Shown: positions 1 through 64,000 of the stretch, piece by piece | How positions within the stretch are numbered: position 1 is the first letter of the stretch | How the letters are laid out: each line of letters begins with the position of its first letter | From: Dehalococcoidia bacterium | Lineage (GTDB): Bacteria > Chloroflexota > Dehalococcoidia > Dehalococcoidales > Fen-1064 | Assembly (NCBI GenBank): GCA_011170375.1 | Contig: DUEV01000006.1 | Span: 1 to 64,000 of the forward strand | Length of the DNA: 64,000 bases | Direction of reading: 5' to 3' | Made by a program: the position numbers and the translations under genes | The notes under the pieces: model-generated | Database searches by the model: none | What the model saw: only the letters and a program-made list of their open reading frames with translations | What the model was told of the DNA's origin: nothing

Positions 1-250
1 ATGAAGCTATTCCTTCGATCTGAAGGTTGCCAGCGGCTATAGCAACTTGCGGATTTGCCATAATCTGCTTATATTTCCTGCGGTATATACCTGTATGGCA
101 ATAAATAGTCAGACCATTAATGATTAGTCGCATTTGCCTAACGGTCACGAAATCGCCCTCTGAAGTAGCTAAAAAACCAAGGTGATATTTCTTCATCTCC
201 TCTATCATATGTTGCCTCAGATCATCGTACGGGAGTTCTATTTGACTCAT
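1..250 (-). CDS. PPOX/FMN-binding split-barrel protein, 5' part only
   Basis: Reading from an ATG at 248-250 down to the window edge gives 83 residues beginning MSQIELPYDD. The middle, GFLATSEGDFVTVRQMRL followed by YCHTGIYRRKYKQIMANPQVAIA, has the usual order of pyridoxamine-5'-phosphate-oxidase-like FMN or F420-binding split barrels: a strand with LATS, a charged strand, then a lysine-rich turn and NPxVAIA. A CCTCC at 261-265 is its ribosome-binding site in reverse. The gene runs off the left edge, so length and exact subfamily are unknown. A second PPOX-family protein lies at 24548-24982. Substrate is not predictable. Confidence 0.75.
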   Translation of the reverse strand, partial: MSQIELPYDDLRQHMIEEMKKYHLGFLATSEGDFVTVRQMRLIINGLTIYCHTGIYRRKYKQIMANPQVAIAAGNLQIEGIAS

Positions 251-670
251 ATAATTCGAACCTCCGATAGACAGATAGGGCAAAATGGTTAAGGTATTGG
301 ATTATTAGAGAATTGAAGTATAAGTTGTAGCAGATCATATGTCAAAGGCAATAAATATAGCAGTTCTTCCAGTGAGTACACATCGGGATGTTTGTCCAGC
401 AATGCGTACGATTGTCTAATACCGTTTACGTTTTCGATGAAGCGGGAGAACGCGACTACCTGTGATGTAGGATAAGTTAATTAAAGTGAGGTTGACAAAG
501 GATAGGTCAGCAATGTAGTATGCGGCTGGATTTATATCCTGAGTAGGCATCTTTACACTTAGCTTAGGGGGGCTTTGAAGCAATGCCTGTATTTGGCCAC
601 TTGGGTAGTGCCTAGCCAATAGTGAAACCGACCTTGAATGGTCGGTTTCATGCTGTTAAGGGAGGTTATT
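251..670. other. Intergenic region with palindrome copy and leader hairpin
   Basis: No convincing gene; the short minus-strand reading frame at 416-619 has no ribosome-binding site or recognisable sequence. It holds copy 1 of the palindrome AAACATCGGGATGTTT (core 380-393, first bases diverged), followed by about 45 bp that resemble the sequence after copy 2 at 4570. At 624-649 lies a perfect 10-bp inverted repeat, GAAACCGACC/GGTCGGTTTC with loop TTGAAT, immediately before the ribosome-binding site of the next gene. It lacks a T-run, so it may be a leader structure rather than a terminator. Confidence 0.6.
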
Positions 671-3600
671 ATGAATATGAAAAGGATACTTGCCATAGTA
701 TTAGCAGTAATACTGACTGTCGTTGGGCTGACTAGTGCTATCTACGCCCAACCACAACCCGAAAATGCTGTAGGTCTTTCATTTGGGACCCACGCTATTT
801 ACTTTGCCCCCGGTAATACCTTCAGCAACCAGGAAGTCCCCGGTCAGCGTCATTGGACCACCGAATTAACTAATGGACTCAGTGACCCCGGAAGTGTTAT
901 CCCGAATGCTACGGTTGGACTTAGTTCCGGATTAGAGTTCGATTTCATCCAAGAGGAGAACTTGGAAATCGAAGGGCCGCCATTATATCAATGGTCTTAT
1001 ACTGAAATAACACCCGGAGGGCATGCTAAAGCCGAAGCAAGTTTCAAGGGTTCTGATCATGCCCCTTTATATTTTAAGCCTGGATTCGATGTATCTCGTA
1101 CCTTCGAACCGACCAGATTCGACGGGTCTGACACCCGGCCCCTTGTTATAGTGGTAACGCCGCAGGACGAAGGACTTCCAGAGTTTGGAATCGAGATTAG
1201 AATACCGCAGGACAATCCAGAGCTTGCATTTATAGAAAGTTGGGACGGACCACCGAGTGAATATCACCTCTCTCCGGACGGGCAGATGCTCAGTATTCGG
1301 GAACTCGATCCGCAATCCAGCGAAACCTTTGTCTACAACATAGCAATCACTGTAAATCCAGACCCTTATCCAGTGGAAATACTTCCTAGCGTAAGTGTCC
1401 AGACCCGAATCGGCCCTGGCAGTAACTACGACCCGGTTGAACCTAATAGCTCATATGTAAAAGACATAACTGATATGTGTGACACGTGCACATGGACATG
1501 GAATTTCTGGGATACAAATCCAGAAGATCCAGAAGACCCCGTCCCCGTGGAATACCCTATCAGCATCCATGAAGGGGTAAGTGGCGTTATACGCTTTGAG
1601 GGGTATTTTGTAGAACTGAGTAATAATGAGGTTGGTGTAGATTTCGGTACTATGTGGAGTCTCCATGTACCAGGTAATGAATTTACAGACGATACTGTAA
1701 TTGGGCGTGAGTGGTGGTCGTCGAACGTGTATAATATGCCGGATTGGACTGGAGAGCTCATTGATGAGTTATTAGTCGACGCAAACAGCCAAGTGGCATT
1801 CAACCGATTTGATCCATACCCGGACGTTATAGAACCGCCGGATTTTGGCTGGTACTTCGGGGACATACCGCAAGACGGTGGAATTTATGTAAGCGTGGAT
1901 AAACAACAGCCTAACATACCCGTTGATTATACACCAGGATTTGACGTTTCCCGTGAAGTGAGTCCGGCCGCGTTCTACGGACCGGGACCTCATACCCAGA
2001 CAGTAGAAATAACAATAATACCCAGACAGCCAGATTACGACCGGACGAATCTGTGGGTAGATATTCACGCAGAAGAGACTTATTTAGTAAATCCGGTAAT
2101 CCAGATGCCCGATCCCGAACAAGGTATAGAGATGAATCTCACAGAGGACGGGCATCACCTAAGTATCAACCCCCAGAGTCTCCCCCCAATTGATACACAA
2201 TGGGATATTGAAGTCACTATCGATGTAGAATTGCAACCCGGTGTACCTGGTGCTCAGTTCGCCCCCGGTGTCTCCGTGCTAACAGGTGAGGAAATATTGG
2301 GCCACAATGGGTTTGCCACCGGTAATCAGGTTTCCTACTCTCCGGACGGGATGGGCACATGGACACTAAGAGCTCAAGGTGATTATATCTGGAACTGGCA
2401 TGCAGGACGAGTACGAATTGTCGATCTCGCAATGATATCTGAGGAAATTGAAGCAAACGATGTCTTCATGTCTTTCCACACCATGTATTCCTATATTTCC
2501 CCAGACGACGAGTTTGTCAACAATGGAGTACTCGGTCAACGTCAATGGGGCACAGTCTTATCTAATCAACTAAATGACCCTCAAAGCGTTATTGAATGGG
2601 CAACGGTCAGCCTTGAGACCGGGATAGATTTTGGAAATATCAATACAGATAATCTGGATCCTATGTATAACGGTCCACCGCTTTACAGGTGGTCTTATAG
2701 CGGAATAGAACCGGGAATGAATGCACCGACATTCGTAAGTCATGAGCCTAATGATCCCTCACCGGTACCATTCGAGCCTGGTTTCAATGCATCGCGTACA
2801 GTCGATGTAACCAGATTCGATGAACCCGGGTGGCAGACCCTTGTGATAAAGGTTAAATCACAGGATGTACTCAATCCATGGTTTGCCATCAATGTTGGAA
2901 TACCGGAGAACATCTCGATTAGTGCGTCTATTGACTCTTGTTACGGGGCAACCGACTATCACATCAGCCCAGACGGACAAACACTAGGTATCTGGCAAGC
3001 TATGCCAAACCCGGCAGTAGAATATACATATACAGTACTTATCTGGGTGGAACCTGGGGAGGGTCATCCGGTGGAGATTCGGCCGTTTGTGGAAGTACAG
3101 CGTGAACTGAGCAATACTATCGAGTTTTTTGGTACATGCGATACATATTCAAATGGGGAGGCGATCGTTGAACCAGGTAAGTGGACGTGGGACATGTCAG
3201 GGGAATATCCTGTAGCCGTCGGTGAACAGGTATCCTGTAGCATACGCTGGGAACCACAATTCGAAGAGCTGATAAACGATGTTACTGTGCTCTTCCAGAA
3301 ATTCTTGACATATATACCATCTGGGAACGAATTCATAAACAATGGTGACGTACCTGGTGATATTTCTTATGCCACCCAAATAATCAATGCGCCTGATAAC
3401 ACAGGAGAGCCAGTATCTAATGCAATGATTGAGCTTGTTCCAAACGAGGCTTTCGACTATACTAAACCACCGGTACCAGGCCCTCCCTACCAGTGGCCCT
3501 TAGGATCTATTATAAATGGAGACATACGGCAGGTTTCCGTACTTAACTCTGAAGACTCCATGCCTTTCGATCCGGGTTTCAATGCTTCCTGTTCAGCTGA

Positions 3601-4480
3601 CCAGACTGTGTTTTCGCAGCCGGATATCCAGACTCTGACTATCACTGTCACTCCTCAAGAAGAGTATGTGGATATGCTGATAATCGACATTTTTGCCGGT
3701 GGCGACGACAACGTTATCCCGAAAATCCTGTCTGTCGATGGCGCGGATGATGTAATCATAGCTCAGGGCGGGCATCGTTCAATGATAGTGAAGTTGACCC
3801 CTGCCTTGGAGGAGTATACAGTTACGGCTACCATCAAGGTTATTCCTAATATGCCGCAGATTAAGTATAGGCCTACTGTCAGGATTTATGATCCAGGTTT
3901 AGACCCTAGTTCTTTTGGTGTAGGATACCAAGACTCGATTATTTACTATATGCCTGAGGTGGGTACATGGACTTGGAGCGCCGACGGACTCTATCAGTGG
4001 ACATGGCTGGAAGGTAACGCCAGAGCTGTACTCTTCCCTAGAGACTCCGCAGCTCTTATTACGGAGTTCAGTATTAGTCAAATGTCGGTCGATTTTGATG
4101 CTACGCAACCTGATGGTGACCGAATAGCCATAAGTGAAGCTTTCATTACCCTCGGCGAGGTAGCCGCCTACGACCTCTCGACAGATGATGTCATAATAAG
4201 TGTGGACGGGGTAGAAATCATTATTCCTGCCGGAGGTTTCACCCAGCAGGGAAACAAGGAAAAGTACACCTATTCGTCTCTCTCGGGTGACGAACCACCA
4301 GAGGTAACTATGAAAATCGACCTTGAATCAGGTGAGTGGAGTCTCAAAATAAGTGATATCGACGCCAGTGTGATTGACAATAGTGATGGTGTCGAAATTA
4401 CTCTCGCTATTGGAGAACTGTGTGCCGTAGAAGTAATCAACATGCATGTTGGTGGACTTACGTTTATCGCCGACCAGTAG
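671..4480 (+). CDS. Giant secreted protein with four ~280-residue repeats
   Basis: About 1269 residues from the ATG at 671, which follows GGGAGG at 659-664; an upstream in-frame ATG at 638 falls inside a hairpin loop and has no such site. The N-terminus (MKRILAIVLAVILTVVGL...YA) is a signal peptide. Four diverged tandem units follow, starting near nt 770, 1630, 2460 and 3280. Each begins with VxxxF.T.....PG(N/D).F.(N/D) and a tryptophan-rich segment, and contains PF(D/E)PGF(N/D)xSR and a WTW(D/N/S) strand. The last ~130 residues form a separate domain. No transmembrane anchor, sortase motif or catalytic signature is visible. It probably acts outside the cell as a structural or binding protein; the function is not recognised. 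Confidence 0.85.
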   Translation: MNMKRILAIVLAVILTVVGLTSAIYAQPQPENAVGLSFGTHAIYFAPGNTFSNQEVPGQRHWTTELTNGLSDPGSVIPNATVGLSSGLEFDFIQEENLEIEGPPLYQWSYTEITPGGHAKAEASFKGSDHAPLYFKPGFDVSRTFEPTRFDGSDTRPLVIVVTPQDEGLPEFGIEIRIPQDNPELAFIESWDGPPSEYHLSPDGQMLSIRELDPQSSETFVYNIAITVNPDPYPVEILPSVSVQTRIGPGSNYDPVEPNSSYVKDITDMCDTCTWTWNFWDTNPEDPEDPVPVEYPISIHEGVSGVIRFEGYFVELSNNEVGVDFGTMWSLHVPGNEFTDDTVIGREWWSSNVYNMPDWTGELIDELLVDANSQVAFNRFDPYPDVIEPPDFGWYFGDIPQDGGIYVSVDKQQPNIPVDYTPGFDVSREVSPAAFYGPGPHTQTVEITIIPRQPDYDRTNLWVDIHAEETYLVNPVIQMPDPEQGIEMNLTEDGHHLSINPQSLPPIDTQWDIEVTIDVELQPGVPGAQFAPGVSVLTGEEILGHNGFATGNQVSYSPDGMGTWTLRAQGDYIWNWHAGRVRIVDLAMISEEIEANDVFMSFHTMYSYISPDDEFVNNGVLGQRQWGTVLSNQLNDPQSVIEWATVSLETGIDFGNINTDNLDPMYNGPPLYRWSYSGIEPGMNAPTFVSHEPNDPSPVPFEPGFNASRTVDVTRFDEPGWQTLVIKVKSQDVLNPWFAINVGIPENISISASIDSCYGATDYHISPDGQTLGIWQAMPNPAVEYTYTVLIWVEPGEGHPVEIRPFVEVQRELSNTIEFFGTCDTYSNGEAIVEPGKWTWDMSGEYPVAVGEQVSCSIRWEPQFEELINDVTVLFQKFLTYIPSGNEFINNGDVPGDISYATQIINAPDNTGEPVSNAMIELVPNEAFDYTKPPVPGPPYQWPLGSIINGDIRQVSVLNSEDSMPFDPGFNASCSADQTVFSQPDIQTLTITVTPQEEYVDMLIIDIFAGGDDNVIPKILSVDGADDVIIAQGGHRSMIVKLTPALEEYTVTATIKVIPNMPQIKYRPTVRIYDPGLDPSSFGVGYQDSIIYYMPEVGTWTWSADGLYQWTWLEGNARAVLFPRDSAALITEFSISQMSVDFDATQPDGDRIAISEAFITLGEVAAYDLSTDDVIISVDGVEIIIPAGGFTQQGNKEKYTYSSLSGDEPPEVTMKIDLESGEWSLKISDIDASVIDNSDGVEITLAIGELCAVEVINMHVGGLTFIADQ

Positions 4481-4514
4481 AAGATACCCCCAAAGCATTC
4501 TGTTGAAGTGTAGA

Positions 4515-4540
4515 GGAGGTGACGAAGATTCGCCACCTCC
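4515..4540 (+). terminator. Probable terminator of the giant secreted protein gene
   Basis: Inverted repeat GGAGGTGACG / CGCCACCTCC with one mismatch and loop AAGATT, followed by a T-rich stretch (TTTGCATTCTTATTT). It lies 35 bp after the stop codon at 4480. Confidence 0.6.
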
Positions 4541-4567
4541 TTTGCATTCTTATTTACTGTAATCAAA

Positions 4568-4585
4568 CAAACATCGGGATGTTTG
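4568..4585. repeat. Palindromic repeat, copy 2
   Basis: CAAACATCGGGATGTTTG: arms AAACATC and GATGTTT around GG, plus an outer C/G pair. The next ~45 bp (TCCAGC.ATGCGTA...GATACCGTTT) match the sequence following copy 1 at about three bases in four, so the repeat unit is longer than the palindrome. Copies 1 and 2 bracket the giant secreted protein gene. Confidence 0.7.
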
Positions 4586-4688
4586 TCCAGCCATGCGTAT
4601 AGCTATGTGATACCGTTTGCCTTCTACGTGGGATAACGCACTGGAAAAACGAACAATTTATAATCAGAAGAATCTCAGTAACTCGGGG

Positions 4689-5219
4689 CTATCTATCTGA
4701 CCAGCCTTTACCTTTCAGCAAACCACGTACATAGGCGGCTTGCCCGACATGCTGAAGGTTGTCGTTGATAACGCCCATCAAGCGTTCCCTAGGGGTTCTC
4801 CGGTGGGGAAATGCTGGATTGGCGAAAAGACGGTCTAGTTCGTCTTCTGATAGCTGCGTGCTAACGTATCGCCTTGTCTGCTCAAGCACAGCGTGGTGGT
4901 ATTCCATCACAGTCGCGATATCAGGTGATCGGAAAGCGATAACCTCTTCCGAACTGTGATGAACCCCTGTTTCTGTTGCGTCGGAGGAACGGTTGAATTT
5001 CAGGTACCATTTGTCCCTAGTCCAAGTCTGTTCCTCTCCGGTTAGGTCTTCAATCATCCTGTCTTGGCTGCGTGTCAGATGCCAAGCTAGCCAGCCGATG
5101 CTGTTGCAGTCGGGTCGAGGTTGCTGATTGAGGTCATCAACGGTCAGTCCCTCCAGAATCCTCTCCATTTCCTGTGATATTAAAATAAAGATGTCTTCGA
5201 TTAGTTGTTGCCACGCCAT
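4689..5219 (-). CDS. DinB-like four-helix protein
   Basis: 176 residues with a clear AGGAGG about 6 bp upstream of the ATG. The pattern is that of the DinB/MDMPI superfamily: an N-terminal helix, the motif IGWLAWHLTRSQDR near residue 41 supplying the first metal-binding histidine, a central HH pair (VHHSSEE), and a C-terminal helix with NDNLQHVGQAAYVRGL. Family members are four-helix bundles that often bind a metal through three histidines, and some use low-molecular-weight thiols. The substrate is unknown. It stands alone, convergent with the secreted protein gene and flanked on both sides by palindrome copies (4568 and 5316). Confidence 0.85.
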   Translation of the reverse strand: MAWQQLIEDIFILISQEMERILEGLTVDDLNQQPRPDCNSIGWLAWHLTRSQDRMIEDLTGEEQTWTRDKWYLKFNRSSDATETGVHHSSEEVIAFRSPDIATVMEYHHAVLEQTRRYVSTQLSEDELDRLFANPAFPHRRTPRERLMGVINDNLQHVGQAAYVRGLLKGKGWSDR

Positions 5220-5465
5220 GATGACCTCCTATTGAGTGTGGAATAGTGCCCTTACAATGTAAAAACAATAACACCATAAACATGGCTGGTCAAAGAGGGA
5301 GTGGAGTTATTGAACAAACATCGGGATGTTTACGTGGGTGTAAAACCTACGGTTTTTACAATATAGTTAGGCTCAAACTACAGCTAACAAGTTGGCGTTA
5401 ATTTGGCGTTAAAATGAAAATAACTGGTTGTTACTGAATAGTACTCTAGCCTCGAAACAGAAAAT

Positions 5466-5498
5466 AGGGTGGTACCAGTTTGAAGCTAATACCACCCT
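5466..5498 (-). terminator. Hairpin, probable minus-strand terminator
   Basis: Nine-base perfect arms AGGGTGGTA / TACCACCCT with a 15-nt loop. On the minus strand the hairpin is followed by ATTTT, so it could end transcripts coming from the redox operon at 5636-7538 or from the former tRNA. Confidence 0.5.
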
Positions 5499-5518
5499 TT
5501 GATACACCTAGCTCGGAA

Positions 5519-5557
5519 TTTGGAGACCGCTGCTCTACCAGACTGAGCTACACTCCT
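5519..5557 (-). pseudogene. 5' half of a tRNA-Trp-like gene
   Basis: On the minus strand the sequence starts AGGAGTGTAGCTCAGTCTGG and continues GTAGAGC, then GCGGTCTCCAAA. This is a normal acceptor 5' strand, D arm, 5' anticodon stem and a loop with anticodon CCA (Trp). After the loop the expected ACCGC is missing and no T arm follows, so the gene stops at the anticodon loop. That breakpoint is typical of site-specific recombination into a tRNA anticodon loop. It is not a functional tRNA. Confidence 0.75.
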
Positions 5558-5635
5558 TCAAGCACCAATCTACCATAATTCACCGAGAAAATAAAGGGGG
5601 CCTATATCTACGAATAGCAGTAAATGCTTATTAGG

Positions 5636-5962
5636 CTAACTCACTTTTTCCAGTGATACCGAACAGGTACGCCAGATACCCTCGGCATCAGGCAGCCCCA
5701 GAACCATCCCCCAGAGGTCGCCGCTGCCGCCGCGGACGAAGTGCCACCAGTGGGTGAAAAGGCTCGGTATCCCCTTCGTCCGGAAGACTATCTCATCCAT
5801 CGGCCCGAAGGTCTGCACCGCCAGACCGGGCCAATCAGTGATGCCACCCGGCGCCTGGTCGATATGGACGTTTACCTCTTTATCATTCCATTCTATCTCA
5901 AGTTGCAGTTCCCATTCTCCGTCAGTACCGGGCAGGTGTGCTTTACCACGAAAAGTCTCCAT
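5636..5962 (-). CDS. Conserved-looking hypothetical protein in the redox operon
   Basis: 108 residues, with GGAGG upstream of the ATG. The sequence is rich in tryptophan and beta-strand patterns (GEWELQLEIEWNDKEVNVHI, FTHWWHFVRGGSGDLWGMVLGLP) and has no cysteines except one near the C-terminus. No signal peptide or membrane segment. It is the last gene of a minus-strand operon after the Rieske protein (31 bp gap), so a role in the same redox process is possible. Family not recognised. Confidence 0.7.
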   Translation of the reverse strand: METFRGKAHLPGTDGEWELQLEIEWNDKEVNVHIDQAPGGITDWPGLAVQTFGPMDEIVFRTKGIPSLFTHWWHFVRGGSGDLWGMVLGLPDAEGIWRTCSVSLEKVS

Positions 5963-5992
5963 AGCAACCTCCTTACCAAGTATAGTAACTGG

Positions 5993-6340
5993 CTAGACCT
6001 CTATCAGTATCTCTCCGTGCTCAACCTTCACATTGTATGTCATCAGCGGTCGTGGTGACTTCAGAGCAGTCCCAATCCGGGACAATAAGCCGGACCCCTG
6101 AAGCCACTGGACGACGTTGCCATTCGTCACGTCGAACCGCGATCCGTGTCGGGGGCAGGTAACGATGGTTCCTTCCAGTCTACCCTGAGCTAGTTTTCCC
6201 CCCATGTGAGGACACCTGCCGTCCACTGCATATAGGCTATCCCCTACCCCTGCAATCAGGATTTCGTGCCCGTTAACCGTCACTTCCCTCACTACGCCGT
6301 CAGCCAGCTGATTGACCTCGCCTACCGAAACATAAGCCAT
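5993..6340 (-). CDS. Rieske [2Fe-2S] ferredoxin
   Basis: 115 residues from the ATG at 6338-6340, preceded by a GGGGG site; an upstream extension to 6397 has no such site. The two cluster motifs are CPHMGG and CPRHGS, 16 residues apart, giving the Cys-His/Cys-His ligands of a Rieske-type cluster. The length fits a stand-alone, soluble, dioxygenase-type Rieske ferredoxin without an oxygenase domain. It lies between a ferredoxin-domain protein and a hypothetical in one operon. A close relative, damaged at its C-terminus, lies at 32148-32570; this intact copy ends ...KVEHGEILIEV and served as the reference for finding that frameshift. Confidence 0.9.
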   Translation of the reverse strand: MAYVSVGEVNQLADGVVREVTVNGHEILIAGVGDSLYAVDGRCPHMGGKLAQGRLEGTIVTCPRHGSRFDVTNGNVVQWLQGSGLLSRIGTALKSPRPLMTYNVKVEHGEILIEV

Positions 6341-6500
6341 ACAATACCCCCTGGCAAGCTGCTTGGTTTGTGGAACTCTGCTATGAACCAAGCACAACCT
6401 TCTTTTGTCCAGTCAGGTTATGCTTCCGACAGGTGTTCAAGATGGTAGACCAAATATATATACCTGTCAAGCCTTCCTGATAACACCCTTTGCATCAGGA

Positions 6501-7259
6501 CTAAGCCAGCACTTCACCGCGAACGCTAATAGTAACTTCCTTAAGAGGTATGTCTTTCCCACTGGCCTGAATCGCCTGCCGGGCCATGTGTACCAGACCG
6601 GAGCAGCAGGGGACTTCCATATGTACCACGGTCAGGCTCTTTATATCCGACTGGCTCAGGATATCGGTCAGCTTTTTCAAGTGCGCCGCGAAGTCGTCCA
6701 ACTTGGGACAGGCAATCAACAGGCTGTGGTCCCTCAAAAAGTCCTGGTGGAAACCGGCATAGGCAAAGGGAACACAGTGGGCCGCGAGCACCAGGTCAGT
6801 CCCCTGGAGGAAAGGGGCCTTCGGTGGTACCAGCGTTAACTGCACCGGCCAATGGCCGAGTAGCGACGGCTGGGGCGTACCATGCGTGGTTTCAGCTGTG
6901 GTGGTCGTGCCAAACTGGGTAACCCTAGCCCCAGGACAACCTCCCTCCTGTTCAAACTGCTCGATGTTTGATGAAGGGCAGCCACAGGCAAGAGTCTCCT
7001 CTGGCTCATGGGCAATCAGGTGCTCCTTCACCAGTTCCTCATCAAACTCCTCGGCGACCCGTTCCTCGATAGTAATCGCCCCCTGGGGGCACTCTCCGAG
7101 ACAGGCACCGAGACCGTCACAGAACTTCTCGCTAATAAGCCTTGCCTTGCCGTCCACTATCTGCAAAGCACCCTCAGCACAGGACGGGATGCATAAGCCG
7201 CACCCGTTGCACTTCTTTTCATCTATATGGACTATCTTCCTCACTGTTCTGGTTGTCAT
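6501..7259 (-). CDS. Two-[4Fe-4S] ferredoxin-domain protein
   Basis: About 252 residues from the ATG at 7257-7259, chosen because GGAGGTG precedes it; an upstream in-frame start at 7277 lacks a site. The N-terminal ~75 residues hold CNGCGLCIPSC and, after a spacer, CDGLGACLGECP, a bacterial-type dicluster ferredoxin. A central CGCPSSNIEQ...CPG segment adds further cysteines, and the C-terminal ~130 residues form a conserved region with HCVPFAYAGFH and EVPCCSGL. Proteins of this type occur in anaerobes next to zinc-ribbon and flavin or Rieske proteins and probably shuttle electrons. The exact partner is unknown. It is in an operon with 7305-7538 (46 bp gap). Confidence 0.88.
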   Translation of the reverse strand: MTTRTVRKIVHIDEKKCNGCGLCIPSCAEGALQIVDGKARLISEKFCDGLGACLGECPQGAITIEERVAEEFDEELVKEHLIAHEPEETLACGCPSSNIEQFEQEGGCPGARVTQFGTTTTAETTHGTPQPSLLGHWPVQLTLVPPKAPFLQGTDLVLAAHCVPFAYAGFHQDFLRDHSLLIACPKLDDFAAHLKKLTDILSQSDIKSLTVVHMEVPCCSGLVHMARQAIQASGKDIPLKEVTISVRGEVLA

Positions 7260-7304
7260 CACACACCTCCACACCATTTACGGAGCGGGCAAGTTCCCTC
7301 TTAC

Positions 7305-7538
7305 CTAGTCCTCGCCCCGCAGCTCCTTCCAACGCTCTTCTCCGAGGCACTGGCGGGCGTAAGCACACCAGTCGATGCAGGAAGGCACCTTGTCCTTGTA
7401 GACCTTCTCGCCACACTTGTGACACTTCACCTTCAGCTCATCGGAGAAGATTTCCACCTCGGCGCCACAATTGGGGCATTTATGCAGCGATACCCTGAGG
7501 TTTCTCATATCCTGTCCGGGACACTTCATCGTCATCAC
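7305..7538 (-). CDS. Small zinc-ribbon protein
   Basis: 77 residues. A CPNCGAEVEIFSDE...CHKCG zinc ribbon occupies residues ~21-43, and a C-terminal CIDWCAYARQCLG segment carries three more cysteines that could bind a second metal. The start is one of two near-tandem ATGs after GGGGAG. It is first in the minus-strand redox operon and divergent from the Sec-glutaredoxin gene. Such small zinc-ribbon proteins often accompany this ferredoxin type in anaerobes; no activity can be assigned. Confidence 0.8.
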   Translation of the reverse strand: MMTMKCPGQDMRNLRVSLHKCPNCGAEVEIFSDELKVKCHKCGEKVYKDKVPSCIDWCAYARQCLGEERWKELRGED

Positions 7539-7576
7539 ACTTAACTCCCCGCTATATCGCTCCCAATTTCTAAAGC

Positions 7577-7590
7577 ATTATTGTAATAAT
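7577..7590. promoter_or_regulatory. AT-rich palindrome, possible operator
   Basis: ATTATTGTAATAAT, arms ATTATT and AATAAT around GT, lies about 40 bp upstream of the first gene of the minus-strand redox operon, within the divergent region shared with the Sec-glutaredoxin promoter. It could bind a repressor; there is no other evidence. Confidence 0.3.
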
Positions 7591-7663
7591 ACATCTATAT
7601 TACACCTCATACTGTAACTAATGTCATACCACGAAGTAATCACCAACGTGATAGAATACAGCA

Positions 7664-7692
7664 TTGACAGTTTCTAGGAATCGATTTAATAT
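7664..7692 (+). promoter_or_regulatory. Sigma-70-type promoter of Sec-glutaredoxin/trxB operon
   Basis: TTGACA at 7664-7669, a 17-bp spacer and TAATAT at 7687-7692. This is a near-consensus housekeeping promoter about 52 bp upstream of the glutaredoxin ATG at 7745. It supports the idea that the UGA-containing reading frame is an expressed gene. Confidence 0.65.
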
Positions 7693-7744
7693 TTCGCCAA
7701 CGAACCGAAGGTTAAGGGCGTGAGTACGGAGGTGAGGTACCATA

Positions 7745-7984
7745 ATGGCAGAAAAGAACGTGGTGATTTACAGCACCCCCACCTGACCCTATTGCCACCG
7801 GGCGAAAGAGTATCTTTCGCAGAAAGGTATTGCCTACACCGACTATGACCTCTCCAAGGACCGTGACAAGATCGAGGAGATGGTCGAGAAGTCCGGTCAG
7901 ATGGGTGTCCCCGTAATAATCATTGATAACAACGTTGTAATAGGGTTCAACCAGGGCAAAATAGACGAACTACTGGCCAGCTAA
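7745..7984 (+). CDS. Selenocysteine-containing glutaredoxin (UGA at 7784-7786)
   Basis: Read with UGA as selenocysteine (U), this is a 79-residue protein: MAEKNVVIYSTPT-U-PYC-HRAKEYLSQ, continuing to a normal TAA. It has the complete glutaredoxin fold signature: beta-strand VVIYSTPT, active site UPYC where relatives have CPYC, the cis-proline motif GVPVIIIDN and the GFNQGKIDELL C-terminal helix. The UGA sits exactly on the nucleophilic cysteine. Upstream are GGAGGTGAGG (7728-7737) and a TTGACA/TAATAT promoter. A hairpin beginning 15 nt after the UGA (7802-7820) fits a SECIS element. Both sides of the UGA are in one frame with full conservation, which argues against a pseudogene. trxB follows 33 bp later, suggesting that Trx reductase supplies its electrons. 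Selenocysteine machinery is not in this window, so decoding is inferred. Confidence 0.9.
7802..7820 (+). promoter_or_regulatory. Bacterial SECIS hairpin of the glutaredoxin gene
   Basis: GCGAAAG (7802-7808), loop AGTAT (7809-7813), CTTTCGC (7814-7820): seven perfect base pairs. The apical loop starts 23 nt after the UGA and has G as its second base, matching the known bacterial pattern of a hairpin close behind the UGA with a G among the first two loop bases. The same geometry recurs at 30284-30302. Confidence 0.8.
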
Positions 7985-8017
7985 CTGTAGAGAGACAATG
8001 TGTTTCAGGAGGCAGCC

Positions 8018-8929
8018 ATGTATGACCTGATGATTATCGGCGGTGGGCCTGCCGGGCTGGCCGCCAGTGTGTATGCGGCGCGCAAGCAACTGAAGACACT
8101 GCTAATCAGCCAGGACATCGGTGGGCAGGTGAACTGGACATTGGGCATCGAAAACTACTTGGGCTATCAGTTCATCGAGGGGCCGGAACTGATTAGCAAG
8201 TTCCAGACACAGGTAGACCAGTTTCCCATTGACCAGAAGATCGGCGAGAAGGTCTCCCACCTCGAGGAAATAGATGGTGGCTTTGAGGCTATATCCGAGG
8301 CCGACGAGCGCTACCAGGCCAAGGTCGTCATCCTAGCCACCGGCAAGAAGCCACGAAAGTTAAACGTACCCGGTGAGGACGAGCTTACGGGCCGGGGTGT
8401 GACATACTGCGCCATCTGTGATGGCCCCATCTTTGCCGGACAGCGCGTTGCTGTCATTGGCGGGGGCAACTCAGCCTTAGAAGCCGTATTGGACACGGTA
8501 AAGATTGCCGAACACGTCGATTTGGTCTCCCTGACCCCCTTGACCGGCGATCCCATTCTGATAGACCAGCTACCCGGGGGTGATAAGCTCGCCATCTACA
8601 CGGAGCACCAGACAGAGAAAATCGAGGGTGAGATGCTGGTCGAGGGGATTCAGATAAAAGACATCAAAAGTGGCGAGGTGAAGCGGCTCGATGTTACCGG
8701 GATCTTCATCGAAATCGGCCTGATTCCAAACTCAGACGCAGTCAAGTCCCTCCTCGAACTCAACAAATCGGGGGAAGTGCCGGTAAACAACGCCTGTGAG
8801 ACGGCTTTACCAGGACTCTACGCCGCCGGAGACGTGACCGACATTCCGGAGAAACAGATAGTAGTGGCTGCCGGAGAAGGCGCTAAGGCAGCCCTTCAGG
8901 CACACCGTTACCTGCAGCGACTGGGGTAG
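8018..8929 (+). CDS. trxB: Thioredoxin reductase
   Basis: 303 residues from the ATG at 8018, which follows GGAGG; a start at 8000 has no such site. The FAD site GGGPAGLAAS is at the N-terminus, the redox-active pair CAIC is in VTYCAICDG (residues ~130-137), the NADPH-binding loop is VIGGGNSALE and the C-terminal FAD motif is GLYAAGDV. Length and order match low-molecular-weight bacterial TrxB. It transfers electrons from NADPH to thioredoxin-fold proteins in the cytoplasm. It lies in the same operon as the Sec-glutaredoxin, so that protein is a plausible substrate. The gene ends TAG almost touching the convergent P-ATPase gene. Confidence 0.93.
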   Translation: MYDLMIIGGGPAGLAASVYAARKQLKTLLISQDIGGQVNWTLGIENYLGYQFIEGPELISKFQTQVDQFPIDQKIGEKVSHLEEIDGGFEAISEADERYQAKVVILATGKKPRKLNVPGEDELTGRGVTYCAICDGPIFAGQRVAVIGGGNSALEAVLDTVKIAEHVDLVSLTPLTGDPILIDQLPGGDKLAIYTEHQTEKIEGEMLVEGIQIKDIKSGEVKRLDVTGIFIEIGLIPNSDAVKSLLELNKSGEVPVNNACETALPGLYAAGDVTDIPEKQIVVAAGEGAKAALQAHRYLQRLG

Positions 8930-8930
8930 A

Positions 8931-11600
8931 TTACTCCGCCGCCAGATACTTCTCCGGGTCCTGGTCAAAAGCCTTCTTGCAGCCGACAGCACAGAAATAA
9001 TAGGTCTTTCCCTTGTATTCAGAGGTAGCTGCCGCTGTGCTCTCCTCCACTTCCATGTGGCATACCGGGTCAATCGCCATTGCCACACCTCCTTTGTCCG
9101 TGTCTGGTTCGAGCGTCTCGAACCGCACCGGCTTGAATCTTCGTAGTCTTAATGAGTTAGATACCACCGTCAGCGAGCTGGCCGCCATCGCTGCCGCTGC
9201 CAGGATAGGATTCAGAAAACCATAGTCACCGAGGATGAAACGGGCCCCGGAAGGTACTCCGGTCTGCCCGAAAACGAGATAGAGTACGCCGGCGGCCACC
9301 GGGATGAGAAGGGTGTTGTAGGCAAACGCCCAGAAGAGGTTCTGCTTTATCGTCCGCACGGTGCTCCGGCTCATTGATATCGCGGTCACGATGCCACTGA
9401 GGTCACCACGAATCAGGGTAATATCCCCGGTCTCCATGGCAACATCAGTGCCGGTGCCGATGGCAATTCCGACGTCCGCCTGAGCCAGTGCTGGGGCATC
9501 GTTGATTCCGTCCCCCACCATCGCCACCACCTTACCTTCTGCCTGGAGCTTCTTTACCTCCTCGGCCTTATGCTCCGGTAATACCTCGGCGAGGACCCGA
9601 CTGATTCCCACCTCTTGGGCGATGGCCTCGGCGGTACGACGATTGTCACCGGTAAGCATCATTGTCTCAATTCCCATCTGCTTCAGCCTCGCCACGGCTT
9701 CTTTAGCGTTAGGCTTGAGAGTATCGGCTACAGCAATGATACCGATTACTTGGTCATCTATACCAAGGAACATAACCGTCTTTGCCTGCTCGCGAAGTCG
9801 CGCCGCCTCTTCTCTCAGACCATCAAGTGAGATATGCCTGTCTTCAAACAGCCTGAGGTTACCGAGAAGGAGTTTCTTGCCTTCAACCGATGCCTCCACC
9901 CCATGCCCCGGTATGGCACTAAAATCGGCTACCGTTGACATCTCAAGACCCATCTCCGTGGCTGCCCGGATAATCGCCTCGCCGAGCGGGTGTTCCGAGC
10001 CATGTTCGGCAGAAGCCGCCAGACGCAGCACTTCCTCACGGGAAGAGGATGGAACGGCAATAACGTCGGTCATTCTGGGCTCGCCCTGGGTAAGGGTACC
10101 CGTCTTGTCGAGCAGGACAGTGTTTATTTTGTGGGTACGCTCCAGTGCCTCGGCGCTCCGGATAAGAATGCCGTTCTCTGCCCCTTTACCGGTACCGACC
10201 ATGATGGCGGTCGGGGTCGCCAGACCGAGAGCGCAGGGACAGGCGATGATGAGTACGGCCACAAAGTTGAGCAAGGCGAAGGTAAGCGCCGGCGCCGGCC
10301 CCACGAAGTACCAGACCACAAACGTAATCAGGGCGATACCGATAACTATCGGCACGAAGTAGCTGGCAATAACATCGGCCAGTCGTTGAATCGGTGCCTT
10401 GCTCCCCTGGGCCTCTTCCACCATGCGGATAATCTGGGCCAGGGTTGTGTCCTTACCCACCCGGGTCGCTTCGAACTGGAAGCTGCCGGTCCTGTTGATG
10501 GTGGCCCCGATAACTCCATCACCCACATTCTTCTCCACCGGCATACTCTCGCCGGTGACCATTGATTCATCGATACTGGAATACCCCTGCCGGACAACGC
10601 CATCCACGGGGACGCGCTCACCCGGTCGCACCAGGATTATGTCACCTACCTGGACATCCTCCACCGGTATCTCCGTTTCCTGACTATCACGAATAACGAG
10701 CGCCGTCTTCGGCTGCAAACCGATTAGCTTCTTTATCGCCGCCGATGTCTGCCCCTTGGCTCTGGCCTCGAGGAATTTACCCAGCGTAATCAGGGTGATA
10801 ATCATGGCGGAGGTGTCGAAGTAGACATTACGCTCCAGTACCTCGGTAGCAAAGATTCCGGGAAAGAGTACCGCGACCACGCTATAGAAATAGGCCGCCG
10901 AGGTGCCAACGGCAATCAGGGTATTCATATCAGCAGTCCGGTGCCGGAGTGCCCCCCACATTCCCTTGTAGTAGCGCCAACCTGCCCAGAACTGCACCGG
11001 CGTCGCCAGCCCCCAGAGCAGATAGAGCTTTCCGGCAAAATCGGGTACCCACATCAGGACAAAGATTGGAATTGCCAGTGCAGCCGCAACGAGCAGCCGG
11101 TTCCGCACCTGCCGGACTTCACGCTGAGCAGCGGTGGTAACGTCCTCGAGTGTCTCCGCCTCGGTACCTAACGTGTAGCCGGCCTCGGACACCGCCCGCT
11201 TGAGGTCGGCTACATTCGTCCCTTCAAGATACTCGACAGTTGCTTTCTCCGAGGCCAGGTTGACATTGGCAGAAACAACCCCCGGGACACCAGAAAGGGC
11301 CTCTTCAACACGTGCCACGCAGGCAGCACACGTCATACCTGTTACCGGGAATATTGATTTCTTTGTGGCAGCCCCGTAGCCCAGCTCTGAGATGGTGTCC
11401 TTAATCTTGCCCAGGTCTACCTGCGAAAGGTCGTACTCAATCGAAGCCTTCTCCGAGGCAAAGTTAACCCTGGCCGATTCTACCCCCGGCGTTTCCATGA
11501 GGCCCTTCTCGATGGTGGCGGCACAGTTGGTGCACGTCATCCCGGTAACAGGAATGACAGCCTTTTCCTTTTTATTTGTACCCCTTGTCCCAGCAGCCAC
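8931..11600 (-). CDS. copA: Copper-type P1B-ATPase with C-terminal YHS domain
   Basis: 889 residues from a GTG after GGGGGAG. Two heavy-metal-associated domains carry GMTCTNC (~residue 20) and GMTCAAC (~88). Transmembrane helices follow, then the CPC ion-channel motif in [14 protein letters not shown] (~458), the phosphorylation site DKTGTLT (~498), HP in SEHPLGEA and the hinge [13 protein letters not shown] (~700). This is a Cu(+)-exporting ATPase. The last ~50 residues are a YHS domain ([11 protein letters not shown]...YYFCAVGC), a metal-binding module usually encoded separately or at the N-terminus. An internal AAAGGAGGTG and ATG at 9078-9080 precede exactly this module, so it may also be made alone. 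Convergent with trxB. Confidence 0.93.
9078..9093 (-). promoter_or_regulatory. Internal ribosome-binding site and start before the YHS module
   Basis: Inside copA, GGAGGTGTGGCA precedes ATG (9078-9080) at normal spacing, in frame with the final YHS domain [14 protein letters not shown]. It looks like the start of a once-separate 48-residue YHS gene now joined to the ATPase, or a functional internal start. Confidence 0.5.
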
Positions 11601-11769
11601 CTGACTCCCCCTAGGCTAAACATCTTTCTTAAAGGATATCGTTATGAAGCACGACTAACTATGATATAGGTCACACCGGATTGAGACCGGGCAACCATAA
11701 CGTATTCTCCGATGCTGAAGGAATATATTATAATGCTTATATCATAAATGTGATAGCCGGAGGCCAATC

Positions 11770-12405
11770 ATGGTAACATCGGTCTTGCTCCGGGAAATCG
11801 GCTAGAAAGAGAGCGATAAGGACGAAATCGTAAATAGAGTTATCAGGAACCCGGAGCTGATTTCTGAGATTATCGAAGGCCTGGGGGCTAAAAAGGCCCG
11901 GATTAAATACGGCTGTGCCAAGATTCTCCGCCTGCTCAGTGAGAAGAAGCCCGAACTTCTATATCCCAGGTTCGATTTCTTTGCTGACCTCCTCGATAGT
12001 GAGAATAGCTTTATCAAGTGGGACACCATTCATGTCCTCGGTAACCTGGCTGCTGTAGACTCGGAGGGCAAATTCGAAGAAATCCTCGACCGGTACCTCG
12101 CCCCCATCCCCGGCCCCGTCCTGATTACGGCCGCCAACGTCATCGGTGGGGCTGGCAAGATAGCGCTGGCCAAACCAGCGCTTACCGAGAGGATTACCAG
12201 AGAGCTTCTGAAGGTCGAGAGGGCCCGATACCAGACGGACGAGTGTCGTAATGTGGCGCTGGGACAGACTATCGACTCATTCGACCAGTTCTTTACTCAG
12301 ATTGAGGACAAAGGAGCGGTAATTGCCCTGGTGCAGAGGCAGCTTCAAAACACACGAAACGCCACCAGAAAGAAGGCCGAGCGATTCCTGAAAAAGTGGG
12401 GATAG
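11770..12405 (+). pseudogene. HEAT-repeat-like protein gene with amber codon at position 12
   Basis: ATG at 11770 is preceded by CCGGAGG at normal spacing. The frame reads MVTSVLLREIG, TAG (11803-11805), then about 199 uninterrupted residues (KESDKDEIVNRVIRNPEL...LKKWG) to TAG at 12403-12405. The part after the TAG is helical, with repeat-like segments (KYGCAKILRLLSEKKPELLY, WDTIHVLGNLA) typical of HEAT-type proteins. No ATG, GTG or TTG lies in frame early after the amber codon. The body is otherwise intact, so this is a recent nonsense mutation, a sequencing error, or readthrough. TAG is a common stop nearby, so pyrrolysine is unlikely. Confidence 0.65.
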
Positions 12406-12424
12406 TTGGGCACGTCGGTATACA

Positions 12425-13762
12425 CTAAGAGAGCATCATTTCATCAACCGTAGTATAGCGGCGGGCTTTCGGGGGGCGGACCGTCGTCATCAGGAGTGCT
12501 GCAATCACGAACAAGCCAGCGATGACCATGAAGGCCGGCTTGTAAGAGCCCATTACATCGAAGACGATATTCATAGCCAGCGGGCCGATAGCGCCGAACC
12601 CGAAAGCCATAAAGAAGGCAATGGAGCGGACCAAGCCCAGACTGAAGCGGCCAAAGTAATCTGCCCATATTGTCCCCTGCATCACGCCAATCCCCGACAT
12701 ACCTATACCATAGACCGCCACTGCTATCCATAGAAATGCCGGTTGCTCAGCCACGAGAAAGAGAATCGCTGCCACGCCCTGGATAGCGAAAGGTATGACG
12801 CGAACAAAGAGTTTCTGTGAATGCTCGATGAGGAGTCCCATGAACGGCAGCGAAGTTGCCATGATTGCAGCACGCACCGTCATCACCGATGCTACCATTG
12901 TATCCGCATAGCCCAGGTCTTGAATGTACGGCGCCAGACTGATATTGATTCCCTGAAAAGCCATGCTGCATGCTCCAAAGGAAATAGCAAGTATCCAGAA
13001 TGTCCGCGTCGCCAGCACTTCCCGACGACTCCATATCGGCTCCCTGAGTGCCATACCGTTGCCAGCTAATTCATCCTCGTTGTTGTCCCCTGCCCTGGTG
13101 TGATTGGGGTTGATTCCATCGGGGTATAGTCCCATATCTTCCGGTCGGCGGCGCATTAGCAGGAGCGAAGGGATAAGTACCACCAGCCACGTGATGACGG
13201 CGAAGACAACGAACATCGTCCTCCAGCCACAGGCACCGATTATAAAAACGGTAAGAGGCACGAAGGCCATGTTACTGATGTTGCTCCCGAGGCGGGCAAT
13301 GGCGATAGCCCGGCCACGCTTCTTTACGAACCAGTTATTTATGGCTACGTCTGTTACCAGATTGCCCATCAAGGTGAACCCGAGCGCGACGATGATACCC
13401 CGCAAGAGGTAGAACTGCCAGATAGCATCGATCTGGGTTACAGCGAGCATAGCCAGTCCGACGATAATGGCTCCAGCAGGCATTAATACTCGGGAGCCGT
13501 ACCGGTCGATAAACGGGCCAACGATGGGAGCAACCATCGCCTCGGCCACTCTGGCAATTGTCTGTACTGCCGCCAGAGCACTGCGGTTCCAGCCAAACTC
13601 GTTCTGAAAGGGCCTGAAGAAGAACCCCAGCATGGACGAGTGATGCTCGGCATAGGCGAGATGGGCCATAAATGAGGCCGCGACTACATTCCAGCCGTAG
13701 AAGTAGCGGGGCTTTTTCCTGGTAGTATCAACCATCTTGTCAGTCACAACCCACACTCGCAC
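12425..13762 (-). CDS. Major facilitator superfamily transporter
   Basis: 445 residues from a GTG at 13760-13762; an internal ATG at 13733-13735 (MVDTTRKKPRYFYGWNVV) is an equally good start. About 12 hydrophobic helices are visible. After TM2 comes GPFIDRYGSRVLMPAG, the MFS loop motif, and RRRPEDMGLYPDG lies in the central cytoplasmic loop, a pattern seen in oxalate/formate and monocarboxylate-type MFS proteins. The substrate is probably an organic anion but is unproven. It follows the HEAT-like pseudogene convergently. Confidence 0.88.
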   Translation of the reverse strand: MRVWVVTDKMVDTTRKKPRYFYGWNVVAASFMAHLAYAEHHSSMLGFFFRPFQNEFGWNRSALAAVQTIARVAEAMVAPIVGPFIDRYGSRVLMPAGAIIVGLAMLAVTQIDAIWQFYLLRGIIVALGFTLMGNLVTDVAINNWFVKKRGRAIAIARLGSNISNMAFVPLTVFIIGACGWRTMFVVFAVITWLVVLIPSLLLMRRRPEDMGLYPDGINPNHTRAGDNNEDELAGNGMALREPIWSRREVLATRTFWILAISFGACSMAFQGINISLAPYIQDLGYADTMVASVMTVRAAIMATSLPFMGLLIEHSQKLFVRVIPFAIQGVAAILFLVAEQPAFLWIAVAVYGIGMSGIGVMQGTIWADYFGRFSLGLVRSIAFFMAFGFGAIGPLAMNIVFDVMGSYKPAFMVIAGLFVIAALLMTTVRPPKARRYTTVDEMMLS

Positions 13763-13894
13763 CCGGCAGGGCTAATAGTTCAGGGGATAAGGTGGGAATC
13801 CAGTTAACGAACGGGAGTAATTCTTCAACGAAGCATATCCGCAGGAAGGTTATCACACGAGGTATTATACACTATAACGGAATATAACGACTGA

Positions 13895-15013
13895 CTAAAT
13901 TCGTAATCCACTATGCAGCAATAGGTGACAGTCATGGTCTAAAAGAGCAGAAATGATACGCGGAAGCAACACATCAACATGCATCCTGATTTGTTCCTCG
14001 GTAAAAGGCAGAGCCGCAATGGTCGTAATCAGGGCACCAAATCGATGTATTAGGGAGAGTCGATAGTCATACACGGCATCATCAAAAGAGTAGTTCTGCA
14101 CTCCATAATCATCCAGGATTCTCAGATAATCATGAAGAATACTCATCTCGGTTACTTTCCTGTCTTCTGGTGCCAGGTTCTGCGATAAGAAATAGGCGAC
14201 ATCCCAGATTCCACACCCACGTTTCACGAATTGCCAATCAACGACGAAGAATTTCTCCTCTTCTGTTGCTCCAAACATCATATTCTCCAACTGATAATCT
14301 GCATGAATTAACGTTTGAGGCTTCTGTGCGAACAGGTGCTGCGTTATCCGACCCTTGTACTCACCAAGCATCTCACCAATTTTTATCACTTCATCTGGTA
14401 ATTTTGTGCCTACCTTCCGAAGAAAGGCGGACCACAACTGCTCGCGAAAATGGGCGAGTTCAGCATCACCGGGGATCTCCATACCTGACAGCCATTTGAA
14501 CTCATAAAGCCTTGGGCTCTCCCACCAATGGGCGTGGAAACGGGCGATTTGGTGAATGGCAATCCGCGCATCATTTCGTGAGCATCCTCTGGTCCGAGAG
14601 CCGCTACGTGCAGGTGCCAGGTCCTCTAGTAGGAGGATATGCCACCCTGATTCCATATCAACATCGGCATAGTAGCACGCTGGGACTGGGAGGGGGCTTT
14701 CCTGCGCTGCTTCCTGGTAAAAGCGTACTTCCCGCTCATATGAAGCCTTGGTATTCGGGCGTTGACGCATATCGGGATTGCTGGAGGAGAACTTCGCGAT
14801 TATCGTTTCTGGCACATCCAGCTCTGGAGGGTCGTAGGCGAGTTTCAATCGGAAAATCTGCCCGTATAAGCCCTCCCCTGCTTCCAGAGGTGAGCATTCA
14901 AATTCACTGACTGCGCCCGTACCAATTGCTTGCCCATACTGCAAAGCTTTGGTAAGCCAACCGGGACTCAGGTCTGCCGGCGAGTGAGGTATTTCCATAT
15001 GTGTTGTCATCAT
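13895..15013 (-). CDS. Aminoglycoside-phosphotransferase-like kinase
   Basis: 372 residues with a protein-kinase-like small-molecule kinase fold. A lysine strand (ETIIAKFSSS), a hinge (WHILLLEDLAPARSG), the catalytic loop LIHADYQLENMMF (HxDxxxxN) near residue 240 and the metal-binding VVDWQFVKRGCGIWDVAYFL are present. This combination is typical of the APH/choline kinase and EcKinase-like families. Its phosphate acceptor is unknown; resistance is not implied. It stands alone on the minus strand upstream of the MFS gene and next to a tRNA fragment. Confidence 0.85.
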   Translation of the reverse strand: MMTTHMEIPHSPADLSPGWLTKALQYGQAIGTGAVSEFECSPLEAGEGLYGQIFRLKLAYDPPELDVPETIIAKFSSSNPDMRQRPNTKASYEREVRFYQEAAQESPLPVPACYYADVDMESGWHILLLEDLAPARSGSRTRGCSRNDARIAIHQIARFHAHWWESPRLYEFKWLSGMEIPGDAELAHFREQLWSAFLRKVGTKLPDEVIKIGEMLGEYKGRITQHLFAQKPQTLIHADYQLENMMFGATEEEKFFVVDWQFVKRGCGIWDVAYFLSQNLAPEDRKVTEMSILHDYLRILDDYGVQNYSFDDAVYDYRLSLIHRFGALITTIAALPFTEEQIRMHVDVLLPRIISALLDHDCHLLLHSGLRI

Positions 15014-15083
15014 ATCTTCGATAGAGGAGAAGACTTACCGCCTATTGTAGCATACGGCTAGGACTAGAGGTGACACAAAAAAG

Positions 15084-15124
15084 TACCCCCGGTGCGAATC
15101 GAACGCACGACACGCAGCTTTGAA
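15084..15124 (-). pseudogene. 3' half of a tRNA gene
   Basis: The minus-strand sequence contains a 3' anticodon stem GCTGC, variable loop, T arm GTGCG-TTCGATT-CGCAC and acceptor CGGGGGTA. Sequence 5' of the anticodon loop has no D arm, so only the 3' half exists. It resembles the tRNA-Arg(CCT) 3' half but with a different anticodon stem. The residual loop would read TCA; the variable region is short, so it is not a tRNA-Sec. It is separated by about 1 kb, containing the enoyl-CoA hydratase gene, from an orphan tRNA 5' half at 16116-16143. Confidence 0.7.
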
Positions 15125-15305
15125 ACTGCTTTATGGATTGTCCACTTCCACCATTAATCAAGAGTCTGTATAATGGCTAAGAGATACCTAACTACCCGAG
15201 AGATACGACTACATCCAGGGTTCATATTCCCACAGCGCCGATTTCAACCAGGCAATAATCACCATAACCGAATTAGGCGGATATAACTGAAAAGGAGTTC
15301 GGATA

Positions 15306-16100
15306 ATGGATTATCAGGATATCATCTATACCGAAGAAGGTGGCATCGCCACCATGACCCTTAATCGACCAGATGAAATGAATGCCCTCACCCCCGGTAT
15401 GCGGGAAAGCATGTACCAGGTAATCGAAAATATTTCGAAGGACAAAACGGTGAGAGTGCTGATTATCACCGGTGCCGGTCGTGCCTTCTGCTCCGGCGCC
15501 GATGTTAAATCACTGGCTGGGAATGCTAACCGTCCAATCAGCCAGAGAAGACCCGCTAGAACGGGTAGCGGTCGTGTCTCAGTTCACGTCCTTATGCAGA
15601 AATGTGAGAAACCGATAATTGCGGCAATTAATGGAGTGGCCGCAGGTGCCGGACTCGACCTTGCCATGGCCTGTGACATCAGGATTGCTTCGGACAATGC
15701 CAGGTTCACAGAAGTCTACATACGTCGAGGACTTCTCCCTGTTGAAGGAGGTATTCAGTTACTACCAAGGCTTGTCGGAATAGACAAAGCCTGTCAGCTA
15801 ATCTGGACAGGTGACATGATTGATGCCAGGGAAGCCGAGCGCATAGGGCTTGTAACTATGGTCGTTCCCCATGACGAACTGGAAATCGCTACCAGAGAAC
15901 TGGCCGAGAAGCTGGCCAAAGCAGCCCCGCTGGCGATTCAAAGGGCTAAACGTGCTATATACGCCGGGCTGGACATGAATCTGGAATCAAGCATGAAGTA
16001 CATTCAGCCACTAATGAGAGAAATCATGCAATCGGAGGACCATAAAGAGGGAACACAGGCATTTCTGGAAAAGAGAGAGCCGATATTCAGGGGAGAATAG
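15306..16100 (+). CDS. Enoyl-CoA hydratase/isomerase family protein
   Basis: 264 residues with AAGGAG before the ATG. The crotonase fold is shown by LNRPDEMNAL, the oxyanion-hole segment RAFCSGADVKSL near residue 62 and AAINGVAAGAGLDLAMACDIRIA near residue 105, followed by the GLLPVEGG and GDMIDAREAERIGLV motifs. The usual catalytic Glu region reads RRGLLPVEGG. It probably hydrates or isomerises an enoyl-CoA in fatty or aromatic acid degradation. It is alone between two tRNA halves, which suggests it arrived with a mobile unit. Confidence 0.9.
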   Translation: MDYQDIIYTEEGGIATMTLNRPDEMNALTPGMRESMYQVIENISKDKTVRVLIITGAGRAFCSGADVKSLAGNANRPISQRRPARTGSGRVSVHVLMQKCEKPIIAAINGVAAGAGLDLAMACDIRIASDNARFTEVYIRRGLLPVEGGIQLLPRLVGIDKACQLIWTGDMIDAREAERIGLVTMVVPHDELEIATRELAEKLAKAAPLAIQRAKRAIYAGLDMNLESSMKYIQPLMREIMQSEDHKEGTQAFLEKREPIFRGE

Positions 16101-16115
16101 GCAGCGATACCAGAA

Positions 16116-16143
16116 ATTGCCTGTCCTACTGAGCTACAGAGGC
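16116..16143 (-). pseudogene. 5' half of tRNA-Arg
   Basis: The minus strand reads GCCTCTGTAGCTCAGTAGGA then CAGGCAAT, close to the acceptor strand and D arm of the intact tRNA-Arg(CCT) at 37784-37860. It ends at the anticodon stem. The ~75 bp upstream (16174-16248) resemble the promoter region of the intact gene (37867-37942), but the -10 TATAAT has decayed to TTTAAC, so it is a dead copy. Confidence 0.75.
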
Positions 16144-16173
16144 ATATCGAACGGTCTCGGGTAACCTCACCAC

Positions 16174-16248
16174 GCTCACCGCACAGGTGGTTAAAGCACG
16201 TTCTTTCCTTGTCAGGCACCACTGTTGTTGATATACTAAAATTCACCC
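16174..16248 (-). repeat. Duplicate of the tRNA-Arg upstream region
   Basis: About 75 bp that align with 37867-37942 with few changes: GCTCACCGCACAGGTG, AGCACGTT.CTTTCCTTGTCA and TACTAAA.TTCACCC are shared. Together with the 5' tRNA half it shows that the tRNA-Arg start and promoter were duplicated here. Confidence 0.7.
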
Positions 16249-16293
16249 GAAGCGTTACAGCGTTCTTGGCATTCGTACAGGAGGTAGAGAGTA

Positions 16294-16911
16294 GTGAAGA
16301 ACGTTACCTCCTCTGAAATCATTATTTGCGGCCACACTTATGATGAATACATCGAGATGATAAAAGCCTTCCACGGGCATGTCGCACCGGGCATGGTTAT
16401 CGGTGGATTCATGGTGGATTTAGCTTATCACAACCTTCCACAAGGGGAATTTTTTGATGCCATCTGCGAGACCCGTGCCTGTCTTCCCGATGCCATTCAA
16501 CTTCTTACTCCCTGCACAGTAGGTAACGGCTGGCTAAGGATTATCGACCTGGGTCGGTTTGCCCTATCGTTATACGAAAAATACACAGGAGACGGCGTGC
16601 GGGTATATGTGGATAGTCGGAAGCTTGATAACTGGCCAGAGATTAAGACTTTCCTTTTCAAGCTTAAACCCAAGAAAGAACAGGATTCTGAGGCACTAAT
16701 TACTGAGATGAATCTCGCTTGTACATCAATTCTCGGTGTTCAAAAAGTAACGATTAACCTGAATGCAATCAAATCCAGCCGTCGAGATACCTTTTCCGTC
16801 TGTCCGTCCTGCGGCGAAGGCTACCCGAAAAATGACGGCGAAACCTGTCTGGGTTGCCAGGGTGAAGCACCCTACCTGCATTCTGAAATTCCAGGCTTGC
16901 AGGAAGATTAA
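16294..16911 (+). CDS. FmdE-family protein (formylmethanofuran dehydrogenase subunit E-like)
   Basis: 205 residues from a GTG with AGGAGGT eight bases upstream. The FmdE domain has FHGHVAPGMVIGG near residue 30, CETRACLPDAIQLLTPCTVGNG (~68-89) and the following DLGRFAL segment. The C-terminal CPSCGEGYPKNDGETCLGC zinc ribbon is also typical. In methanogens the domain accompanies formylmethanofuran dehydrogenase. In bacteria it commonly sits beside molybdopterin oxidoreductases, with a likely cofactor-related role that is not settled. It is first in an operon with the molybdopterin oxidoreductase 47 bp downstream. Confidence 0.88.
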   Translation: MKNVTSSEIIICGHTYDEYIEMIKAFHGHVAPGMVIGGFMVDLAYHNLPQGEFFDAICETRACLPDAIQLLTPCTVGNGWLRIIDLGRFALSLYEKYTGDGVRVYVDSRKLDNWPEIKTFLFKLKPKKEQDSEALITEMNLACTSILGVQKVTINLNAIKSSRRDTFSVCPSCGEGYPKNDGETCLGCQGEAPYLHSEIPGLQED

Positions 16912-16958
16912 GACTAGTACTCCAGCTACGAAATGACTGCTGAAGGAGGTAACTGGGT

Positions 16959-19211
16959 ATGTCGTGGAAGAAAACAGCCTGTGTGTTGTGTGGCAATAGT
17001 TGCGGTCTGGAAGTCCAGGTCGAGAACAATCGGATTATAAAAGTCCGCCCGGACAAGGATGACCCCAGGAGTGAAGGATATGTTTGTCGGAAGGGGATGA
17101 ACATCGCCTATCATCAGCACAATGACGACCGTGTACTCTATCCACTGAAGAGGGTGGGGGAGAAATTCGAACGGATCTCCTGGGAGCAGGCAATCAGCGA
17201 GATTGCGGAAACACTCAAGAGTATCCTCGAGCAACATGGGCCGCGCTCTTTGGCCTCGCTGGTCAGTATCGGGGAGTTCGGCTATGGCCACTACGGTCTC
17301 CAGTATTGCGCTCGCCTTGTCCGTAGGCTTGGCTCACGATACCAGTATTCAGCCGCCAACCAGGAATTTGCCGGTCGCTATTGGGCGCATGGCCTGACGC
17401 TGGGAAGTCAGGGAATGGGTCTGGCATCTGATTTCGAAAATACCGACATGCTGCTGCTTATCGGGAAGAATCCCTTAATGGCTCATCATTTCCCCCAGGC
17501 GCGGAGAAGACTGACGAAGATGTCAAAGGACTCGGAGCGGCTTCTTGTGGTGGTCGACCCACGACTGTCGGAGACCGCCAAGATAGCGGATATTCATCTG
17601 GCAATCCGCCCCGGCACCGATGCTCTCCTCATTAAGTCTATGATTTCCATTATTCTCAGTGAAGATATGCATGACCAGGAATTCATTAGCAAATATACAA
17701 ACGGATTCAGCGATATACTGCCGTGGTTTACCGACTTTGACGTAAAAGCTGCGCTGAAAGTCTGCGAACTCGATTACGACCAGGTCTTCAAGGTCTGCCA
17801 AGAGTTCACCAGCCGCAAGTCGTGCCTAATTGATGACCTAGGAATACTGATGAACCGGCACAGTGCACTTGTATCGTACCTGCTCGTCGTGTTACTGGCT
17901 ATCTGTGGTCGTATCAGCGTACCCGGGGGGAACTACCTAATAGGAGGTGGACCCAGCTCTGACCCGAACGACCCGCGGACGTGGCGAACACTGGTAACGG
18001 ATATTCCCGCCATCAACGGTCTATTCCCTCCCAATGTGCTACCGGAAGAGATTATGAATGACCACCCCGAACGTATCAGGGCTGTACTGACCTTCGCATC
18101 CAATCCGTTGCGCTCGTATGCCGATACAACTGCATACGAAAACGCCTTCCGTCAGCTTGAGCTACTGGTTGTTACTGAAATAGCCATGAGTGAGACGGCC
18201 GCCCTGGCTCACTATGTTCTTCCTTCCAGGACAGCCTACGAATCATGGAGCGGTACTCTTAGCTCGGGTTCCCCGGAAGTCTATGGCTGGATGCGGCGGC
18301 CAGTTGTAGAGGCCGAAGGAGAGCAAAAAGAGGGCGGTGAGATATTCACGCTCCTGGCCGATGCCATGGGACTGATTCCCGAGCTACCCGAATCACTCTA
18401 TCAGGCTGCCAGAAGCGGCAATATCGGGGAATACCGGGATGCGTTCAGGGACTATCTGACGGCCAACCCGGAGAGCGGCAGACTCATGCAGTTCATCACC
18501 GCGAAAACCCTGGGCAACGCAATCGGTTCGGCTCATTTAGCCGGTCTTTTCAGCATGTTGTTTCTACCCAGGTCCCAGGCAGGTCAAGAGGAGGCTGCAA
18601 GAGCCGGTTTTGCTGTAGGACCGGATCAGGGCTTGGATATATATAACGCCATCATCGACCATATCGACGACCAGGAAGGGGTGCTGGTAGGAATACGCGC
18701 CCCGTCCGATCCACACAAGAATATCGAGGCAATAGCTACAGAAGACGGGAAAATCCGGCTATATAATTCAGACGTCAACGATTGGGTAAAGAAGATTAAT
18801 GCGGACGATGAAGAAAAATCACTAAAGCCCAATGATGAATTCCCTCTGATTCTAATGGCAGGTCGGCACATGGACATGAACGCCAATACGGAAATGAGAA
18901 ACCCTGTATGGAACGAAGGCAGACGTGCTTGCACACTGGCCATGAACCCCTCGGATGCAGAAGAATTCGGCTTTGCAGACAGACAGACGGTTAAGGCTAT
19001 AACTGAAGCTGGGGAGGAAACGATAGAGGTCGAAGTTACAACAGATGCCAGGAAAGGGCAGGTCATCATACCACACGGATTTGGCCTGGTCTATGATGGA
19101 GTGACATACGGCGTAAACATTAACCGACTAACGAAGAACACGCATCGAGACCATGTTGGGACACCAATACACCGTTATGTACCATGTCGCGTGGAACCCG
19201 TACAAAGATAA
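16959..19211 (+). CDS. Molybdopterin-dependent oxidoreductase
   Basis: 750 residues, GGAGGT before the ATG. Domains in order: N-terminal [4Fe-4S] motif CVLCGNSCGLEV...CRKGMN (residues ~8-50), molybdopterin domain (~55-480), and C-terminal dinucleotide-binding domain (~630-745, with AGRHMDMNANTEMRNPVWN and PHGFGL). The enzyme belongs to the DMSO reductase superfamily. At the place where many members have a Cys, Ser or Sec metal ligand, this protein reads AANQEFAGRYWAHG, with no cysteine or in-frame UGA, so the ligand may be different or absent. No Tat signal is visible, so it is probably cytoplasmic. FmdE precedes and a membrane protein and NTPase follow, suggesting an operon for a particular Mo or W enzyme. 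Substrate not predictable. Confidence 0.9.
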   Translation: MSWKKTACVLCGNSCGLEVQVENNRIIKVRPDKDDPRSEGYVCRKGMNIAYHQHNDDRVLYPLKRVGEKFERISWEQAISEIAETLKSILEQHGPRSLASLVSIGEFGYGHYGLQYCARLVRRLGSRYQYSAANQEFAGRYWAHGLTLGSQGMGLASDFENTDMLLLIGKNPLMAHHFPQARRRLTKMSKDSERLLVVVDPRLSETAKIADIHLAIRPGTDALLIKSMISIILSEDMHDQEFISKYTNGFSDILPWFTDFDVKAALKVCELDYDQVFKVCQEFTSRKSCLIDDLGILMNRHSALVSYLLVVLLAICGRISVPGGNYLIGGGPSSDPNDPRTWRTLVTDIPAINGLFPPNVLPEEIMNDHPERIRAVLTFASNPLRSYADTTAYENAFRQLELLVVTEIAMSETAALAHYVLPSRTAYESWSGTLSSGSPEVYGWMRRPVVEAEGEQKEGGEIFTLLADAMGLIPELPESLYQAARSGNIGEYRDAFRDYLTANPESGRLMQFITAKTLGNAIGSAHLAGLFSMLFLPRSQAGQEEAARAGFAVGPDQGLDIYNAIIDHIDDQEGVLVGIRAPSDPHKNIEAIATEDGKIRLYNSDVNDWVKKINADDEEKSLKPNDEFPLILMAGRHMDMNANTEMRNPVWNEGRRACTLAMNPSDAEEFGFADRQTVKAITEAGEETIEVEVTTDARKGQVIIPHGFGLVYDGVTYGVNINRLTKNTHRDHVGTPIHRYVPCRVEPVQR

Positions 19212-19254
19212 TGCTGGAGTAGCATTTTATTAGAAAGCAAAAAGGAGAAAGACA

Positions 19255-19959
19255 ATGACAGAAGTTACTCATAATCAAATTGGTAATATACCAAATCCGG
19301 TCCGTATTATCATCGGGATATTGGTATTTGGTTCTATCTGGGGGCTTCTGGAGGCCACACTGGGTGGCTTGCTTAATCTGGTTATTTTCCCCAACAAAGG
19401 CGCTATTATGGGTGGTATTGGCATGGTTGTCATGGGTGCAGCACTGGCCGTTTATCGGAAACCGGCTATGCTGCCGGGTATAGGTATCGTGGCTGCCTCG
19501 TTTAAGTGGCTCAATGCTTGGCTTTTATTCGTACCGCCTAGCGCTGTCCAAATTATTAACCCGGCCATATCCATCGTTTTTGAAGCATTGGCATTTAGCC
19601 TAGTGGTAGCCTTCTTGATGGACCGGATAGAAAAGAATGTCTATGTTGGTGTCTGGGCCGCGGCTCTGGCCGGTCTGATGAGTGCTATCGCCTATGTCTA
19701 TTTTGCAGTGTATATGACAAATTCTCCCATATTCGCCCGCTTGGGCATAGAAAGCATCGAAGAATACATCATTGGAAGCGGTCTGGTCCAGGCTGTTTTC
19801 TTTGGCGTACTGGCACCCCTGGGCTATGTGGTGGGGAAAAGGTTAACGGCCCTGACATCCCCGGTGTTAACACGCCGGCCTGTCTACTACGCAGTATCAA
19901 CATCTGCGGTGATTTTCTGTTTTGGGTTCAGTGCCCTGGCCATTATGGCCGGGCTTTAG
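19255..19959 (+). CDS. Integral membrane protein next to molybdopterin oxidoreductase
   Basis: 234 residues with about seven hydrophobic helices and few charges, GGAG upstream of the ATG. The first helix contains GSIWGLLEATLGGLLNLV; no cysteines suited to haem or Fe-S are seen. The size, helix number and location between a molybdoenzyme and an NTPase recall substrate-binding components of vitamin-type transporters, but no family is certain. It could import a cofactor precursor or anchor the enzyme. Nine bases separate it from the NTPase gene, indicating co-translation. Confidence 0.7.
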   Translation: MTEVTHNQIGNIPNPVRIIIGILVFGSIWGLLEATLGGLLNLVIFPNKGAIMGGIGMVVMGAALAVYRKPAMLPGIGIVAASFKWLNAWLLFVPPSAVQIINPAISIVFEALAFSLVVAFLMDRIEKNVYVGVWAAALAGLMSAIAYVYFAVYMTNSPIFARLGIESIEEYIIGSGLVQAVFFGVLAPLGYVVGKRLTALTSPVLTRRPVYYAVSTSAVIFCFGFSALAIMAGL

Positions 19960-19967
19960 TCAGAGAA

Positions 19968-20489
19968 ATGGTCATTATTGTTACTGGTGCCATAGGTATT
20001 GGTAAGACTACCGTCTGTCAAAAGGTAATTAATATAGCCCGCAGCCAGGACCATAGCTGCGCTGGTATCATCACCTGTAAAACCCAGAACGATGACATCA
20101 CCATTGAGGATATTCAGACTGGTGAAACAAAAATTTTAGCCAGCACGATTAACGTCTACCATGGTCCCCACACAGCGAAGTACTGCTTCGACCCAGAAGG
20201 TATCGACTTCGGGATTCAGGCAGTAGACAGGGGTGCTACTGCAGATATTCTAATGATTGATGAGCTCGGTCATCTTGAGCTTCGTGGAGAGGGATTTGCC
20301 AGGGCAGTTGAGCAGATTACCGCCGGCGAAGTCAAGAACTGCATTCTGGTTATACGAAAGGAATTACTACCTGCTTTTCTGTCTCGGCTGGGTATAGCCA
20401 CAACGGTCTTTGAAACCACTCTTGACAATCGTAACCAGCTACCCGAAGAGATAAGCTTGGCATTAGCCCAAGCAGTTGCGGCGGAATAG
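19968..20489 (+). CDS. THEP1-type nucleoside-triphosphatase
   Basis: 173 residues. The Walker A motif GAIGIGKTTVCQK is at residues 6-18 and the Walker B motif ILMIDELGHLEL near residue 94; overall length and the FDPEGIDFGIQAV segment match the THEP1/NTPase_1 family of small P-loop NTPases. It hydrolyses nucleoside triphosphates in vitro in characterised members; the physiological role is unclear. As the last gene of the FmdE/molybdopterin operon it may help mature or insert the cofactor. Stop TAG is followed within 45 bp by a tRNA-Arg fragment. Confidence 0.85.
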   Translation: MVIIVTGAIGIGKTTVCQKVINIARSQDHSCAGIITCKTQNDDITIEDIQTGETKILASTINVYHGPHTAKYCFDPEGIDFGIQAVDRGATADILMIDELGHLELRGEGFARAVEQITAGEVKNCILVIRKELLPAFLSRLGIATTVFETTLDNRNQLPEEISLALAQAVAAE

Positions 20490-20803
20490 AGACCTGGAAA
20501 CTGGGCGATTGTTAAATCAAAGTAAAATCTAGTACCCCTGGTGCGACTCGAACGCACGACCGACGGTTTAGGAAGTAGTACTGCGGTTTGACCACGAAAG
20601 CCAGTCAATTCGTGCCTGAGAGACGGTGTATTTTGGCACTATTTTCTTCGGAATAGCGTGTCAACCTCCTGGCCAATTACGGGAGAATTATAGAAATAAT
20701 TCAGAAATAATTCAACCTTTAACAGCGAAAAAAGGCTTGTACAAAATGATACGGAAGACTTAGTTAGCCTCGCTTAGTTAGGGGGTTTATATTAAGTCTG
20801 TAT
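20490..20803. other. Gene-free region holding the element-end repeat
   Basis: Apart from the repeat at 20533-20750 nothing coding is seen. The remaining ~50 bp (to 20803) lead into the convergent end of the split photolyase gene. Confidence 0.6.
20533..20750. repeat. Element end repeat, copy 1 (tRNA-Arg 3' half plus ~176 bp)
   Basis: Bases 20533-20574 match the 3' half of tRNA-Arg(CCT) (minus strand, anticodon loop to acceptor end) with two or three changes. The next ~176 bp are shared with 32554-32731, including GACGGTGTATTTTGGCACT, AATAGCGTGTCAACCTCCTG and the AATAATTC repeats. This is the structure left when a unit integrates at the 3' part of a tRNA: a displaced tRNA 3' end followed by the end of the unit. 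Confidence 0.8.
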
Positions 20804-21246
20804 TTACTGTGAATGTCTCGTAGCATATGCGTCGGCATCGAATTTGCGCCTCAATCCTTCAAAACTCATAAACCGGACGTTCCCGAATATGGGCCTTGTT
20901 ACCCACGGCCTATCGTGTTTCCCGAAGCACCACGCCACACCAGCAAACCCGTTAGGGTCTCTTCCATCAAGTTCATATTTGTTATTTAGGTAAAGCGCTT
21001 TCTGGAAAGCTTTTTCAGGTTCGGTACTCCACTCAAGGATTTTCTTGCCCCAATACATTCGCATATAACCGTGCATTTTCCCGGTGTTCACCATTTCTTT
21101 TTGAGCAGCATTCCAATAGTAGTCGTGGGTAACTGCATTTTCCAGGTCTTGCAGCGAATATATATAGGCACGATTATCATTTTTATGCTCTAGAAGCGTT
21201 TTCTTAGCCCACGCTGGAATCCCTTCAAACGAATCATATTTTTGAT
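20804..21246 (-). pseudogene. phrB: Class II CPD photolyase, C-terminal fragment
   Basis: The minus strand reads in one frame from the insertion site: [20 protein letters not shown] and on through [34 protein letters not shown] and KHDRPW to a stop at 20804. These are the FAD- and DNA-binding hallmarks of class II cyclobutane pyrimidine dimer photolyases. The N-terminal part lies at 23506-24414, and the 2259-bp IS1595-type insertion separates the two. Removing the element and one copy of the 8-bp duplication restores a single frame (YYNQKYDS) of about 450 residues, the normal length. On its own this fragment has no start signal and is probably inactive. Confidence 0.92.
21239..21246. repeat. 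Target-site duplication TTTTTGAT, left copy
   Basis: Identical 8 bp at 23506-23513 on the other side of the element. An 8-bp duplication is the usual size for the IS1595 family. Confidence 0.85.
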
Positions 21247-21276
21247 GGTGAGTATACCTTTACTGTATAAAGGAGT

Positions 21277-22026
21277 TTATTTTATATGAACCTTGAGTTG
21301 GTCAAAGGCATAGATAACAGAACCTCTTACCAGACGACAAATACTACCGAGTTCGAGGTCTTCTCTAATGTCGGATGGGGCATTGGCAAAAAATATATGG
21401 ATGGGGGGACTAATATCCACATCCACATTAGATTCGACACGGAGGAATATTGCGCCATTTTCGACAGGGCCTGCGAGGTATTCGACACTTATTCTATCGG
21501 GGCCTGTCCATTTCATGAAGATTTTCTTACCGAGAACTCGTCTGGTGAACAAAAGGTGGCGATGCTTATCGGCGTTGCAGAGCACTTGGAGATACCAGAG
21601 GTATTTCAAGAAGTCATTCTCCCCTGTGTTGTAACAAGGCTGAAGAGAATCGACAATAGATATTACTGTGTTGGACACCCCCTTGAGCTTGCCCCTCTTT
21701 ACTCTTTCGTATTCACCAATAGTGTTAAAGATGGGAAACTCGGTTCGACTTGTGGGTTCATTTCCTTCGGAGAGGACGAGTTGCCAGATAAGATGGTCAA
21801 GGGAGCACCTGAAGTTGTAGAGCATCTCTCCAAGTCGCAATCCGACATCATTGGGGAGGGGAGGTACATCCTCGAAGCCATAGAGTGTATATCCCGTATC
21901 AATGTCTTGCTTTTTTGTGATACCATATATATTAGAGTTGGCGAAGGTGAGCAACTCTCTGCGCAGAGCATCACATTCTTCAGTGGCCCTGTTCAGTTTA
22001 GCAAGAGGGCTTTCAAGGGAGGCCAT
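21277..22026 (-). CDS. HEPN-like hypothetical passenger protein
   Basis: About 249 residues from an ATG at 22024-22026 preceded by GGAG. The motif LGEMLYNFRCSLDHLIWQLV near residue 75, with helical R...LDH, recalls HEPN-type or swivelling helical proteins often found on mobile elements. A second segment (LKYLWYLQVLCNADKHRHLL) continues the helical bundle, followed by a beta-rich C-terminus. No enzyme activity can be assigned. The overlapping plus-strand frame 21286-22137 is its antisense shadow. It is divergent from a 41-residue gene whose start is one base away, all inside the IS1595 element. Confidence 0.72.
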   Translation of the reverse strand: MASLESPLAKLNRATEECDALRRELLTFANSNIYGITKKQDIDTGYTLYGFEDVPPLPNDVGLRLGEMLYNFRCSLDHLIWQLVLSEGNEPTSRTEFPIFNTIGEYERVKRGKLKGVSNTVISIVDSLQPCYNTGENDFLKYLWYLQVLCNADKHRHLLFTRRVLGKKIFMKWTGPDRISVEYLAGPVENGAIFLRVESNVDVDISPPIHIFFANAPSDIREDLELGSICRLVRGSVIYAFDQLKVHIK

Positions 22027-22027
22027 A

Positions 22028-22153
22028 GTGACACGCTCCAAGAAAACTCAGAAGACTCCAAAGGGTTACGAGATACCCATACCGGCAAAGGAGGAGTTCG
22101 AGCGCAATCTGAAGAAGGTCGCCAAGTCATCGCCTAAGCGTCCTGAGAAGTAA
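22028..22153 (+). CDS. 41-residue basic passenger protein
   Basis: GTG at 22028-22030 after GGGAGG. It reads VTRSKKTQKTPKGYEIPIP-AKEEFERNLKKVAKSSPKRPEK, highly basic. The TPKGYEIPxPxxxEF pattern recurs in small proteins of uncertain role in many bacteria (recollection, not searched here). The start is one base from that of the divergent HEPN-like gene, and its end overlaps the transposase stop by 27 bp. It could be a partner of the HEPN-like protein, as in toxin-antitoxin pairs, but this is inference. Confidence 0.6.
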   Translation: MTRSKKTQKTPKGYEIPIPAKEEFERNLKKVAKSSPKRPEK

Positions 22154-23059
22154 AGTCTCAAACATCGCTCGGCCTCCGTTCCTGTGATTATAACGCCATG
22201 CGTACTCATTAAGATACCCTTGAAGGTACTTGGCTGAGACAGCATGATAGACTCCCCCGATACCTCTTTTAACCAGTGACCAGAATCCCTCTATGGTGTT
22301 TACATGGACATCCCCACTTACATAGACTCTCTCAGAGTGTTGGATATGGTCATGATTGTAACCATGTTTACCTAGTGTATTGTAGGATTTCAGTTCATCG
22401 GTATATACAGTGGAAGCAGGTATAATGCGCTGGACAACATGGGGCAGTAAAGTAGACCTTTTAACATTCGGTACTGTCATGGCTATTACCCTACCTGCTC
22501 TCTCTGCCATGCCGAATACAGGAACCTTGTGGGATTGCGAATCTGGTCGTCCTCGCTTAGTTCCACGCCTTCTCCCGCCAATGTAGGTTTCATCTGCTTC
22601 AACTGTACCTGCTAGAGGCTCTTTATCCTGTTCCATAAGTTCATTACGGATTTCCCTTGCTATGCGCCAAGCTGTTTTATATGTTACTCCAATCTCTCGT
22701 TCTAACTGTTTGGCGGAGATACCACAACGAGTGCTGGTCATAAGATACATGGCATAAAACCACAGATGTAATGAAGTAGATGACTTGTGGAATATTGTTC
22801 CAGCAGTAGGATGAAGGTGATAACCGCAAGCGTTACAAGTCCATGATTGTCGTTGCTGTGATGTCTGATAACGCTTGAATACTCGCTCCTGTTCGCACTT
22901 AGGACAATATGCGTGTTCCCCATCAGGTGAATAGCGATTATGCCACAGCCATTCAAGGCAAGTGGCATCATCGGGAAACTCTCGCATAAACTCCATGAGG
23001 GAATACTGTGAGTCAGATGATTTTGCTCTTTTTGGTTTATTTCTATTAACTGGTGGCAT
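22127..23059 (-). CDS. IS1595-family transposase
   Basis: 310 residues from the ATG at 23057-23059, which has AAGGAG at correct distance; the longer frame to 23110 lacks a site. The N-terminal zinc ribbon (CPKCEQERVFKRY...CNACGYHLHPTAGT) is followed by the ISXO2-like DDE/N catalytic domain: VEADETYIGG (first D), VYTDELKSYN (second D), and HVNTIEGFWSLVKRGI near the third acidic or Asn position, then YLNEYAWRYNHR. This is the standard layout of the family. It mobilises the surrounding element. Confidence 0.95.
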   Translation of the reverse strand: MPPVNRNKPKRAKSSDSQYSLMEFMREFPDDATCLEWLWHNRYSPDGEHAYCPKCEQERVFKRYQTSQQRQSWTCNACGYHLHPTAGTIFHKSSTSLHLWFYAMYLMTSTRCGISAKQLEREIGVTYKTAWRIAREIRNELMEQDKEPLAGTVEADETYIGGRRRGTKRGRPDSQSHKVPVFGMAERAGRVIAMTVPNVKRSTLLPHVVQRIIPASTVYTDELKSYNTLGKHGYNHDHIQHSERVYVSGDVHVNTIEGFWSLVKRGIGGVYHAVSAKYLQGYLNEYAWRYNHRNGGRAMFETLLLRTLRR

Positions 23060-23087
23060 TGGAGTCTCCTTATGAATGATTTTGAAG

Positions 23088-23336
23088 TTACTTTTGCAGG
23101 TCACAGACATATTGACGAATCTTTTCTGGATAGGCTTGGGTGTCTGATAAGACTAATAGAGCAAACCAATAACGTTCCTGGCCAATTTCCTTGCCAATAC
23201 TACCCCCTGCATAAAACAGTTCACCGCCTAAATCACCAAATTGACTCAGGGGAAGTTCGTGATTCATGATTTTATGTTCAAGTATCTGCAATTGTGAGAC
23301 CAAATTCTCTCTTATCTGCTTATCAGTCATTGCCAT
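23088..23336 (-). CDS. Short hypothetical passenger frame
   Basis: 82 residues starting MAMTDKQIRENLVSQLQILE after AGAGGTGAT. It is helical in the first half, then PLSQFGDLGGELFYAGGSIG and a C-terminal helix. It ends 28 bp before the transposase start and is on the same strand, inside the IS. Codon use and the ribosome-binding site support translation, but no family is recognised. Confidence 0.5.
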   Translation of the reverse strand: MAMTDKQIRENLVSQLQILEHKIMNHELPLSQFGDLGGELFYAGGSIGKEIGQERYWFALLVLSDTQAYPEKIRQYVCDLQK

Positions 23337-23505
23337 AGATATCACCTCTGGCGGGGATGGTCGATTCCCGATTACGGGCCTGCCAGCCACACGGGACGGG
23401 GAGAATTAAAGGTTGGCTTTAACCTAGCAGGCTTTCCCGTGACCATCCCCATGTTCATACCGTGAGTATAGCACAAAATACTTATACAGTCAAGGGATAA
23501 TTACC

Positions 23506-24414
23506 TTTTTGATTGTAGTAGACATAGTTGATCGACAATTCTCTTCTTACAATGAGCTCTTCCAAATAAGCGTCATTTGCACCGTTACCTGATTTCATCA
23601 CTTCAAGGGCGATTTCAAGTGGTGAAACCTGCCCGAAATGGAGATAAGGGCTCATATTGGAAAGGCCATCTTCATTTGGATCATTTCGCAAATCACCATA
23701 ACTGCCTAGTTTCTCACTAATGAACTCCCTAAGCCGTTTTTTCGCTTCTGAAGTACCTCCATGGAAACTGGCGACAGGTTTGACGGAGTGGTCAATATTC
23801 AGTGCTGATACGACTTTAGTTGTGTGTGAAATATCATGACTTTCAAATTCAAGCCGTGATGAATCAATTCTTGGCGTTTCCTCTGATAAAGGAACGAGAT
23901 ATTTATATAGCATACGTACGATTTTACGTCTTAACGTGGCCGCAGAATATTCCTCCTTATTTGAAGCTATCTCTATAGGAACCACAACATCACTCTCTAC
24001 CTGTAATAATGGGCAATCAATACGTTCAGCAACATATTTGCGCCATCGCTTCTGTATTTTCAGATAGCCCCGGTCGCACACGACAATCGACGCATTCTTG
24101 GCAAACTTCACAGCTCCTATCTCTGGAGAAACTTGTTCGATTACACAACCTATGCCTCTTGAATTAAAAGCTTGCTGGACTTCTTTCAAACCCTCAATCA
24201 TGAAAAAATAATGTCGTTCATTTGCTTCGGGAAACTCATCAGTAAGACCAAAATAGACTATGAGAGGCAGCTTCCTCTGGTTCGCCTGTTCTATAGCAAA
24301 TTCTAGTGCGTGATTATATTCTACACGCTGGGATGCCTGCATCCAGTAAAGGACATGCTTCCCTTCAGTCGGATACTTTCTATTGAGTGGCTTAATTCTT
24401 GTCTCATCAATCAT
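23506..24414 (-). pseudogene. phrB: Class II CPD photolyase, N-terminal fragment
   Basis: The ATG at 24412-24414 begins MIDETRIKPLNRKYPTEGKH. The first ~300 residues match class II photolyases: KHVLYWMQASQRVEYNHAL (antenna-domain start), DEFPEANERHYFFMIEGL, and NMSPYLHFGQVSPLEIAL before the break at RRELSINYVYYN. The frame runs a few codons into the IS and stops. It repairs UV cyclobutane dimers when intact; here it is split and presumably nonfunctional. Divergent from the PPOX gene at 24548. Confidence 0.92.
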
Positions 24415-24547
24415 TTATAAACCAACAAGTATTATTATGTAGTTATAGTATAATAATTGTGCTAGCCTTGCTAGTTTGAGGCATTCCAGGACGAGTAGTA
24501 GAATAATTGATGAGCTGTTTCATAGTTTTGGAAGTTAATAGATAACA

Positions 24548-24982
24548 ATGACCCAGGCCGAGGAGTTATTAGAAGAAGTATTAAATACGCAATACTTCGC
24601 CGTGTTAAGTACACTGGCTGAGGGCTTGCCTTATAGTAACCTGGTTTCTTTCGCCGTAACCGAAGATCTGAGATCACTGGTCTTTGTTACCAACCGGAAT
24701 ACCCGTAAATATAGAAACATACAGGAAAATGGAAGTATTTCATTGTTGATTGACAATAGAACGAACCAACCTTCCGATGTTTCGCGTGCAATTGCGATAA
24801 CGGCAATCGGCACTTCCTGTGAAGAAATAGCGAATAAAGACCGCCTTCAAGATATTTTTCTTTCTAGACATCCACATCTGAAACAATTTGTCAATGCCGC
24901 AGACAATGCCATCATGCTGGTGACTGTACATGAATATATCATAGCCGGCTTCGATAAGACACAGCGCATTGTTATTACTTAA
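24548..24982 (+). CDS. PPOX/FMN-binding split-barrel protein
   Basis: 144 residues. The sequence has LSTLAEGLPYSNLVSFAVTED near residue 20 and FVTNRNTRKYRNIQENGSISLLIDNR near residue 55, the order of beta strands and basic turns seen in pyridoxamine-phosphate-oxidase-like flavoproteins. It probably binds FMN or F420 and may reduce or sequester an electron-rich substrate. The substrate is unknown. It is divergent from the split photolyase with ~130 bp between them. Confidence 0.82.
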   Translation: MTQAEELLEEVLNTQYFAVLSTLAEGLPYSNLVSFAVTEDLRSLVFVTNRNTRKYRNIQENGSISLLIDNRTNQPSDVSRAIAITAIGTSCEEIANKDRLQDIFLSRHPHLKQFVNAADNAIMLVTVHEYIIAGFDKTQRIVIT

Positions 24983-25041
24983 TAGTATTCACCTAATTTT
25001 CTGCCAGTATTCATAATACTGATACATATCCTACGCCTGAT

Positions 25042-25072
25042 TTGACATATGATAGAGATACAAAGTTATACT
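25042..25072 (+). promoter_or_regulatory. Possible promoter of the STAS/CrtI-like cluster
   Basis: TTGACA at 25042-25047, 18-bp spacer, TTATAC at 25066-25071 (or TATACT one base on). It lies ~150 bp upstream of the STAS gene at 25221, leaving a long leader. Confidence 0.4.
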
Positions 25073-25220
25073 GAACATAATTAAAGGATGTGTGCACCAT
25101 AATCTTAGAATATACGAGGCGATAAAAAATCTCGGACATAAAGGTTGTCGATCGATTTCTTGAATGGAAAAACCGTCGTAATGGCGAAAGATTAAGGTTC
25201 TAATATGGGGAGGCAAGGAA

Positions 25221-26291
25221 ATGCAATTATCTTCTCTAAATAACTCCACAAGTGTGATTACTCTTAGTGCTTTTCTCAATACCGAAATCGAAGAACTTCT
25301 TTTTACGCATCTTAGAGAGGTTTTACAAAGTGAAAAAGACAGAGTTATTCTGGATTTTCGTCCAGTAGATCACATGAACAGCGCTGGTGTCAGCGCCCTG
25401 GTTAAACTCGCTGCTATGGCAAAGCAGAATAGAGCAAAACTCTTTGCATACGGGCTCAATAAGCGCTATGGCGAGATACTGGCTTTGACCGGTCTGTATG
25501 AAGGTATTCAGGTACTTGACAGCGTTCATGAAGCGGTAGAGCCGCTGTCCCGGGCTAAGCTTGCTGAGCTCGAGAAGATGGATTTCAAAGCTGGTAGGCA
25601 ATCTGATGCTGGCTGGGCACCGGAGGTGCCCAGGATCAAGGTTGCGGAGAAACCTGAAGGCGCCTTTGCTAAAAATATGGACGGCCGCAGGATTATCGGT
25701 CAGTTTCAGGGATTTGGTCCGATGTGGGAGAAAACCTATTGGCTTAATATTAAAAAAGCAGGGATAAAGAAGGAAGATATAGTTCTGGCTATGCAGGAAC
25801 ACTTCGTAGAGTTTCAGCCATCGAAAAACTCATTCTATCCGACAAACAAGGGGATTGCTCCGGGGGAGATAATATTTATTGATTCTAGGACCCCAGGCGG
25901 CATCGTCAGTACCGGCGTCATGGTACTGTACGTGGATGATAGAAGCTTTACCTTTATCACCCCACAGGGCCACCCGGAAGCTGGCTGGGTTACCTTTAGC
26001 ATCGATGAGTCGGAAGATTCGATTTATGTTCAGATACAGGGGCTCGCTCGTGCATCCGATCCCTTTTTCGAGATCGCCTTTAAAATCGCCGGCTCGAAGT
26101 TCCAGGAGACAATTTGGAAACATGTATTATCATCACTAGCTAAATATCTAGGTGTTGAAGAAAATGTACAGATGAAGAAGTACTGTATCGCCACTGATTT
26201 GCAATGGAGTAAAGTAAACAACATATGGTATAACTCGCAGATAAGGTCATTACCTCTGAATATAGCGACTTTATTTAAACGGAGCCGTTGA
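25221..26291 (+). CDS. STAS-domain protein with unknown C-terminal domain
   Basis: 356 residues after GGGGAGG. Residues 1-110 form a STAS domain like anti-sigma-factor antagonists: VILDFRPVDHMNSAGVSALVKLA contains the DxxxxxSxG-type motif, here with MNSAGV where the phosphorylatable Ser lies. Residues ~150-350 form a second domain (IIGQFQGFGPMWEKTYWL...PEAGWVTFSIDESEDSIY) with alternating strands that could be a ligand-binding fold; I do not recognise it. It is joined to the following FAD oxidoreductase gene with one base between stop and TTG start. This coupling suggests the protein works with lipid or steroid enzymes rather than with a sigma factor. Confidence 0.8.
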   Translation: MQLSSLNNSTSVITLSAFLNTEIEELLFTHLREVLQSEKDRVILDFRPVDHMNSAGVSALVKLAAMAKQNRAKLFAYGLNKRYGEILALTGLYEGIQVLDSVHEAVEPLSRAKLAELEKMDFKAGRQSDAGWAPEVPRIKVAEKPEGAFAKNMDGRRIIGQFQGFGPMWEKTYWLNIKKAGIKKEDIVLAMQEHFVEFQPSKNSFYPTNKGIAPGEIIFIDSRTPGGIVSTGVMVLYVDDRSFTFITPQGHPEAGWVTFSIDESEDSIYVQIQGLARASDPFFEIAFKIAGSKFQETIWKHVLSSLAKYLGVEENVQMKKYCIATDLQWSKVNNIWYNSQIRSLPLNIATLFKRSR

Positions 26292-26292
26292 A

Positions 26293-27720
26293 TTGGCCAG
26301 GGATAAAAAAGAAGCAATCGTGGTCGGCTCGGGTCCCAACGGTCTGGCAGCAGCCATCACCCTGGCGCAGGCTGGTCTAGAGGTAACCGTTTATGAGAAG
26401 CACGAGATAATCGGTGGAGGCTGCCGTTCCCTGGAGTTGATACAAAAGGGGTATATCCACGACGTGTGCTCCACGGTTCATCTACAGGCAAAACTGTCAC
26501 CATTTTTCCGAAAATTGCCACTGGAAGAGTTCGGACTGAGGTGGGTTACACCCACCTTTGCCCTAGCCAACCCCTTTGATGATGGCACGGCGGCAGTTGT
26601 ATCCCAGTCTATGTCTGAAACGATGGCAACCCTGGATGGTATCGATGAGAAGACGTATGCAAAACTAATGTCCCCGTTAGTGAATAAATCACAAGAACTT
26701 ATGGATGAAATCATGCGATTCCCTAGCATCCCCTGGCAACACCCGCTCATAATGTTGAATTTCGGCAGAAGAGCTTTGACTTCTACTACCAAGCTTGCCC
26801 GAAGCCTTTTTAGAGGAAAGCGGGCTAGAGCATTGATTGCTGGCATGGGAGCTCATTCAGGGATGGATCTTGATCAGAGAGGCAGTTTCGCGTCAGGTTT
26901 TTTAATGAGCATAACGGCCCACGCTGACGGCTGGCCCTTCCCAGAGGGCGGCTCACAGAAAACCGTCAACGCCTTGGCGGGTTATCTAACCAAATTGGGT
27001 GGCAAAATCATCACTGGCTATGAAGTCAAATGCCTGGAGCAGTTGCCGCCCCACGACGTGGTCTTATTGGATATAACCCCCCGGCAATTCCTTCAAATGG
27101 CTGAAAACAGATTGCCCTACGCTTATGCCAACAAGATAAGACAGTATAAATACGGATGCGGCGCGTTCAAGTGCGATTGGATTTTAAGCGGACCTGTTCC
27201 CTGGAAAGCCAAAGAATGTTACAAGGCGAACACCGTGCATATTGGTGGTTATCTTGAAGAAATTGCCACCGCCGAACGAGAGGTAAGCCAGCAGAAGCAC
27301 CCAGAGAATCCCTTTGTTATTCTAACCCAGCCGAGCCTCTTCGACCATACTCGGGCAAGCGGTGACGGACATATCGTTTACGGGTACTGCCATGTACCTA
27401 ATGGCTCTACTATTGATATGACAGAGCGAATCGAATCCCAGATAGAGCGTTTTGCTCCTGGCTTTAGGGATATGATAATCGGCCGGCATACCATGTCCAC
27501 TGTAGACTTAGAGAGGTACAATCCCAACTGTGTAGGGGGCGATTTTCTGGGCGGGGCACAAAGCCTAAAGAAATTGGTTCTGCCCCTATTATCCTATGAA
27601 ACACCAATTGAAAATACTTTCCTTTGTTCCAGTTCGACACCCCCAAGTCCTGGTGTCCATGGTATGTGCGGTTTTCGTGCCGCACAGACGGCAATAAGAA
27701 AACTAGTGACCTCTCACTAA
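26293..27720 (+). CDS. Phytoene-dehydrogenase-like FAD oxidoreductase
   Basis: 475 residues from a TTG start preceded by GGAG at 26281. The N-terminal FAD motif VVGSGPNGLAAAITLAQAGLE is followed by YEKHEIIGGGCRS, the usual CrtI/COG1233 arrangement, and the C-terminus has the CGFRAAQTAIRKL tail. Members desaturate carotenoids or oxidise isoprenoid or steroid substrates. The next two genes are a sterol-type SDR and a 5-alpha-reductase-like protein, so a lipid substrate is likely. Cytoplasmic, possibly membrane-associated. Confidence 0.88.
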   Translation: MARDKKEAIVVGSGPNGLAAAITLAQAGLEVTVYEKHEIIGGGCRSLELIQKGYIHDVCSTVHLQAKLSPFFRKLPLEEFGLRWVTPTFALANPFDDGTAAVVSQSMSETMATLDGIDEKTYAKLMSPLVNKSQELMDEIMRFPSIPWQHPLIMLNFGRRALTSTTKLARSLFRGKRARALIAGMGAHSGMDLDQRGSFASGFLMSITAHADGWPFPEGGSQKTVNALAGYLTKLGGKIITGYEVKCLEQLPPHDVVLLDITPRQFLQMAENRLPYAYANKIRQYKYGCGAFKCDWILSGPVPWKAKECYKANTVHIGGYLEEIATAEREVSQQKHPENPFVILTQPSLFDHTRASGDGHIVYGYCHVPNGSTIDMTERIESQIERFAPGFRDMIIGRHTMSTVDLERYNPNCVGGDFLGGAQSLKKLVLPLLSYETPIENTFLCSSSTPPSPGVHGMCGFRAAQTAIRKLVTSH

Positions 27721-27808
27721 TCATTGTACCATTATTTCAAATCCTGTAGTATATCTTTTCAAGAACAATTCCAAGATTGTAATACTGAACAGGTTATAGA
27801 AATCGAAA

Positions 27809-28792
27809 ATGTTAGCTGCAGTAACCGGAGCCGCCGGACATCTGGGAGCGAATTTGGTTCGTGCTCTAATAAACAAAGATTGGCGAGTTAGAGCTGTTGT
27901 CCATCATGATACGAAAGCTCTCGAGGGACTTAATGTTGAACGTGTTTCAGGAGACGTCCTTGAGGAAGAATCTCTAAAGAGTGCATTTGACGGTGTTGAC
28001 GTGGTCTTTCATCTTGCTGGACGAATATCGATTGTGAGTTGGGATAGCCAGATAGTCGAAGCTGTCAATATTGACGGTGTACGCAACGTAGTAAATGCTT
28101 GTAAAACCATTGGAGTAAAACGGCTGGTACATACGAGTTCCTTTCATGCTCATAAACAGGAGCCACTTGATGAACCACTCGACGAATCACGCCCGCTTAT
28201 AGAGTCAGGTAATTACCCTCCTTATAATTACTCCAAAGCTGCAGGAGAAAGAATCGTACGGGCAGCAATCGAGCAGGGTCTCGATGCAGTTATCATAAAT
28301 CCGGGAGGCATGCTGGGCCCCAACGATTACAAACCTTCTCATTTTGGCACAACAATTTTATCCATAGCAAAGGGTAGATTACCGGCCTTAGTCAATGCTG
28401 GATTGTGCTGGGTAGATATTCGGGATGTTGCTGAGGGCATGATAACTGCCTGCGAACATGCTGAAGCCGGGTCAAAGTATATATTGAGCGGTAACTGGGT
28501 ATCACTGGTCAATATAGCTCAACAAGTAACCACTATGATTGGCGTTAGACCACCTCCAGTGGTATTACCCATGTGGATAGCCAAATCCAGTGCGCCTTTA
28601 GCAACATTCCTCGACCGAATAAGAGGTAAGCAATCCCTGTTTACTCCAATTGCCATGAAGGAACTCGAGAGCAATCCTAACATTAGTTACGCCAAGGCTA
28701 ATAGAGAACTGGGTTATGAGCCCCGACCATTGGAGCAAACCTTGTCTGACACCGTAGACTGGTTCCAGCGAAACGGATTTCTAACTACATGA
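27809..28792 (+). CDS. NAD-dependent epimerase/dehydratase (extended SDR)
   Basis: 327 residues. The nucleotide-binding motif TGAAGHLGANLVRAL is at residues 6-20 and the catalytic YNYSKAAGE (YxxxK) near residue 145, with Ser in VHTSSFHAH. The sequence is in the 3-beta-hydroxysteroid dehydrogenase/dihydroflavonol reductase branch of extended SDRs, as shown by GDVLEEESL and AGRISIVSWD. It probably oxidises or reduces a hydroxyl group on a lipid or steroid. It is 13 bp ahead of the 5-alpha-reductase gene. Confidence 0.9.
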   Translation: MLAAVTGAAGHLGANLVRALINKDWRVRAVVHHDTKALEGLNVERVSGDVLEEESLKSAFDGVDVVFHLAGRISIVSWDSQIVEAVNIDGVRNVVNACKTIGVKRLVHTSSFHAHKQEPLDEPLDESRPLIESGNYPPYNYSKAAGERIVRAAIEQGLDAVIINPGGMLGPNDYKPSHFGTTILSIAKGRLPALVNAGLCWVDIRDVAEGMITACEHAEAGSKYILSGNWVSLVNIAQQVTTMIGVRPPPVVLPMWIAKSSAPLATFLDRIRGKQSLFTPIAMKELESNPNISYAKANRELGYEPRPLEQTLSDTVDWFQRNGFLTT

Positions 28793-28805
28793 TATTGATA
28801 AAACA

Positions 28806-29564
28806 ATGAATGATATTGTATTTCGTTACGTATTGATTGCCTGGATCATTATCGCGATTATCGTGTTCATTTCCCTATTCTTTACAGCCGCCCCATACGG
28901 GCGTTATTTCAAGCGTAGCTTTGGGCCATCTGTTAATGGGAGGCTCGGATGGATGATTATGGAAACACCTGCTCTACTGGTATTTACTGCCTTTTTTATT
29001 GCAGATATTATAATGGTAACTATCGTACAGATCACTTTTCTCGCTATGTGGACATCTCACTACATAGATAGATCATTCATCTATCCGATCAAGTTCAGGA
29101 TTTCTCTAAAACCATTACCATTAATCATATTAATAGCCGGTTTTGGATTTAACGTCATTAATGCCTACCTGAACAGTGAATACATTGTTATTAATGCTTC
29201 AAAATACTCCGAAACATGGCTTTATGACACACGCTTCATTGCCGGTCTTGCCCTTTTCATATTAGGTTTCATAGTGAATCGACGTTCAGATTACACGCTT
29301 TACCGTATCAGAAGCACTTTTCGACAGGAATACAGTATACCGCAAGGCGGCTTATACCGGTGGGTGTCCTGCCCGAATTATTTTGGGGAAATTATTATGT
29401 GGACCGGCTGGGCTATTAGTACTTGGTCACCCGTTGCCGGTGCGTTTTTATTATGGACAATCGCCAATTTAGTACCACGGGCAAGATCGCACCATCAATG
29501 GTATCAGAAACATTTCGTAGATTATCCATATGAAAGGCGTGTCATTATACCCTGGATTTGGTAG
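28806..29564 (+). CDS. Steroid 5-alpha-reductase-like membrane protein
   Basis: 252 residues, about six hydrophobic helices. The C-terminal region has the family motif: FRQEYSIPQGGLYRWVSCPN, then YFGEIIMWTGWAISTW and the terminal RARSHHQWYQKHF..YPYERRVIIP. The QGGLYRWVSCPNYFGE segment is diagnostic of the 3-oxo-5-alpha-steroid 4-dehydrogenase family, which reduces a C=C bond next to a carbonyl using NADPH. The cluster of a dehydrogenase, an FAD oxidase/desaturase and this reductase suggests modification of a sterol, hopanoid or other isoprenoid. Substrate unknown. Confidence 0.9.
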   Translation: MNDIVFRYVLIAWIIIAIIVFISLFFTAAPYGRYFKRSFGPSVNGRLGWMIMETPALLVFTAFFIADIIMVTIVQITFLAMWTSHYIDRSFIYPIKFRISLKPLPLIILIAGFGFNVINAYLNSEYIVINASKYSETWLYDTRFIAGLALFILGFIVNRRSDYTLYRIRSTFRQEYSIPQGGLYRWVSCPNYFGEIIMWTGWAISTWSPVAGAFLLWTIANLVPRARSHHQWYQKHFVDYPYERRVIIPWIW

Positions 29565-29633
29565 TTAACTGTTCACATGCATCGCAGATTTAGATATTTT
29601 TGAGTACAATTTTTTCAGAGGAGGTTTGTTGAA

Positions 29634-30167
29634 ATGGAGACTCAGCAGATAATTCTGCTCATTATCAATATCATAGGAGGCATTGCTGTAATTGGTAGCT
29701 ATATCTTTGGAATCAAGGCACAATCAGGTGGGGCTAATGCTCTCTGGGGTGGAGTTCCACCGAATATTAGACCGGTATACGGTGTTTCAATGGTCCTGTC
29801 AGCTCTTGGATACTTCGCTTTTCTCTATTTTATCCTATTCGAAATCATACCTGACGAAGTATTGATTGGTGGACGATTTGATTTCAGTGTTTTTTACTTG
29901 ATATTCATCTTCATTCTCTTACCCTCATCATTGTGGATGCCACTTACCAATGTGTATATCGGTAATCAAATCACGAGTATCAAGATCGGAGTTCGTGCTG
30001 TCCTGGCACTGGTAGGACTGGCTTCAATAGCTCTTGTTTGGGCGATTCTCAGTCTGGAAACAACTACTCAAAACGTTCCCTACTGGCTTGCGGTTGCCGG
30101 TAGTAGTTACTTCGCATTCCATACCGCTATTTTGGATGGCGTGATATGGTCAGTATTGTTTAAATAG
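29634..30167 (+). CDS. Integral membrane protein, unknown
   Basis: 177 residues with GAGGAGG before the ATG and five predicted hydrophobic helices (TQQIILLIINIIGGIAVIG..., YFAFLYFILF, FYLIFIFILLPSSL, AVLALVGLASIALVWAI, YWLAVAGSSYFAF). No recognised family; it follows the steroid-type cluster and precedes the Sec-Spx gene. It may be part of either group. Confidence 0.7.
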   Translation: METQQIILLIINIIGGIAVIGSYIFGIKAQSGGANALWGGVPPNIRPVYGVSMVLSALGYFAFLYFILFEIIPDEVLIGGRFDFSVFYLIFIFILLPSSLWMPLTNVYIGNQITSIKIGVRAVLALVGLASIALVWAILSLETTTQNVPYWLAVAGSSYFAFHTAILDGVIWSVLFK

Positions 30168-30235
30168 GCTTAACCAAATAACTAGTAGTAAATCGTGAAT
30201 CGAAAATGTATAGATAGGAAAATTAGGAGATAGCT

Positions 30236-30580
30236 ATGAAAGTCGATTTTTATTGCTGGGCGAAGTGAAATACCTGTCGTAAGGCGAGGGAGTTTCTTTC
30301 GCAAAAGAATGTGGAAATAAACGAGCGTGATTTCTTCAAGAATCCCTTTAACCAATCTGAGATAGAGGAGCTGATTCAGGGAAAACCAGCTTCGGAGATG
30401 TTCAATTTCAGGAGTCCCAGCTTCAAGCAACTCGGCCTAGAACGCGACAAGCTGAACGACAAAGAGCTTATCGACCTTATGCTGAAAGAGCCAAGACTTG
30501 TCCGCAGGCCTGTAGTACGCATCAATGACAAAGTGTATTTCAGCGCTGACAGGTCAGTCCTGGAGGGTCTTGTCAATTAA
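30236..30580 (+). CDS. Selenocysteine-containing Spx/ArsC-family protein (UGA at 30266-30268)
   Basis: Read with UGA as selenocysteine: MKVDFYCWAK-U-NTC-RKAREFLSQ and on to TAA at 30578-30580, 114 residues. The fold signature fits Spx/ArsC/YffB proteins: short strand, UxxCRKAREFL active site where relatives have CxxC or a single catalytic Cys, a glutaredoxin-like middle, and RLVRRPVVRI with the RP motif that orients substrate in ArsC. The UGA is on the catalytic-cysteine position. GGAG (30225-30228) precedes the ATG. A hairpin 15 nt behind the UGA (30284-30302) copies the glutaredoxin SECIS geometry. The next gene, staygreen, starts one base after its stop, showing the frame is really translated. 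Likely role: thiol or selenol redox chemistry, perhaps reduction of arsenate or a peroxide; not established. Confidence 0.9.
30284..30302 (+). promoter_or_regulatory. Bacterial SECIS hairpin of the Spx/ArsC gene
   Basis: GCGAGGG (30284-30290), loop AGTTT (30291-30295), CTTTCGC (30296-30302): seven pairs including two G-U wobbles. Stem length, loop length, distance from the UGA and loop start AGT are the same as in the glutaredoxin gene, although the proteins belong to different families. Confidence 0.8.
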
Positions 30581-30581
30581 T

Positions 30582-31043
30582 ATGAAGCGCCTTAATCCGG
30601 ACAAACTTCATGTAACCTATCTAGCCGGCGCTACTCCGGACGAACTGATCGTACCAAGACGTTATACGCTGACTCACTCTGATATTACCGGAACCCTTTT
30701 TCTCTCCATCGGTAGTGAGTATGATACACGAAAGACTTCTAAATTCTATACAAGATTGATGAGGGATGAAGTACTGGCAGAATTAATAGACGAGGGAGAA
30801 GATCTCATCTTTAGGGTATACTGTCACGTTAGTGGAGGCTTTGTTTTCGGTAGGGCTAAGTGGCGGTACAATATTTTTAAATCTGAATTACCACTAGTCC
30901 TGGAAGCTATTAGGTTCGGTGACAAAAATCTAATTGAGAAGATCCCAACGATTGATAATTCCAAAGTATTTGTGCATTTTCAATCTACCGATAACCGGTT
31001 TAACAAGGTCGAGGAGTGGGGCTTTATCGCAGATTACAAATGA
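30582..31043 (+). CDS. Staygreen-family protein
   Basis: 153 residues from the ATG at 30582, preceded by GGAGGG (30562-30567); an upstream extension to 30525 overlaps the Sec-Spx gene. The family signature is clear: VPRRYTLTHSDITGTLFLSIG near the start, MRDEVLAELIDEG, VSGG and the FKSELPLVLEAIRFGD segment, ending VEEWGFIADYK. Plant staygreen removes Mg from chlorophyll a; bacterial homologues, including Chloroflexota ones, are reported to have Mg-dechelating activity although the hosts lack chlorophyll. Here it sits in an oxidative-repair operon, so its physiological substrate may be a tetrapyrrole-related stress compound. Inference. Confidence 0.9.
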   Translation: MKRLNPDKLHVTYLAGATPDELIVPRRYTLTHSDITGTLFLSIGSEYDTRKTSKFYTRLMRDEVLAELIDEGEDLIFRVYCHVSGGFVFGRAKWRYNIFKSELPLVLEAIRFGDKNLIEKIPTIDNSKVFVHFQSTDNRFNKVEEWGFIADYK

Positions 31044-31116
31044 TTACAGATAATTCTTAATTATTGAGTGTGCATATTCTTTTGTCGATTATAGTGACAT
31101 TTTATATTGAGAATCA

Positions 31117-31584
31117 TTGAAAAGAGGTGTAAAGATTAAAACCGTACAGATCTATAATGCTAGACAGAACAAGGTGGCAGAGGTAGAGAAGATCGAGAAG
31201 TCTGATGCTGACTGGAAGAAATTACTAACAAAGAAGCAGTATGAAATCACGACCAGGAAAAGAACGGAATCTCCAGGCACATGTCCCTTCAATACAATCC
31301 ACGAACCAGGTATCTTCCAGTGTGTACGCTGTAACACTCACCTTTTCCGTAGTTCCACCAAGTTCGAATCGGGGACAGGGTGGCCCAGCTTCTATGAACC
31401 GGTCTCAGATTTGAACATAGTCGAGGAGACAGACAGGAGTTCAGGAATGATACGGATAGAGGTGCTTTGCGCCCGTTGTGGCTCACACCTTGGTCATGTT
31501 TTCGATGATGGCCCGCCACCTACTGGCAGACGGTATTGTATGAACGGTCTCGCATTGAAATTCGTATCCGAGGGTCAGCTATGA
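31117..31584 (+). CDS. msrB: Methionine-R-sulfoxide reductase B
   Basis: 155 residues. Zinc-binding CVRC and CARCGSHLGHVFDDGPPPTG, FESGTGWPSFYEP, and the catalytic cysteine in RRYCMNGLALKF are all present, so this is a complete MsrB with cysteine (not Sec) catalysis. It reduces methionine-R-sulfoxide in proteins. The start is uncertain: TTG at 31117, or an ATT at 31135 with AAGAGGTG at standard distance; either leaves the catalytic domain intact. Its stop overlaps the msrA start (ATGA at 31581-31584). Confidence 0.92.
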   Translation: MKRGVKIKTVQIYNARQNKVAEVEKIEKSDADWKKLLTKKQYEITTRKRTESPGTCPFNTIHEPGIFQCVRCNTHLFRSSTKFESGTGWPSFYEPVSDLNIVEETDRSSGMIRIEVLCARCGSHLGHVFDDGPPPTGRRYCMNGLALKFVSEGQL

Positions 31585-32129
31585 ACCAAACAGCCTCATC
31601 AGAAGTCACTACACTCGCCGGCGGCTGTTTCTGGTGCATCGACGCGGTCTTCAGGGAGATTGAGGGCGTTAATCATGTTGTTTCCGGCTACACCGGTGGC
31701 ACTGCTGCTAATCCAAACTACAAGCAGGTCTGCACCGGTACAACTGGCCATGCTGAAGCGGTTCAGATGAGCTTCAATCCTTCAAAGATATCTTATCGGG
31801 AAATACTGGAGATTTTCTTCTCTATCCATGACCCAACGACATTGAACCGTCAGGGCGCGGATGTAGGCACACAATATCGTTCAGTAATTTTCTACCACAA
31901 CGAGCAGCAAAAGGCCGTCGCTGAAAAAATCATTGAAGAGCTTGATGAGGCTCATGTGTGGAAGAATCCGATTGTCACTGAAATTTTACCGCTCGGTAAG
32001 TTCTATCCTGCAGAAGACTACCATCAGGGATACTTCTCAAAGAATCCACGACAAGGATACTGCCAGATGATAATTTCACCCAAGGTGAATAAGTTCCGCC
32101 AGCAGTGGACAAAGCGCCTCAAAATATGA
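31581..32129 (+). CDS. msrA: Methionine-S-sulfoxide reductase A
   Basis: 182 residues from the ATG at 31581 that overlaps the msrB stop. The catalytic motif GGCFWCIDAVF is near residue 14, followed by VVSGYTGG, TGHAEAV and the YRSVIFYHNEQQ segment of MsrA. Cysteine is retained at the catalytic position. It reduces methionine-S-sulfoxide and together with MsrB repairs both stereoisomers. Translational coupling suggests equal amounts of the two enzymes. Confidence 0.95.
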   Translation: MNQTASSEVTTLAGGCFWCIDAVFREIEGVNHVVSGYTGGTAANPNYKQVCTGTTGHAEAVQMSFNPSKISYREILEIFFSIHDPTTLNRQGADVGTQYRSVIFYHNEQQKAVAEKIIEELDEAHVWKNPIVTEILPLGKFYPAEDYHQGYFSKNPRQGYCQMIISPKVNKFRQQWTKRLKI

Positions 32130-32147
32130 TCTTTGTAGGAGGCACTA

Positions 32148-32570
32148 ATGGGAAAACTTACTCGATTAGCTAATATTAACGACCTGACCGAAGGAAGTAT
32201 GAAGAGGTTTCAGGTTGAAGGCATGGATATACTGATGGCCAGGATTGGAGGAAAATACTACGCTGCACAGAATAAATGCCCTCACCTCGGTGGAGACCTT
32301 TCAAAAGGCAAATTAGAAGGAACCGTCTTGACCTGTCCTCGACACGGCTCTCAATTTAACCTGACCGATGGTAGCGTTGTCCGCTGGCTTAAGGGAGCCG
32401 GATTAATTTCAACCATTGCGAAGACGCCTAAATCACCACAGAAGTTGACTACCTATCATATCATACAAAGGTCGATGGGCAAGATATCATGGTGGAAATC
32501 TAATAAAGTAATACCCCTGGTGCGACTCGAACGCACGACACACGGTTTAGGAAGCAGTATTGCAGTTTGA
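32148..32570 (+). CDS. Rieske [2Fe-2S] protein with C-terminal frameshift into tRNA fragment
   Basis: 140 residues as it stands. CPHLGG and CPRHGS give the Rieske ligands; the protein matches the Rieske protein at 5993-6340 up to TTYHIIQ. There a one-base loss in the A-run at 32467-32469 changes frame. With the base restored the protein would end KVDGQDIMVEI and stop at TAA 32501-32503, exactly like its homologue. In the present frame it continues through the tRNA-Arg 3' half (NKVIPLVRLERTTHGLG) to 32570. The cluster domain is intact, so the protein may still work. It is the last gene of the Sec-Spx operon, 18 bp after msrA. Confidence 0.85.
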   Translation: MGKLTRLANINDLTEGSMKRFQVEGMDILMARIGGKYYAAQNKCPHLGGDLSKGKLEGTVLTCPRHGSQFNLTDGSVVRWLKGAGLISTIAKTPKSPQKLTTYHIIQRSMGKISWWKSNKVIPLVRLERTTHGLGSSIAV

Positions 32571-32731
32571 CCACGAAAACTACGAAATTCGTGCCTGAGA
32601 GACGGTGTATTTTGGCACTTTTTTCTTCAGAATAGCGTGTCAACCTCCTGGTCAATTACGGGAGAATTATAAAAATAATTCGGAAATAATTCAACATTTT
32701 GCCGGGAAAGAATAGACCTGCATAAAATGAT
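32512..32731. repeat. Element end repeat, copy 2 (tRNA-Arg 3' half plus ~178 bp)
   Basis: Bases 32512-32553 are identical to the 3' half of the intact tRNA-Arg(CCT) from acceptor end to anticodon loop. The following sequence repeats 20575-20750 with scattered substitutions. It marks the boundary between the two tandem units. Confidence 0.85.
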
Positions 32732-33129
32732 TAGGGGACCTTCGCAAAGATTCCCCACATGGTGGATTTTCTGCCAGACATTTATGGGCATAATGCAACA
32801 GTTAATTGCCCTTTATTTTTCTGGAAAGACACCGGTAATCTGCCACCGGGATTCTAATCGCCGAAAAGCACTTCGGCAATCATGTGCCCCACGTCAACGT
32901 CAGAATAGCGTCAAAGTCGAGAGGGGAGGTTTCATACCTTACCTTTCTCGTATACTAATTTCTATCTTTTTCCCTTACAGTCTTAATGCAGTATAATGGC
33001 TCATAATGCAATCGCCCAGACACAAAGATGTAGAGGCATCTGATATTCAAACCAAGTTCCATACACGACAGGGGAGTTCACTAACTTGCACCATGCGTAG
33101 TAACAAGAGATAATGAGGAGGCAAACTTG
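32571..33129. other. Gene-free region between Rieske gene and C25-like peptidase gene
   Basis: Contains most of the element-end repeat, then ~390 bp in which I see no gene; the small frame at 32727-32996 has no ribosome-binding site or conserved look. TATAAT at 32992-32997 may be the -10 box of the next gene, leaving a leader of ~125 bp. Confidence 0.5.
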
Positions 33130-36100
33130 ATGAGACCGATATTCTCTTTTAAATCAATTCTCGTTCTATTCACGGTTATTTTTGTTACTTCCTCTCTTTC
33201 TGTTCCTATAGTACTTGCCCAAGACCAAGATGAGAACACTGGCGGTCGATGGTGGAATGGCGTCTGGCTCTATGAGTCAAAGAGTATACGTAGTGAGGGC
33301 TACTATCCATTTGCCGGAGGTGGTTCATGCTGTGGCTGCGGTACAAAACATTATGGCACGCTACCTGATGATTTCCCGAAGCAGGATATTGCGGAAGTGA
33401 CATTCTTCCTGCTGACCAGCCGCTCGAATAGCTTGTATACCGAGATTGAAGTTGGGGACACTCGGCTTACTTTTACACTAACCGAGCCCGCTCCTTCAAC
33501 AAAAACCTACTCGGTCACAGCGACCAGTACGGAAGCAAAAAATGAGACTCTGCCCATTGATGTCCCCTGGTATATTACCTTCGAGTTTGACACACCTGTG
33601 AAAAACGTTGGAAGTGGTTGGAGATGGGAAATTGGGGACGGCGACAGCAATCTACTGAGTGCAGTATGGCTACATATGAGTGATGCTGATACACAGGGTT
33701 TACCCGGGACGGCAGAGACATACGACTGCAGCTATCGAGAGACCAGGAACGGCTGGTATTCTGTCATGTTTAAGGGTACCAGTAGTGATGTAACACCGAC
33801 GCCACCACCAGACGAGGAGAGTAAACCTACCTGTTCTGTAGTTCGAACTGTTACCAAGGTCTCAGGGAGTAACACATATGATGTAACTCTGACCATCACC
33901 AACACAGGAGATGTAACAGCTACCCAAGTGACTTTTGCTGAACAACTCATTGACCTCCAGTACGTAGGTGAACCCGGTGAGTCAGCAGGATTTGAGGTTT
34001 ACCAATACAAAACACTTGGTGCTGTCCAGAGTGATTATGAGGTCTGGATTTATTCAGGTGTAATGGATGAGGCAGGGCAAACTATAGAGTTCGCTCCAGG
34101 AGACACGTATTCTTTTAATTACCAGGTCGTACCCATCATCGATGCAGACTGCAATTGGACAACTCAGGGTACCTACTTAGGCTACAGCAACCAAGCAACT
34201 GGGAAATCCGCATTCGGTTGTACGAAATTGGGCTTTCTCTGGGACTCGGATACCAAAATACCCAACCTCACTTCACAATGCATTAACAATACACTGGACA
34301 CAGTCGATGGTAAACCAATTGGGCAGGCAGATGCCGGGACCGATATGCTGATTGTCTCCAGCCCGGGGGCTATCATAGAGAACTATGCTACCACCGATGC
34401 TGCAGGTGATATCGATAATTCTGACGCCTATCGACTACTAGGTGAGATGGCGAAAACAGCAAGTGAGCAGAATGGTATCCTGTCTTTTATCGAATTGGGT
34501 CAGAATGACGACTGGACAAATGTTGATACTGCAATTGAGCAGTGGGTTAATCACGAACTCATGTGGAATGTGCAGGACGATTCCGAATATTACCTTATGA
34601 TCGTAGGCAATGATGAAATCATTCCCTTTGCTCAACCAAATGATCCGCTCAGTAATGATTCTTGTCCCTCAGACACGTATTATGCAGATATTAATGAGGA
34701 CTGGATACAGGATCTCTGTGTCGGTAGAATTATCGCCTGGGAAATTGATGACCTGATTCGGTTGATGAGCACAACATCGATTAATGCCGGAAATGGTGTG
34801 ACGATAGCATATGACACCGACATTCACCACAAGGGTCAGGAACAGGCGACAGCTGACCCCGAATACTTCACCGACTGGTGTAATACACTAATCGGATATC
34901 TTAGTAGTGGTACGGTCTCATATCGGACAGTTATCGGAGCATCACCTATTGGAAGTGGCCTAAGGAGCGTAGACGACCTGTTCAAAAACCGAGCTGTTTT
35001 TCTTTGTGCTGGACATGGTGAACACGACTCATTCTGTTTTTATGAGATGGATGGCAGTACCACAGCTGTACCATATTACCTGACCACCAATGACTTTCCG
35101 GACAACGCGGCTGATGTTTATATTACCTGCTTGTGCCTCACCGCTCATGCAATTAATGGTCACATTTGTGATGGTTGTCAAGATAGCCGGAGTTATGAAA
35201 GCAGCATATCTTTGGCATGTATCAACTCAGGTGCGTATGCCTATGTCGGTGCCACTCTGAAGGCAAAAACCAACTGGGAGGGCACCATCGGAGCAGCTCA
35301 ATTCACAACTGACCTAGTACAAGAATGGCTAGACGAGGAACAAACAATTGGGATGGCATTCAAAGAAGCCATGCAGAATTTAATAGATACCGCACCGAAT
35401 ATCACGAATGTCTTTAATTACGATACCGAGGTTAAGCGGACTTTTCTGGAATATGTTCTTTACGGTAATCCAAAGTTTACCCTAGACCCGCTTCCAGGTG
35501 GAGGTATAGCCGCTATTACTACATCAGCTCCCGGCAGTTTGCTTATGCACCGTGGTAATCCCAAAATAGAAGTGGATCTTGACTTTACATACACTCAAAC
35601 AGAGGAGTACGGTGAATGGTCATTCTTTACCGAATCTCCCGGCACCGAAAGCGTATTATGGAGGTCACCACTCCAGCCAATAATTCCCATGAACATGTTC
35701 ACAGTCGAGTTACCGGCGGAATCGGTACTTAAGGATATCAATTACACCAGCACAGAAAAACATTTGGGAGAATACGAACTTCGTGAACAGACGGGTTACG
35801 ATGATCTAGGTGAAATATCTACTACATCCTCGAGCCAATCAGCAGGCATGCCAAGTGATATGCTCGAATATTTTACCATAAGAAATCCCGATAATTCTCT
35901 TACACTTCACATTCGAGTGTTTCCGATTCAATACGACACAGATACAAATACGGTTACTTTACATGACAATATGACTATTACAATTGAATATGAACCAAGT
36001 AGGTCTTCCAGAATCTCATATTTTTATACTGAGAAACCAAGAGTTGTAAAAGGACGAAATGCTGATTTTCTATGGCAGGTAGAAAACATGGCAAGTGAAT

Positions 36101-37389
36101 CGCAGTATCTTACGGCAAGATTCTCCGTGAGTGATACCGCGGGCAATCTCGTAACCGAATTTGATGACACGGTGTTCATAGCCACCAATGAGACAGAGTG
36201 GTTCGAAACAAGCTGGATTGCAGACATGACACCAGCTGTCTATGTCGTCAGGTTGGCATTATTTGACAGAGACGGATTATTGGTAGATCGCGATATTATA
36301 ACTTTAAAGGTGTTAGCAGAAGCAGTAACTGACATATCTGTCATTAGACGTAGTATAGAGGAAATGTCGACAAGCTTATGGGGTAGTGGTTCGTGGCTAG
36401 CTACAGAATGGGTCTACCTTGTGTCTAGCGAAGGTAGCGTGAATTCTGCTTTTGCCATATCTCCTATAGCATCTATTGAAGATACTACGATAATAACCAC
36501 CGGTACTGAAAGCTTATCAGAATCAGTTCAAATAGTCTTACCAATTTCTGGGACAGATACGATCACTGTTGTCGAAGTAGAAGACGACTTCGAACAGGCT
36601 GTATTAGGGACTATCGAAGAATTGGGATACCAGGTCAGCATAATCAGTGGTGACAGTCCAATCGAATTCGCAGCAACCCTGGCTACGACCAACTGGAGTT
36701 CTTCAAGTGAAGTTGTAATAACATTAGACAAATACCCGCTGGCAATGTTGGCAGGTGAATATGCTAGCTATAAGCGTGTGCCCCTACTATTTATTTACGA
36801 CGAATCAGTGCCATCAATTGTCACGGAGACGCTCGATGCTTTAGGAGTAACTGATATTACGATAATCTCAGATAATTCTATTAACGGTCGCGTAATATCA
36901 ACGTTGGAGGAATACACGACCGATAAAAGAGGTAAGTTCCAGCATATTTCCAATTCGCTGGTTAACCAACTCGCTATTACTGTAGCTGATATGGTGCAAG
37001 AAAATCCGCGGATGGTTGTAGTGGCTAGTGATGCGATAGACTACGCAGGTGCATATCTTGGCTTACCGAATTATGTTAATAAGAATGATGCTATCATCCT
37101 CTTAACACGAACTCTTCCAGACAGATCATTATCAGACAGTACGATCAGTGACTATGATTTAGAGGAGCTCTCACAGACTCTTGACTTAGATTTTAACTAC
37201 TTGAGTGAAAGGGAGCCTGAGGTATTACTGATATTGAATCCTGTAGGCGAGGCAGAAGATAGCGACGGTGAGGCAGGCGGTGCAAGTATTGGAGTAATAA
37301 TTGGCATAATTTTTACTATTATTGCTGCCCTAATAGTCGGATATATTATCTGGCGTTGTTTACCAAAGAATGAGGTTGCCAGATCTTAA
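33130..37389 (+). CDS. Giant cell-surface C25 (gingipain-like) peptidase-domain protein
   Basis: 1419 residues from an ATG at 33130 with GAGGAGG upstream (a TTG three bases earlier is possible). A signal peptide (MRPIFSFKSILVLFTVIFV...VLAQD) is followed by a cysteine-containing N-terminal region (CCGCG), a DUF11/CARDB-like beta domain (~230-350), and a caspase-fold peptidase region (~400-760) in which FLCAGHGEHDSF supplies the likely catalytic His and YITCLCLTAHAING the likely Cys. Beta-sandwich domains and a cell-wall-binding-like repeat region follow. The C-terminus is a transmembrane helix (GVIIGIIFTIIAALIVGYII) with a short basic tail, so the protein is anchored on the surface facing outwards. 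It probably degrades extracellular protein. It fills one tRNA-bounded unit alone. Confidence 0.87.
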   Translation: MRPIFSFKSILVLFTVIFVTSSLSVPIVLAQDQDENTGGRWWNGVWLYESKSIRSEGYYPFAGGGSCCGCGTKHYGTLPDDFPKQDIAEVTFFLLTSRSNSLYTEIEVGDTRLTFTLTEPAPSTKTYSVTATSTEAKNETLPIDVPWYITFEFDTPVKNVGSGWRWEIGDGDSNLLSAVWLHMSDADTQGLPGTAETYDCSYRETRNGWYSVMFKGTSSDVTPTPPPDEESKPTCSVVRTVTKVSGSNTYDVTLTITNTGDVTATQVTFAEQLIDLQYVGEPGESAGFEVYQYKTLGAVQSDYEVWIYSGVMDEAGQTIEFAPGDTYSFNYQVVPIIDADCNWTTQGTYLGYSNQATGKSAFGCTKLGFLWDSDTKIPNLTSQCINNTLDTVDGKPIGQADAGTDMLIVSSPGAIIENYATTDAAGDIDNSDAYRLLGEMAKTASEQNGILSFIELGQNDDWTNVDTAIEQWVNHELMWNVQDDSEYYLMIVGNDEIIPFAQPNDPLSNDSCPSDTYYADINEDWIQDLCVGRIIAWEIDDLIRLMSTTSINAGNGVTIAYDTDIHHKGQEQATADPEYFTDWCNTLIGYLSSGTVSYRTVIGASPIGSGLRSVDDLFKNRAVFLCAGHGEHDSFCFYEMDGSTTAVPYYLTTNDFPDNAADVYITCLCLTAHAINGHICDGCQDSRSYESSISLACINSGAYAYVGATLKAKTNWEGTIGAAQFTTDLVQEWLDEEQTIGMAFKEAMQNLIDTAPNITNVFNYDTEVKRTFLEYVLYGNPKFTLDPLPGGGIAAITTSAPGSLLMHRGNPKIEVDLDFTYTQTEEYGEWSFFTESPGTESVLWRSPLQPIIPMNMFTVELPAESVLKDINYTSTEKHLGEYELREQTGYDDLGEISTTSSSQSAGMPSDMLEYFTIRNPDNSLTLHIRVFPIQYDTDTNTVTLHDNMTITIEYEPSRSSRISYFYTEKPRVVKGRNADFLWQVENMASESQYLTARFSVSDTAGNLVTEFDDTVFIATNETEWFETSWIADMTPAVYVVRLALFDRDGLLVDRDIITLKVLAEAVTDISVIRRSIEEMSTSLWGSGSWLATEWVYLVSSEGSVNSAFAISPIASIEDTTIITTGTESLSESVQIVLPISGTDTITVVEVEDDFEQAVLGTIEELGYQVSIISGDSPIEFAATLATTNWSSSSEVVITLDKYPLAMLAGEYASYKRVPLLFIYDESVPSIVTETLDALGVTDITIISDNSINGRVISTLEEYTTDKRGKFQHISNSLVNQLAITVADMVQENPRMVVVASDAIDYAGAYLGLPNYVNKNDAIILLTRTLPDRSLSDSTISDYDLEELSQTLDLDFNYLSEREPEVLLILNPVGEAEDSDGEAGGASIGVIIGIIFTIIAALIVGYIIWRCLPKNEVARS

Positions 37390-37708
37390 TCCTGTCAATA
37401 ATCAGGGGGCTGATAGACATTTCTTTGGAAAACAGTGAATGGTAGGTTATTGTTATACCTTTCTCAACCTTGTTTTACCTACCTTTTTACATTTACCACG
37501 GCTAATTGCGATTGTTGGTTATACCTAAGTACGCCGTGGGATTTAGATTTAGGAACAACCGAGCCTGTATGATATTCAAGATGATAGATAAAACAGAACA
37601 TTTTTTGATACATTATGTATTATTAACCAACGTTGCTTAGGCTTCCCGTGCTTACGATAGTATCCTTACCACACAACTTGGGCTAAATAAAAGAACTTCT
37701 ATTCTAAA

Positions 37709-37759
37709 CAGCCCTCGCTGGAGAGGGCACTGAGGCACAAGGAGATTCTGGGGGTTTAA
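37709..37759 (+). pseudogene. 3' remnant of an HTH-ATPase-TPR regulator gene
   Basis: The frame reads QPSLERALRHKEILGV then TAA, the same residues that end the large regulator at 46077-49256 (nt 49207-49256), with a few synonymous changes. Nothing upstream of 37709 continues the gene. A paralogue once stood directly next to the tRNA and was cut by the event that brought in the neighbouring unit. Confidence 0.75.
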
Positions 37760-37783
37760 GAAAGATAACACAGCTTCAAAAAG

Positions 37784-37860
37784 TGGTACCCCTGGTGCGA
37801 CTCGAACGCACGACACACGGTTTAGGAAACCGTTGCTCTATCCTACTGAGCTACAGGGGC
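37784..37860 (-). tRNA. tRNA-Arg (anticodon CCT)
   Basis: A complete cloverleaf on the minus strand: acceptor GCCCCTG/CAGGGGT (one G-U), D arm GCTC...GAGC, anticodon stem ACGGT/ACCGT with loop TTCCTAA, T arm GTGCG-TTCGAGT-CGCAC, discriminator A and encoded CCA. Its 3' half is the sequence repeated at 20533 and 32512, so this gene has been the integration target. A TATAAT (minus strand, 37883-37888) lies 23 bp upstream. Confidence 0.95.
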
Positions 37861-37882
37861 TTACAGGCTCACCGCACAGGTG

Positions 37883-37888
37883 ATTATA
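37883..37888 (-). promoter_or_regulatory. -10 box of tRNA-Arg
   Basis: Minus-strand TATAAT in GTGCTATAATCACC, 23 bp upstream of the tRNA 5' end, with a weak -35 (GTGACT or CTGACA) before it. The duplicated copy at 16174-16248 has lost this box. Confidence 0.6.
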
Positions 37889-38011
37889 GCACGTTCCTTC
37901 CTTGTCAGTCACCACCGTTGTTGCTATACTAAACTTCACCCCAGTGTGCTACGTGTATTCCGCAAACAATCCCAACACAAGGCATTTTCACGAGGGTAAT
38001 GGAGGAGAGAT

Positions 38012-39562
38012 ATGGTCTGGCAACCGGAGATTGACGAACTGAAATACCGCAAGGAGCTTGCCGCCCAGATGGGTGGTCCGGAAGGTATCGAGCGACAGCG
38101 TAAGCGGGGCAAGCTCACCGTCCGTGAGCGAATCGAGGCAATATCCGACCCCGGCTCTTTCCACGAAATAGGAGGCCTGGCCGGTTCTGCTAAATACGAG
38201 GGTGAAAAGCTGGTCTCATTTACCCCGGCCAACTCGGTAATGGGTATCTGCACCATCAACGGACGCAAGGTGGTCCTCAATGGAGGCGATTTTACGGTGA
38301 GGGGCGGGGCCTCCGATGCCGCTATTGCCGACAAGCGGGGACGTGCCCAGAAAATGTCCGTAGAATGGAAGATGCCCTATGTCCGCCTCCTCGATGCCAC
38401 CGGTGGCAGTGTCCGCACCTTTGAACAGATAGGCCGCACCTACATACCCATCAACCCGGGCACCTACGGTATCGAAAAGGTGCTCTGCCAGGTACCGGTC
38501 GTTTCGGCGGTACTCGGCTCGGTGGCCGGACTCCCGGCCGTCGAGGCCTGTCTCTCCCATTTCAGCGTAATGGTAAAGGGCATCAGCCAGGTTTTCCCCG
38601 GCGGCCCGCCCGTGGTCAAGGCTGCTCTGGGTTACGACATCACCAAGGAAGAGCTCGGTGACGAGCGGACGCAGGCCACCAGCGGGGTAATCGATAATGT
38701 GGCCGAGACCGAACAGGAAGCCTTCGACATGGTCCGGCGCTTTCTCAGCTACCTGCCGCAGAATGTTTGGGAGGTGCCACCCCGCACCGAGCCGACCGAT
38801 GACCCCAACCGCCGCGACGAGGAACTGCTCTCTATCATCCCCCGCAACCGAAGGCGGGGCTACGACCCACGCGCCGTACTGGAGCATGTCGTTGACCACG
38901 ACTCCTTTTTTGAGATTGGCCAGTTCTCGGGGCGCTCCCGGCTCACCGGACTGGCACGGGTAAACGGCTACCCGGTAGGTGCCATGATAAACAATCCCAT
39001 GTTCCTCGGTGGTTCGATGGACGTTTCCGCCGGGCTGAAGGTTATTCGCTTCATGCAACTCTGTGACACCTTCCACCTGCCCATGGTCTACTTCGCCGAC
39101 GAGCCGGGATTTTTAGTCGGAATCGAGTCACAGAAACAAGGCATCGTCCGCGCCGGTGCCAAAATGGTCTGCGCCACCTACCAGACCAGAATGCCCTGGA
39201 TAACGTTTGTTATCCGCCAGATATACGGTGTTGCCGGCCAGTGTCACGACCGGCCAGGCGGCATGTTCAAACGTGTCGCCTGGCCTTCGGCCAACTGGGG
39301 CTCGATGCACATCGAGGGCGGTGCCACTGCCGCCTATCGACGAGAGATTGATAGCGCCCCTGACCCCGAGGCAAAACGCCAGGAGATTGAACGCAGGCTC
39401 CAGGCCCTGGCCTCGCCATTCCGTACCGCCGAGGCATTTAACATCGAGGATATTATTGACCCGCGTGACTCGCGCCCTATACTGGTCGACTTTATCGAGA
39501 TGGCACAGGAGGAACTAAAGACACAGCTTGGACCTACCAGCGGGCCGAGCTATATGCCATAG
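38012..39562 (+). CDS. Acyl-CoA carboxylase carboxyltransferase subunit
   Basis: 516 residues with GGAGGAGAG before the ATG. The two-domain crotonase fold of biotin-dependent carboxyltransferases is present: KLTVRERIEAISDPGSF at the N-terminus, GGSVRTFEQIGRT, and VAGLPAVEACLSHFSVMVKG in the N domain; DPRAVLEHVVDHDSFFEIG, NNPMFLGGSMDVSAG and AVW-like MHIEGGATAAYRREI in the C domain. It moves CO2 from carboxybiotin to acetyl-, propionyl-, methylcrotonyl- or a related CoA. No biotin carboxylase or carrier subunit is nearby, so its partners are elsewhere and the substrate is open. It is preceded by the tRNA promoter region and is GC-richer than the island genes. Confidence 0.9.
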   Translation: MVWQPEIDELKYRKELAAQMGGPEGIERQRKRGKLTVRERIEAISDPGSFHEIGGLAGSAKYEGEKLVSFTPANSVMGICTINGRKVVLNGGDFTVRGGASDAAIADKRGRAQKMSVEWKMPYVRLLDATGGSVRTFEQIGRTYIPINPGTYGIEKVLCQVPVVSAVLGSVAGLPAVEACLSHFSVMVKGISQVFPGGPPVVKAALGYDITKEELGDERTQATSGVIDNVAETEQEAFDMVRRFLSYLPQNVWEVPPRTEPTDDPNRRDEELLSIIPRNRRRGYDPRAVLEHVVDHDSFFEIGQFSGRSRLTGLARVNGYPVGAMINNPMFLGGSMDVSAGLKVIRFMQLCDTFHLPMVYFADEPGFLVGIESQKQGIVRAGAKMVCATYQTRMPWITFVIRQIYGVAGQCHDRPGGMFKRVAWPSANWGSMHIEGGATAAYRREIDSAPDPEAKRQEIERRLQALASPFRTAEAFNIEDIIDPRDSRPILVDFIEMAQEELKTQLGPTSGPSYMP

Positions 39563-39658
39563 TCCAAGCTACCGTGAGTAAAATGGGGGGGGGTAAGCAA
39601 TGGTAATCTACTATCCTGCCCTGTATAATGATGTGGAAAAATCACGGGAGCATGTAAC

Positions 39659-40624
39659 TTGGAAGACAAAAGTATCAGTCGGATACAGGAGATAGGGGCC
39701 AGGGTCAAGGAAAACATCGAGAGGGTAATCGTCGGTAAGAGCGAGGTTGTCGAGCTGGCGATAGTAACCCTGCTCTGCGAGGGGCACCTTCTCCTCGAAG
39801 ATGTGCCCGGCATCGGCAAGACAATGCTGGCCAAGTCGGTGGCGCGGTCACTCGGCTGCAGCTTCCGGCGTATCCAGTGCACCCCTGACCTGCTCCCCTC
39901 TGACGTTACCGGGACTTATATCTACAACCAGAAGACGGCGGACTTTGAGTACCGGCCAGGACCGATTATGGCCCAGGTCATCCTGGTCGACGAGATAAAC
40001 CGGGCCACCCCACGCACCCAGTCCGCCCTGCTCGAGGCAATGCAGGAACTCCAGGTAACCGCTGAGGGCGAGACCAAGCCACTGCCCCGGCCTTTCATGC
40101 TGCTGGCTACCCAGAACCCGATAGAACTGGAGGGTACCTTCCCCCTGCCCGAGGCCCAGCTCGACCGCTTTCTCCTCAAGGTCAGCATTGGCTACCCATC
40201 AGCCGAAGATGACCGTCTTATCCTGTCCCGCTTCCGACAGGCCGACCCACTTGAGGAACTGACACCGGTTGTCTCTTCCGAAGAGCTCCTCCAGATGCAG
40301 TCAGATTGCCGCAATGTCCACGTTGCCAACGACGTGGAAGACTATATCATCCGGCTTACCCATGCCACCAGGGAGCACGAGTCGCTCCAGCTCGGGGCCA
40401 GTCCACGGGCGATGCTTGCGCTATACCGGACAGCCCAGGCCCTGGCAGCGCTTCACGGGAGGGCGTTCGTCGTCCCGGACGACGTCAAGTACCTCACCCC
40501 CTTCGTCCTGGTGCACCGGATTATCCCGCGGGCTGAAAGCCACCTGCGCGGCCACACCGTCGAAGAGGTACTGAGAGAGGTTGTCGAATCAGTGCCGGTA
40601 CCCGTCGAAGAAGAAGTCAGCTGA
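39659..40624 (+). CDS. MoxR-family AAA+ ATPase
   Basis: 321 residues from a TTG with GGGAG upstream. Walker A is GIGKTMLAKSVA, Walker B QVILVDEINRATPRTQSALLEAM, with sensor-1 LLATQNPIELEGTFPLPEAQ and the helical lid ASPRAMLALYRTAQAL. This is a typical MoxR protein, which acts as a chaperone-like ATPase. The next genes are DUF58, a membrane protein and a transglutaminase-like protein, the standard MoxR cluster, so it probably serves assembly or envelope maturation of an unidentified partner. Confidence 0.93.
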   Translation: MEDKSISRIQEIGARVKENIERVIVGKSEVVELAIVTLLCEGHLLLEDVPGIGKTMLAKSVARSLGCSFRRIQCTPDLLPSDVTGTYIYNQKTADFEYRPGPIMAQVILVDEINRATPRTQSALLEAMQELQVTAEGETKPLPRPFMLLATQNPIELEGTFPLPEAQLDRFLLKVSIGYPSAEDDRLILSRFRQADPLEELTPVVSSEELLQMQSDCRNVHVANDVEDYIIRLTHATREHESLQLGASPRAMLALYRTAQALAALHGRAFVVPDDVKYLTPFVLVHRIIPRAESHLRGHTVEEVLREVVESVPVPVEEEVS

Positions 40625-40637
40625 GGAAGGGTGAGGA

Positions 40638-41870
40638 ATGAGGGGTAGCTACTGGCCGTGGCTTGGTGGAGGCCTTTTTCTCATGGGAGTGATTCTGAAT
40701 CAGATACCCATGATGCTGGTGGCACTGTTGCTCTTGCTCGTGTGGGGTGCCACCCGACTCTGGGAACGCTACGCCCTGACACGAATTGAGTACCACCGCC
40801 ATCTCAGTGCCAAGCGTGCTTTCTTTGGAGAGGAGCTACTGCTAGAACTAGAAGTGACCAACCGGAAGCTCCTGCCACTTCCCTGGGTAGAGATTGATGA
40901 CGAAATGCCGGAGGACATAACCTTCCTCAAAGGCAAGACAACCTCGTCACACAAGACGGCCCGCGTACACCTGACCAGCCTCCTTTCCCTCGGCTGGTAC
41001 CACCGGGTGAAACGGCGCTACCCGATATGTTGCGACCATCGGGGCCATTTAACCTTCGGACCAGCACGCATTCGCTCCGGTGACCTGTTCGGCTTCTCCA
41101 GGCAGGAGATTGAGGTCAACGACGTTAACCGGCTCATTGTTTATCCCAAGATAGTACCGCTAGAACAACCGAGTATACCCTCAAAACAGCCTCTTGGCGA
41201 CATCCTCACCAAGAGGTATATCTTCCAGGACCCGATTCTCACCATGGGCGTCCGGGACTATCATTTCGGTGACAGCCTGAAGCGGATTCACTGGAAGACC
41301 ACGGCCCGCCTTGGTAAGCTGCAGACCAAGGTCTATGAACCGACTACCTCAGTTGATATGGGCATCTTCCTTGATGTCCGCACCGTGAAACCACCCACCT
41401 GGGGAATGATACAGCAGCGCCTGGAACTAGGTGTTATGGCAGCAGCATCGATTGCCAATCATGCCATGGCCGCCGGTTACCGGGTGGGCCTGTACGCCAA
41501 CCAGCGACGGCAGCCTATCGGTGAGCCGGTGAGGATACCGCCCAGCCAGCACACCGAGCAGATGGTGAATATACTTGATGCCCTGGCGCAAATTCACTCA
41601 GCGGCTGAGTCCATGCCGATATCCCGCTTCATCTCCCTGGAAAGCAGGAACCTGCCGTGGGGAAGCACCCTGGTATTAATAACCGCCATGCCGACAGAGA
41701 CCCTGCTGGCCACCCTACTCAGGATGAAGAGGTTCGGACGCCGGGTGGCACTGGTTATTATCGGCGGGCCAGAGACACCCAGCCTAGATGGTCTGCCCAC
41801 GTACCGTATTTCTGATGACGTGCCCTGGCGCGAAGTGGAGACGCTAACCTTGAAGGTGGCAATGCAATGA
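40638..41870 (+). CDS. DUF58 family protein
   Basis: 410 residues. Two N-terminal hydrophobic helices are followed by a beta-rich region and the DUF58 signature (GDSLKRIHWKTTARLGKLQT near residue 215) and a vWA-like segment (VDMGIFLDVRT). It is membrane-anchored and usually works with the preceding MoxR ATPase. Its stop overlaps the next start (ATGA at 41867-41870). Confidence 0.9.
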   Translation: MRGSYWPWLGGGLFLMGVILNQIPMMLVALLLLLVWGATRLWERYALTRIEYHRHLSAKRAFFGEELLLELEVTNRKLLPLPWVEIDDEMPEDITFLKGKTTSSHKTARVHLTSLLSLGWYHRVKRRYPICCDHRGHLTFGPARIRSGDLFGFSRQEIEVNDVNRLIVYPKIVPLEQPSIPSKQPLGDILTKRYIFQDPILTMGVRDYHFGDSLKRIHWKTTARLGKLQTKVYEPTTSVDMGIFLDVRTVKPPTWGMIQQRLELGVMAAASIANHAMAAGYRVGLYANQRRQPIGEPVRIPPSQHTEQMVNILDALAQIHSAAESMPISRFISLESRNLPWGSTLVLITAMPTETLLATLLRMKRFGRRVALVIIGGPETPSLDGLPTYRISDDVPWREVETLTLKVAMQ

Positions 41871-43405
41871 ACGTCATAGCCCGACGACTGACAAGGCTGA
41901 ACTGGATAGCTACCATTGTTATCCCCACAGCGGTCGTCCTCATGGAGGTGTACTGGTTCTATCCGTGGCTACTCTGGCTGGGGAAAATGGAAATGTTTGC
42001 AGAGCCACGGGCGCCACTTAGTATCGGGGGTGTTATCTTCTTGCTTGGCGGCGGCTTTATTGTTACCCGGTACCTGCTCAGCCGGGAATGGTCTCTTAGC
42101 TTGGTCCGTTGGGGTGTCATCCTTTGTGGCCTGGTGGTAGTGTTTACCGTAATCCGCAGTGAATACCATGCTGGGTACGGGCTGTTCGACGGGGGGTGGC
42201 TTGTCCATACCAGCAGTATCCTGCTCGACTTCAGTCAAGCCCACACGTTAATGGTCGCACTACCGGCCGGTGCCTACCTATGGTGGCGAGGCATTAGGTA
42301 CGGTCGGTCTCCTCTTTATACCGCCACCGTTTACCAAAAATTCATGATTGGTATCATCTCCTTTGTCCTTCTTATTATCGTCTGGCGTGTAAGCCTAGGG
42401 GCCGGCTCCCTAGAAGAGCTTGCCTCAACCGTCGCTCCCCACGTAGCTGCCTTTTTCTTCTTCGCCCTGGTATCTCTAGCCCTCATCAATCTGGAATCAA
42501 TCCGGCAGCAAATGACATCAGAGGACATGGGACCATCATTTAACCGCCGCTGGCTGCCCATCCTGATAGCGGTAATTGGCGGCATCGTCCTTGTCGGAAT
42601 CGGTGTTGCCAGTATCTTCTCTCCCGAGTTCCTTGCCTTTCTGTCACGTCTGCTCGGCTCTATTGGCGACGTTGTCCGTACAGTAATCGGCTATATATTA
42701 ATACCCTTTGGTTTCATCGCTGCCGGCCTGTACTGGGTAGGGGAGTTCATAGTAAACCTTATCCGAGGCGAAAATATCCCTGAGTTCGAGGGGCCGGATT
42801 TCGACTTCGCAGAAGAAGCCACAGCCGAGGTCACTCAGGAGCAACTAATCCCCGAAGTCATCATCCTAGTGCTCAAGTGGGTACTCTTCGCCGTCGTCGC
42901 CATCATTGTCATCTACCTGCTCGCCAGGGCGGTATCGCGCTTCCGCGCTTCCCGGGCAAGGGTTGACGTCGAAGAGGTCAACGAATCGCTATGGAGCTGG
43001 GGAGGCCTTATGGCGGACGTTCGCCTCCTCCTGAGCGTAATCTGGCAACGTCTCTGGCGCAGGCGAAAAGAAACCACGCCAACCGACGCTACACCACACC
43101 GGTATCTTGAAGAGGATGAGACAGACACGGCGGACATTCGTACGATATACCGACGGATGCTACGGCAGGCATCACGCTTTGGTATGGGGCGTCGGAACCA
43201 CGAAACGCCTTACGAGTACCGGGGGCGACTGGGGCAGATAGCGCCCGATAGCCACGAGCCTCTGGCGGAACTCACCGACCTCTACGTCAATGTCCGCTAC
43301 GGCGAAACTGAGCCCCAACAGAGGCAGGTAAGTCGAGCCAACAGCCTGTGGCAGGCTTTAAAAAGGCTGCTGAGACCACCGGTGCCAGGTCGACCGCCGA
43401 TATAG
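41867..43405 (+). CDS. Multi-pass membrane protein with C-terminal DUF4129-like domain
   Basis: 512 residues. About eight hydrophobic helices in the first ~370 residues, then a cytoplasmic tail with the DUF4129-like pattern DIRTIYRRMLRQASRFGMGR and HETPYEYRGRLGQIAPD. Proteins of this type accompany transglutaminase-like membrane proteins in MoxR clusters. Here the transglutaminase core is absent from the membrane protein and instead lies in the separate next gene. Confidence 0.82.
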   Translation: MNVIARRLTRLNWIATIVIPTAVVLMEVYWFYPWLLWLGKMEMFAEPRAPLSIGGVIFLLGGGFIVTRYLLSREWSLSLVRWGVILCGLVVVFTVIRSEYHAGYGLFDGGWLVHTSSILLDFSQAHTLMVALPAGAYLWWRGIRYGRSPLYTATVYQKFMIGIISFVLLIIVWRVSLGAGSLEELASTVAPHVAAFFFFALVSLALINLESIRQQMTSEDMGPSFNRRWLPILIAVIGGIVLVGIGVASIFSPEFLAFLSRLLGSIGDVVRTVIGYILIPFGFIAAGLYWVGEFIVNLIRGENIPEFEGPDFDFAEEATAEVTQEQLIPEVIILVLKWVLFAVVAIIVIYLLARAVSRFRASRARVDVEEVNESLWSWGGLMADVRLLLSVIWQRLWRRRKETTPTDATPHRYLEEDETDTADIRTIYRRMLRQASRFGMGRRNHETPYEYRGRLGQIAPDSHEPLAELTDLYVNVRYGETEPQQRQVSRANSLWQALKRLLRPPVPGRPPI

Positions 43406-43427
43406 GCAAGTCATTCCAGATGAAGCC

Positions 43428-44039
43428 ATGAAAGAAAAGTTGACACCAGAAACGGACGCATTGCTCGAGGAGACATTCCGGCAGTGGACGGAGGGAAAGG
43501 ATGCCGTCCGGTCACGAATCAGCATCTACGAGAAGGTCCAGGACATCCCCTATGCCGTTATTCCTGAGTTGGTCAGCGCTGAAGACTACATAGATATCCT
43601 TACGCTGGGTCGGGGCTCCTGCACGCCAAAGCACTTTCTGCTGTGCAACCTGTTCCAAAAGCTGGGACTGCTGGTCCTCTTCGCTGTCTACCCCTTTCGT
43701 TGGATTGATAACGCCGAGTTCGTGGACAACTATCCACAACCACTTAAAAAACTGACCGAAGAACTGCCGATGAGTCATCACCTCGCATGCAGGGTGGAGG
43801 TAGGCGGCAGGCTCATCTTAGTGGATGCCACCCTCGACTTACCTCTGGCAAAAGCGGGCTTGCCGGTAAACCATCACTGGGACGGCTTCAGCGACACGTT
43901 GCTGCCGATGACGCCTTGCGGAGAGGAGGCGCTTTACCATCCATCCGAGGCACACCTCATGGAGCCCCGCTCTGGGCAGCCATGGCTGAAGTTCTATGCC
44001 GGGCTTAACGCCTTTCTGGAAGAAGTGAGGCGATCCTGA
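43428..44039 (+). CDS. Transglutaminase-like protein
   Basis: 203 residues. A papain-like triad can be read: Cys in GRGSCTPKHFLL (~residue 66), His in SHHLACRVEVGGRL (~120) and Asp in LVDATLDLP. The sequence has no signal peptide, so it is cytoplasmic or soluble. It ends the MoxR/DUF58 cluster 22 bp downstream. It may act as a protease or peptide-modifying enzyme on a partner; the role is unproven. Confidence 0.78.
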   Translation: MKEKLTPETDALLEETFRQWTEGKDAVRSRISIYEKVQDIPYAVIPELVSAEDYIDILTLGRGSCTPKHFLLCNLFQKLGLLVLFAVYPFRWIDNAEFVDNYPQPLKKLTEELPMSHHLACRVEVGGRLILVDATLDLPLAKAGLPVNHHWDGFSDTLLPMTPCGEEALYHPSEAHLMEPRSGQPWLKFYAGLNAFLEEVRRS

Positions 44040-44286
44040 AACCCGGCACAACCCAGAACATCTCATAGCTCTAGTCACCATTCCTCCCTGGGAACCTTTC
44101 TTATGCCACGCGAATCAGTGAAAGCATAGGCGAATACTGCATCTTGCGGGGCCGCCCGATGGGGCCACCAACACTAAACAGGAGCAGAACACTATATGAC
44201 AGCCCCTCTGTATAGTTGCTGTGTAAATTAAGAATAATTGCTCTCCAATGGCACTCAGCTTATAATTTGGGTGTGAGTGAAAAGCT

Positions 44287-44910
44287 ATGGATATAGGCTC
44301 GCTAATTCCTGAATTGTTAATGAAGCACCTGGCGGTCAGCAGTGTCACCCTTACCGGTTCACGCTTGAGAGGCGACGCTACAGAATGGTCTGATTGGGAC
44401 TTCCTGGTTGAGACTGCCGATTTCGAAGCTGTGTCAAAAGCGCTGCCGTCCCTGACTGAAAGCCTCGACCCTCTTAACCGACTATGGGACCCCTTAAGCC
44501 ATCATAAGATTTATATGATAATCATCAGAGGTCCGGTTAAAATCGACCTCATTTTCGACCATCCTCAGCAACCGGAACCACCCTGGACAGTAAGCAGCAA
44601 TACCATCAGTCTGATAAACAGCCACTTCTGGGACTGGATTCTATGGTTGGCTAGTAAAGAAGTCCGAAGACTCCACGACGTGACAAGGGAAGAATTTCAG
44701 AAAATGTGTGACAATTTGTTGGCACCACTCGGCTGTCTGCGTATCCCCAGTTCTGTCGAAGAGGCAGTGAGAGAGTATCTTACCGCTTTTGACCGTCAAA
44801 AAAGTCTATTCAAAATAGAAGTAGACCATAAACTAGAAACCGAGGTAATTAAGGGCCTGAGAGTGATGGGATTTAAACTAACTGACGCACCCGGAAATGA
44901 TGATAAGTAA
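44287..44910 (+). CDS. Minimal nucleotidyltransferase-domain protein
   Basis: 207 residues. The GSRLRGDATEWSDWDFLVET motif near residue 22 has GS...DxD of the polymerase-beta-type nucleotidyltransferase superfamily, followed by strand IKIDLIFDH. The C-terminal half is helical. The closest analogues are aminoglycoside nucleotidyltransferase-like and MNT-type proteins. No HEPN partner lies next to it. Substrate unknown. Confidence 0.75.
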   Translation: MDIGSLIPELLMKHLAVSSVTLTGSRLRGDATEWSDWDFLVETADFEAVSKALPSLTESLDPLNRLWDPLSHHKIYMIIIRGPVKIDLIFDHPQQPEPPWTVSSNTISLINSHFWDWILWLASKEVRRLHDVTREEFQKMCDNLLAPLGCLRIPSSVEEAVREYLTAFDRQKSLFKIEVDHKLETEVIKGLRVMGFKLTDAPGNDDK

Positions 44911-45253
44911 AGCGGTCCTCTTTGACCTGCCCGGAACCCAGTTTCATATCGCACCACCTAAGTGCAGGTGCCCGACAGCCCTACAAAACATTGGGTATCA
45001 TAAAAGGTGATAATTACCCTGCACAGCCGCAGCTAATATCACTGTAAGAATAACGGGGGTTTCGCTTAAGCGAAACCCCCTTAAGGTTTGCAGCAGCAGC
45101 CCGCCTTTAAACCTCAGAGCCGCTCTTAAGACCCCCCTTACACTACCCTAGCCTATACTATACGAATCCGCACGATCCGTAATAACGTAATAAGAAGAAG
45201 GCCAGCAAGCCGTTGAAGACCTACTGGCCTCGATGTATACCAAATGTTGTGAA
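44911..45253. other. Gene-free region with strong hairpin
   Basis: No gene seen. The main feature is the 26-bp perfect palindrome at 45055-45080 described separately. Confidence 0.6.
45055..45080. terminator. Strong bidirectional terminator-like hairpin
   Basis: GGGGGTTTCGCTTAAGCGAAACCCCC, a perfect inverted repeat; it separates the convergent nucleotidyltransferase gene and the secreted-protein gene. Confidence 0.6.
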
Positions 45254-45817
45254 CTACTTGATTATGATGTTACCTCGGGCAATATCAAAGTGAAAGAGTG
45301 GTCCATTTGGATAGAGTAGTCCGTTTGGATCGTCGCTTTCGTATATGCCTTTCGCTGTATTCTCATCTACTAGGGGCGTCGATATGTAGACAGTGTCCAC
45401 GTCACGACCGGGACTACCGCCGTCGACTATTACTCCCACTTTATAGCCTGTATAGGGAAGACCCGACGCCCATTCGCCGGCAACGACCTCGCCCCAGAAC
45501 CAGGCGGCCGGATTACCATCCAGTTCGCCTATCTTGATAGCGTTGATTCTCAGCCGGTACCAGCTCCCTGCCGGGGGACCAATCTCATAGCTACCTACCA
45601 TAAACCCCCCGTCAGGTTCTTTACCGTAGACCAGAAAACCACCACCAATTGGGACGCCATACGGGTTTATGCCTTCCCATTCGCCAGCCCCAACGACAAA
45701 ATGGGGCCGATGACCACAAAAATGATCACCACCCGCAACCGCTGGCACAGCTGTCACCAGACAGACACTCAGTAGTAGTACGACAGCCAGTAATACCCTG
45801 ATTCCTTTCTTTCTCAC
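45254..45817 (-). CDS. Small secreted beta-rich protein
   Basis: 187 residues from a GTG after GGAGG. A signal peptide (MRKKGIRVLLAVVLLLSVCL...AVAGG) precedes a beta-rich domain with FVVGAGEWEG and GSYEIGPPAGSWYRLRI. No anchor or catalytic residues recognised, so it is a released extracellular protein of unknown role. It is transcribed away from the large regulator at 46077. Confidence 0.78.
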   Translation of the reverse strand: MRKKGIRVLLAVVLLLSVCLVTAVPAVAGGDHFCGHRPHFVVGAGEWEGINPYGVPIGGGFLVYGKEPDGGFMVGSYEIGPPAGSWYRLRINAIKIGELDGNPAAWFWGEVVAGEWASGLPYTGYKVGVIVDGGSPGRDVDTVYISTPLVDENTAKGIYESDDPNGLLYPNGPLFHFDIARGNIIIK

Positions 45818-45931
45818 TTTCGTCCTCCTTTCTTTAACCCTTTTTACGTAAGATTTGAAGACACAACCTTGATAGGCCTCATCTCACCAATTCAGTCTAG
45901 CAGCTGTAGATTAAACCTCAACAAGCAGGGG

Positions 45932-46004
45932 GGTAGCATTATATTCAGCACCATGGTTAGCTGGATTAACCATTAATTTATATTGATAATCTAGCAATGC
46001 TACC
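45932..46004. promoter_or_regulatory. Nested palindromes, probable operator
   Basis: Outer arms GGTAGCATT (45932-45940) and AATGCTACC (45996-46004) enclose inner arms ATGGTTA (45953-45959) and TAACCAT (45967-45973). The right outer arm overlaps the spacer of the regulator's promoter (45983-46011), so a DNA-binding protein here would block it. Confidence 0.5.
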
Positions 46005-46011
46005 TTATAAT
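45983..46011 (+). promoter_or_regulatory. Promoter of the large regulator gene
   Basis: TTGATA (45983-45988), 17-bp spacer, TATAAT (46006-46011), 66 bp before the ATG at 46077. Confidence 0.6.
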
Positions 46012-46076
46012 GTGGGCTATCGCCACACCGCCAACTCAAGGGAAGTGTTGTACAAAGCTTGACGGGAGTCGTGTAA

Positions 46077-49000
46077 ATGGCTAAGCAGTCCAAAGCTCGA
46101 ACCGCCTTCGGAAAAGACCTAGACTCCCTGCTTAAACGAGCCGGCAAGCTCACTATTCGGGAATACGCCGATGAGTGTGGGGTCAATTATAAGTACATCT
46201 CCCAACTGCGGACCATGCCAAACCGACGACCGGCCGGAGTCTATGCGCATCTCCTGAAACCATTCGTGCGACTGCGACTGCTTGATGTGACCGAGGGTCA
46301 CCAGCTTTCTATGAGACACCGTGGTAGGCCGCTGTCTCATTCCGAGTGCAGGGAGCTCTTCCCCAGCCTGCCCGACTATGAAATACTGGAATCCATAAAG
46401 CAGGCAGTTGAAACCCGACACAAAAAGAGCGCACTTCGGCCCCGCGGCCAGCGCCTTGCGCACGCGGAAGTCGGCTCCCCTCAGCCCGAGGAGGCCAGCC
46501 CTCTATATCGTAAAGTGTTTGTCGGCAGAGAGGCGGAGTTAAAGCAGTTCCAGTCTGCTTTCAATGCCGCCGTGTCTGGCAATGGGTCACTCGTAGCCGC
46601 GGTAGGGGAACCTGGCATCGGCAAAACTGCTATCTGTGAGCAGCTATCCACCTATGCCACTCTCCGTGGTGGTAGTATTCTGGTTGGCCACTGCTATGGA
46701 GAGGGAACACTGTCATTGCCTTACCTACCCTTCATTGAGGCAATACGCGGGTACGTCCTCACCCATGACACTGACGACGTGAAGAAGGAGATGGCAGTCG
46801 GTGCCGCTGACATTGCCAGAATTGTCGGCGAGGTCACTGAACGGCTTAAGGTAGAACCACGCACACAAGGTGATCCGCAGGAGGAACGCTATCGGCTAAT
46901 GCAGGCTGTAGCCAACTTCCTGACGAATGCAGCCATAGCTCGACCGCTGGTGCTTGTCTTGGAAGACCTTCACGATGCAGACATGGGAACCCTCGATATG
47001 CTCACATATGTCGCCCGTAACCTTGCCGGAACGCGGGTGATGCTTGTCGTCACGTACCGCGACATTGGGTTGGATGGGGTGCATCCGCTCTCAGCAACCC
47101 TGGCTGAACTCCATCGGGTTGCCTACTTCGACCGCGTCCCTCTACGCGGGCTCAGTATCGACGAGGTCAGGACGATGCTGGAGAACGTCACTGGTGGCTC
47201 AATCCCCTTGGGTCTTACCCAGGCAGTATATCGCCAGACCGAAGGGAACCCGCTATTCGTGCAGGAGGTAGTCCGCTACTTGGTGGAAGAAGGCATTATC
47301 AGCCAAGAGAAAGGACAATGGCACACTGTCGCCGTGACGCCTCTGGAAACACGCATCCCCGAGGGGCTGCGGGGCATCATCGAGAAACGTCTGTCCAGCC
47401 TATCACAGGAGTGTAACGAGATACTGTCAGTTGCCGCCGTCATCGGTAGGGAGTTTTCTCCTGAGGTATTGCGGCTGGTGACTAACATGTCTGACGAGGA
47501 TTTATTTACTGCTCTCGAAAAGGCGAAGTCAGCGGCTGTGATAGAAGAGCGCGCTGGGGTGGGAGCAGCCATAACGTATCGTTTCGGCCACGCCTTTTTC
47601 CGCCAGGCCTTGTATGAAGAGATTATTGCCCCGCGACGTATTCTTCTGCACCAGCGGGTAGCTCGGGCGTTGGAGGAAATATATGCCGCTCACCCTGAAG
47701 ACCATGCCACTGAGTTAGCTGAGCATTTCTCCCATTCGTCCGACCGAGCAGACTTGACCAAGGCAGTGTCTTATGGGCAGATGGCAGCGCAGCAGGCGAC
47801 CGATGTCTACGCATACGGTGAGGCGGTACGGCTGCTCGAGCAGACACTTAAGGTGCAGGAGATACTTGACCCGGAGGATAAGGCAAAGCGGTGTGACCTA
47901 CTCCTGACTCTAGGCAATGCCCTGATATGGGCAGGACAACCACGGCGTGTTGTCGATGAGACAGCACCCCTCGCATTAACACTAGCCGAGGATATCGGTG
48001 ACAATAATCGGGCTTCAAAGGTCTGTCTGCTCGCGGGACGTGCATTGATCTATTATGGCTCCGGGCCAGCCCTGGGTTCTCCTGAGTTTGCTTTATGGTC
48101 AGAAAAGGCTGACTATTACGCTCAGCCAGATACCATTGAACGGGCCTGGGCAGACATGTTTATGGGCACCGTTAAGCGTGTAGAGCGTGATTACAAGTCA
48201 GGTAGGGCTTTGTTGAGGAGGGCACTTGATTTAGCCCGCCGACTCAACGAACCAAGTACATTGTTCATGACTGCTCGTTTCTGGTTGTGGGGTTCGTTCG
48301 CCCCTCAACATGCCAGGGAAGCTTTTCAACTCGTGCAGGAGATCGAGCGGTGGTCAATGCAGGAAACGGATATTGCAGCCGAAATTTCTCTTCTCTTAGT
48401 AGTAAGGCACCTCTATTTGGTATTCGGATACCGTAGAAAAGCCGAAGAGGTTGCGAGCCAAATACGTGAGCTAGCCGAGCGAATACAGCAGACAAACAAT
48501 CTTCTAGTAGCAAGGTTATTTGATGCTCATTCGCTCTACATGGATGGAGGCCTGGAGGATGCGTTGGCTGTCTGCAGGGATGTGGCCAAGAGCAGCCGGG
48601 GGATGGGTCTGGAGGCATTTATGGGTACTTACCTTGGCATGGTCACAGGAAGGATTCAGATCTATTTAGGTCACGCTGAAAAAGAATCCCAAGCAAGAGT
48701 CCGGTGGTCTGAGAATACGGGGTATACCCTAGATCCTGTGGATAGTATCCTCTATCTGGCACATCTTGGGAGGAACGAAGAGGTTAATGAAATACTGGAG
48801 CGGGAAGTGGTATCACGAGCAGGTATCGAAACCGACTGGGAAGAGATGGCAGCAAGTTCGTGTGACCACTTCTTAGAAGCCGCGGTTCTTACAGGACATC
48901 GGAGTGCGGCAGCATTGCTCCAGCAGTGTTTTGCCGACAGCGGTATGCTCACCAGTGGTCAGTTCAGTCCGACAATCATCCCCCGTCATCTCGGAGCCGC

Positions 49001-49256
49001 AGCTGCGTTATTGGGTAGACCTGAAGAAGCCCGTGACCACTACCAGGAAGCAATGAGAGTCTGTACAGAGATGAGGTTCCGCCCCGAGCTGGCCCTTACC
49101 CGCCTCCAGCTTGCTGAGTTAATCCTGGAGCACTACCCTGATGAGAAGTCAGAGACGCTGGAGCACCTGGACTTTGCCATCAACGAGTTCCGCGAGATGA
49201 GGATGCAGCCCTCACTGGAGAGGGCGCTGAGGCACAAGGAGATCCTGGGAGTGTAA
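46077..49256 (+). CDS. Large HTH-ATPase-TPR transcriptional regulator
   Basis: 1059 residues. The N-terminus (~1-110) has an HTH-like segment (LTIREYADECGVNYKYISQLRT). A P-loop ATPase follows: FVGREAELKQFQSAF, Walker A GEPGIGKTAICEQL near residue 185, Walker B LVLVLEDLHDADMGTLDML and a sensor-like LTQAVYRQTEGNPLF. The C-terminal ~550 residues are TPR-type helical repeats (FGYRRKAEEVASQIRELAERI, LGRPEEARDHYQEAMRVC). It resembles the STAND/MalT class of signal-sensing ATPases. The palindromes upstream suggest autoregulation. A 51-bp remnant of a paralogue lies at 37709. Confidence 0.88.
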   Translation: MAKQSKARTAFGKDLDSLLKRAGKLTIREYADECGVNYKYISQLRTMPNRRPAGVYAHLLKPFVRLRLLDVTEGHQLSMRHRGRPLSHSECRELFPSLPDYEILESIKQAVETRHKKSALRPRGQRLAHAEVGSPQPEEASPLYRKVFVGREAELKQFQSAFNAAVSGNGSLVAAVGEPGIGKTAICEQLSTYATLRGGSILVGHCYGEGTLSLPYLPFIEAIRGYVLTHDTDDVKKEMAVGAADIARIVGEVTERLKVEPRTQGDPQEERYRLMQAVANFLTNAAIARPLVLVLEDLHDADMGTLDMLTYVARNLAGTRVMLVVTYRDIGLDGVHPLSATLAELHRVAYFDRVPLRGLSIDEVRTMLENVTGGSIPLGLTQAVYRQTEGNPLFVQEVVRYLVEEGIISQEKGQWHTVAVTPLETRIPEGLRGIIEKRLSSLSQECNEILSVAAVIGREFSPEVLRLVTNMSDEDLFTALEKAKSAAVIEERAGVGAAITYRFGHAFFRQALYEEIIAPRRILLHQRVARALEEIYAAHPEDHATELAEHFSHSSDRADLTKAVSYGQMAAQQATDVYAYGEAVRLLEQTLKVQEILDPEDKAKRCDLLLTLGNALIWAGQPRRVVDETAPLALTLAEDIGDNNRASKVCLLAGRALIYYGSGPALGSPEFALWSEKADYYAQPDTIERAWADMFMGTVKRVERDYKSGRALLRRALDLARRLNEPSTLFMTARFWLWGSFAPQHAREAFQLVQEIERWSMQETDIAAEISLLLVVRHLYLVFGYRRKAEEVASQIRELAERIQQTNNLLVARLFDAHSLYMDGGLEDALAVCRDVAKSSRGMGLEAFMGTYLGMVTGRIQIYLGHAEKESQARVRWSENTGYTLDPVDSILYLAHLGRNEEVNEILEREVVSRAGIETDWEEMAASSCDHFLEAAVLTGHRSAAALLQQCFADSGMLTSGQFSPTIIPRHLGAAAALLGRPEEARDHYQEAMRVCTEMRFRPELALTRLQLAELILEHYPDEKSETLEHLDFAINEFREMRMQPSLERALRHKEILGV

Positions 49257-49275
49257 GTCCTCAAACCTGCTTGCT

Positions 49276-50583
49276 TCAACGGACCTCAGGCAAAAAGTCC
49301 ATACCGATGTGGCCTTCTTCCTCAAGCTGCCGGTATTCCTCGTCAGATACCCCAAGGAGTTCTTTATAAACGTATTCGTTGTGTTCACCGAGACGGACTG
49401 GCGGACGGCGGATACTGTTTGGCACCCGCGAAATCTTGAAACTCAGACCCGGATATATATGAGTGCCACACTCCTCATGGGTAAGCTCCTGGAAGAATCC
49501 TCGCTCCTTGAGGTGAGGGTCGGTATAGGCATCATCCTCGAAGATTATTGGTCCGGCGGGGACTCCCTCCTTCTGCAGCATATACATCAGGTCGTAGTGG
49601 TTGTGCTGCATGGTCCACTCCCCAATATGCCTGTCAAGCTCGTCCTGATTATGCTCCCGGCTAAAGCTGTCAGCAAATTTCTCATCCTTAGCCCACTCCG
49701 GGTCACCCATGGTACGGCAAAGCCCCTGCCACTCCTCATCAGAGGTGACGGTGATGTTTACCCAACGGTCTTCTCCCGAGCAACGGTAACAGCCACAGGG
49801 AGCCGCTCCCGGCATACGATTTGCCATACTCTCTTGAACACGATTATTCATGGTGTAGTCCATGATAGCCTCACCGAGGTGAGGCATTGTGGCCTCGGCC
49901 TGGGCCATGTCGATATGCTGTCCCTTACCAGTACGGTTACGGTAGTGCAGGGCCATGAGCACCGCCAAGGCAGCGGTTGCCCCGGCGGCTTCGTCGGCGT
50001 GATAAACGGTGGAGGTGGTCGATGGGTCACTATCGGGGTAACCCCTGAGAAAAGTATGACCTATGAAACCCTCCTGGTGGACACCCAGCGCCCGGTAGTA
50101 CTTGTACGGTCCGGAGTCGCCGAAGCCGGGCATGGAGAGCATTATCAGCTTCGGGTTTATTTCTTTCAAGACATCGTAGGTAAGGCCAAGGTTCTCTTTT
50201 ACATGGGGGGCATTACTCTCAAGGAAGACATCACTTGTCGCAATAAGTCGCTTGAACATCTCCTTGCCGTTTGGCTGTGTCAGGTCCATGGTGCAACTGA
50301 GCTTGTTCCGGGCATGGGCATTAAAAAGAGTCCAGCGGTTCCATGGCCGAAAGCTAACATCCCGCCCGCAGTAAGTGGCTATCCCTCCGGTCCGGATTGG
50401 GTCGGACACTATTTGCTGGTTCGGATGCGCGGTACCTCCCCTGGTGAGGACCTGAAAATGCTTGATTGATTCCACACGGATAACCTCAGCCCCCCAGTCA
50501 GCCAGGTTCATAGTAGCGAACGGCCCGGCATAGATGACCGTGATATCAACAACTCTGATTCCTTCCAAAGGCAACTTGGCCAT
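49276..50583 (-). CDS. CaiB/BaiF family CoA-transferase
   Basis: 435 residues. Family III CoA-transferase pattern: IRVVDITVIYAGPFATMNLADWGAEVIRVE, then NKLSCTMDLTQPNGKEMFKRLI with the following DVFLESNAPH where Asp is the catalytic residue, and HIDMAQAEATMPHLG. It swaps CoA between carboxylic acids in the cytoplasm. With the next gene (45 bp apart, same strand) it forms a pair of related but not identical subunits or enzymes. The long plus-strand frame 49309-50469 is its antisense shadow. Confidence 0.92.
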   Translation of the reverse strand: MAKLPLEGIRVVDITVIYAGPFATMNLADWGAEVIRVESIKHFQVLTRGGTAHPNQQIVSDPIRTGGIATYCGRDVSFRPWNRWTLFNAHARNKLSCTMDLTQPNGKEMFKRLIATSDVFLESNAPHVKENLGLTYDVLKEINPKLIMLSMPGFGDSGPYKYYRALGVHQEGFIGHTFLRGYPDSDPSTTSTVYHADEAAGATAALAVLMALHYRNRTGKGQHIDMAQAEATMPHLGEAIMDYTMNNRVQESMANRMPGAAPCGCYRCSGEDRWVNITVTSDEEWQGLCRTMGDPEWAKDEKFADSFSREHNQDELDRHIGEWTMQHNHYDLMYMLQKEGVPAGPIIFEDDAYTDPHLKERGFFQELTHEECGTHIYPGLSFKISRVPNSIRRPPVRLGEHNEYVYKELLGVSDEEYRQLEEEGHIGMDFLPEVR

Positions 50584-50628
50584 TACTAGCTCCTCTCTTC
50601 TACAAGCGTAATAATATCCACAACAACC

Positions 50629-51843
50629 TCAGATTACTCCCTGCTCCCTCAATCTCTCCAGGTCTTCACCAGAGTATCCCAGCTCACTGTAGACCTCGGC
50701 ATTATGCTCACCCAAACGGGGGGCCGGTCGGCTCGCTCGCCAGGGAGTCTCATCCATCTTGAAAGGTGCCCCGGGGTAGGTCAGCTTGCCGGCGACGGGG
50801 TGCTCTATTTCCTCCCAGAACCCCCTTGCCTTCCAGTGAGGGTCATTAACCAGGTCGCCGGGGTCGTTTATTGGTCCGCAAAGTACGCCGGCCGCTTGAC
50901 CGGCGGTAATAATCTCCAGCTTGGTGCGCTCGGCAATCCAGGGGTACCAGATAATGCTGAACCTCTCGAGGTTCTCCGGGTCCCGCTGCCCTTCCTGGGT
51001 GCTAAATCCAGGGTCGTCTAACAGTTCAGGCATATCCATCATCCTGCATATCCTGTCCCAGAAGACAAAGCCCCCGGTAAGCTGGAAAAAACCGTCCTTA
51101 CAGGCATAAATTCCGTAGGGGAATCCGGGTGGCTCCAGCTCCGGGTCCGGCCGGTAGCTAGTCTCATTGTTATATTTATACGTGATGAGGTGGCTCATCC
51201 GGCGGTCGATAGTGCCCATCTGGCTCTCAAACATACTCATGTCGACGTGCTGGCCGCTACCCTGGGCTTGGCTGGCAAAGAAGGCAATCATGGTAGCAAA
51301 CGCTGACATAGTCCCTACCTGGTACTGGATAACGCTGCCCGCTTTCTTCAGGGGATAGCGGTCAAACATACCGGTCTCGTTCATAGCACCGCCCATTCCG
51401 TAGATAATCAACTCCGATGCCTTGAAGTCCCGGTAGGGACCAGACTGGCCGAAATTGGATATCGATGTCATCACCAGCTTCGGGTTTATCTTCTCCAGTT
51501 CTTCATAGGTTAGCCACAACGACGGCATTACCCGGGGGCTGAAGTTTTCCACGAGGATATCCACACCCTTCACCAGCTCCCGGAAAATCTTTTTCCCGGC
51601 CTCAGTCTTCAGGTTGAGGGTAATCCCCCTCTTGCTGGTATTCAGATGGAGAAAGAGACCGCTCTTGTCGGGATGGGGTTCATCGCCGAGGAAGGGGCCC
51701 ATCTTTCTGGCCGGGTCTCCTCCGTCGGGCCACTCTATTTTGAGGACATCGGCACCATAGTCGGCAAGAAGCTTGGTGCAGTAAGGGCCAGCGATGTGAT
51801 GGGTGAGATCCAGTACCTTGATATCTGACAGTGCCTGTTCCAT
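50629..51843 (-). CDS. CaiB/BaiF family CoA-transferase
   Basis: 404 residues. IKVLDLTHHIAGPYCTKLLADYGADVLKIE opens the Rossmann-like domain, and KGVDILVENFSPRVMPSLWL contains the active-site Asp. HVDMSMFESQMGTIDRRM corresponds to the HIDM segment of the neighbour. Proximal glycine-rich loops are conserved. Same family as the gene downstream but clearly diverged, so either a two-subunit enzyme or two substrate specificities are possible. Typical of acyl-CoA turnover in this group of bacteria. Confidence 0.92.
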   Translation of the reverse strand: MEQALSDIKVLDLTHHIAGPYCTKLLADYGADVLKIEWPDGGDPARKMGPFLGDEPHPDKSGLFLHLNTSKRGITLNLKTEAGKKIFRELVKGVDILVENFSPRVMPSLWLTYEELEKINPKLVMTSISNFGQSGPYRDFKASELIIYGMGGAMNETGMFDRYPLKKAGSVIQYQVGTMSAFATMIAFFASQAQGSGQHVDMSMFESQMGTIDRRMSHLITYKYNNETSYRPDPELEPPGFPYGIYACKDGFFQLTGGFVFWDRICRMMDMPELLDDPGFSTQEGQRDPENLERFSIIWYPWIAERTKLEIITAGQAAGVLCGPINDPGDLVNDPHWKARGFWEEIEHPVAGKLTYPGAPFKMDETPWRASRPAPRLGEHNAEVYSELGYSGEDLERLREQGVI

Positions 51844-52192
51844 GCAATTCCCACTTTCCGGCTCAAGTTATCTTTAATTCGACACGCAGTTCCACAGCTG
51901 AGCCTTTTACTGGATGCCGTGATTTTAGTCCCTAGCTGGCAGGGGTGTCAAGAAAGTTTGTTCGTTGATACGGACACGGCACCTGTTTATTAGTGGTGGC
52001 CCCATCCCCCCACAATATCTTTTCCCACCCGCCGCCCTTTAAGGAAAAAGAGGGGCTTCGCCCCTCTTAAACTCCCCTTCATTAGTACTTGGAAACAGCC
52101 CTCTCTTATCAATATCTTCGACGCCATTACTATTTGCGTAGGACAATATTCTACCTGTAATATTTACTGAGTGAGATAGAAACGGAGGCACT
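51844..52192. other. Divergent intergenic region with a terminator-like hairpin
   Basis: No gene seen. It should hold the promoters for the CoA-transferase pair (minus) and the DegT operon (plus). At 52048-52068 a hairpin AAGAGGGGC-TTC-GCCCCTCTT stands in front of the DegT operon. Confidence 0.5.
52048..52068. terminator. Hairpin upstream of the DegT operon
   Basis: Nine-base arms AAGAGGGGC / GCCCCTCTT with a 3-nt loop and an A-rich flank before it. In a divergent region it cannot terminate an upstream gene, so it may attenuate the DegT operon or be a relic. Confidence 0.4.
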
Positions 52193-53341
52193 ATGGAAGA
52201 GATACCCTTTACAAAGACCCTGATAGGCAAAGAAGAGGAAGAGGAGGTTCTGGATACGCTTCGCTCCACGCTGATAGGCACGGGAGTGAAGACTGAGCAG
52301 CTGGAGCGGGAGTTTGCCGCCTACCAGGGGACCAGACACGCCATCGGCACCAACTCCTGCACGGCGGCGCTGCACCTCAGCCTCCATGCCTTAGGCATCG
52401 GGCCAGGCGACGAGGTAATAACCACCCCGATGACGTTCGTATCGACGGCGAGCTCGATAGTCTACACCGGGGCCACACCCGTATTTGCTGACGTTGAGCC
52501 TGAGACGCTGTGTATCAACCCGGCCTGTATTGAAGCCGCTGTCACGGAGCGCACCAAAGCAATTCTACCAGTGCACATCTACGGGCAACCATGTGACATG
52601 GACAGGATTATGGATATTGCCCAACGCCATAATCTGAAAGTGGTCAGCGACTGTGCCCATGCCATCGAGGCTGAATACAGGGGGAAAAGGGTCGGCAGTC
52701 TCGGGGATACCGCCTGTTACTCCTTCTACGCCACCAAGAACATGACAGCCGGTAACGGTGGGATGCTGGTGACCGACGACGACAATCTGACACAACTTGT
52801 CCAGTCGCAGCGGGACCACGGGATGGCCTCCGGGGCCTGGACACGGTACCAGACGGGGGAGTTCCAGGAGTACCCGATGATACAGCTCGGTTTCAAGTAC
52901 ATCATGTGGGACATCCCCGCTTCCATAGGGCTACATCAGTTACGAAAGATTGAGCAGAGGCATAAGAAGCGACTCGAATTGGCTGCTAGATACGGGGCGG
53001 CGCTAGAGTCCCTGGCCGACCACGTGGAGGTATTAAAGACCCGCGAAGGTGTACGGCATGCCTATCACCTTTACGTTACCAAGCTCAGGGGCGTGGACCG
53101 AAACCGGGTTGCTGCCGGTATAGAGAAAAGGGGTATCGGGGTCGGCATCCACTACCGGCCCGTCCACCTCGAGCCGTACTACCGGGAAAAGCACGGCCAC
53201 GCTCCGGGCGAGTGTCCGGTCGCCGAAGACGCCGGAACACGAGTACTGTCGTTGCCGTTCTGGCCAGAGATGACCGAAGAGGAAGTCCTCAGGGTGGTCG
53301 AAACACTCGGAGAAGTCATCACTGAGTGCCGGGGCAGCTAA
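52193..53341 (+). CDS. DegT/DnrJ/EryC1-family aminotransferase
   Basis: 382 residues, GGAGG upstream. PLP-dependent sugar aminotransferase pattern: GTNSCTAALHLSLHALGIGPGDEV, VSDCAHAIEA, and the lysine in YSFYATKNMTAGNGGMLVTDD (K near residue 183). These enzymes aminate keto-sugars used in polysaccharides or natural products. It leads a three-gene set with a Gfo/Idh oxidoreductase and a toroid protein, suggesting sugar modification, but no glycosyltransferase is near. Confidence 0.92.
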   Translation: MEEIPFTKTLIGKEEEEEVLDTLRSTLIGTGVKTEQLEREFAAYQGTRHAIGTNSCTAALHLSLHALGIGPGDEVITTPMTFVSTASSIVYTGATPVFADVEPETLCINPACIEAAVTERTKAILPVHIYGQPCDMDRIMDIAQRHNLKVVSDCAHAIEAEYRGKRVGSLGDTACYSFYATKNMTAGNGGMLVTDDDNLTQLVQSQRDHGMASGAWTRYQTGEFQEYPMIQLGFKYIMWDIPASIGLHQLRKIEQRHKKRLELAARYGAALESLADHVEVLKTREGVRHAYHLYVTKLRGVDRNRVAAGIEKRGIGVGIHYRPVHLEPYYREKHGHAPGECPVAEDAGTRVLSLPFWPEMTEEEVLRVVETLGEVITECRGS

Positions 53342-53351
53342 GAGGAAAGAC

Positions 53352-54356
53352 ATGATGAATTCAGGAAAAACCTTGAAGGTGGCTGTCATCGGCTTCGGGA
53401 CAATGGGCCGGAAACATACGGAAAACTGCTCGCGAATTGAGGGGGTTGAGGTAGCGGCGGTGGTCGGTGTCGATGAGGTCGAGGCAGAAACAATTAAGGC
53501 TGAGGCCAGAGTTCCCGCCTATACTGATGCGGTTAAAATGCTGGCTGAGGTCCCAGTGGATGCCGTTATTCTGGCCACGCCGCCTGGGTTACGCCGCGAG
53601 ACTGTTATGGCGGCCGCCAATATGAGTAAGTCCCTCTTTCTGGAAAAACCGATTACCCTGAACCTGCCGACCGCCAAAGAGTACTGCGACATCGCTAAAA
53701 AGCAATCACTGGTGAACGCCGTGGGCTTTCAGCTAAGGTACTCTCCGCTGACCGAGCAGGCAAAACAGCTAACTAAAGGTCGGACAGTGACCCACGTCCG
53801 TACCACTTGCACTACCTCTTACTACCTGAAACGGGACGTGCCGGACTGGTTTCTCCAACGTAAACACAGCGGCGGGCCGTTACTTGAGCAGGCTATCCAT
53901 CCCTTCGATATTGCCCGTTTGCTTGTCGGCGACATTACGCACGTCTTCGCCCGTGCCGAGCGGTTACTCTTCCCCGATGCCGGTGAGCTCGACTCCGAGG
54001 ACACGATTGTGCTGGCCTACCGCTTTGCCAGTGGTGCCCTCGGGACGCATACCGATAGCTGCGCCATGACCGAGTTCAACTGGGAGGTCGAGCTGTTCGG
54101 GCCGGACTGGCGGCTGCTGGTCGACTACGCCCGAAAACGGCTCTCCGGGCACATCGGCGAGGAAAAAATCAGGCAGGACTTCCCCGATATCGACCTGCAC
54201 CTGCTGGAGATGCAGACATTCTTAGAGGCGGTACTTAGTCACAAGCCCGAATTAGTCCGTTCCGATTTCGCCGATGCCACGAAGACGCTGGCCGTTGTCC
54301 TCGCGGGGGACCGCTCCATCAAGACCGGCGCCTGGGAAGCCGTCGAGGAGGTGTGA
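53352..54356 (+). CDS. Gfo/Idh/MocA-family oxidoreductase
   Basis: 334 residues. N-terminal NAD(P)-binding VAVIGFGTMGRKHTENCS, the EKP motif in FLEKPITLNLP, and GGPLLEQAIHPFDIARLL with the catalytic-type His. Typical substrate: sugar or inositol hydroxyls. Starts 10 bp after the aminotransferase stop, so it probably supplies the keto-sugar for that enzyme. Confidence 0.92.
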   Translation: MMNSGKTLKVAVIGFGTMGRKHTENCSRIEGVEVAAVVGVDEVEAETIKAEARVPAYTDAVKMLAEVPVDAVILATPPGLRRETVMAAANMSKSLFLEKPITLNLPTAKEYCDIAKKQSLVNAVGFQLRYSPLTEQAKQLTKGRTVTHVRTTCTTSYYLKRDVPDWFLQRKHSGGPLLEQAIHPFDIARLLVGDITHVFARAERLLFPDAGELDSEDTIVLAYRFASGALGTHTDSCAMTEFNWEVELFGPDWRLLVDYARKRLSGHIGEEKIRQDFPDIDLHLLEMQTFLEAVLSHKPELVRSDFADATKTLAVVLAGDRSIKTGAWEAVEEV

Positions 54357-54361
54357 AAACT

Positions 54362-55375
54362 ATGGCTGATTGGAAGTCTGTATTAAACGCTGACCCGACC
54401 GACTGGCTCCTAAAGAAGGACAATCCGTCGGTGCGTTATTTCACGCTGGTTGACCTGCTGGATATGCCCGAGGATGACCTTGACGTCCGTCAGGAAAGAC
54501 AGACCATCATGGAACATGGGGTGGTCCCCCAGATACTGGCGAAACAGGAAGAAGGGGGTACCTGGGAAAAGCCCCACCGTTTTTACACAGGCAAATACCG
54601 CAGCACCGTCTGGCAGCTTATCATCCTGGCGGAACTCGCTGCCGACGGAAGCGACGAGAGAGTGAAAAAAGCTTGCGACTTCATCCTGGAGAACAGCCAA
54701 GAAAGGAATACCGGGGGCTTCTCCACGCGGGGAAGTCCCCAGAACAGCGGAGACCCTTCCCGTGTTATCCCCTGCCTCACCGGGAACATGGTGTGGAGCC
54801 TGATGAGACTGGGCTGCCAGAATGCACGGGTGGAACATGGTATTGAATGGATTGCCCGCTACCAGAGGTTCGATGATGCCGAAGGCGAACCGCCGACCGG
54901 CTGGCCCTACGAAAATCATAAGCAGTGCTGGGGACGCCACACCTGCTCAATGGGCGCGATTAAGGCGCTCAAAGCTCTCGCCGAAATACCACCGGATAAC
55001 CGGAGCCCGGAGGTCGTTACCACGATTGAGAACGGCGCCGAGTATTTCCTGCGTCACCATGTATACAAGCGGAGCCACAATCTAAACAGGGCCTGCAAAC
55101 CGGAGTGGCGCAGGTTCGGCTTTCCCCGGATGTGGCATACAGATGCGTTGGAAATTATGCGGGTTCTCACTCGACTCGGCTACAACGACCCGCGCATGCA
55201 GGAGGCCATCGACCTGGTCATCTCAAAGCAGGACGACCAGGGGATATGGAATCTGGATGACACCTTCAACGGGAGCTTCCAGATAGACATTGAGGTCAAG
55301 GGCCAGCCAAGCAAGTGGGTCACCCTCAACGCCCTGAGTGTGCTCAAGCTTTTGGACAACCATGACAAACGCTAG
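54362..55375 (+). CDS. Alpha/alpha-toroid (prenyltransferase/squalene-oxidase-repeat-like) protein
   Basis: 337 residues from the ATG at 54362 (GGAGG eleven bases upstream; the GTG at 54353 is too near it). Repeated segments such as QEEGGTWEKPHRFYTGKY, ERNTGGFSTRGSP and SKQDDQGIWNLDDTFNG follow the QxxxG.W pattern of squalene/terpene cyclase-type toroids. An acid/cysteine cluster for cyclase activity is not evident. It is coupled to the Gfo/Idh gene (overlapping region). Function unknown. Confidence 0.75.
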   Translation: MADWKSVLNADPTDWLLKKDNPSVRYFTLVDLLDMPEDDLDVRQERQTIMEHGVVPQILAKQEEGGTWEKPHRFYTGKYRSTVWQLIILAELAADGSDERVKKACDFILENSQERNTGGFSTRGSPQNSGDPSRVIPCLTGNMVWSLMRLGCQNARVEHGIEWIARYQRFDDAEGEPPTGWPYENHKQCWGRHTCSMGAIKALKALAEIPPDNRSPEVVTTIENGAEYFLRHHVYKRSHNLNRACKPEWRRFGFPRMWHTDALEIMRVLTRLGYNDPRMQEAIDLVISKQDDQGIWNLDDTFNGSFQIDIEVKGQPSKWVTLNALSVLKLLDNHDKR

Positions 55376-55491
55376 AGCATCCAGGATGAGATGCTCCGCT
55401 CGGGCTGATCCGCCGCCTTTTCGGCGTAAACAGTGTCGTTTATTCAGGTTATGTTAAATTGTACCCCTGAGGTACAGAACAAAACTAATTT

Positions 55492-55650
55492 TTATTTTTC
55501 GGTTTGCATGGCATCATAAATGACCCAACCGCCGAAGACGAGCAAGACTACAAAGAGAATCCAGTCCAATGCATCCGGGGTATTACCTGGTATCATCCAA
55601 TAAGCCTGGGTTAGAATCAAGACTCCGACAGCAATCAATAGTTTCTTCAC
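55492..55650 (-). CDS. 52-residue membrane protein A
   Basis: GTG start at 55648-55650 after GGGAGG; TAA at 55492-55494. Sequence begins VKKLLIAVGVLILTQAYWMI, then PGNTPDALDW, then hydrophobic ILFVVLLVFGGWVIYDAM and a QTEK tail: two membrane helices separated by a short proline-containing loop. A sister protein with the same layout is directly upstream. Unrecognised small membrane protein. Confidence 0.72.
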   Translation of the reverse strand: MKKLLIAVGVLILTQAYWMIPGNTPDALDWILFVVLLVFGGWVIYDAMQTEK

Positions 55651-55713
55651 CTGTGGCCTCCCTAATAAAATTAGCGGTATTATAGCACGAGTTTAGCTCA
55701 ACCAAACCAAGCT

Positions 55714-55872
55714 CTATTTTTCAGTCTGCATTGCGCTATAAATGGTGTAAATGCCGAAGAGTAACAGGACCGCGAAAAGAATCCAGTTCAATGCTTCTGG
55801 GGTACAACCTGGTATCATGAAATAAGACTGACATAGAATCAGGATCCCGATGGCAATTAACAGGTTTTTCAC
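55714..55872 (-). CDS. 52-residue membrane protein B, paralogue of A
   Basis: GTG at 55870-55872 after GGAGG; TAG at 55714-55716. VKNLLIAIGILILCQSYFMI, PGCTPEALNW, ILFAVLLLFGIYTIYSAM and QTEK. Identical length, same helix-loop-helix layout and about two thirds identity to A; the loop adds a cysteine (PGCTP against PGNTP). The nearly identical ends show a tandem duplication. Function unknown. Confidence 0.72.
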   Translation of the reverse strand: MKNLLIAIGILILCQSYFMIPGCTPEALNWILFAVLLLFGIYTIYSAMQTEK

Positions 55873-56155
55873 ATTCTAACCTCCATAACTGAATTACGGC
55901 ATTATAGCACGTGGTAGGTCTAATTAAAACAGGTTCAGGCAATATTATCTACATACAGTCACTGATTGCCGGCAAAGTTGGTTCTTTTTTCGGGGACCAT
56001 TCATCAAGACTAGTGCTGTCGGGAGCTGTCGAGTAACATTAGACAGCGACTTCACTCTCCCCGCTTCCCAATCGTCCCGCGATGCTGTATATTCTGAGTA
56101 ACTATTCAGCTAGAGTTGATACAAACATAACCGGCGGAGAGACAAGGAGGTAGCC

Positions 56156-56815
56156 ATGGCAATTACACTGATGCTGGCGGGGGTGGTCTTATGGCTGGCC
56201 ATTTTCTGGATAGGCTCCATTGCCCTGGAGGCCACCGGCATGGAGCGCACCAAGGCCCGCTTTCAGGTGCTGTCGGCCATCACGGGGACAGGCTTCACCA
56301 CCAGCGAATCCGAGTCTATCGTCAATCACCCCAGGCGGCGCCGGATAGCCACCTGGCTGATATTCATCGGCAACACGGGGGTGGTCGGTTGTATCATCGC
56401 ATTACTCGTCTTCGTACGGGTCGGCATTAAAGCCCCAACACCGACACAAGTCATCGTAATCATCGCCGTGGTCGTGGTTATAATACTGTTTATCACGCTG
56501 GGGCCTATGAACGCCCTCACCAATGTTATTGTTAGGCTGATACACAAAGGACGGGCGAAGGCCTACCTGCTGGCCGAAGAAGTGCTTCACCGGTCAGGTG
56601 AATTTGGGGTAACCCGCGTGGCGATAGGTAAAAAAGACCTGCCAGCCGGTCTAAATGTGAAGAACAGTGGCCTCGGCGAGCGGGGGGTGGTAGTCCTCGC
56701 CATCGAGAGGGGGAATACGGTGCTACCCTTCCCCGAGGACACGGAGACTCTGTCGGCGGGGGACTACCTGCTGTGCTATGGCAAGATTTCGGGGATGCCC
56801 GGTGACACGTCGTAG
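56156..56815 (+). CDS. Membrane protein with TrkA-C (RCK_C) domain
   Basis: 219 residues. About three hydrophobic helices occupy the first ~130 residues, followed by a soluble domain (VTRVAIGKKDLPAGLNVKNSGLGERGVVVLAIERG...LSAGDYLLCYG), the RCK_C pattern that binds ligands and regulates ion transport. It may be an ion-transport-associated regulator. GGAGG precedes the ATG. Confidence 0.75.
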   Translation: MAITLMLAGVVLWLAIFWIGSIALEATGMERTKARFQVLSAITGTGFTTSESESIVNHPRRRRIATWLIFIGNTGVVGCIIALLVFVRVGIKAPTPTQVIVIIAVVVVIILFITLGPMNALTNVIVRLIHKGRAKAYLLAEEVLHRSGEFGVTRVAIGKKDLPAGLNVKNSGLGERGVVVLAIERGNTVLPFPEDTETLSAGDYLLCYGKISGMPGDTS

Positions 56816-56866
56816 AGAGGTAGCACGTTTACAGATGGCGGCACGTTAGATAGAATAGGTTCTTAA

Positions 56867-58105
56867 ATGATTTGGCGATTTTCTCTATACGGCTTCCTGA
56901 AGAACCAGCGGTACTTCGAACCGTTCATTATCCTGTTTTTTCTCCAGCAGGGACTTTCCTTCACACAGATAGGCTTCCTCATCGCCTTCCGCGAGCTTTT
57001 CATAAACCTCATGGAAATCCCCAGCGGTGCCGTGGCCGATTTATTTGGCCGCCGGCGCAGTATGATGCTGTCATTCGGCTCCTATATCATTTCCTTTGCC
57101 GTCTTCGGCTTCAGCCAGGACTACTGGCACCTGTTTGTTGCCATGTTCTTCTTCGCCATCGGCGAGGCGTTCCGCACCGGCACACACAAGGCGATGATAT
57201 TCACCTGGCTCCGCATTGAGGGAAGGCTCGATGAAAAGACCAAGGTCTACGGCTACACCCGCTCCTGGTCAAAGATAGGGTCGGCGGTCTCCACCGTCGT
57301 GGCGGTCGCCCTTGTTTTGCTGGCCAACGACTACTCGTGGGTCTTCTTTTTCGCCATTGTCCCGTACGTGGGGGGTCTGGTCAATTTCATGTATTATCCC
57401 AAGGAACTCGAGGGCCAGCCCGACACGGAAGCAGGCATGCGTGAGGTCGTGGCACATCTCTGGGAATGCATCCGCTTGGCCGTGGCAGTCCGCAGACTTC
57501 GCCGCCTGATAGTAGAATCGATGTCCTTCGAGGGTGTGTACAAGGCGGTTGAGGACTATCTCCAGCCCGTAGTGAAAAACATGGCGCTGCTGATTCCCAT
57601 TTTCGTTGGTCTGAGCGATACACGCCGCAGCGCTATCATGATAGGGATTGTTTACGTGGTCCTGTATCTCCTGTCCGCCTATGCCAGCCGAAATTCCCAC
57701 CGGCTCGCCAGTTATGCTGGAGCAGAGGAGGGGGGAAGCCGCCTGCTCTGGAAAGTGGTCTCTGTTCTCTATCTGGCACTTATTCCACTGCTGGTCTTCG
57801 AGTATCACTACGTGGCGATAGTTGGCTTCATCGCCCTTTCTCTCATCCAGAACCTCTGGAGGCCCATTTTAGTAAGTCGCTTCGACACCTTTGCCAGTGA
57901 GACACAGGGCGCTACCATACTATCGATTGAAAGCCAGGCAAAATCAATCTCCACAATGATAGTAGCGCCAATACTGGGGGCGGCAGTGGACTTTATCCGG
58001 GGTCAGGACGGAAGCTGGGGTGGAGAGTTCTGGCCGGTAGCTACGATTGCGGCTGTAATTTCCCTGATTGTCCTGTTTACGCCTCTCAAAGAAAAGGACA
58101 AATAA
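56867..58105 (+). CDS. Major facilitator superfamily transporter
   Basis: 412 residues, ~12 hydrophobic helices. The MFS loop motif after TM2 is GAVADLFGRRRSMMLSFGSY. No substrate-specific motif is clear; short loops and charged N-terminus fit a drug- or metabolite-efflux type. It follows the TrkA-C protein by 51 bp. Confidence 0.85.
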   Translation: MIWRFSLYGFLKNQRYFEPFIILFFLQQGLSFTQIGFLIAFRELFINLMEIPSGAVADLFGRRRSMMLSFGSYIISFAVFGFSQDYWHLFVAMFFFAIGEAFRTGTHKAMIFTWLRIEGRLDEKTKVYGYTRSWSKIGSAVSTVVAVALVLLANDYSWVFFFAIVPYVGGLVNFMYYPKELEGQPDTEAGMREVVAHLWECIRLAVAVRRLRRLIVESMSFEGVYKAVEDYLQPVVKNMALLIPIFVGLSDTRRSAIMIGIVYVVLYLLSAYASRNSHRLASYAGAEEGGSRLLWKVVSVLYLALIPLLVFEYHYVAIVGFIALSLIQNLWRPILVSRFDTFASETQGATILSIESQAKSISTMIVAPILGAAVDFIRGQDGSWGGEFWPVATIAAVISLIVLFTPLKEKDK

Positions 58106-58164
58106 GAGATTGTGCGCGCGGCGTATTCCTGGGGCTTAATTAAGCAAGGGACAGAATAGGACTC

Positions 58165-58863
58165 CTAGCCAACGAGGACGCAGTCTGTTAGCATAATGTT
58201 GGTCACGAAGCCTTCGTACTTGCCCTCGACCGTAAGCTCCTGGCCCACGGTGAGATGGTTAAGCTCCGCCGCATCCTCCTTGCCAAACTTACAGTAGACT
58301 TCTCCCAGAGGATGCGGTTCACTGTCAGTCAAAGCAACCCGGTACGTGCCAACGACATCCTTGTTTACCACGCTGTCAACCAGACCCGTTACCCGGAAAA
58401 CGCTGTCCTTGAATTCATCGTGTCCTGCCATTCCGTAGCTCTGGTAAGAAGAGCACAGCTCAGCGACGGTTACTTCCTGTACCGGCTGGGGTTCCTTCTC
58501 CGCCTTTGGCGCAGGTTTTTCCTCCGCTACAGGCTCCTGCTCCATGACTGGTTCAGGCTCTTCGTCTGGAACAGACTCCAATACAGCCGTATCATCGGTA
58601 GTCTCTTGGGCTGGTTCGGGTTCTGGTTCTGTGCTTGCCTCGGCTTCGGTGACCTGATCCGTTTCCGGTTCAGGCTCAATAGTTGATTCGGACTCAACTA
58701 GCAGAGCGGTTAGGGTCGCTTGGCCCTCTCTCTCGTGTTTAAGCTCAGCGAAGGTCTTCGATGTTTTTCCGTAAATCCCTGAGACCAGCGGGTAACCACA
58801 CCACTGGCAAGCCCAGTCCTTGGTCCGCACGGTAGACAGACCACAGTTTGGACAATTTGCCAT
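58165..58863 (-). CDS. Zinc-ribbon protein with acidic linker and OB-fold domain
   Basis: 232 residues. N-terminal CPNCGLSTVRTKDWACQWCGYPL zinc ribbon, a ~90-residue Glu/Pro-rich linker, then a C-terminal OB-like domain (residues ~135-230; ITV-type ELCSSYQSYG, VTGLVDSVV, YRVALTDSE, LTVGQELTVEGKYEG). The OB-fold portion resembles tRNA_anti-like domains, but no partner is evident. A minus-strand TATAAT lies at 58952-58957. Confidence 0.8.
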   Translation of the reverse strand: MANCPNCGLSTVRTKDWACQWCGYPLVSGIYGKTSKTFAELKHEREGQATLTALLVESESTIEPEPETDQVTEAEASTEPEPEPAQETTDDTAVLESVPDEEPEPVMEQEPVAEEKPAPKAEKEPQPVQEVTVAELCSSYQSYGMAGHDEFKDSVFRVTGLVDSVVNKDVVGTYRVALTDSEPHPLGEVYCKFGKEDAAELNHLTVGQELTVEGKYEGFVTNIMLTDCVLVG

Positions 58864-59203
58864 TAATCACCTCCGTACGCCCCCCCTAACTGGCTCGGGA
58901 ATAACTCCCTTTGCCGGCGATGCATTCGTACCTTTCTTTGGCACGTACCCTATTATAACATAACATTGCAATACCTGTTCGCCGGAGCCAGTAACCCCAC
59001 AACCATATCTCGCCTGCACGTGCCTTATATGCTGCATAATTGTGACTCTAATGTAAGCACCGGGGAAGTACCAAAGGTACCAATCTGCTGGACAAGAGGG
59101 CCAGTTTAGTGGAACTCGGCACTCGCCCTATCACTTTAGCGGTTGCTTCTGCTTAATTCAATGGTTATACTAGACGTGATTTTAGAAGCGAGGGTGCAGT
59201 CCT
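58864..59203. other. Divergent intergenic region with two promoters
   Basis: No gene seen. Minus-strand -10 TATAAT at 58952-58957 for the zinc-ribbon gene. Plus-strand TTGCTT (59143-59148), 17-bp spacer, TATACT (59166-59171) for the flavodoxin gene. Confidence 0.45.
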
Positions 59204-59626
59204 ATGAGAACAGCAATTATATACCGGTCATTCCTCGGTTCGACGCGGAAGTATGCTGAATGGCTGCACGAATCCATCGAGTCCTCAGACCTGTTCAAAC
59301 CGCGCCAGATACATGATAAGAAGCTGGCAGAGTACGACCTCGTGATAATCTGTTCTGGTACATATGCAGGCTGGATAAGCCTTCGGGGTTACCTGACTAA
59401 GAAATGGCCCGCTCTACAGGGGAAAAAGGTAATCTTGCTCGTAGTGGGCCTGGTGCCCCCCGAGGACGCCGAGAGCATAGCCGCCTATATGAAGATTCCC
59501 GAAAATATCAGGCAGGAAATCCAGTACTTCAAGGTGCCGGGGAGGTGGGGTTCCAGAAATCGGGATGCCGTAAAGAAAGAAAACCTGCAGCCCGTCCTCG
59601 AATATATTCAGGGACTTCAATCTTAG
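59204..59626 (+). CDS. Flavodoxin-domain protein
   Basis: 140 residues. The FMN phosphate loop is IIYRSFLGSTRKYAEWL at the N-terminus, YDLVIICSGTYAGWISL corresponds to the second FMN loop, and LLVVGLVPPED follows. This is the protoporphyrinogen-oxidase/flavodoxin_5-like group. It probably carries electrons between reductases, and neighbours with flavin and rubredoxin domains support that. Confidence 0.83.
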   Translation: MRTAIIYRSFLGSTRKYAEWLHESIESSDLFKPRQIHDKKLAEYDLVIICSGTYAGWISLRGYLTKKWPALQGKKVILLVVGLVPPEDAESIAAYMKIPENIRQEIQYFKVPGRWGSRNRDAVKKENLQPVLEYIQGLQS

Positions 59627-59660
59627 GCGATTGTTAATTGCTTAGACCCCGAAATTATCA

Positions 59661-61166
59661 TCACGGACGCGTGGTGATAAACGGCTTCTTATCTTTCTTA
59701 CAGATAATCTGAGTTACATTACGGCCTGACATAGCCGCCGGTGGCAGGCCGCCACCCGGCTCCACCCACTGCCCCACCATGTAGAAGTTCTCAAGTCCGG
59801 GTAGAGTCTTACTCATACGCATGCGAAAACTCTCCGCCCCCATCATCCATCCTTCGTAACTACCCCTCCAGTTGCCGGTGTAGCGTACCCATGTCACGGG
59901 CGTGGCTACATCACGCATCTCCACCTGTTCCGCCAGACCCGGAAAATGCTTGCTAAGCTGGGCAATCACCTGGTCAGCAATCCGTTCCTTTTCTGCCTTA
60001 TAACGCTCGGGGTCTTTGTATAACTCGTCCCAGTAGTCAAAGACGGTGCTTATCATGACTCTTATCACTGTTTTGCCCTCAGGTGCCAGACTGGAATCAA
60101 AGTTATAGACATGCAGGGTCAATCGTGAAAGCTCTTTCCCGGCAATAGTAATTGGCTCGTCGAGGGGCAGGTTAAATCCAGACACCGAATGCGGCAGCTC
60201 GTCAAAAGTGCGGTTTACACCAAATGCCACGAATACCAAGGGAGGGAACAGGGCAAGGTTATCATAATAGCCCTGGATTTTGTCGTTGATGTATTTCCCT
60301 TCCAGCATGTCAAAGATAGTTGTATGACCATCGGCGGCAGAGATTATGATATCGCCATGGTGTTCAGTACCGTCAGCCAGCCTGATGCCGACCGCCCTGT
60401 CGTTTTCCACCATGACTTTAGCAACCGGTGATTTGTAGCTTACTTCACCCCCCAAATCAAGGTAACGCTTCTCAATCGTCCTGGAAAACTCAAGCGACCC
60501 GCCCAGTGGATAGCCGGCCGTTTTTTGGTATACCCAGGCCATCGGCATAACCAGAGCAAGCATTGGAAGGTCAGGCACGTCTTCTGCAATGGCTAAGAGG
60601 GCCTCGCGCATGAAAGAATTTTTAAAACGCGATGCGAATTCACCGGCAGACAACTTACTCCACTTCCTCATATATCCCATGTAAGGTAGCATCTGAAACA
60701 GCATTTTCACCACGTCAAACGGATTATATAATTCAGGTGCTTTATCAGATGGCATATCAAAGCCGATACCCTTCCTTATGCCCTTAATAAAATCCTCAAT
60801 CACACCGCTGTCCTCAGGGGCAAGCTCTTTCATGTGCTTTTCAAGACGGTCAGGGTCGCTGTAGAGAGCGAAGTACTTTCCCTCCTTGCCTATAATCCGA
60901 AGATATTCATCATGGTCGATAAAAGTATGGTTCTTTATGATACCCAGTTCTTCCCATATGTGATAGAAATTACTGGCTGGGCCAGAACCTACCAGCCAGT
61001 GTATACAGCCGTCTATGGTGTAGCCCTTGCGCTTCCAGGCAGTGCATACGCCGCCGGGTTTGGTATCCATTTCAAAGATATGAGTATTGTATCCATTCAT
61101 CTGAGCGTAGCAACCCGCAGACAAACCAGCGATTCCAGCCCCGATGATTATTATCGATTTCTCCAT
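59661..61166 (-). CDS. CrtI-like NAD(P)/FAD-dependent oxidoreductase
   Basis: 501 residues, GGAGG upstream. The FAD motif IIGAGIAGLSAGCYAQMNGYN is followed by FEMDTKPGGVCTAWKRKGY (GG-doublet) and the C-terminal GLPPAAMSGRNVTQ tail, typical of COG1233 carotenoid desaturase/isomerase-like proteins. The substrate is probably an isoprenoid or lipid. It is a second, diverged member of the family in this window (the other is 26293-27720). Confidence 0.88.
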   Translation of the reverse strand: MEKSIIIIGAGIAGLSAGCYAQMNGYNTHIFEMDTKPGGVCTAWKRKGYTIDGCIHWLVGSGPASNFYHIWEELGIIKNHTFIDHDEYLRIIGKEGKYFALYSDPDRLEKHMKELAPEDSGVIEDFIKGIRKGIGFDMPSDKAPELYNPFDVVKMLFQMLPYMGYMRKWSKLSAGEFASRFKNSFMREALLAIAEDVPDLPMLALVMPMAWVYQKTAGYPLGGSLEFSRTIEKRYLDLGGEVSYKSPVAKVMVENDRAVGIRLADGTEHHGDIIISAADGHTTIFDMLEGKYINDKIQGYYDNLALFPPLVFVAFGVNRTFDELPHSVSGFNLPLDEPITIAGKELSRLTLHVYNFDSSLAPEGKTVIRVMISTVFDYWDELYKDPERYKAEKERIADQVIAQLSKHFPGLAEQVEMRDVATPVTWVRYTGNWRGSYEGWMMGAESFRMRMSKTLPGLENFYMVGQWVEPGGGLPPAAMSGRNVTQIICKKDKKPFITTRP

Positions 61167-61312
61167 TAGTCCCTCCTAATGACCGAGAATTACCCCGTAT
61201 CAAATATTATAAACATGTCGAAGTCAACGGAAGGTAGAAACATGTTCCCACGACACAGAATCCGAATAAGCCTTGCTACCTGGTTCTGACATCATACTTA
61301 CACCTAGAACAC

Positions 61313-62431
61313 TCAAGACATCGCCAGGGCGGTCTTGATTTCTCCGATCACGTACTCAGATGTTTCACGGGACAGGCTCGATTCCAAGGCCTTTTTGGTC
61401 CGGTTGCCACCAATCCTGCCCAGTGCCCAGGCAGCGTGTCCACGAATCAGCTCATCCGGGTCCTGCATTGCCTCATTCAGTATCGGCACGGCTTCCTGAC
61501 TGCCCTGATTACCCAGAGCCACCGCCGCATTTCTGCGAAAGTAGCGTTTGTCATTTATGTAGTTCATCGCTAATAAGTCATACATTCTACGATAGTGCTC
61601 GTCGGTAATGTTCAGTATCTTTTCGAGCTGGAAATCATCGGCAATGTGTTCAAGAAAGACATTCGGTGGCAATTCTGCTTTAAGTTTTGCCTGATTACGG
61701 GGACAGACCTGCTGACAGACATCACAGCCAAAAATCCAGGTACCCATGCCCTCCCGTAGCTCGAGAGGCAATACTTCCTGTCCTTGGCCAATGTTTGATC
61801 CTGGTGTAGAATAGGAGTTGAAGGCTACACAAAGGTGCGGGTTCATCCTCAGTGGCTCGTAAAGGGCCCCTGTTGGGCAAGAATCAATACAGAGGGTACA
61901 CTCTTCAGGACAATTTACATCATATGTCGGTGTATCGTACTCAAGCTCTTTGTCTATCACCAGTGCAACGATGCTGACAAAGGAGCCAATACCTTCGATA
62001 AAGGCGAAGCAGTTCTTACCATAATTGGTTACCCCGGTACGGGCAGCCGAGGGTCGGCTTGGCAATCCCCACCCTACACGGCAACCCTGATTCTGTAAAA
62101 ACTCAATCAGTAAGACATTGCGTGCTCGATGAATAGGATGAGGTGGGCCACCAGTGCCCCAGGATAGGTAATAACGCCCTACTTTTCCTGTCATCTCCTC
62201 GGGATATGAGTGCCGGAAGTAGTCGTAGACTAGTGCTATTACCGACCGGGCCTCAGGTAGCACATTCGTGGGGTCAGCGTTCCGCAGTAACCATGATCCT
62301 ACCCAGTCATACATGTCGGAACGGTCGTTTAATTCTCTCTGCAATACAGGAAAGCTGTCGGCGGTGGTAAAGCCTACCCGGTCGTACCCGAGACTCAGGG
62401 CGTATTCTTTAATATCCGTGCTCAGCGACAA
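61313..62431 (-). CDS. Epoxyqueuosine reductase-like (QueG family) Fe-S protein
   Basis: 372 residues. Two [4Fe-4S] motifs: CPEECTLCIDSCPTGAL and GCDVCQQVCPRNQAKL (residues ~175-250). The C-terminal ~110 residues have HEAT-type helices (AVPILNEAMQDPDELIRGHAAWALGRIGG), as in QueG proteins. An N-terminal cobalamin-type domain is present. QueG-type enzymes reduce epoxyqueuosine to queuosine in tRNA, but many anaerobe homologues have other reductase roles, and the assignment stays at family level. Confidence 0.8.
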   Translation of the reverse strand: MSLSTDIKEYALSLGYDRVGFTTADSFPVLQRELNDRSDMYDWVGSWLLRNADPTNVLPEARSVIALVYDYFRHSYPEEMTGKVGRYYLSWGTGGPPHPIHRARNVLLIEFLQNQGCRVGWGLPSRPSAARTGVTNYGKNCFAFIEGIGSFVSIVALVIDKELEYDTPTYDVNCPEECTLCIDSCPTGALYEPLRMNPHLCVAFNSYSTPGSNIGQGQEVLPLELREGMGTWIFGCDVCQQVCPRNQAKLKAELPPNVFLEHIADDFQLEKILNITDEHYRRMYDLLAMNYINDKRYFRRNAAVALGNQGSQEAVPILNEAMQDPDELIRGHAAWALGRIGGNRTKKALESSLSRETSEYVIGEIKTALAMS

Positions 62432-62481
62432 AGTCTACTTACCTCCCGGATATTAGTTTCTGTGCCTGTAATTTAACCCGC

Positions 62482-63168
62482 TTAAATTTTCTCGAATTTG
62501 CTCTTGGCGGCCCCGCAGACGGGACACACCCAGTCATCCGGTATCTCTTCAAACGGAGTCCCCGGCGCAATGCCGCCGTCCGGGTCTCCCAGCTCAGGGT
62601 CGTAGACCCACCCACAAACAGTGCATTGGTATTTACCCGAGCCTGACGCCTCTGCCTTCTTCTCCTCGGCAACATAGCTGGGGGCAGTCTTGGGTGTTAC
62701 TCCCCGCTTGATTTGATGGTAGTAGTCATAGGTCATGCAGACCTCATCGGTGAGGACTTCGGCGTCAACAACCCGGCCAGCAAAGATGGTGTGGGTGCCC
62801 ATATCCATCTCGTTGGTCACCTCGACTTCGAGGTATGAGACGGCATTGTCGGTAACAATCGGCGCTTTCGTCTGGTCTATCTTGTAGTTGATACCTTCAA
62901 GTTTATCGATATCTCTACCCGACTTGAACCCGAAACGCCCGATGAAGTCGAGCGGCGTGTCCTGGCGGAGGACGGATACGGCAAAGACACGGCTCTCCTT
63001 GATATACTCCCAGGTCAGGTTGCTCTTGTTGATGCTCACGGCAACTGTCGGCGGCTCGGAGGTTATTTGAAACACCGTATTGGCTATCTGCCCGTTAAGC
63101 TTTTCTCCCTTTCTCGAAGTAACTACATAGAGACCGTAACCTATCTTGTATAAGGCTTTAGCATCCAT
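62482..63168 (-). CDS. Flavin reductase-like protein fused to rubredoxin
   Basis: 228 residues. Residues 1-170 form a flavin-reductase split barrel ([58 protein letters not shown]). Residues ~175-228 are a rubredoxin: [20 protein letters not shown] and [16 protein letters not shown]. This two-domain layout is that of high-molecular-weight rubredoxins that feed electrons to oxygen- or NO-reducing flavodiiron proteins. Cytoplasmic stress protection is likely. Confidence 0.9.
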
Positions 63169-63185
63169 ACTCCCACCCCCGATTA

Positions 63186-63722
63186 TTAGTCCAGCACAGG
63201 CTGTAGCAGACCGTAGTTGCCGTCCTTCCGCAGGTAAACGACGTTGAGTTCGCCACTATCCGCGTTGATAAACAGGAAAAACTGATGACCGAGTAGTTCC
63301 ATCTGGTTTGCCGCCTCCTCAGGTGACATAGACTGCACCGGAAAGCGCTTGGTCCGTACCAGCCTGGTGGGCACTTCGCCGGAGACCAGAGCTTCTTTCT
63401 TGAAACGGCTTTCCCGCCTCTTTGTCTTGTATCTTCTGCCCTTATAGCGCTCCACCTGGTCTTCCATAGCATCCACAGTAGAGTTGATGGCAGCGTACAA
63501 CTCAGCCGCTCGGTGCTCAGCCCTGAGAAGGGTATCACGCACACTGGCCGTTATCTGGGCGACGAATCTTTTATCAGCTTCCTTTGTTGGTTCAGAGGTT
63601 ATCTCTACCTTAACCGTATCAATATTCCGCAGTCGTCGGGAAAGCTTCCCGACCTTCTTCTGAATGTAGCTTGAGGTGGCATCAGAAATCTCGCAATTTC
63701 TGCCTTCAACGAATACCTCCAC
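63186..63722 (-). CDS. hpf: Ribosome hibernation promoting factor, long form
   Basis: 178 residues from a GTG after GGAGG. The N-terminal S30AE domain ([39 protein letters not shown]) is followed by a linker and the C-terminal dimerisation domain ([43 protein letters not shown]). The long form dimerises ribosomes into 100S particles in stationary phase. It stands at the end of the minus-strand block. Confidence 0.95.
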
Positions 63723-63924
63723 GCGACCATTACCTCCTTGTGCCTGACAGACTTACCCAGCCTATCTGTAACTATTATACCACTATACCACGGCGGACTG
63801 ATGGGCACAGTATTCATCGTGCAAAGTCCTTGACCCAATCGCGTGACAGGGGGGTACCATTGGCTACCCGCGCTGGGTCGAAAGTACTATTCAAATTCGG
63901 TATGACCAGACCTAGAATACAAGT

Positions 63925-64000
63925 ATGGGCATATTAAGTTCAAAAGATAAGAACAATTCATCCAACGCGCCAGAGGAAGTGAAAGAAACACGGCGAAAGC
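63925..64000 (+). CDS. Possible start of a gene running off the right edge
   Basis: ATG at 63925-63927 opens a frame of 25 lysine- and glutamate-rich residues (MGILSSKDKNNSSNAPEEVK...) to the edge. There is no clear ribosome-binding site. Could be a real N-terminus or chance. Confidence 0.25.
   Translation, partial: MGILSSKDKNNSSNAPEEVKETRRK

Follow-up and report, generated by a model that had tools for sequence, protein, structure and literature searches.

Two hairpins downstream of in-frame UGA codons in a 64,000-nucleotide stretch of a Dehalococcoidia bacterium genome (contig DUEV01000006.1 of assembly GCA_011170375.1; this stretch is the window throughout) are almost certainly bacterial SECIS elements (bSECIS) that would direct selenocysteine (Sec) insertion via SelB. 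One lies in a glutaredoxin-like (Grx) gene and the other in an ArsC/Spx-like gene (Table 1). By its sequence features the hairpin is a conventional bacterial SECIS, unusual mainly in that it recurs nearly identically across related genes in at least eight phyla.

Table 1. Coordinates of the two predicted selenoprotein genes, their in-frame UGA codons and their putative SECIS hairpins
Feature	Positions in the window	Strand	Remarks
Glutaredoxin-like selenoprotein (YruB / Uxx-star type), 79 aa, MAEKNVVIYSTPTUPYCHRAKEYLSQ...	7745..7984	+	TIGR02196, NF041212, PF00462
In-frame UGA (predicted Sec) of the Grx gene	7784..7786	+	homologues have UGA or Cys in this column
Putative bSECIS hairpin of the Grx gene, GCGAAAG AGUAU CUUUCGC	7802..7820	+	stem starts 15 nt after the UGA (read from the DNA as GCGAAAG AGTAT CTTTCGC); loop starts 22 nt past UGA
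ArsC/Spx-like selenoprotein (thioredoxin fold), 114 aa, MKVDFYCWAKUNTCRKAREFLSQ...	30236..30580	+	PF03960, TIGR01617
In-frame UGA (predicted Sec) of the ArsC-like gene	30266..30268	+	UGA at the same position in homologues
Putative bSECIS hairpin of the ArsC-like gene, GCGAGGG AGUUU CUUUCGC	30284..30302	+	stem starts 15 nt after the UGA (read from the DNA as GCGAGGG AGTTT CTTTCGC); loop starts 22 nt past UGA

The protein encoded at 7745 carries the motif UPYC and scores above the cut-offs of TIGR02196 (5.3e-29) and of NF041212 Uxx_star (1.4e-20; 73.3 bits against a cut-off of 66), with a further match to PF00462 (4.8e-21). The protein encoded at 30236, with the motif UNTC, matches PF03960 (2.7e-16) and the Spx/MgsR/ArsC-related family TIGR01617 (9.7e-22; 77.4 bits against a cut-off of 75.05), and it also matches the Glutaredoxin family PF00462 (1.8e-5). 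A reading of the window made from sequence only, which had drawn attention to the two hairpins, called their genes unrelated; this is not supported, because both proteins have the thioredoxin fold, in which their Sec and helix alpha-1 occupy homologous positions. Among 60 relatives, each ArsC-like homologue has exactly one TGA inside the match, at the position of the window codon.

The genome holds a second ArsC-like gene, a paralogue on contig C12, and the surrounding cassette is duplicated (window 29634-31043 and L058, G000:C12:212497-213913). It comprises a ~177-aa protein without a Pfam match, the ArsC-like selenoprotein and a protein with a Staygreen domain (PF12638, 4.3e-48 in the window copy), and a functional link between the selenoprotein and the Staygreen homologue is possible. 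Elsewhere in the window, a Cyclic di-GMP-II riboswitch (559-642, 57.7 bits) lies where a 1280-aa ORF (638-4480) begins.

The geometry that the sequence-only reading gave for both genes (15 nt from UGA to stem, seven pairs, a 5-nt loop and the same 3' arm CTTTCGC) was exact, as were its coordinates; the ArsC-like stem includes two G-U pairs. The minimum-energy fold of each 23-mer also closes the loop with an A-U pair, so that the stem has 8 bp and the loop 3 nt (GUA in Grx, GUU in the ArsC-like gene), with energies of −10.0 (Grx) and −9.3 (ArsC-like) kcal/mol that none of 200 dinucleotide shuffles equalled. Conditional on the encoded amino acids and on local codon usage, the probability of seven pairs in exactly this geometry is 0.0036 and 0.0024, respectively. 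The bSECIS model (bSECISearch, summarised in PMC13188914) describes an apical loop of 3-9 nt, a stem of 4-16 bp, a UGA-to-loop distance of 16-37 nt, a G as first or second loop base, mostly with G or U after it, and an energy of at most −7.5 kcal/mol. Both hairpins agree with it in size (loop of 5 or 3 nt, stem of 7 or 8 bp), in distance (22 nt for the 5-nt loop, 23 nt for the 3-nt loop), in the loop G (AGUAU, AGUUU) and in energy. A search of Rfam gave no match at either hairpin.

The genome (2.28 Mb, 17 contigs) also carries the Sec machinery: selD, selA, selB and tRNA-Sec (72.9 bits, anticodon UCA) lie together on contig C8. The product of selB has the SelB-specific winged-helix domain, while selD and selA, which adjoin it, were named from sequence and not by a family scan; selD has an in-frame UGA of its own and is itself a selenoprotein gene. 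With agreement on all four points of sequence and structure and with selA, selB, selD and tRNA-Sec present, the identification of the hairpins as SECIS elements held up. In-frame stops by themselves would suggest something else, namely that UGA is an ordinary stop codon and the genes are pseudogenes, or that UGA has been reassigned. We regard either as exceedingly improbable: the frames go on with conserved sequence, the UGA is conserved across relatives and tRNA-Sec and selABD are present, and reassignment is rejected because UGA is the stop codon of 10 of the 28 long ORFs in the window.

Compensatory changes in the stem, which the sequence-only reading had proposed as a check, are present. 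Across a set of 64 distinct Sec sequences, pairing holds in 97.1% of cells, a percentage inflated because the set was picked for at least six pairs, and double changes occur at four of the seven pairs (C-G to U-A or A-U; G-C to A-U or U-A; A-U to C-G; A-U to G-C). Double-change cells number 31 against 6.8 in shuffles, and none of 500 shuffles reached the observed value, a count that ignores kinship among the sequences and so overstates significance. All slid structures were worse than the observed register. The picture is the same, though weaker, in 27 sequences not picked for pairing (two pairs with double changes), and a tree-based independent-pairs test, with too few supported branches, gave two supported pairs only. 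Some compensations come with a change of residue: in L006 and L007, GCG/TCG has become GCA/TTG, which keeps the pair and turns Ser into Leu, and in the nine sequences of the L247 group (seven Grx, two ArsC) the 3' arm has slid by one base (GCGAAGG AGTT CCTTCGC or similar), and Arg stands in place of the Ser found in most Sec copies.

An intragenic recoding signal can be told apart from protein constraint when Sec and Cys homologues serve as a natural control. The homologues we compared came first from the 60 relatives and later from as many as 400 genomes in the phylum. The hairpin is present in all 53 Sec Grx sequences; by a loose criterion, at least six pairs in either register, it is found in 53/53 Sec and 14/54 non-Sec Grx. 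The loop G at position 2, whose invariance had been proposed as a further check, is near-invariant in Sec Grx (52/53, the exception being L052) compared with 19/54 in non-Sec Grx, and Cys homologues mostly lack both hairpin and loop G. When codons were recoded synonymously according to local usage, the median P was 0.004 for Sec Grx and 0.25 for non-Sec Grx, and P fell below 0.01 in 44/53 Sec against 1/54 non-Sec sequences (L055, a Sec to Ser replacement; Mann-Whitney P = 4e-17, which overstates significance because the sequences are kin). Sec copies use a nearly fixed codon for Ala/Val, for Glu and for Leu, and Cys copies show no such restriction; Glu is encoded by GAG in 43/43 Sec against 5/11 non-Sec sequences and Leu by CTT in 50/53 against 11/54.

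These comparisons bear on whether the likeness reflects protein constraint only, the hairpin being a by-product of the codons of an AKE[FY]LSQ-like helix. Similar residues in the two proteins, and the K-x-[FY]-L pattern common to thioredoxin-fold homologues, speak for that view. As the whole explanation we give it hardly any credence: the hairpin is gone from Cys homologues with nearly the same residues (L034, GCCAAGG AGTAC CTTACTG; L043, GCCAAGG AATAC CTGGCAG), the GAG and CTT preference belongs to Sec and not to non-Sec copies, and compensatory changes were made even at amino-acid cost in L006/L007 and the L247 group. Pure protein constraint is rejected by the synonymous-recoding test and the Cys homologues; judged by these alignments, what is conserved is the RNA, not only the protein.

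Cys homologues with the same hairpin had been named beforehand as evidence against RNA conservation. Non-Sec copies that keep it do exist, but they are few, the clearest being L021, L025 and L055. L025 (genome G005) and L021 (genome G009) are Cys Grx genes in which the hairpin is fading; their genomes yielded no true SelD match, and the fading is apparently decay after loss of the Sec trait. L055 (G016:C185:1592-1813), a Grx gene that has Ser (TCA) in place of Sec and the perfect hairpin GTGAAAG AGTAT CTTTCAC, is either a relict SECIS after recent single-base loss of Sec or a MAG/assembly error.

The hairpin is a very specific motif for finding selenoproteins. Searched without any UGA requirement, the pattern turned up 15 times across 400 genomes from the phylum (0 for a reversed control pattern). 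Each of the 15 matches belongs to a Grx or ArsC-like gene and is preceded by an in-frame UGA at a distance of exactly 15 nt, whereas a crude scan with generic bSECIS rules gave 21 candidates in the window alone. A covariance model built from 27 Sec sequences recovered both sites in the window, at 57.8 and 48.5 bits and with few false matches, as the sequence-only reading had anticipated (next best in the window, 10.2 bits), and one further site only in the genome, the ArsC paralogue; since all three are in the training set, their recovery is by construction and the absence of others is the informative part.

Scanning one genome per species across 84,980 species for UGA plus hairpin gave at least 120 stretches, against a chance expectation that we take, from our own base counting, to be about one. 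The 80 stretches examined among the matches listed are all open selenoprotein frames, Grx-like or ArsC-like, from at least eight phyla. Ten representatives match glutaredoxin, Uxx-star or ArsC-related families, several of them under curated cut-offs. One match on a viral contig lies in a closed frame and was dismissed as chance, and a plasmid search returned only matches below 60% identity. L153, L165, L170 and others from Betaproteobacteria are selenoproteins of ~240 aa (FTQPGUSSCLRAKEFLSR...) whose N-terminal domain is Grx-like; L153, the one tested, is below all NCBIfam cut-offs, and these proteins are perhaps an unnamed family.

We consider it reasonably probable that these elements form one stereotyped bSECIS class, G[CU][GA]A[AG][AG]GAGU[AU]UCUUU[CU][GA]C, placed exactly 15 nt past UGA, restricted to selenoproteins of the thioredoxin fold from at least eight phyla, predicting Sec nearly perfectly and imposing [AV]KE[FY]LS on helix alpha-1, an RNA need that dictates protein sequence, through either repeated convergence or very old retention. 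A bSECIS so stereotyped in sequence, imprinting these residues on thioredoxin-fold selenoproteins of so many phyla, seems mildly new; a search of the open-access literature, with most subscription papers outside its scope, found no paper on it.

How the likeness between the Grx and ArsC-like hairpins arose is a question of origin and not of SECIS function. Descent, from an ancestral Sec thioredoxin-fold gene or by later transfer with one SECIS kept, is about as probable as convergence, perhaps slightly less so. Both genes are of the thioredoxin fold with UxxC at a homologous place, the same hairpin occurs in Grx-like and ArsC-like genes that together span at least eight phyla, and in a genus-mate (G001) the two genes (L003, L018) carry one and the same 19-mer, all of which would fit descent. 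Against this, the two hairpins differ within the window genome, and another Sec ArsC clade (L284, L289, L291, L355 and relatives, family f63) uses a different hairpin, AAGGCC CGTGC GGCCTT, with the loop 18 nt from UGA, so the position of the SECIS moves within the family.

The sequence-only reading had also suggested that the hairpin may be the organism's SelB recognition element. We compiled the genome's UGA genes by homology searches, and the list may be incomplete. SelD has the element ATAGGTC CGGGA GACCTAT, its loop 16 nt from UGA and its inner stem conserved in relatives. Three formate dehydrogenase (FDH) alpha genes (G000:C1:8197-8922, C15:84634-85365 and C6:43276-45270) have UGA at the usual place and, in that order, the loops GGTCT, AGTTT and GGTCT, 18 nt from UGA; a TGA-bearing FDH fragment (G000:C14:110459), in which no in-frame TGA is followed by the FDH Sec motif, was left out of the count.

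The selenoprotein genes of the genome thus do not all share one stem and spacing. The SelB suggestion survives as regards a SECIS with a common loop G2 and fails for the stem and the 22-nt spacing, because SelD and the three FDHs use other stems and spacings, and a genome-wide shared stem is rejected on the same grounds. In all seven elements of the genome the loop is small and its second base is G, with U as the next base in most cases; the SelD loop region is also under protein constraint (GPGDL), so its G alone proves little. The stem is family-specific and the spacing variable, which leaves the loop as the candidate shared determinant. SECIS elements of one genome that have the loop in common, and not stem or spacing, are a guide to what the SelB of a lineage reads.

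From the hairpins, their Sec-tied conservation and covariation and the Sec machinery, we infer SelB binding and Sec insertion. With the ribosome at UGA, the C-terminal winged-helix part of SelB would bind the hairpin through the exposed loop G, and the U after it, and because SelB carries Sec-tRNA-Sec, it would deliver Sec in place of a release-factor stop. One short sequence may both encode [AV]KE[FY]LS and form the hairpin required at that site, and the two elements would be alike because both occupy the equivalent site in the thioredoxin fold (beta-1, UxxC, helix alpha-1). Selection on the RNA would then fix codons and part of the amino-acid sequence.

Compared with known Uxx-star/YruB glutaredoxin-like selenoproteins (NF041212, TIGR02196), the Grx gene, above both cut-offs, shows no evident difference. 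The loop here presumably lies ~4 nt farther from UGA than in the E. coli fdhF SECIS, whose bulged U17 has no counterpart in the stems here and whose stem sequence also differs. The apical-loop sites of that element, G23 and U24, correspond in kind to the loop G and U of our hairpins (PMC8659212). With known ArsC/Spx-like selenoproteins (NF041106; Sargasso Sea arsenate reductases, PMC1088965), the ArsC-like protein has in common the ArsC family and Sec in a UxxC/UxxS redox motif; it scores 35.2 bits against NF041106 ArsC_rel_Se_1, under the cut-off of 85, its family being TIGR01617, and it has UxxC where the Sargasso Sea set has UxxS (PMC1088965). The loops AGUAU and AGUUU fit exactly the published bSECIS loop pattern N1-G-[G/U]-N-N2, with N1 pairing N2 (PMC13188914). 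The hairpins conform to the bSECIS consensus and differ in that a near-identical sequence recurs in two thioredoxin-fold families across at least eight phyla.
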